From Neocallimastix lanati (nom. inval.) (lineage: Eukaryota > Neocallimastigomycota > Neocallimastigomycetes > Neocallimastigales > Neocallimastigaceae), in assembly GCA_016946835.1 (NCBI GenBank), contig JACVTC010000025.1:852501-877500 (forward strand): a DNA stretch of 25,000 nt, in the 5' to 3' direction. Positions 1 to 25,000 of this stretch are shown one piece after another. The notes below the pieces were generated by a model. That model saw only the letters and a list, made by a program, of their open reading frames with translations, was not told the origin of the DNA and searched no databases. Every line of letters starts with the position of its first letter. Within the stretch, counting starts at the first letter, position 1. Position numbers and translations under genes: made by a program.

Positions 1-374
1 ATATATTATACTAACTTCAACAGATTCAATTGGTTCGATGAAACCAGCTAATATAAATTATAAATATAATATATAATAATATATACATTAAAATATTATA
101 AATGATATATATTAATCATTTTATTTAAATTTTTAAATAGAAATAAATTTATTGAAATTATTATAAATAATACTTTATAATACAAATACAAAAAAAAAAA
201 AAAAAAAAAAAAAGTAATAATAGTGATAATTAGAATACTAATAAAAATATTGATTACTGTTAACTTACCAATACAGGAATACATATTCTTAGTCCAATTC
301 TTATGACGACCGAGTAAAACTTTCTTACCATCCTTGGAGATAATAAGAACAATAATAACTGGATCAGTTCTATT

Positions 375-407
<33 letters not shown>

Positions 408-834
408 CATATATATATAAGTAATAATAGAACGGAGATATAATTTTAATAAGTATTTTAATATTATTAATTTTATTTAAAAAATATCTATATATATTGC
501 ATCATTTATAACAAAATTATATATTAATATTATTATTATTATTATTATTATTAAATATAAACCTTGGGAAACAATAATTATTTAAGTGTTTATTAGAGTA
601 ACATTCTGGATCTGGGCATACATGTTTATGTCCGGATTGAATAATTTCTATATATTGAATAATTGTCAATTAATACATATATATATTAATATTTAAGTAT
701 AAGAAAAAAAAAAAAAATACAAACAATAGTGATATTTTTTTTTAATAAAAAATTAATAATTATTTTTTTTATAATTATAATAAAATAATTTGAAACCTTA
801 TATATTATTTTTTTTTTTAAAAATTATTATCTTT

Positions 835-865
<31 letters not shown>

Positions 866-1599
866 TAATTAAACTGGATTCTTACTAGTTTTCTTTCCAC
901 AAGCTGGACAATAAACATTACGGATGTTCCAATCGACCATAGCTCTACCTTGAGCAACAATAGCAGCATCGGTAGGTGGAAGTGAGAAAGTATGTGGACG
1001 CATTGGAAGGAATTCATATTTGTTTTCAGCAATAACTATTATATACACATATCAAATTAATTATTATTAATAGAATTATTATTATTATAAATACATTATT
1101 TAGCTAATAATTTATATATATATATGTATAAAGTTGAATTATAAAGATATTATATATATATATATATATAAAAACTTTATAATTCAACATTTATATTAAT
1201 TTATATTTAAAAAGAAGACTGTATTATTATTTTATTTTTATAAAATAATATATATTTTATTTTTTTACTTTTTTCAATTACTGGTTCATGGTCTGTAATG
1301 TATTGAGTGACGTTGATAGCAAAGTAAGCAATGCTTGTTTGTTCATCAATACCTAAGAAGATAGGAACATTATCTTCAGTGAAGCATTGGCTAATTTGAC
1401 TGTAATTGAAGTAAGCAACTTCATCAGATTTATCTAAAACTTTTAATAAAGGATTCAAATTATTATATAAAATATATTTTGAAGTAGGATTTTGCTTCAA
1501 ACCATTAATATATTCTTCATTTCCACGTTTAGCACTGTGACGATTTAAATAGTTTTCAGAAAAAAAGTTTGGTTTTGGTTTTGGGAATCTGAAGACCAT
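1..1599 (-). CDS. NPY1: NADH pyrophosphatase, NUDT12/Npy1-type Nudix hydrolase (5 exons, 3' end outside window)
   Basis: Predicted to hydrolyse NADH (and decap NAD-capped RNA in some homologues) to NMNH and AMP; fungal and animal members are usually peroxisomal. Exons by GT-AG and phase: 1599-1269, 1035-886, 647-563, 369-269 and 47-about 12 (donor GTATAA at 11 or read-through to the edge). The joined frame stays open through all four introns (193-238 nt). Residues about 10-110 resemble the NADH-pyrophosphatase N-terminal domain (NFFSENYLNRHSAKRG). Residues 152-176 form a four-Cys zinc ribbon (YCPACGKKT, CPDPEC), split by intron 2. Then comes FPRTDPVIIVLII, LLGRHKNW and MYSCIAGFIEPIESVEV, the start of the Nudix box; its REXXEE half and any C-terminal peroxisomal signal lie beyond position 1. 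Start chosen at 1599: ATG in AATCATGG context, just upstream of conserved sequence, with A/T-only DNA before it. Family assignment is firm; cellular location is inferred. Confidence 0.9.
1133..1188. repeat. Intronic perfect stem-loop in intron 1 of the Nudix gene
   Basis: Arms 1133-1146 (GTTGAATTATAAAG) and 1175-1188 are a perfect 14-bp inverted repeat. The 28-nt spacer is nearly pure TA dinucleotide and can itself pair. It sits near the middle of intron 1 (1036-1268). It could be a small palindromic insertion or a structure that shortens the intron in the transcript; no function is shown. Confidence 0.8.
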
Positions 1600-1884
1600 G
1601 ATTAATTTTATATTTAATTATTAAATAATAATAACTTTTTTTTTTTTTAATTATTATAATATATATAGGAAAATATATATAAAATAGTTCACTTTCAGTA
1701 ACTTTTTTTTTTTTATTTTAATGAAAAAATATTAAAATATAAAAAAAAAGATTTTATAATATATATACTTTAATATAATATAAAAAAAAAAAAAAGTTTT
1801 TTTTTTTTATTTTTCATTATACATTAATATACATGAATGTATTACACATTATATATTACTTTACAATGAATGAAATTTTAATCC

Positions 1885-1927
<43 letters not shown>

Positions 1928-1983
1928 TAATAATTAAAATTATTTAATTATATTAAATAATGTTAATATTTAAACTTATTTTA
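1600..1983. other. Upstream region of the Nudix gene, A/T only
   Basis: This is the presumed promoter and 5' leader of the Nudix gene. It holds only A/T-rich sequence with several poly(A)/poly(T) tracts, the longest a 34-nt A run at 1889-1922. Such tracts commonly exclude nucleosomes in fungal promoters, but no specific factor site can be named. No coding signal is seen on either strand. Confidence 0.5.
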
Positions 1984-2412
1984 AATCCGCACTCGGAATT
2001 AACATATAAGGTTTCTAGATCGTCCCCGCCAGACTACCTCTTGAATTGTTTTTTTTCTTTATAAATGAAGTTGGTGTTTGTTCACTATAATAAGTATTCC
2101 TATTGCTAGACTATATAATTGTTAAGGCAGAGATCACTTGATCTGTGAGAGGATTAGTGTAGTTGTTCCTTCCTCAATGATGATTCAAGAGATCACTGAA
2201 AAGAAGTCCATGTATAGGAAATGTCTTTTATATATAAGTCTTTGCTTAGAGATAGGTCCGTCGATGCCAAAAAGGTACGGTAAAGAATCCAATGATAATT
2301 TGATATATTTAAAAGGGAGACCGGAGGCCCTACTGTCCTCTCCTCTCTTTAATTCCAGGTCTAAAAAAAAAAAATTAATATCAGATATATATTCATTATG
2401 AGTATCAAGCAT
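1984..2412. other. GC-richer unidentified island (possible relic or non-coding RNA)
   Basis: This block stands out from its surroundings by its G and C content. Frames up to 87 codons are open on the plus strand (2138-2401) and 75 on the minus strand (2185-2412), but neither protein resembles a family I recognise, and the minus frame runs into stops at about 2184. On the minus strand the island starts with a 12-nt T run and AG at 2363-2375, like a splice acceptor. Short self-complementary pieces occur: AGATCA/TGATCT at 2131-2144, GAGGA/TCCTC near 2150-2175, and AGACC/GGTCT near 2320-2362. Candidates are a lost exon, a transposon fragment or a structured RNA. I cannot choose. Confidence 0.4.
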
Positions 2413-2454
2413 AAATAAATACTAAAGACATCAACAACAAAAATTTTTGATCAA

Positions 2455-2485
<31 letters not shown>

Positions 2486-3518
2486 TATTAAATAGATAAA
2501 TATAAATACAGTATATATATGAAAGTCTATTCCTTTTATTAATATTATTTTTTATATTCTCTATTTACTATTGTAATATTTCATCATCTTTTAATGAATT
2601 TTTTTCTCCTCTTAAAAATGTTTATATATAATTTAAAGATAAAAAAAAAAATAATAAAAAAAAGATAGCATTATCATTAATAATAAATTTAATTTAAATA
2701 TTTTATTTTGTATAGTAATTATTATTAATTATGATTATTAATTATTAATTATTGATATATAAATATATATTTTTTTAATATAATTTCTTTTTGTTAATTA
2801 TTAAAATGGCTTATTGTAAGTAATTAAAATTAAATATAAAAAAAAAAAATATAAAAAAAAAAATTACATAAAAACAATAAAAAATATTAAATAAAATCTT
2901 ATTATTAATTATTATTATTATTAAATAATGTTTAACATGCCCTTCTTCATATTATTATTTATTTAATATTTTAACAAAATATTAAATTTAACGATATACA
3001 ATTTAAAGATAGATATATATATATAGATGTATGAATGAATATATATACTATTTTATATATAATTTAAAAAGCAACAAAGTTTAATTAACTAATTACTTTC
3101 TTTTTTATTTTATATTAAAAATTCACTTCAAAATTAATATTTCATTAAATAATAAAAATAATAAATAATAAATAATAAATAATAAATAATAAATAATAAA
3201 TAATAAATAATAAATAATAAATAATAAATAATAAATAATAAATAAATAATAAAAAAAATTCTTAGTTTCACAAATTATTAATCATGAGTTAGATTATATA
3301 TATATATATATATAATTTCAAAAACTTATGATAATTATTATTATTATTTCATATATTTTATTATAATTTTTTAACTTATTTTATTTTTATTCTTCTATAA
3401 TTTATTTACTTATTTATTTTATTTTCTATCTTTTATTATTATTATTATTTTTATTTTTTTTTTTTTTTAGATTTAGAGTTTAGTGTTTAAATTCTATTAA
3501 AAAAAATCAATAAAAAAA

Positions 3519-3550
<32 letters not shown>

Positions 3551-3729
3551 AAAATAAAATAAAACAAAAATTAATAAAAAAAAATTTTTTTTTTATTATT
3601 ATATAACAAATTAAATGCTTATTTTATAATACAAATATTATAAATGTTAGGCATATTTTTATACATTGGTAATTATGATAATTATATCATATTATATTAA
3701 AACAATATTTATATATATATATATTTATA

Positions 3730-3768
<39 letters not shown>

Positions 3769-3889
3769 CATTATCTATTTTCTTTTTATACATATGTAAT
3801 TTGTATATATTTAAAAATATTTTCAATTTCTATTTTTTTTTTAATATATATATATTTTTTTTCATGTTTCTTTATTCATCTTTTTTTTT

Positions 3890-3920
<31 letters not shown>

Positions 3921-4057
3921 GAATAATTTTCTTTTCTTTTATCTTCATTTATCTCTTTGAAATTTTTTTTCTTGTAAAATTAAAAAAAAAAAAAAAAAAA
4001 TAAAAATAAAATAAAATTAAGAGTATATTATAAAGAAACAATTAAAAAATATTATTT
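2413..4057. other. Intergenic region between the Nudix and G3BP-like genes
   Basis: Nearly pure A/T with no supportable gene. It contains a TA dinucleotide run (about 2463-2488), the AATAAAT heptamer array listed separately, and long homopolymers (A run about 3520-3541, T run 3733-3766, T run about 3889-3920). The apparent frames here, rich in Phe, Ile and Tyr, are translations of those tracts. The stretch next to 4057 is the presumed 3' untranslated and polyadenylation region of the G3BP-like gene. Confidence 0.6.
3144..3252. repeat. Heptamer array (AATAAAT)n, A-rich strand on plus
   Basis: About 100 bp of near-perfect tandem 7-bp units AATAAAT (complement of TTTATTA). Occasional units are lengthened or shortened by a base at the ends. 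It belongs to the same repeat family as the arrays at about 8128, 15658, 17339, 18790 and 19533. Confidence 0.9.
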
Positions 4058-5754
4058 TTAATTCTTGTAGGGACGTTTTCCATTATTACTTCCACCTCTT
4101 CTATTACCCATATTATTTGAATCATTACTACCTCTACTACCACCAGAATAGTTTCTGTTATAGTCTGATCTACCACCACGGTTATTATATGATGAATTCA
4201 TTCTACCATTACCATGATTTTTATTATTTCTCTTTCTTTCTTCAATATTAATCTTAGTACCTTTAATGGTAAATTCACCTCCTTGAACTGCCTTACGAGC
4301 TTGTTCAACTGTAGCAAATTCGACAAAGGCATAATTCTATTAATTAATGAATAATTTTAAATATATAAATATATAAATATATAAATATAAATAAATAAGT
4401 TATTATATTAAATTATATATTAGAATAATTGTTAAGATTATCAAATATACTTTATAATTTATATATTATTTTTTTTTTTAATTAAATAATTTTTTTTAAA
4501 AAATTTATTCTTTTTTTTTTTAAATATTTATTTTTTTTTTTTTTTATTTTATTTTATTATTATTATTATTATTCTTTATTTATATTATACTATTTATATT
4601 TCTTTTATTCAATAATCTATATTACCTTTACTGTATTAATTTCAACATTCTTAATATCACCAAATTTAGTTAAAGCATTAGAAATTTCTTCCTTACTAAC
4701 AGTAAATGGTAATTTAATGAAAACAGTGTAAGAATCCTTATCTTGATTATTATTATTATTATTTCTATTATCTTGATGTTTTTGAGCAGGGACAGAAGCG
4801 GCTTGTTTTACAACAAAAGAACTTTTAGAACTATCGCCTTGAATAACCTTACTATATGATTTAGTAGCATTACTTGGAGTAGAAACAACTGAAGAATAGC
4901 TTATTGGACGATTTTGGGCTGGAGTAGTGTTTGTGGTTGTATTAGTAGCAGTGGAAGCTGCTGGTTTTTCAGCAGCAGCAGCTACTTTAGCAGCGGTTGG
5001 TTTTGGAGCTTCAGTAGTAGATTCTTTAGTAGCTGGAGCAGCTTCCTTCGTTTGGGCAGATTTTTGAGCTGGAGCAGCTTGAGCCTTAGCAGCTTGTGAT
5101 TTATTAGCACCTTCATTAAATTTCTTTTCTTTAGCTGGTTCTGGTTTAGTTTCCTCAACTTTTTCTGGCTTTGTTCCTTTGACTTCTGGTTTAGCTGGTT
5201 CTTCTACTTTTGTTTCTTCTTTAATTTCTTCTTCTTTTTCTTCTTCAGTTTGTTGTATTAATTCTTCACATTCTTCATTTACTTCATCTTTTAAATTTCT
5301 GAAAATATCATTTAATACGTAATAACCATTCTGTTGAACGGCAAGGAAAAAGGTTTGTGCAAATTTAATAGCTTGTTCGTCTCTATTTAACATTTCACCA
5401 AGAACTTGAACAATAATACCTCCATTATTGGATGGTTGACTATCAACATTTGAAACAACAACTCTACATTCTTTGTAATCAATATCTCCAATTCTCTTTC
5501 TTATTTCCTGTTTATTTACAATATTTTTATTTTATTTTATTTTTTTTAAGCAAATAAAAGTATTATTATTGTTGTTGTTTTTGTTATTATTATTTGTTGT
5601 AATTTGTTATTTTTAACGTAAATATTTCATTCATTTGCGAAATTATAAATATAATTTAAAGATATGATAATAAATTATCAATTATTACATTGAAATTATT
5701 AAATTAATAAATTATAATAAAAATAAATTTAATAATTAAATTGTAAAAAAAAGT

Positions 5755-5785
<31 letters not shown>

Positions 5786-6011
5786 TTTCTTATTTATCAA
5801 AACTATAAAACTTTCTTAATAATAAAATTACCTCTTTTCCATGACAATATTGTGTAGATTCACCTTCAAGACCATAACAGAAGTAGGAATTTGTACCATA
5901 AAATTTATATAATGATTCTGGTTCATGATGCATAATGGTATAATATTCTTGAACAAATTCCCAACCAATTTCAAAGGCTCTTTTTTCAACACTTTCTTCA
6001 GGTGCACTCAT
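4058..6011 (-). CDS. G3BP: G3BP-like stress-granule protein: NTF2-like + RRM + Arg/Gly-rich tail (3 exons)
   Basis: A predicted cytoplasmic RNA-binding scaffold. The family includes animal G3BP, S. pombe Nxt3 and S. cerevisiae Bre5, acting in stress granules and with a ubiquitin protease (Ubp3/USP10). Exons: 6011-5832, 5507-4626 and 4336-4058; both introns (324 and 289 nt) are phase 0 with GTAAT donors and CAG/TAG acceptors, giving 446 aa. Residues about 8-139 are an NTF2-like domain (EIGWEFVQEYYTIMHHEPES; GGIIVQVLGEM; FFLAVQQNGYYVLNDIFR). Residues 139-180 are Glu/Lys-rich; 180-315 are Ala/Pro/Thr/Ser low complexity. The RRM spans about 320-395, with RNP2 VFIKLPF (322-328) before intron 2 and RNP1 NYAFVEF (355-361) right after it. 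The tail from about 400 is Arg/Gly/Asn-rich. The start in GTCAACATGAG has A at -3. Domain order and length fit the family. Confidence 0.95.
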
Positions 6012-6975
6012 GTTGACTTTTTTTTAATAATATTAAACTTTTTGATATTTTAATAATAATAATTAAATTATAGAATTTAAAATATATTAAAGATAAAAAA
6101 AAAATAATAAATTAAAAATAAAAAGTATTAATATTTAAATTTATTTTAATTTAAAATTAACTTATTGTATTGTTTATATAAAAAATAAAATTAAATTTTA
6201 TATAATAAATCCATTAAATTAAATAAAATATTATTTATATTAAATAATTCCATTGTTTTTTCCTTTATATATATTGAAAGGTTTTTCATATTTTTTTTTT
6301 TTTTTGAAATAATATTGGATTAAATAAATGTACTATACATTTCCGCAAGATCTTCGAATCAATTTAATTCAATTAAAATTTCATATAATTTAAGAAATTG
6401 TTCTTAAATGAATAATAAGTTATTATTCCTTATATTTATTTAATAACTTTTAAATACAAAAAATGAAGATTATGTGTATTTATTATGATCAAATCATATA
6501 ATTTATACATAGGATTAGTTTATTTTTTTTAAAAAAATATTTGATTAATATTATGATTTAAATTTTATTATTTTGACTTATTTTATTTATAGAAATTAAA
6601 ACAGCCATTTATGATCGTTTAAATTCTTTGTTTTTATTATGTCAATATATCAATTATATCAATATTTCGGTTTACTTATTTCTTTTTATTAAAATAATTT
6701 ATAAATAAACAAAAAAAAAAACATTGATATTCAATGATTTATATTTACTGTATTAAAATATATTATTATTTTTCTGTATATAAATAAATTCAATTAGTTT
6801 GATATAATATTATTTATTTTTTTTTTTTTTTTGTAATATATTTTTTAATTCCATTGGTAATTATTTTGATTAAATTTTTGCCCTAATTTTCAGTACCACC
6901 CATTTAAAATATTCTAATTATTCAATGGAATATTATAGATTTATTTTATATTTATTTATTTATTTATTTATTTTA

Positions 6976-7006
<31 letters not shown>

Positions 7007-8127
7007 GTTTACCTTTTAAATTTAATTTATATAATCTTTTTAAAAATAAACAATAAAAAGAAGAATGGTATATATTAAAATTTATTTAAAAAAAAAAAAT
7101 AAAGTAAAAAATAATTTAAAATAATAAAAATATAATTTAAATTTCCTTTCAATTTTATTTATAATCTTTAAATTAATTTCTATTCTATCTTTAAATATTA
7201 TTTATTAAGAAAACAAGGAATAAAAAAATAAAAAAAATATATATATATAAAATAAATAAATAAAAAATTTTTTTTTATAATAATTTTATCTATCTCAAAA
7301 ATTTTATTTAATAATAATATTAATAATAATAATAATATTAAAAATTTAATTATTTAAATAATTTTAATATTGAAATTGAAACGGTCATTGATTTTATATT
7401 ATTGATTCAAATATAATATATTAATTATTGATGAATATTGAAATATTTATTTATTTATTAATATTATTTACTTATTTATTTTGATATTTATTTATTTATT
7501 TATCTATTATTATAATTGATACATTAGTAATATAAAATTTAGAAAAACATTAATAATTAATAATAATTGATATATTTCGTTTATTTATATAATAATACTT
7601 TAGTATTGTGGTTGGTTAACAAGGAGAAAAGCGGATAGTTCATGATATTATATTTTATATAGAACATATATCACGTGAATGCATTTATATATTATTTAAA
7701 AGTATTGTTAAAATAATTTTATAAACTAATTTACATAAAATAAAACATAAATATAAATAGATTTATATTTATTAAGTAATTATCAATAGTAAAAATAATT
7801 GATATATGTTGCTTATTTATCTAATATAATAATACTTAGGTATTATGGTTAACAAGGATAGATTCATTTCTTTTTCCTTCTGAAAAACAATCACAACATT
7901 TTAAACTATTTAAATTTATTATTTTTAATGTTATTTAATATAATTATTGAAAGTCCCTTTTTTTTTTTTTTTTTTTTATTCTCATTTCAATTTCTTTTAT
8001 TTTATTTTATCATTTTAATATATCCTTTTTTGTAATCTTTTTTTTTTATTTACTATTTTTATATATATTAAATTTAATTGATTTTTCTATTATTTTCTAT
8101 TTTTATATATATTAAATTTAATTGAAT
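6012..8127. other. Intergenic region upstream of the G3BP-like gene
   Basis: It holds the promoter side of the G3BP-like gene (an A8 tract lies just before the start codon) and then about 2 kb of A/T-rich DNA with no supportable gene. TTTA tetramer runs occur at about 6951-6972 and 7441-7505. Two diverged copies of a roughly 65-bp sequence lie at about 7561-7624 and 7793-7860 (see findings). Confidence 0.55.
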
Positions 8128-8485
8128 TTTATTTATTTATTTATTATTTATTTATTTGTTTATTATTTATTATTTATTCAATTATTTATTATTTATTATT
8201 TATTATTTATTATTTATTATTCAATTATTTATTATTTATTATTTATTCAATTATTTATTATTATTATTATTATTATTTATTATTTATTATTTATTATTTA
8301 TTATTTATTATTTATTATTTATTATTTATTATTTATTATTTATTATTTATTATTTATTATTTATTATTTATTATTTATTATTTATTATTTATTATTTATT
8401 ATTTATTATTTATTATTTAATTATTTATTATTTAATTATTTATTATTTATTATTTAATTATTTATTATTCCATTATTTATTATTA
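8128..8485. repeat. Heptamer array (TTTATTA)n, T-rich strand on plus
   Basis: About 350 bp of tandem TTTATTA. The core at about 8270-8420 is essentially uninterrupted. The flanks carry variant junctions (TTCAATTA, TTTAATTA) and an ATT trinucleotide run near 8258-8275. The open frames of 111 and 114 codons across it, rich in Ile, Leu, Phe and Tyr, exist only because the 7-mer lacks a stop in those frames. Confidence 0.95.
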
Positions 8486-9197
8486 CAAATAAAATGTTAA
8501 GATTAAAAAAAAATTGGACTTAATAAATTCTACATTATAATATTTTATTATATGTCTAAAAAATTAAATACAAATTATTAAAAAAAAAAAAAAAAAATGG
8601 AGATTTTGAAAATTGGACTTTTGAAATAAAAAAAAAATTATAATAAAAAAAAATTAGGAAGAAAAATTAATTATATCACTAATAATAATATTGATAATAA
8701 TAGTTTATCATAATAATTATAACACGTTATTTATATATATATATTTTTATTTATTATATATATATTTAGAAAAATGAAATGAAATGTAAAAAATATAAAA
8801 TTAATATTAAAAAAAATAAATAATAAAAATAAACTTTTTTTTGTTTGTTTGTTTGTTTGTTTTATTTTGTTTTATTTCTTTATTTTTTTTTTTATTATTT
8901 ATTTTAGATACATATATATTTTATTATATAGTTATTTATTATTAAAGATGATAATATTAACTTAAAATATATATATTATTATTATACATAAATTATATTA
9001 ATAATAATAATAATTATTCTTTCATAAAATTATATGATATATAAATTTATATCATAAATAAAGAGGTATAATAATAATAATTAATACAAAATTTTACAGT
9101 ATCTAAAATTAGTTTAGTATTAAGAATATATATATATAATCTAATATAAAAGTAAATAAGATGATAAAAAAGATAAATAAATAAATATATATATATC
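8486..9197. other. A/T-rich intergenic region
   Basis: No gene seen. The motif AAATTGGACTT occurs twice (near 8511 and 8612), an A run lies at about 8580-8597 and a TTTG tetramer run at about 8839-8859. Confidence 0.5.
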
Positions 9198-9332
9198 TCA
9201 ATACATTGTTAAAAACTTTGGAACTAACATTCTAAAATAATATCAATACATTGTTAAAAACTTTGGAACTAACATTCTAAAATAATATCAATACATTGTT
9301 AAAAACTTTGGAACTAACATTCTAAAATAATA
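9198..9332. repeat. Perfect 3 x 45 bp minisatellite
   Basis: Three identical 45-bp units begin at 9198, 9243 and 9288 (each starts TCAATACATTGTTAAAAACT). The units have higher GC than the flanks and no sequence drift, so the amplification is recent. The length is a multiple of three, but the minus-strand frame that reads MLVPKFLTMY stops within each unit. There is no spacer structure, so it is not CRISPR-like. Confidence 0.97.
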
Positions 9333-9419
9333 TTTTACTAATAATGAATATTTTCATTTTTTATAAAAACTTCTAAAAAATAAATAAATAAAAATAAAAC
9401 AAAAAATAAAACAAAAAAT

Positions 9420-9450
<31 letters not shown>

Positions 9451-9730
9451 TAATTTTTTTTTGTCGTAATAGAATTATTATCGTTATCATTATTATTATC
9501 ATTTTAAATAAAAATTTCTTTATATACATAATTAAATAAATTAATAAATAAATAAATGAAAAAAGTAAAAAGTAAAAAGTAAAAAAAAAAAAAAATAAAA
9601 TTTGTTTAATGAAAAAGTGTCGTTTGCAATAATAGAGTTGATTTTGATTGTTGTTTTTGTTTTTCATATATAAAACTGAATAATTGTTGAATAAATAAAA
9701 ATAATTTTTTTTTATGGGTAGTTGTTATTT

Positions 9731-9770
<40 letters not shown>

Positions 9771-10212
9771 ATAGTAAAAAAATTTTATACGTAGTGATTA
9801 TTTAATTTTTTTTTTTTTTTTTTTTTGATACTGCGTAAGCTTTATGCGATAGATTAAAAATAATTAAAGTTTAAAAGAGAGAGAGATTAAGAGAGAAAAA
9901 AAAATTAAAAATTAAAAATTATATTATTAATATAATATTTTTAATAAATAGTTTCCTCCCTCTCTTTTGTTGCTTGATATTGTTATTAATCTTTACGAAA
10001 AATATAAAAATGAAAAAAAAAAAAAAAAAAAAAAACAATAAAATTAATAATAATAATAATAATAGAATAATAATAATATCTTATACTAGTTTTATTCATT
10101 TATTTGTTCATTCACATATTTAAACTATTATTATTATTATTATTATTTTATTATTATTATTATTATTATTATTTTATTATTTCTTCCCTTTTTATAGTAG
10201 GACTTTTTTTTT
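9333..10212. other. Region downstream of the large ankyrin gene
   Basis: The part next to 10212 is presumably the 3' untranslated region and polyadenylation zone of the minus-strand ankyrin gene, with ATT trinucleotide runs at about 10122-10182. Further left are a 47-nt T run (9733-9779) and a duplicated segment TTATTTAA-poly(T)-GATA at about 9724-9785 and 9798-9830. A minus-strand frame at 9338-9667 is dominated by homopolymer Phe and Lys/Asn runs and is not supported as a gene. Confidence 0.5.
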
Positions 10213-13200
10213 TTAATTGTTTTCCTTAGCACCATATTTTAATAATAATTCAATTAATTCTTGATTATTATTCTTACGAGCTATCATAATTGGTGTTTCA
10301 TTATTCTTATTAGCCGCATTAACATCAGCTCCATGTTGTAATAAAACTTCAGCAATAGCTGTACTATTTTGAAGACAGGAAAGAAAGAGGGGTGATTCCT
10401 CTAAATTATTCTTTAAATTAATATCGATATCGGGTTGTTGAAGAAGACGTTTCACAATAGGTAAATTCTTTTTCCAACATGCCATAACTAAAGCTGTTTC
10501 TCCTTTATCATTTCTTAAATTGACATCTGCATGACATTGAAGTAATCGTTCAATCACATCATTTAACCCCTTTTTACAAGCGAGAACTAAGGCGGTTTCA
10601 TCATACTTATTTTGATAGTTTGGATCAGCATTATAATCCAAAAGAACTAAAGCAGATTTAGGTTGACTTTTCTTACAAGCTAAAATAAGTAAGGTATACA
10701 AGGCATTATTTTGCATATTTGGATTTAGACCATATTGAAGCATAGTTTCTAAGGCTTCTGCATTATCAGAAAAGAATAAAAGAGTGAAGGCAAACATATC
10801 TATACTGAGGGTAGTCATTGAAGTGGGACGGGTCTTATTATAATCCTTTATTTTTTCAATAATTTTTACTCTTTCCTTTTCATCCGTATAATTTGATTTA
10901 ACTTGCTGGAAAAGTTCATCAGGTAAATGATAGAGATTACCCTTTTCTTGTACAAGATTTTTATAAAATTTTTCAATTTCTTCTAAATCCTTATTGTAGC
11001 AAGCTGTTTTTAATGGTTTTAAATAATCATCTGGTTTAGGTTCACCTTTAAAACTACTTTGAGATCTAGAACGTTTAACAATTTTTGGATTACTTGATGT
11101 TGATATGGATGTTAATGATGATTTTGATGTTAAAAATGATGACGAGGCTGAGGTTGAAGTTGAAGTTGATTTTGGTAATGTAGAAGCAGAAGTAGAAGAA
11201 GAATTAGAATTGGAAGCAGTAGCAGCGGCATTAGCAATAGCTTCATTTTGTACTTTTTCTTTTGCTATTTCAATAAGTAAATTAGTTGTATATTCTGTAT
11301 CAGATTCTTCTTCTTCTTCTTCTTCTTTTTTTTCATTATTATTATTCGTTTTAAGAAATTCATCATATATATTATGGGGAGACTTTTCATTGTGGAAAGC
11401 TTTTTTCAAATTATAACTGGAAAGCTTCTTATGAAAACCGATAGTATGTTCTGAAAGATTACTGGAATGGTTACGATTAAATTTAGATTCATTTACATTT
11501 TTCTTTAATCTTGATGGGGAGGAAGATGAAGTATGAGAACTTTGATTTTCATTTGGTACAGTAGTTTTAGTATTTTTAGTATTATAGGATTTTCCATGCA
11601 CCTTAACAGAATTGGAAGGATTGACAGGACTGATAGGGTTTGCAGTTGCACTTTCAGTTGAAATTTCATTTGCAGATGTAGATGGAGATGTAGATGTTGC
11701 TTCATTCTTGATAATTTTTTCAAATTTATTGGTACGATTAGTAAGTAATTCAGGATTAAAACTTATATTTCTAGTATGATTAGTCAATCTTCCAGAGGTA
11801 GCAACATGATTAAATTTATTCGTGATACCTTCATTAAAACTTTCATGACGAGAATGCTTTTTATTAATATAGGTATCACCAGTTACTGATCCTGGAGTAT
11901 TCATAAGTTTTCTATTAAATTTAAGGGAAGGTTTATTACCATTCTTCAGTTCGTTTATGTGGGATAAGCTACTATTGCTAACAGCAGAAGAAAATCCATT
12001 GGTAATACTTAAACTAGCTGCATTCCTAGTATGACTTTTATTGAGGAAGGTCTTCTTATCCTCATTTCTTATAATATTTTCATTTAAACTAAGCGTTGAA
12101 CTTTTGTTCTTCAAAGCGGAAAGGTTCTTGAAATGAGAAAATAATAAGGAAACGATACTCTTATACTTATATTCTCTAGCAATATTCAATGGAGATTTAC
12201 CATTTTTATTTTTAAAGGAGACACTGGCTTCATTTTCCAATAATAAACTAGTTAACTTTTTATTATTATTTCTGATACTGTGAAATATGGCCGTCTCTCC
12301 ATTTAAATCATATCTCTTGTTAATGATAGCATGGTGCTCTATTAAAATTTTAGCAATTTTATAATTATTCATACGACAGGCAGCAATTAAAGGTGTTTCC
12401 AATTGAACATTTAAGGTATTAATATTAATATTTTCACATTTTAAAAGTTCATGAATAATTTCTAAATTATTTTCATAGACGGCAATCATGAGAGCAGAAT
12501 TTCCATTTAAATTTTGAATATTAATATTGATGGAGTCATCAGAAAGTAATAATTGAACAATAGAGGTATAATTTTTTTTACAAGCATTATGTAGGGCTGT
12601 ATTACCATAACGATCCATCTTATTAATATCTAAATCCAAATTTAACTGACGATTTTCATGAAGAAGTAATTCCACAACATTTCTTAACCCATAACGACAA
12701 GCTAAAATAAGAGCAGAATCCTTGAAGTCATCGGTAAGATTAATCTTGGCTCGATGGTGTAAAAGAGTCTTTAAAATATCACAATAATTATCATCTACTA
12801 GAACACTAGTATCCATTACTTTATAATGTTTATCAAATGAGTCTTTATGACTTAAAACGGGAAGGTCAGTATTGATTACATTTATATTTCTTTTATTATT
12901 AATTTTTTCCTTATTAAAACTGCTATCATGATCATGATTACCATCATTACTTTCATTCTCAGAAGTTTTAATATCAATAGTTTCAATATCTGAAAGGGTA
13001 TCATCATCACTTTCATAGATGAAAGTAGATTGATCATGATCTTCTTCTTCTTCGTTATCCGATTCATTTTCCATATTATAAAGAACTCTAGAATAGTAAT
13101 TGTTATCAATTATAGAAGAGGCGTTTGAACTTTTATTATTAGCTAAGGTGGTGACAGAAGAAACGGAAGAAGCCACACTCATACCATCCTCTTCATCTCT

Positions 13201-14514
13201 ACTTTTATCAAGATCAGAATCCGTAGAGCAGAGAGGAGCATTTGAATTCATGATTTCATCTTCAAAAGTATTGATCTTCATATCCTTCAATATCTTTTTC
13301 AATGTATAAATTAAAGGCGTATTCTTTTCTGAACCGAATTTAACATCTACATTAATATTAATATCTAAAAGGAGATTGATGATTTCAATATTGGAAGTAT
13401 TAATAGCATTCTTTAATAAATTTTCATTTTCATTCCTTAATAAGAGAGGGCCACCATAGTTAATAAGAGTCTTGATAATAAGAATATTTTCATTTTCAAT
13501 AGCGATACGAAGTGGAGTTTTGTTATCACTGGTAACATGATGAATATCTATATTACGGCAAGTTAATAATAATTTAACAATTTCGAGTTGACCTTCTCTT
13601 ATAGCTAAGGTTAAAGCATTTTCTCCACGATTCACACAATTTAAATCAGCTTTATGTTTCATCATAAATTTAGCCAATTTAACGTAGCCATGACGACAAA
13701 ATTCCATGAATAAAGTATTTCCCTCCTTATTTCTAAGAGTAAGAATTAAATCTTTTTTATTTGGACTTCTACTTTCAATTTCAATAATATCTTTAAGAAG
13801 ATCAGGATGAGACATTAGTTGGAATAAGATATATTCATCATTGATATCCTTGACAAGGGTAGATGCCCCATATTCAATTAAAGTCTTAATTAAATTAACA
13901 TTTTCACTAGCTAAGGCTTCCTCGATTGGGATCCTTCCATCCTTATTTCTAATATTCAAATTAATATTTTTATTCATAAGAGAGGAAATAATATCATAAC
14001 GACCTTTAGCAATAGCAGAGAATATTGGGCTGTTGTTTTGATTATTTTGATTATTAACGTTAACATTGGACTGTAATATTAAATCAATTAAATTTTTATT
14101 TCCATTTTCAATAGCTAACATTAAGCAATGATCACCATTATTGTTTTTAGCATTAATATCTGTAGTATAACTGAGAAGTTTAGATATCAATAATTCATCC
14201 TTATGATGAATTATAGAAAACATTAATGGTGTATTACCATCTTCGTCTCTTTGATTAACAACATTAGGATTTGTACTTAATAATTTATCTAATAATTCGA
14301 TTTTATTCAACGAAATTATCCATCCAAATAATTTTAAACCGAAAGTGTCATTATTTTTAGTTGTTAAATTTGAACTATTTTTAATACCTTTACTATTAGT
14401 ACTCTTTGTTTTCTTGAAATTTTTTTGAACATTATCTTTTCCTAAAAACTTAATATATATATTATATATGAATAATAATATATATATACTAAACACCATT
14501 AATTTTTGTTTCAT
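10213..14514 (-). CDS. Large multi-block ankyrin-repeat protein, 1433 aa open frame
   Basis: A predicted protein-interaction scaffold; no enzymatic domain is visible. Ankyrin block A covers residues about 60-410 (units such as DEDGNTPLMFSIIHHKDELL). Block B covers about 570-795 (DRYGNTALHNACKKNYTSIV). Block C covers about 1245-1430 (NKYDETALVLACKKGLNDVI). Between A and B is an acidic Ser/Asp/Glu linker (415-545). Between B and C is a long Ser/Thr/Asn-rich basic linker (800-1165) with a seven-Glu run near 1064. The ankyrin cores are regular and without internal stops, so the gene is under constraint. The first ATG (14514) gives a hydrophobic N-terminus at residues about 5-23. That segment is almost exactly a 48-nt GT...AG stretch (14489-14442) which could be an intron; if spliced, the protein is soluble and 1417 aa. 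The final 70 residues are a normal ankyrin end. Partner and pathway are unknown. Confidence 0.9.
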   Translation of the reverse strand: MKQKLMVFSIYILLFIYNIYIKFLGKDNVQKNFKKTKSTNSKGIKNSSNLTTKNNDTFGLKLFGWIISLNKIELLDKLLSTNPNVVNQRDEDGNTPLMFSIIHHKDELLISKLLSYTTDINAKNNNGDHCLMLAIENGNKNLIDLILQSNVNVNNQNNQNNSPIFSAIAKGRYDIISSLMNKNINLNIRNKDGRIPIEEALASENVNLIKTLIEYGASTLVKDINDEYILFQLMSHPDLLKDIIEIESRSPNKKDLILTLRNKEGNTLFMEFCRHGYVKLAKFMMKHKADLNCVNRGENALTLAIREGQLEIVKLLLTCRNIDIHHVTSDNKTPLRIAIENENILIIKTLINYGGPLLLRNENENLLKNAINTSNIEIINLLLDININVDVKFGSEKNTPLIYTLKKILKDMKINTFEDEIMNSNAPLCSTDSDLDKSRDEEDGMSVASSVSSVTTLANNKSSNASSIIDNNYYSRVLYNMENESDNEEEEDHDQSTFIYESDDDTLSDIETIDIKTSENESNDGNHDHDSSFNKEKINNKRNINVINTDLPVLSHKDSFDKHYKVMDTSVLVDDNYCDILKTLLHHRAKINLTDDFKDSALILACRYGLRNVVELLLHENRQLNLDLDINKMDRYGNTALHNACKKNYTSIVQLLLSDDSININIQNLNGNSALMIAVYENNLEIIHELLKCENININTLNVQLETPLIAACRMNNYKIAKILIEHHAIINKRYDLNGETAIFHSIRNNNKKLTSLLLENEASVSFKNKNGKSPLNIAREYKYKSIVSLLFSHFKNLSALKNKSSTLSLNENIIRNEDKKTFLNKSHTRNAASLSITNGFSSAVSNSSLSHINELKNGNKPSLKFNRKLMNTPGSVTGDTYINKKHSRHESFNEGITNKFNHVATSGRLTNHTRNISFNPELLTNRTNKFEKIIKNEATSTSPSTSANEISTESATANPISPVNPSNSVKVHGKSYNTKNTKTTVPNENQSSHTSSSSPSRLKKNVNESKFNRNHSSNLSEHTIGFHKKLSSYNLKKAFHNEKSPHNIYDEFLKTNNNNEKKEEEEEEESDTEYTTNLLIEIAKEKVQNEAIANAAATASNSNSSSTSASTLPKSTSTSTSASSSFLTSKSSLTSISTSSNPKIVKRSRSQSSFKGEPKPDDYLKPLKTACYNKDLEEIEKFYKNLVQEKGNLYHLPDELFQQVKSNYTDEKERVKIIEKIKDYNKTRPTSMTTLSIDMFAFTLLFFSDNAEALETMLQYGLNPNMQNNALYTLLILACKKSQPKSALVLLDYNADPNYQNKYDETALVLACKKGLNDVIERLLQCHADVNLRNDKGETALVMACWKKNLPIVKRLLQQPDIDINLKNNLEESPLFLSCLQNSTAIAEVLLQHGADVNAANKNNETPIMIARKNNNQELIELLLKYGAKENN

Positions 14515-15448
14515 ATTTGTTCTATTTCAATAATATCCAATGACAATAATATATAATATAATATTTTTATATGTTAAATTATATTTAAAAAGGATCATTA
14601 TTATATGAAATGTTTTTATTTTTAATATATTATAATATAAAAAGTTATTAATTTAAAATGTAATTTTCAAATTAATTCATATTTTAAAATTTTTTTGTAG
14701 TAATAATAATATAATATTAATATAATTATTATGAATTTAAGAATAATAATAAATAAATATTAGTATATTTTGATTTATATATTTTATATTACATATAAAT
14801 ATATATATATATACATATATATATATATTTTTTTTTTTTTTTGAGATTTTTTCATATATATTATTAAATAATATATATTAATCAGTCTAATTTAAAAAAT
14901 AAATTATTTATTACAACAATAATTATTAGAGAAAATAAAATAAAAAAGTAAAGTTTTATAGTTTATTATTATCATATTTTTTCAATTTTAATAATTGGTT
15001 ATTAACTTTAAATTGTAGTTTAATAAGAAAAACGACACTTTAATATAAACTTTATATTGTTTTCTATATCAGTAACTCTCAATAAATCGAATAATAATGA
15101 ATTTCAAAAATTTGATTTAAAATTATCATAAACTACATATATTATTTCTTCTTGACAGTCCTGAAATTTTTATTTTAATAAATAATTCACTTTATGTAAA
15201 ACTTTTTTTTTTCTCCTTTTTCTTTTTCTTCTAGATTTAAAGACCGTTATTTAAAAAAATAATAATAATAATACTTACATTAATGTATTCATCTTTACTA
15301 TATTTCATAAAAACGAATATAAAAATTTTTATAATTCAGATTATTTCTTTAATTTTTATATTTATATATTTATTTTAAAATATACTTTTTTTTTCTCTCT
15401 CTTTAAAATTTCTGTAAAGATTTAAATAAAAATAAAATAATAATAATA

Positions 15449-15491
<43 letters not shown>

Positions 15492-15657
15492 ATATAAATA
15501 TTTATCTTTGGTAAAAAAAAAAAAGTTAATATTATAATTTATTTAAATTTATGTATTATAATTTATATTAAATAAAATAAAAATTAATTTTATTGAATGA
15601 TTAATAATTAATAGAATATATTACATATTTTACATATTTTATAAATTAAATATTTTA
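14515..15657. other. Upstream region of the ankyrin gene
   Basis: Presumed promoter and 5' flank of the ankyrin gene, then A/T-rich DNA without a gene. It holds TA runs and a T run at about 14803-14842 and a 38-nt A run at 15451-15488. A pyrimidine tract ending in CTAG lies near 15212-15235, but no exon follows it. Confidence 0.5.
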
Positions 15658-16025
15658 TTCCATTATTTATTATTTATTATTCAATCATTTATTATTCAAT
15701 TATTTATTATTTATTGTTTATTATTTATTATTTATTATTTATTATTTATTATTTATTATTTATTATTAATTATTTATTATTTATTATTTAATTATTTAAT
15801 TATTTATTACTCAATTATTTATTATTTAATATTTATTATTCAATTATTTATTATTCAATTATTTATAATTTATTAATAAATACTCTTTTTAATTATTTAT
15901 AATTTATATTTATTTATTTATTATTTATTATTTATTTATTTATTATTTATTTATTATTTATTATATATTATTTATTTATTATTTATTATTTATTATTTAT
16001 TATATATTATTTATTTATTATTAGT
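15658..16025. repeat. Heptamer array (TTTATTA)n, degenerate, T-rich strand on plus
   Basis: About 370 bp made of TTTATTA units, with TTCAATTA, TTTAATTA and TATA variants and TTTA tetramer stretches in the right half (about 15905-16020). It is less regular than the array at 8128, which suggests an older array or gene conversion with neighbours. Confidence 0.9.
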
Positions 16026-16275
16026 ATAATTTATTTGAATATATGGATAATACATAGATAATACGTAGATAAATATATTGTGAATCATAAATAATATATT
16101 TCAAGCATATATAAAAGAAATCATCAATTCAAATGGCAAGCAAAAGTATACTAAATTTAATTATATATTTAAATATTTACATTTACATTCATTTAATTAT
16201 TATTAATAAATTATTTATAAATACTTAAATTTATTTATTTTATCCATTTATTTACTTATCAGACAAATAAATAGT

Positions 16276-16383
16276 ATTTTGAATGCCTTAAATATGCTAT
16301 GATTGTATGTTAATCATATATGTTTTTAGCATTGTTTGTTGATGAACATTTGAGATAGTTTAGTATCAAAAGGCATTCAAAAT
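16276..16383. repeat. Inverted repeat 1: 14-bp arms, 80-nt spacer
   Basis: ATTTTGAATGCCTT at 16276-16289 and its exact complement at 16370-16383. The spacer contains a further 7-bp stem (TATGATT / AATCATA near 16300-16320). The segment has a more mixed base composition than the surrounding arrays. Confidence 0.85.
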
Positions 16384-16434
16384 CAGCATATTAACTACAT
16401 CGTTTATATATATATGAACAACAATAATCGTAAA

Positions 16435-16546
16435 ATATCAACATATGCATCAAACTATGCAACTATATCATTTGTATATAAAAACAGCACAAATCGCATT
16501 TATATTAATATACTAGTTTTATCGCATATTATGCATATGTTGATAT
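16435..16546. repeat. Inverted repeat 2: 16-bp arms, 80-nt spacer
   Basis: ATATCAACATATGCAT at 16435-16450 and its exact complement at 16531-16546. The spacer is again exactly 80 nt, as in inverted repeat 1, 51 bp to the left. The arm sequences of the two repeats are unrelated. Confidence 0.85.
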
Positions 16547-16830
16547 CTATATGAGCAATCAGTTAAAGAAAAGTATTAGGTTTCTTTCATTATTTTACTT
16601 AGAAGAATAAAAAAAAAAAAGAGAGATAAAACAAAAAATATATATATATAAGTTAATCTTTATTAGACTTATCTATATGTATTTAAACTGTACATTATTA
16701 TTATAAATATCCATTATATTCATTATATTTTTATTTAAAAACATGTCATATTCTTTATTCTCTATTCTATATATTCTTTACTTGCTTTTTATTTGATATT
16801 TTTATACTTGTTTGTTAATTCATTACTATA

Positions 16831-16960
16831 TAATAAATAATAATAAATAATAAATAATAAATTAATAGTAAATAATAAATAATAAGTAATAATTAATAAT
16901 TATATAAATAATATATAATAAATATATAATATATAATAAATGATATATAATATATAAAAC
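16831..16960. repeat. Degenerate TAATAAA/ATATAATA repeat tract
   Basis: A short, irregular tract of TAATAAA-like heptamers (16831-16895) that passes into ATATAATA repeats up to about 16960. It is a decayed member of the heptamer family on the A-rich strand. Confidence 0.7.
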
Positions 16961-17163
16961 TCTATAAGATTTTATGATTTATAAAAAAATTTTTTTTTCA
17001 TTGTTAACTTTTTTTTAAATAACTGATAAAGCCATAATTTTTGTACTTTTTTAATTTAATAATTAAAGCAATATATTAATAGTATATTTTAATATATTCC
17101 AAATTTTGTAAAGATCAAATTTAAAAAAAAATTTAAATGATTTAATATTTTGTTCCTATTCTG

Positions 17164-17169
17164 TATATA

Positions 17170-17200
<31 letters not shown>

Positions 17201-17262
17201 TTAATTTATTTATTAATTTATTTATTAATTTATTTATTTATTTTTATTAATTTATGTATATA
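17164..17262. repeat. TTTA tetramer microsatellite
   Basis: Runs of TTTA interrupted by TTTTTATTAA and TTAA, repeated as blocks (TTTATTAATTTATT). It is an ordinary low-complexity tract. Confidence 0.8.
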
Positions 17263-17338
17263 AGTGATAAAAATTATTAAAAAAGGTTTAATAATTTAAT
17301 TTAATATTTAAATAAATAATATTAAAATTTATTATCAT

Positions 17339-17518
17339 TAATAAATAATAAATAATAAATAAAAAATAATAAATATAAAATAATAAATATAAAATAATAA
17401 ATAATAAATAATAAATAATAAATAATAAATAATAAATAATAAATAATAAATAATAAATAATAAATAATAAATAATTGAATAATAAATAATTGAATAATAT
17501 ATAATATATAATAAGCAA
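17339..17518. repeat. Heptamer array (TAATAAA)n, A-rich strand on plus
   Basis: Tandem TAATAAA units, regular from about 17397 to 17473, with TTGAATAA variant junctions at the right end. It is in inverted orientation to the array at 15658-16025. The 76-codon minus-strand frame across it is a repeat artefact. Confidence 0.9.
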
Positions 17519-18789
17519 TAAAAAATAGATATATTAGTTATTAATTATTATTATAAGAATATAGTAAATTATTTTTATAATGAAAGAATACATCAATTAA
17601 TAATTAGAAAAAAAGATAAATATTAATTAATATCATTCTTTATTAATTCATTAAAAAAAAGTTTTGTTTTATAGTTATTATATTAAAATTCTAAATTTGA
17701 TGATTTAAATAATTATTTTTTTTTTTTTTTGTTTGCTATATTAAAAATATTATGTCCTGATTCATATACCCTTATATCATTAATATTTAATATGTATAAA
17801 AGTTCAATGATATCTATCTTTTTCTTTTTGCCTAAATATTTATATATAAAAAACTATGATTTAACTCAAATATAAATATATTCTTTTTTTTTTTTTTTTT
17901 AATAAAACAAAAAAAGTTTGAATTTCATATATATATGTTTAGATACAAAAGAGAAGAATATTTGTATGTTTTACAATAATTTATTTGAAATTGATATAAA
18001 ATAATTATATTTGATACTGAAAAATATATTTAATTTAAGAAAACAAATCTTTTTAAATTCTATAAATTTTAGATATCGATTTATTTAATTATGGTAATCT
18101 TAAATGAAATATAAATAATTTAATACTAATGGATAAAAAATATAAGAAAAGTACGAATTTTAAAGTCATCTATTTTTATATTATTTCATCTATTAACGAA
18201 AAGTTAAATAAATATACACAGGTTATAAAAAATATATATAAAGAGAATTATTATGTATGAACAATTTTTCATAAAATATTTTCTTCATTTCATTAATATT
18301 ATATAATCCCTTATTGATAATATTTTTTTTAATCAATATAAGTTACTATATAAAAAAAAATTTATATATAAACTATTTTTATTTTCTCTGGTTCATTTTT
18401 TATAAAGCTGTAATTTAATCCTGTCATAAATGTTATATTAATTATTTCAGTAACTACTAAATAAATATTACTTCATATAAAGAAAAAAATACATTTTTGT
18501 AAAAATTGGAGATTTTAATTTAATGTAATTTGTTTGAAATACAGAAATCATTTAATTATAATTATTCAAAATTAATTATAATATATTATATTTTAACTTT
18601 ATTTATTATATCATTTTGATTGTGATACATTTAATCGAAGGTAGAAATGGTTTCAGGGAAAAATGATTTATTAATGCATTAATAACTAACCTTTTATTTA
18701 AAATTGAAGTTAAAAATCAGTTCTATTTATACAAGAAACTGTAGCTAAAGTTATGTATTCATTTAATATCATAAATTTCTACTTCTTCA
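17519..18789. other. A/T-rich intergenic region of moderate complexity
   Basis: No gene, RNA gene or element recognised in 1.27 kb. The right third (about 18500-18780) has somewhat more G and C but stops in every frame at short intervals. Confidence 0.5.
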
Positions 18790-19108
18790 TTATTTAATTA
18801 TTTAATTATTTATTATTTATTATTTATTATTTATTATTTATTATTTATTATTTATTATTTATTATTTATTATTTATTATTTATTATTTATTATTATTTAT
18901 TATTTAATTATTTATTATTTATTATTTATTATTTATTATTTATTATTTATTATTTATTATTTATTATTTATTATTTATTATTTATTATTCAATTATTTAT
19001 TATTTATTATTTATTATTTATTATTTATTATTTAATTATTTAATTATTTAATTATTTATTTATTATTTATTTATTATTTATTATTTATTATTTATTTATT
19101 TAAATTAT
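18790..19108. repeat. Heptamer array (TTTATTA)n, T-rich strand on plus
   Basis: More than 40 tandem TTTATTA units, with TTTAATTA and TTCAATTA variants. It forms the left arm of a giant inverted repeat with the arrays at 19533-19990. Confidence 0.95.
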
Positions 19109-19255
19109 ATTTAAAATAATAATAAATTTTATTAAACACAGAAATAAAAAAAAAAAAAAAAAAAATAAAATAAAAATTGTGGAATATTCATTTTGATAAG
19201 TCCTTTTATGGGAACTTTTTATTTATTAAGATTTGGTATTTTATTTACAACTTAT

Positions 19256-19289
<34 letters not shown>

Positions 19290-19332
19290 TATTTTGGTAT
19301 AAAATGAGCAACTTAAATGTTAAAACTTTAAA

Positions 19333-19367
<35 letters not shown>

Positions 19368-19532
19368 AACTTAAAATAGATAAATTTATACTTGCCACGT
19401 CATTCACTTATATATCTATTTTTTCCAAAATTAAAAAAAAAAAAAAAAAAAAAAGATTTATGGTTGATATTCTTTATTATTTTTCCTTTTTTGACTTTGT
19501 AAATGATTGTGCTTAAAATTTCAACAATAAAA
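19109..19532. other. Spacer between opposed heptamer arrays
   Basis: About 420 bp holding four homopolymer runs (A near 19147-19165, T near 19258-19286, A near 19337-19365, A near 19434-19454) separated by mixed sequence. A 107-codon plus-strand frame (19193-19516) reads through these runs as poly-Phe and poly-Lys. I do not support it as a gene, because its length depends on homopolymer lengths. Confidence 0.6.
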
Positions 19533-19740
19533 AATAAATAATTGAATAATAAATAATAAATAATTGAATAATAAATAATAAATAATAAATAATAAATAAT
19601 AAATAATAAATAATAAATAATAAATAATAAATAATAAATAATAAATAATAAATAATAAATAATAAATAATAAATAATAAATAATAAATAATAAATAATAA
19701 ATAAAATAAATAATAAATAATAAATAAATAATAAAATAAT
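19533..19740. repeat. Heptamer array (TAATAAA)n, A-rich strand on plus
   Basis: About 200 bp of tandem TAATAAA with TTGAATAA variants near the left edge. It is complementary to the array at 18790-19108. Confidence 0.95.
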
Positions 19741-19753
19741 TTAATATTTAATA

Positions 19754-19781
19754 GTACAACAACCACAACCACAACAACCAC
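19754..19781. repeat. CAA/CCA trinucleotide island inside the heptamer array
   Basis: A 28-bp run of ACA/ACC triplets (ACAACAACCACAACCACAAC...) that interrupts the otherwise G/C-free heptamer DNA and separates two sub-arrays. On the minus strand it reads as a poly-Val run in the frame at 19521-19781, which is not a supported gene. Confidence 0.9.
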
Positions 19782-19784
19782 AAT

Positions 19785-19992
19785 AATAATAAATAATAAA
19801 TAATAAATAATAAATAATTGAATAATTGAATAATAAATAATTGAATAATAAATAATAAATAATAAATAATAAATAATAAATAATAAATAATTGAATAATA
19901 AATAATAAATAATAAATAATAAATAATAAATAATAAATAATAAATAATAAATAATAAATAATAAATAATAAATAATAAATAATAAATAAATA
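19785..19992. repeat. Heptamer array (TAATAAA)n, second part
   Basis: Continuation of the A-rich array after the CAA/CCA island. TTGAATAA variants cluster in the left half and perfect TAATAAA units in the right half. Confidence 0.95.
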
Positions 19993-20352
19993 ATTACAAA
20001 TATTTAATAATTATAAAAAAATAATTTACTTTATTTTTATATTTGTTATATTGAATATATCAAATTAAACGAGCTTATAAAAAAAATAAAAAATAAAAAA
20101 AAATAGAGGAATATTTAAAAGAAATTAATAATTTAGTTTGGACTTTATCCTTTATATATATTGTTTAATTAAAAAAATATTATTTTAATAATCATTAAAT
20201 AAAAGTACAGATTGAATAAAATAAAATAAAATAAAATTCATTAAATTTTATTCACCTTTTTTTTTTGTGAACATTATGAAAATATAAAAGAAATAAATAT
20301 ATAAAATAAAAATAATAATAATAAATTAAAATAAAAATAATATTAAATAATA

Positions 20353-20385
<33 letters not shown>

Positions 20386-20645
20386 AAATAACAGAGTTCA
20401 AAAAAGAATTTATTTTAAGAAAAAAAAAATTTTTTTTTATACGAAGTTTCATTAAAAAAAATTATATATTAAAATTATATATAAAAATTTTTTATAATAC
20501 AAAAAAAAAAAAAAAAAAAAAAAGAAAAAATTAGCTTTTTTCTTATTAAATTGATTTAATAGGAAAAATTTTATAAAGTATACTATTATTTAATTTGTTT
20601 TTAATATAAATCCAAAATATTTGAGCAATAGACTTTTCATAATAA
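19993..20645. other. A/T-rich region before the repeat pseudogene
   Basis: No gene seen. It contains A runs at about 20354-20383 and 20501-20523 and an AAAAT run at about 20216-20236. The minus-strand frame at 20252-20452 is a homopolymer artefact. Confidence 0.5.
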
Positions 20646-21651
20646 TTGAGAATAATGATACTCAAGAAGTTTGAAAGAATTTTAAAGGATGCAATTGAAA
20701 ATGAAATTATTAATATAATTTTGAAAAATATTGATTTTAAAAAGCCTTTTCTAATAATAAAATTAAATAATAAAATTAAAGTAGTTCAATTATTAATAAA
20801 TTACCCCTGTAAAATAATATTATTTTAAAAGTAAATAAAAGTAATAAAGAGGGAACTAATATTTCTATTAGTTATTGAGAATAATAATATTGATATGATT
20901 AAACTATTAATAGATTATGCCAATGAAAGTAATATTATTTCTGAAAATATTTAAAAAGTTTCTTTTAATAATTATTTATTTTGTTATTCTACTAAAAAAA
21001 AAAAAAGCATTGAATCAGCTAAATCATTAATAGATTATACCAATAAAAATAATATTATTTTGGAGATAAATGAAAAAGATATAATCAGGTGTAATCCTTT
21101 TTTTTATATTTTATTGAGAGGAATAACAGTAAAATGATAAAATTATTAATTGATTATATAAATAAGAATAATATTATTATGGAATAGAATAAGAAAAATG
21201 AAAAAGGAGTTTATCTACTTTTATTAGTTACTTTTAATAATAATATTAAAATAGTTCACTTATTAATAGATTATGCCAATAAAAATAATATCTTTTTGGA
21301 AATTAATGAAATGGATGAATTTGAAAATAATCCACTAATATTTGCAATATATAATAAGAATAATATTGAATTGATTAAATTAATGACGAATTATGTCAAT
21401 AAAAAAAAAAAATTAGAAGTAAATGAAAAAATTTAATAAAGGAAATTATCCACTTATATATTCTGATGAGAAAAATTGTAATGAAATAGTTAAATATTTA
21501 ATGGGTTTAATATTAATAAAATAATTTTCGGAATTAAATGAAAACAATAAGGAAGAAACTAATTCACTTTTATCAGTTATTAAGATTAATAACACTGAAA
21601 AGGTTATATTATTAATAGACTATGCCAATAAAAATAATATCGTTTTGGAAT

Positions 21652-21688
<37 letters not shown>

Positions 21689-21910
21689 AAATGAAATGAA
21701 TCTGCTTTTTATTGCAATTTATAATTTTTGAATTGTTAAATTATTAATAGATTTTACTTATAAAAATAATATTGTTTTAGAAATAAATAAAAATGATAAA
21801 AAAAGGAAATTATCTACTTATATATATGTTACTTATTTAATAATATTAAAATAGTTAAAATATTATTAGAGTATGCCAATAAAAATAATATTATTTTAGA
21901 AAAATAATAT
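20646..21910 (+). pseudogene. Decayed ankyrin-like repeat gene (about ten 118-bp units)
   Basis: About ten diverged units begin at roughly 20791, 20905, 21025, 21142, 21259, 21378, 21492, 21607, 21740 and 21860. Each encodes a version of LLIDYANKNNIILEIN followed by a charged stretch such as NEKD, giving a period of about 39 codons. I associate this unit with large ankyrin-like families in anaerobic gut fungi. The only sizeable intact piece is 60 codons (20646-20828). After that the frame is broken repeatedly by in-frame stops (for example at 20952, 21184 and 21434) and frameshifts, and a 29-nt A run (21658-21686) has grown inside one unit. The gene is non-functional as sequenced. It is unrelated in detail to the intact ankyrin gene at 10213-14514, whose units are more canonical. 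Confidence 0.85.
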
Positions 21911-22058
21911 ACTTTGATTTCTATGATGATTCAATAAAAAATTAAAATGAATAATAATAATAATCCTGAAATGTTTAAATCAATTAAGGTTTATTCCATA
22001 TAAAATAAATTTTTTTTTTTTTTTTTTTTTTTTTTAAACATTATACATAATAATAATC

Positions 22059-22098
<40 letters not shown>

Positions 22099-22360
22099 TA
22101 TAAAAAAAAAAAGATAATAATAATATAAATTTTTTTTTTTACATATATTTCCATCTATGATCTATATATAATCTATTAATATCTATATATTAATGAATTT
22201 CATAAAAAAGGAAATAAAATAAAATAAAATAAAATAAATTTTTAAATCTAGAATTTACGGTATTCAAAATAATAAGCATGAATATATATATATATATATT
22301 TATATATATAATTAATAGTTATTTTTAAGTATTTATTAGTAATTTTTATATAGTAATTTA
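21911..22360. other. A/T-rich region after the pseudogene
   Basis: No gene seen. It contains T and A homopolymers (about 22011-22035 and 22065-22094), an AAAAT run near 22215-22238 and TA runs. Confidence 0.5.
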
Positions 22361-22720
22361 GAGGTTTCAAGGACGAAAGAGATCTCTGACTCTTTTCATT
22401 CATCGATGATAATTTTTAGTGGATTAATTGGTTAATTCGAATCTATAATTAGAATTACTTCTTTGCTCTGTCATTTCCAGTATCAACACTACTGACATTG
22501 ATTGGTATATAAATTGACTCAGTGTAAATATCACTAATTACCATTGGCATAGCATTAGTCTTATAAAATATGAAAATTATAAATTCTAAAGATGAATGAA
22601 AAATATTATTAATTGAATACCTTCTATCCCTCTAACATGATTGCTTGTATTTAAAATACTAAATTTCAGCTAAGAAAGAGACATATTTAAGTTTTTATTA
22701 ATTGCAATTATAGTATACCA
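22361..22720. other. Moderate-complexity island without an open frame
   Basis: About 350 bp with more G/C than its flanks and stops in all frames. It contains the palindrome AGAGATCTCT (22378-22387), a GGTTAATTCGAATCT string near 22430 that superficially resembles a tRNA B box, and small nested stems (CAGTA/TACTG near 22479-22495). No RNA family is recognised. It could be a relic of an element or a small non-coding RNA. Confidence 0.35.
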
Positions 22721-23011
22721 TAATTTATAAATATATATTCAATTACATATATATAATTATATATATATATATAAAATTAAACTATTATTAGTAATTTTTA
22801 TATTTTAAAAAAATATTTCTTAATAGATAATCTCAATTTGACTTTAGTCACTTCATAGATTAATATATGTTACATTTTCATTCTTTTTAGTTGTTATTAT
22901 GTCATGATAAAAGTGTTAAAAATTAATACTATAATTAATATAGGTATATTAGTGTCTTTATATTGTATAAGAGAAATATTTAATAGATATTAATAAAATA
23001 ATTAAAAAAAA

Positions 23012-23051
23012 AAATAATCATTTATTTTTTTTTTATAATAAATGATTATTT
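23012..23051. repeat. Perfect 15-bp stem-loop
   Basis: Arms 23012-23026 (AAATAATCATTTATT) and 23037-23051 are exactly complementary around a 10-nt T-rich loop. Confidence 0.85.
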
Positions 23052-23080
23052 AATAACATAAAAAAAAATAATGATAATAA

Positions 23081-23098
23081 TCTATTATTAATAATAGA
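23081..23098. repeat. Perfect 18-bp palindrome
   Basis: TCTATTATTAATAATAGA is its own reverse complement. A short A/T-rich palindrome of this kind can arise by chance here, though the terminal TCTA/TAGA makes it somewhat less likely. Confidence 0.8.
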
Positions 23099-23326
23099 CA
23101 AATAAGATCAAAGATGAATGAGTTTTATGATGACAATTTTAAACATCATAATTAAAATATTATAAATTAGTAAACGTATTTGGCAAATTTTTATTTTATT
23201 TTTATTTTTATTTTTTTCAACTTTTAATTAAAAAAATGAACATGTTAAAAAATTATATTTAATATATAATATTTTCATAAATATGAAATTAAAATTTTTT
23301 AATTTTGTATATTTGTATTTCTATAT

Positions 23327-23457
23327 TTTAATTATTTATTATTAAATTTTAATTTTTTATTTTTATATTAAGTATTTATTATTATAGATCATTAAATTTT
23401 TTTTTAATCTATAATAATTATATAAAAATAAAAAATATTTAATAATAAATAATTAAA
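23327..23457. repeat. 131-bp long imperfect hairpin (MITE-like or small-RNA precursor-like)
   Basis: There are three nested perfect stems. The outer 20 bp pairs 23327-23346 (TTTAATTATTTATTATTAAA) with 23438-23457. The middle 16 bp pairs 23353-23368 with 23420-23435. The inner 12 bp pairs 23378-23389 (ATTATTATAGAT) with 23407-23418. Internal loops are 1-9 nt and the apical loop is 17 nt. In total 48 pairs form in register. No clear target duplication flanks it. Confidence 0.85.
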
Positions 23458-23553
23458 TGAAAACTTTTAATCTATATTGTATATTATTAAAGATAAAAAA
23501 AAAAAATTAAATAAATAAATAATAAATAAATAAATAAATAAATAAATTATTAA

Positions 23554-23558
23554 TTAAA
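23554..23558. repeat. Target-site duplication, left copy
   Basis: TTAAA immediately before the left LTR, matched exactly by 24914-24918 after the right LTR. Five bp is the usual duplication size for many LTR-element integrases. Confidence 0.9.
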
Positions 23559-23764
23559 TGTTAAGAATTAAGAATTTAGGTTTTATAATTATGTCAACTT
23601 TATTATTATATTTTTGTGATAAAGAGTTACTAGCACTTAATTATTCTAAATTAAATGCTTTTATATTAATACATTGTGGCTAATACATTATTTATATTAC
23701 ATTACATTTTATTACATTAATCTCATATTCACGTATTATAACATCATATTCACATATTCTAACA
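23559..23764 (-). repeat. Left LTR (3' LTR of the minus-strand element)
   Basis: 206 bp, starting TGTTAAGAAT and ending ATTCTAACA on the plus strand, with the short terminal inverted repeat TGTTA/TAACA. It appears identical to 24708-24913. Confidence 0.95.
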
Positions 23765-23773
23765 TTCCCCCCT
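23765..23773 (-). promoter_or_regulatory. Polypurine tract (plus-strand primer)
   Basis: On the minus strand AGGGGGGAA directly abuts the LTR start TGTTAG. It is the only G6 run in the window. It lies at the edge of a possible stem, CCTAAACC (23771-23778) with GGTTTATAGG (23803-23812). Confidence 0.85.
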
Positions 23774-24017
23774 AAACCTAGTTTTTCTAAAAGATAAAAT
23801 TCGGTTTATAGGTGAATATGTGTAAATTACTATTATTCTAAAATTTAATTTTTTACAAAATTTATTCTCTTTTATAAATTTTTCTTAATTGAAATTTTAA
23901 ACATTTAATGCATATTTTTTATTTATTTTATTCAAAAAATTTATATTATTAAATACTATTACGTTTTTGTGGTTAAACGTTTAAACCTTTAATATAATTC
24001 AAACTTAATGTTTATTG

Positions 24018-24244
24018 TAGGTTGGATACTCTTATGGTTTTATACCAATCCTATCTTTATATAAATGTTTATATTTATGGCTACTCTTTAGGTTTTACGC
24101 CATTTAATTATGTTTATATGTATATAGCTACTCTTTAGGATTTACGCTATTTCAATTATGTTTATATGTATATAGCTACTCTTTAGGATTTACGCTATTT
24201 CAATTATGTTTATATGTATGATGACCTCTTGGGTATTACATCAT
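24018..24244 (-). repeat. Array of five hairpins with variable stems and a shared 12-nt loop
   Basis: Plus-strand loops start at 24029, 24084, 24131, 24179 and 24225 (spacing 46-55). Loops are CTCTTATGGTTT, CTCTTTAGGTTT, CTCTTTAGGATT (twice) and CCTCTTGGGTAT. Stems differ but each pairs with itself: TAGG/CCTA plus TTGG/CCAA in hairpin 1 (24018-24053); ATGGC/GCCAT in 2 (24077-24103); ATAGC/GCTAT in 3 and 4 (24124-24150, 24172-24198); ATGATG/CATCAT in 5 (24218-24244). Each has a one-nucleotide bulge on the 3' side near the loop. Units 3 and 4 are a recent 48-bp duplication. Paired changes with a constant loop point to selection on RNA shape. Confidence 0.85.
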
Positions 24245-24354
24245 TTAAGAATCAATATTGTATTTATAAATTATTCTTTAATAAAAAATACTAAATAATA
24301 TTCAAATGATATTTAATTATCAATTAATGTTTTGATGTTTTCAGTATAATTTTC

Positions 24355-24367
24355 ATTAAGAGTCTCA
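24355..24367 (-). promoter_or_regulatory. Internal complement of the primer-binding site
   Basis: ATTAAGAGTCTCA on the plus strand is the exact 13-nt reverse complement of 24694-24706 inside the primer-binding site. In minus-strand RNA it reads like the tRNA-Lys(CUU) anticodon arm and could pair with the site. Confidence 0.7.
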
Positions 24368-24655
24368 GTATTGTATGAGAAAATATAATTTATACTAATA
24401 TATGCTTAAGCTTGTTTATCTCTATTTATTTAATGTTTCTATATGTTTAGAGCTTTAATTTACTTTTATTCTACTTGGGGATTCTCTTTTATCAACTATA
24501 TTAAATTTTTACGCGTTTCTTCAGTTTTTGTAATCTTGATCATTTCAAATGTTCGAAATCAATTTTATTTATTTTTCTAAGATTGACATAATGAGCAACT
24601 TTTATCGCAATTTTAGTTTCCAATTTATTTCCTTGACATAATATTACATTCGGCT

Positions 24656-24681
24656 AAGGATTTCTATTCCAAAGAATCCTT
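24656..24681. repeat. 7-bp stem-loop next to the primer-binding site
   Basis: AAGGATT (24656-24662) pairs with AATCCTT (24675-24681) around a 12-nt loop, two nucleotides from the next stem at 24684-24704. Confidence 0.7.
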
Positions 24682-24683
24682 TC

Positions 24684-24707
24684 TAAGAGTCGATGAGACT
24701 CTTAATC
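24684..24707 (-). promoter_or_regulatory. Primer-binding site for half tRNA-Lys(CUU), folded in an 8-bp hairpin
   Basis: Immediately inside the right LTR, plus-strand ATGAGACTCTTAATC (24693-24707) matches, as I recall it, the anticodon arm of eukaryotic tRNA-Lys(CUU), about nucleotides 26-40. The element's RNA is therefore complementary to the 5' half of that tRNA, as in Drosophila copia and Ty5, which use an internal tRNA-iMet fragment. No TGG-type site is present. The same bases form a perfect stem TAAGAGTC/GACTCTTA (24684-24691 with 24697-24704, loop GATGA). Confidence 0.75.
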
Positions 24708-24913
24708 TGTTAAGAATTAAGAATTTAGGTTTTATAATTATGTCAACTTTATTATTATATTTTTGTGATAAAGAGTTACTAGCACTTAATTATTCTAAAT
24801 TAAATGCTTTTATATTAATACATTGTGGCTAATACATTATTTATATTACATTACATTTTATTACATTAATCTCATATTCACGTATTATAACATCATATTC
24901 ACATATTCTAACA
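24708..24913 (-). repeat. Right LTR (5' LTR of the minus-strand element)
   Basis: 206 bp, same ends as the left LTR. On the minus strand TATAAAAGC lies at 24814-24806, placing the likely RNA start near 24775-24785 and leaving roughly 70 nt of R-U5 before the primer-binding site. Confidence 0.95.
24806..24814 (-). promoter_or_regulatory. TATA box in the 5' LTR
   Basis: TATAAAAGC on the minus strand, about 100 nt into the LTR, at the position expected for the retroelement promoter. The left LTR has the same box at 23657-23665. Confidence 0.6.
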
Positions 24914-24918
24914 TTAAA
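24914..24918. repeat. Target-site duplication, right copy
   Basis: TTAAA directly after the right LTR, identical to 23554-23558. Confidence 0.9.
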
Positions 24919-24975
24919 TAAATTATTAAATTTAATAAATATCTTTTAAAGATATTTAAAATATATATTTAAATT

Positions 24976-25000
24976 TTATTTATTATTTATTATTTATTAT
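24976..25000. repeat. Start of another TTTATTA heptamer array, cut by the window end
   Basis: The last 25 bases are three to four TTTATTA units, the same family as the large arrays to the left. Confidence 0.8.

Follow-up and report, generated by a model that had tools for sequence, protein, structure and literature searches.

A tandem hairpin array and a distal complement of the primer-binding site in small non-coding LTR elements of Neocallimastix lanati

The LTR element in the window

The window is a stretch of 25,000 nt of the Neocallimastix lanati genome (assembly GCA_016946835.1, contig JACVTC010000025.1, positions 852,501 to 877,500 of the forward strand). On its minus strand it encodes a protein with an NTF2 domain (4617-5393), 99% identical to a Neocallimastix sp. 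'constans' protein, and an ankyrin-repeat protein of 1,433 aa (10213-14514). No tRNA gene was detected when the window was scanned for them. Near the end of the window lies a small LTR retrotransposon (Table 1). The first-pass annotation, made from the letters alone, had placed a series of hairpins inside an LTR element, and this setting was confirmed. The two LTRs are 100% identical over 206 nt, begin and end with TG..CA (TGTTA..TAACA) and are flanked by the 5-bp TSD TTAAA at 23554-23558 and 24914-24918, and the element possesses a polypurine tract (PPT) and a primer-binding site (PBS) matching the tRNA-Lys(CUU) gene of the same genome. The 5-bp TSD, the TG..CA ends and the half-tRNA PBS are of Ty1/copia type. 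No ORF of at least 100 aa was found in the interior, and the copia polyprotein is thus absent from the element.

The element resembles TRIMs in being a short, helper-dependent LTR element with terminal direct repeats within 100-250 bp, a PBS after the 5' repeat, a PPT before the 3' repeat and no coding capacity. It differs from them in its covarying hairpin array, in its anti-PBS and in its length of 1,355 nt; since TRIMs are defined as under 1,000 bp in the part of the source available (PMC6934838), it is called TRIM-like here and not a TRIM under that definition.

Table 1. Features of the small LTR element, in window coordinates
Feature	Position	Strand	Description and basis
Small non-autonomous LTR retrotransposon, TRIM-like	23559..24913	(-) = sense	1,355 nt; LTRs, TSD, no ORF, relatives
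5' LTR (sense direction)	24708..24913	(-)	206 nt
PBS	24694..24707	(-)	GATTAAGAGTCTCA, complementary to tRNA-Lys(CUU) nt 27-40, half-tRNA type; own-genome tRNA gene L091, ARAGORN
Local PBS hairpin	24684..24704	(-)	TAAGAGTC-TCATC-GACTCTTA; folds alone at -9.6 kcal/mol
Distal anti-PBS	24355..24367	(-)	TGAGACTCTTAAT, exact PBS complement = tRNA-Lys anticodon-arm letters; recurrence and conservation
Hairpin 5	24218-24244	(-)	stem ATGATG/CATCAT
Hairpin 4	24172-24198	(-)	stem ATAGC/GCTAT
Hairpin 3	24124-24150	(-)	stem ATAGC/GCTAT
Hairpin 2	24077-24103	(-)	stem ATGGC/GCCAT
Hairpin 1 (terminal hairpin)	24018-24053	(-)	TAGGATTGG/CCAACCTA, homologous across families
Polypurine tract	23765..23776	(-)	TTTAGGGGGGAA; same tract in autonomous-type copia L104, same genome
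3' LTR (sense direction)	23559..23764	(-)	206 nt

All five hairpins reported at 24018-24244 were found at those positions on the minus (sense) strand. Hairpins 2-5 form a tandem repeat with a spacing of 46-48 nt. As had been stated for this copy, AAGAG is present in all five loops on the minus strand and the loop of hairpin 1 reads TAAGAGT. The centroid fold of the sense strand contains 5/5 hairpins and its folding energy is ordinary (z -0.70; 46/200 shuffles fold equally well), as is that of the antisense strand (z +0.72; 152/200). Single-sequence folding, significant on neither strand, was therefore rejected as proof of structure; as the fold of the window copy is not special, one copy proves little and the strength of the case comes from its relatives. 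Searches of Rfam gave no family at the gathering threshold for 6 loci and none at E up to 1 for window positions 23500-25000. Downstream of the array, at 23961-23980, a further hairpin ACGTTT/AAACGT encloses AACCACAA; its counterpart in locus L078 is GACATTT/AAATGTC.

Array units in related elements

Relatives were sought in the genome to which the window belongs (199 Mb in 762 contigs). The array as query gave 34 matches, several of which are two pieces of one copy. With the 316-nt piece 24245-24560 as query, at least 40 places were scored and 22, the window's own included, showed 89-100% identity; 21 further places at 89-99% thus stand among the matches listed. The number of hairpins per copy, which the first-pass annotation had wished to see counted, ranges by loop pattern from 3 to 7 units in the window element's family (family A), over 21 loci, some of them the same element. 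Two matches, L024 and L026 (C81:54063 and 61638), are one copy whose hairpin 2 is interrupted by an LTR-like insertion, TGTAAAG...CTTTACA, with CTACT at both ends.

Further families (B, C, D, F with loci L095/L096, and L100) were recognized among 30 PBS-hairpin loci and 11 additional loci. Pairwise interior identity among the families is 52-68% (15 pairs, one representative each). Units occur at the homologous place in five families, A, B, C, F and L100, with the common loop GTAAANCCNAANGAG and differing, mostly self-complementary stems. Copies lacking the array had been named beforehand as evidence against the idea; by pattern, no units were found at the homologous place in any D locus read, nor any in the C locus L084. 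A similar unit further 3' in the D element L064 gave a weak covariance-model match (E 0.066), and the D element L068 gave none. The model was built including B, C, F and L100, so that matches to those are expected by construction; among the 18 sources searched, those from outside the model that matched are L062 at E 0.0002, L023 at E 0.005 and L028 at E 0.02. The loop motif GTAAANCCNAANGAG was counted 110 times in the genome and 9 times in the reversed control. Among 18 short loci examined for it (L106-L123), a terminal hairpin homologous to that of the window is present in eight (L110-L115, L119, L123); its stem differs in some of them, for example TGATTG/CAATCA or AATTG/CAATT, and pairs poorly in L112 and L113. 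No such unit was visible by eye in six (L116-L118, L120-L122), and L106-L109 represent one other family with weak stems. These four loci, which have the loop motif, are identical over the 100 nt compared and contain GTAAAACCCAATGAG with a near-repeat of it upstream.

A pattern using the loop only, without flanks, retrieved 144 units (52 distinct) from distinct elements; after one spurious and one insertion-broken sequence were dropped, 50 distinct units in 141 copies remained. The two arms of a unit pair better with each other than with shuffled partners, a result reached by 5/5000 shuffles over 27 arm combinations and by 6/20000 when one unit per left arm was taken. Covariation was scored in 19 units picked by hand: 18 came from the 50, and the nineteenth is an L019 unit whose loop has changed. 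The selection excludes the terminal hairpins, the B/C classes with arms GAGTAC or ATGAC, near-duplicates and some of the degenerate units. In this set 88.4% of the cells are paired, both sides have changed in 4/5 stem pairs, and the covariation score is 0.469 against 0.256 +/- 0.039 for shuffles, reached by 0/500; slid registers score at most 0.188. Two of the five covariation measures were not above shuffles. For pairs changed on both sides, 100/500 shuffles reached the observed number, and for further pair types 500/500. Extending the stem by the two inner T-A/A-T pairs gives a score of 0.350 vs 0.201, and the inner T-A pair fails in 10/19 units. The classes left out have lower scores, 3-7 against up to 13, and may adopt another fold or be in decay.

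For the terminal hairpin, 13 lineages gave -5.55 vs -4.69 kcal/mol, with 396/20000 shuffles equally low; six of the eight loci above entered this test, L115 (insertion) and L123 (as F) being left out. By eye, at least five independent double changes were recognized, at 4-31 in B/C, at 6-29 in hairpins 3/4, at 8-27 in hairpin 5 and at 7-28 both in hairpin 5 and in L100. Several hairpins thus appear to have a selected structure; the centroid fold favours the sense strand for it, and single stem changes, at 3 G-U against 3 A-C, favour neither strand. Stems are broken in some copies (L014, L017). The earlier claim of selection on RNA structure is supported by the pairs changed on both sides and by the covariation score, two measures of five staying at shuffle level. 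Stem covariation exceeds most controls, though not all, and these alignments are best read as the outcome of selection on RNA structure.

The primer-binding site and its possible partners

The match of the PBS to tRNA-Lys(CUU), claimed in the first-pass annotation, holds for nt 27-40 of the genome's own gene and so implies that a 5' half-tRNA serves as the primer. Such priming is described for Drosophila copia in the accessible part of PMC5371799, and in the FunCo1 copia of ascomycetes the PBS, ATTAAGAGTCT, is directed at an internal stretch of tRNA-Lys (PMC5445492, available in part). The PBS type of FunCo1 is the same as that of the window element, and the two are likened by PBS, phylogeny aside; FunCo1 is a copia with its own proteins, and the part of that article available mentions neither an array nor a distal anti-PBS. 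The PBS 16-mer occurs 935 times in the genome and the PBS-hairpin pattern at 128 exact places, against 0 for each in the reversed control. RNAalifold on the 5' domain of 17 elements recovered the PBS hairpin alone.

The distal anti-PBS, GAGACTCTTAAT, is 12-13 nt long and begins some 310-350 nt beyond the start of the PBS, about 340 nt downstream in the window copy. It has no 3' stem partner and so copies only the pairing half of the anticodon arm. With at most 2 mismatches, the 13-mer was found in 47/59 distinct elements vs 20/1180 resampled sequences. F, L100, L023, L028, L062 and 4/15 D elements lack it or match it poorly, while the A rows L057 and L060 without it are sequence windows that end before the site; in L020 and L022 it lies at about 1115. 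In a set of 12 elements, chosen in the knowledge that they carry it, the anti-PBS window ranks second after the PBS (0.986 vs a mean column identity of 0.557). Among 48 distinct A-D elements, family-weighted, the PBS scored 0.999, AAACGCGTAAAA 0.947, and TCATTATGTCAA and the anti-PBS 0.931 each (mean 0.48), which places the anti-PBS tied third-fourth; it ranks second within A-C and fourth (0.864) when F and L100, both without it, are included. The anti-PBS is thus one among a handful of kept blocks and not the sole one. The block AAACGCGTAAAA (sense, 24507-24518) is the second best-kept 12-nt block in the first 430 nt of all A-D elements and the third in the 12-element set.

Predicted pairing energies of the PBS are -19.8 kcal/mol with the half-tRNA, -18.1 with the anti-PBS and -9.6 to -11.3 with the local hairpin arm, so that it has three possible partners. 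A conserved 14-nt complementarity inside the RNA is also reported for Ty1, as CYC5:CYC3 overlapping the tRNA-complement region (PMC5454406, in the portion available); compared with CYC5:CYC3 and the tRNA boxes described there, the window element's complement is that of the PBS itself. Judged from sequence, the anti-PBS is a stronger and less expected link to the tRNA than the loops of the array.

The U5 letters TTGACATAAT (sense, 24737-24746) are complementary to two copies of ATTATGTCAA downstream of the PBS, at 24633-24642 and 24583-24592, both among the best-kept blocks. In L062 the letters are TTGGTATAAT/ATTATATTAA and pairing is retained through one double change. The arrangement suggests a helix between U5 and the leader, with the PBS inside it.

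Readings of the array

The hairpins stand at the same place in families of 52-68% identity, with a shared loop, stems changing in step and a variable number of units. A structured hairpin array in a clade of non-coding LTR elements, with units gained and lost, is best explained by selection. It could also be a neutral tandem repeat, in which a 48-bp unit that already held a hairpin was multiplied and then drifted, its pairing being inherited and not selected. The difference in unit number between copies, the broken stems in L014 and L017, the ordinary overall folding and the two covariation measures at shuffle level agree with such drift; the arms, however, differ between families and yet match each other, and the loop is kept where the surroundings have diverged to about 60%, which makes this origin quite improbable.

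The first-pass annotation had proposed that the loops kiss the anticodon loop of tRNA-Lys(CUU) and concentrate the primer. The window copy agrees with this, having AAGAG in 5/5 loops, TAAGAGT in hairpin 1 and predicted pairing with the anticodon arm of -7.8 (hairpin 1) and -6.7 kcal/mol (hairpin 2), for the very tRNA that the PBS matches; the available part of PMC7793103 describes for HIV-1 a loop able to pair with the anticodon loop of its primer tRNA. Among relatives, however, the AAGAG core, whose conservation the proposal needs, is found in only 26 of the 50 distinct units, beside ATGAG in 11, ACGAG in 10, ACAAG in 2 and AGGAG in 1 (96, 19, 23, 2 and 1 of the 141 copies), and even this share is overstated, as the search pattern is biased towards such letters; it did not catch the C-family terminal loop, GATAGG. 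Opposite anticodon U35, the column has the lowest information of the loop, 0.19 bit, a value due in part to three hairpin-5 rows aligned one base out of register, while columns 10, 12, 16, 19, 23 and 25 of the unit alignment are invariant. A capture loop of the HIV-1 kind would be expected to keep its anticodon-complementary letters among relatives; in these elements the base that would pair varies most, and the anticodon arm is already matched by the PBS. The tRNA-Lys PBS is retained in families F and L100 (apart from its first base in L100) beside an ATGAG terminal loop, and ACGAG loops also occur in families with this PBS; ATGAG and ACGAG loops are predicted to pair at -4.4 and -4.6 kcal/mol. 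The 5' half of the loop, TAAANCC, is equally conserved, and capture leaves it without explanation. Primer-tRNA capture by the loops is hence not supported and appears very improbable, although a contact of hairpin 1 with the anticodon in family A alone is conceivable: TAAGAGT stands in hairpin 1 of 15/16 family-A sequences found by pattern and was lost in L016 and L022. The loops might instead pair in cis with the CTCTTA of the anti-PBS arms and join the PBS switch, as the TAAGAGT loops of A, B and F are complementary to anti-PBS letters. The same variable base weakens this model, and family F has the TAAGAGT loop without a distal anti-PBS, so that cis pairing seems scarcely credible.

In the search for a possible helper, 150 of 2891 copia RVT_2 candidates were scored, and the hits were compared by eye with 100 of the 935 PBS places, the first ones in order. 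This revealed two copies (C3, C24) of one copia family sharing PBS and PPT with the small element. They show CAGATTAAGAGTCTCA and a weaker PBS hairpin of -6.6 kcal/mol, and C3 has the same TTTAGGGGGGAATGTTA PPT/LTR junction. This candidate helper carries a copia gag (PF14223). Neither the array motif nor a distal anti-PBS was found in the copia parts read (L103-L105; 1.75 + 1.58 kb of C3, 1.40 kb of C24), and none of the 41 PBS-hairpin loci read, of 128 places, is an autonomous partner with the same LTR. The idea of a packaging signal shared with the helper is thereby weakened, unless this copia has its site in another part or a different family is the true helper. The absence of the array from these parts would suit hairpins whose partner is not Gag but an RNA-binding protein of the host, serving RNA stability, export or evasion of silencing. 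Arm pairing and covariation would be expected here too; no host protein is indicated and no Rfam family matched, and we regard this role as unlikely.

Our preferred reading is that of an array selected for multivalent docking of Gag, in a clade of small non-coding LTR elements which would borrow the proteins of an autonomous copia. One RNA-binding protein would dock at each hairpin, the likeliest candidate being the nucleocapsid part of the helper Gag, and repeated sites would raise avidity so that the element RNA is packaged and reverse-transcribed. Separately, pairing of the PBS with the local hairpin arm, the distal anti-PBS or the half-tRNA would control the timing of primer annealing. We hold this combination tentatively, with somewhat less than even confidence. 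A stricter version, in which the three partners actually compete for the PBS beside a variable-number array recruiting a packaging protein, is possible but somewhat unlikely; if true, switch and array would be an RNA-only replication-control unit of a mini-retrotransposon, which would encode in cis the letters by which its primer pairs.

Clusters of several stem-loops mark RNA for packaging in retroviral psi and in the packaging/TIPIRT domain of Ty1, according to the section available of PMC5454406, and BARE2, a Gag-less copia, is packaged in a relative's particles (PMC3735527, likewise in part). The likeness to psi and TIPIRT is that of several stem-loops in an RNA, and by analogy a packaging role may be proposed here; the window array differs in that it repeats one unit in tandem and in variable number, and in that it lies in the 3' half of an element with no coding capacity. 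In the open-licence literature, as far as its texts were available, an earlier report of such an array or anti-PBS was not found. Recognition of non-coding retroelements by a foreign Gag is little understood. As one genome holds many natural variants of one repeated hairpin, its loop and stem requirements are readable from evolution and testable on short RNAs. Through the anti-PBS it likewise becomes testable whether an LTR element can shut its own primer site with an internal copy of the letters by which the primer pairs.

The anticodon-arm 17-mer of tRNA-Lys(CUU) (cf. L091) occurs 73 times in the genome; the occurrences fall on a limited number of contigs and often recur at intervals of 5-6 kb in alternating orientation, as if the tRNA gene lay within a large inverted-repeat array.
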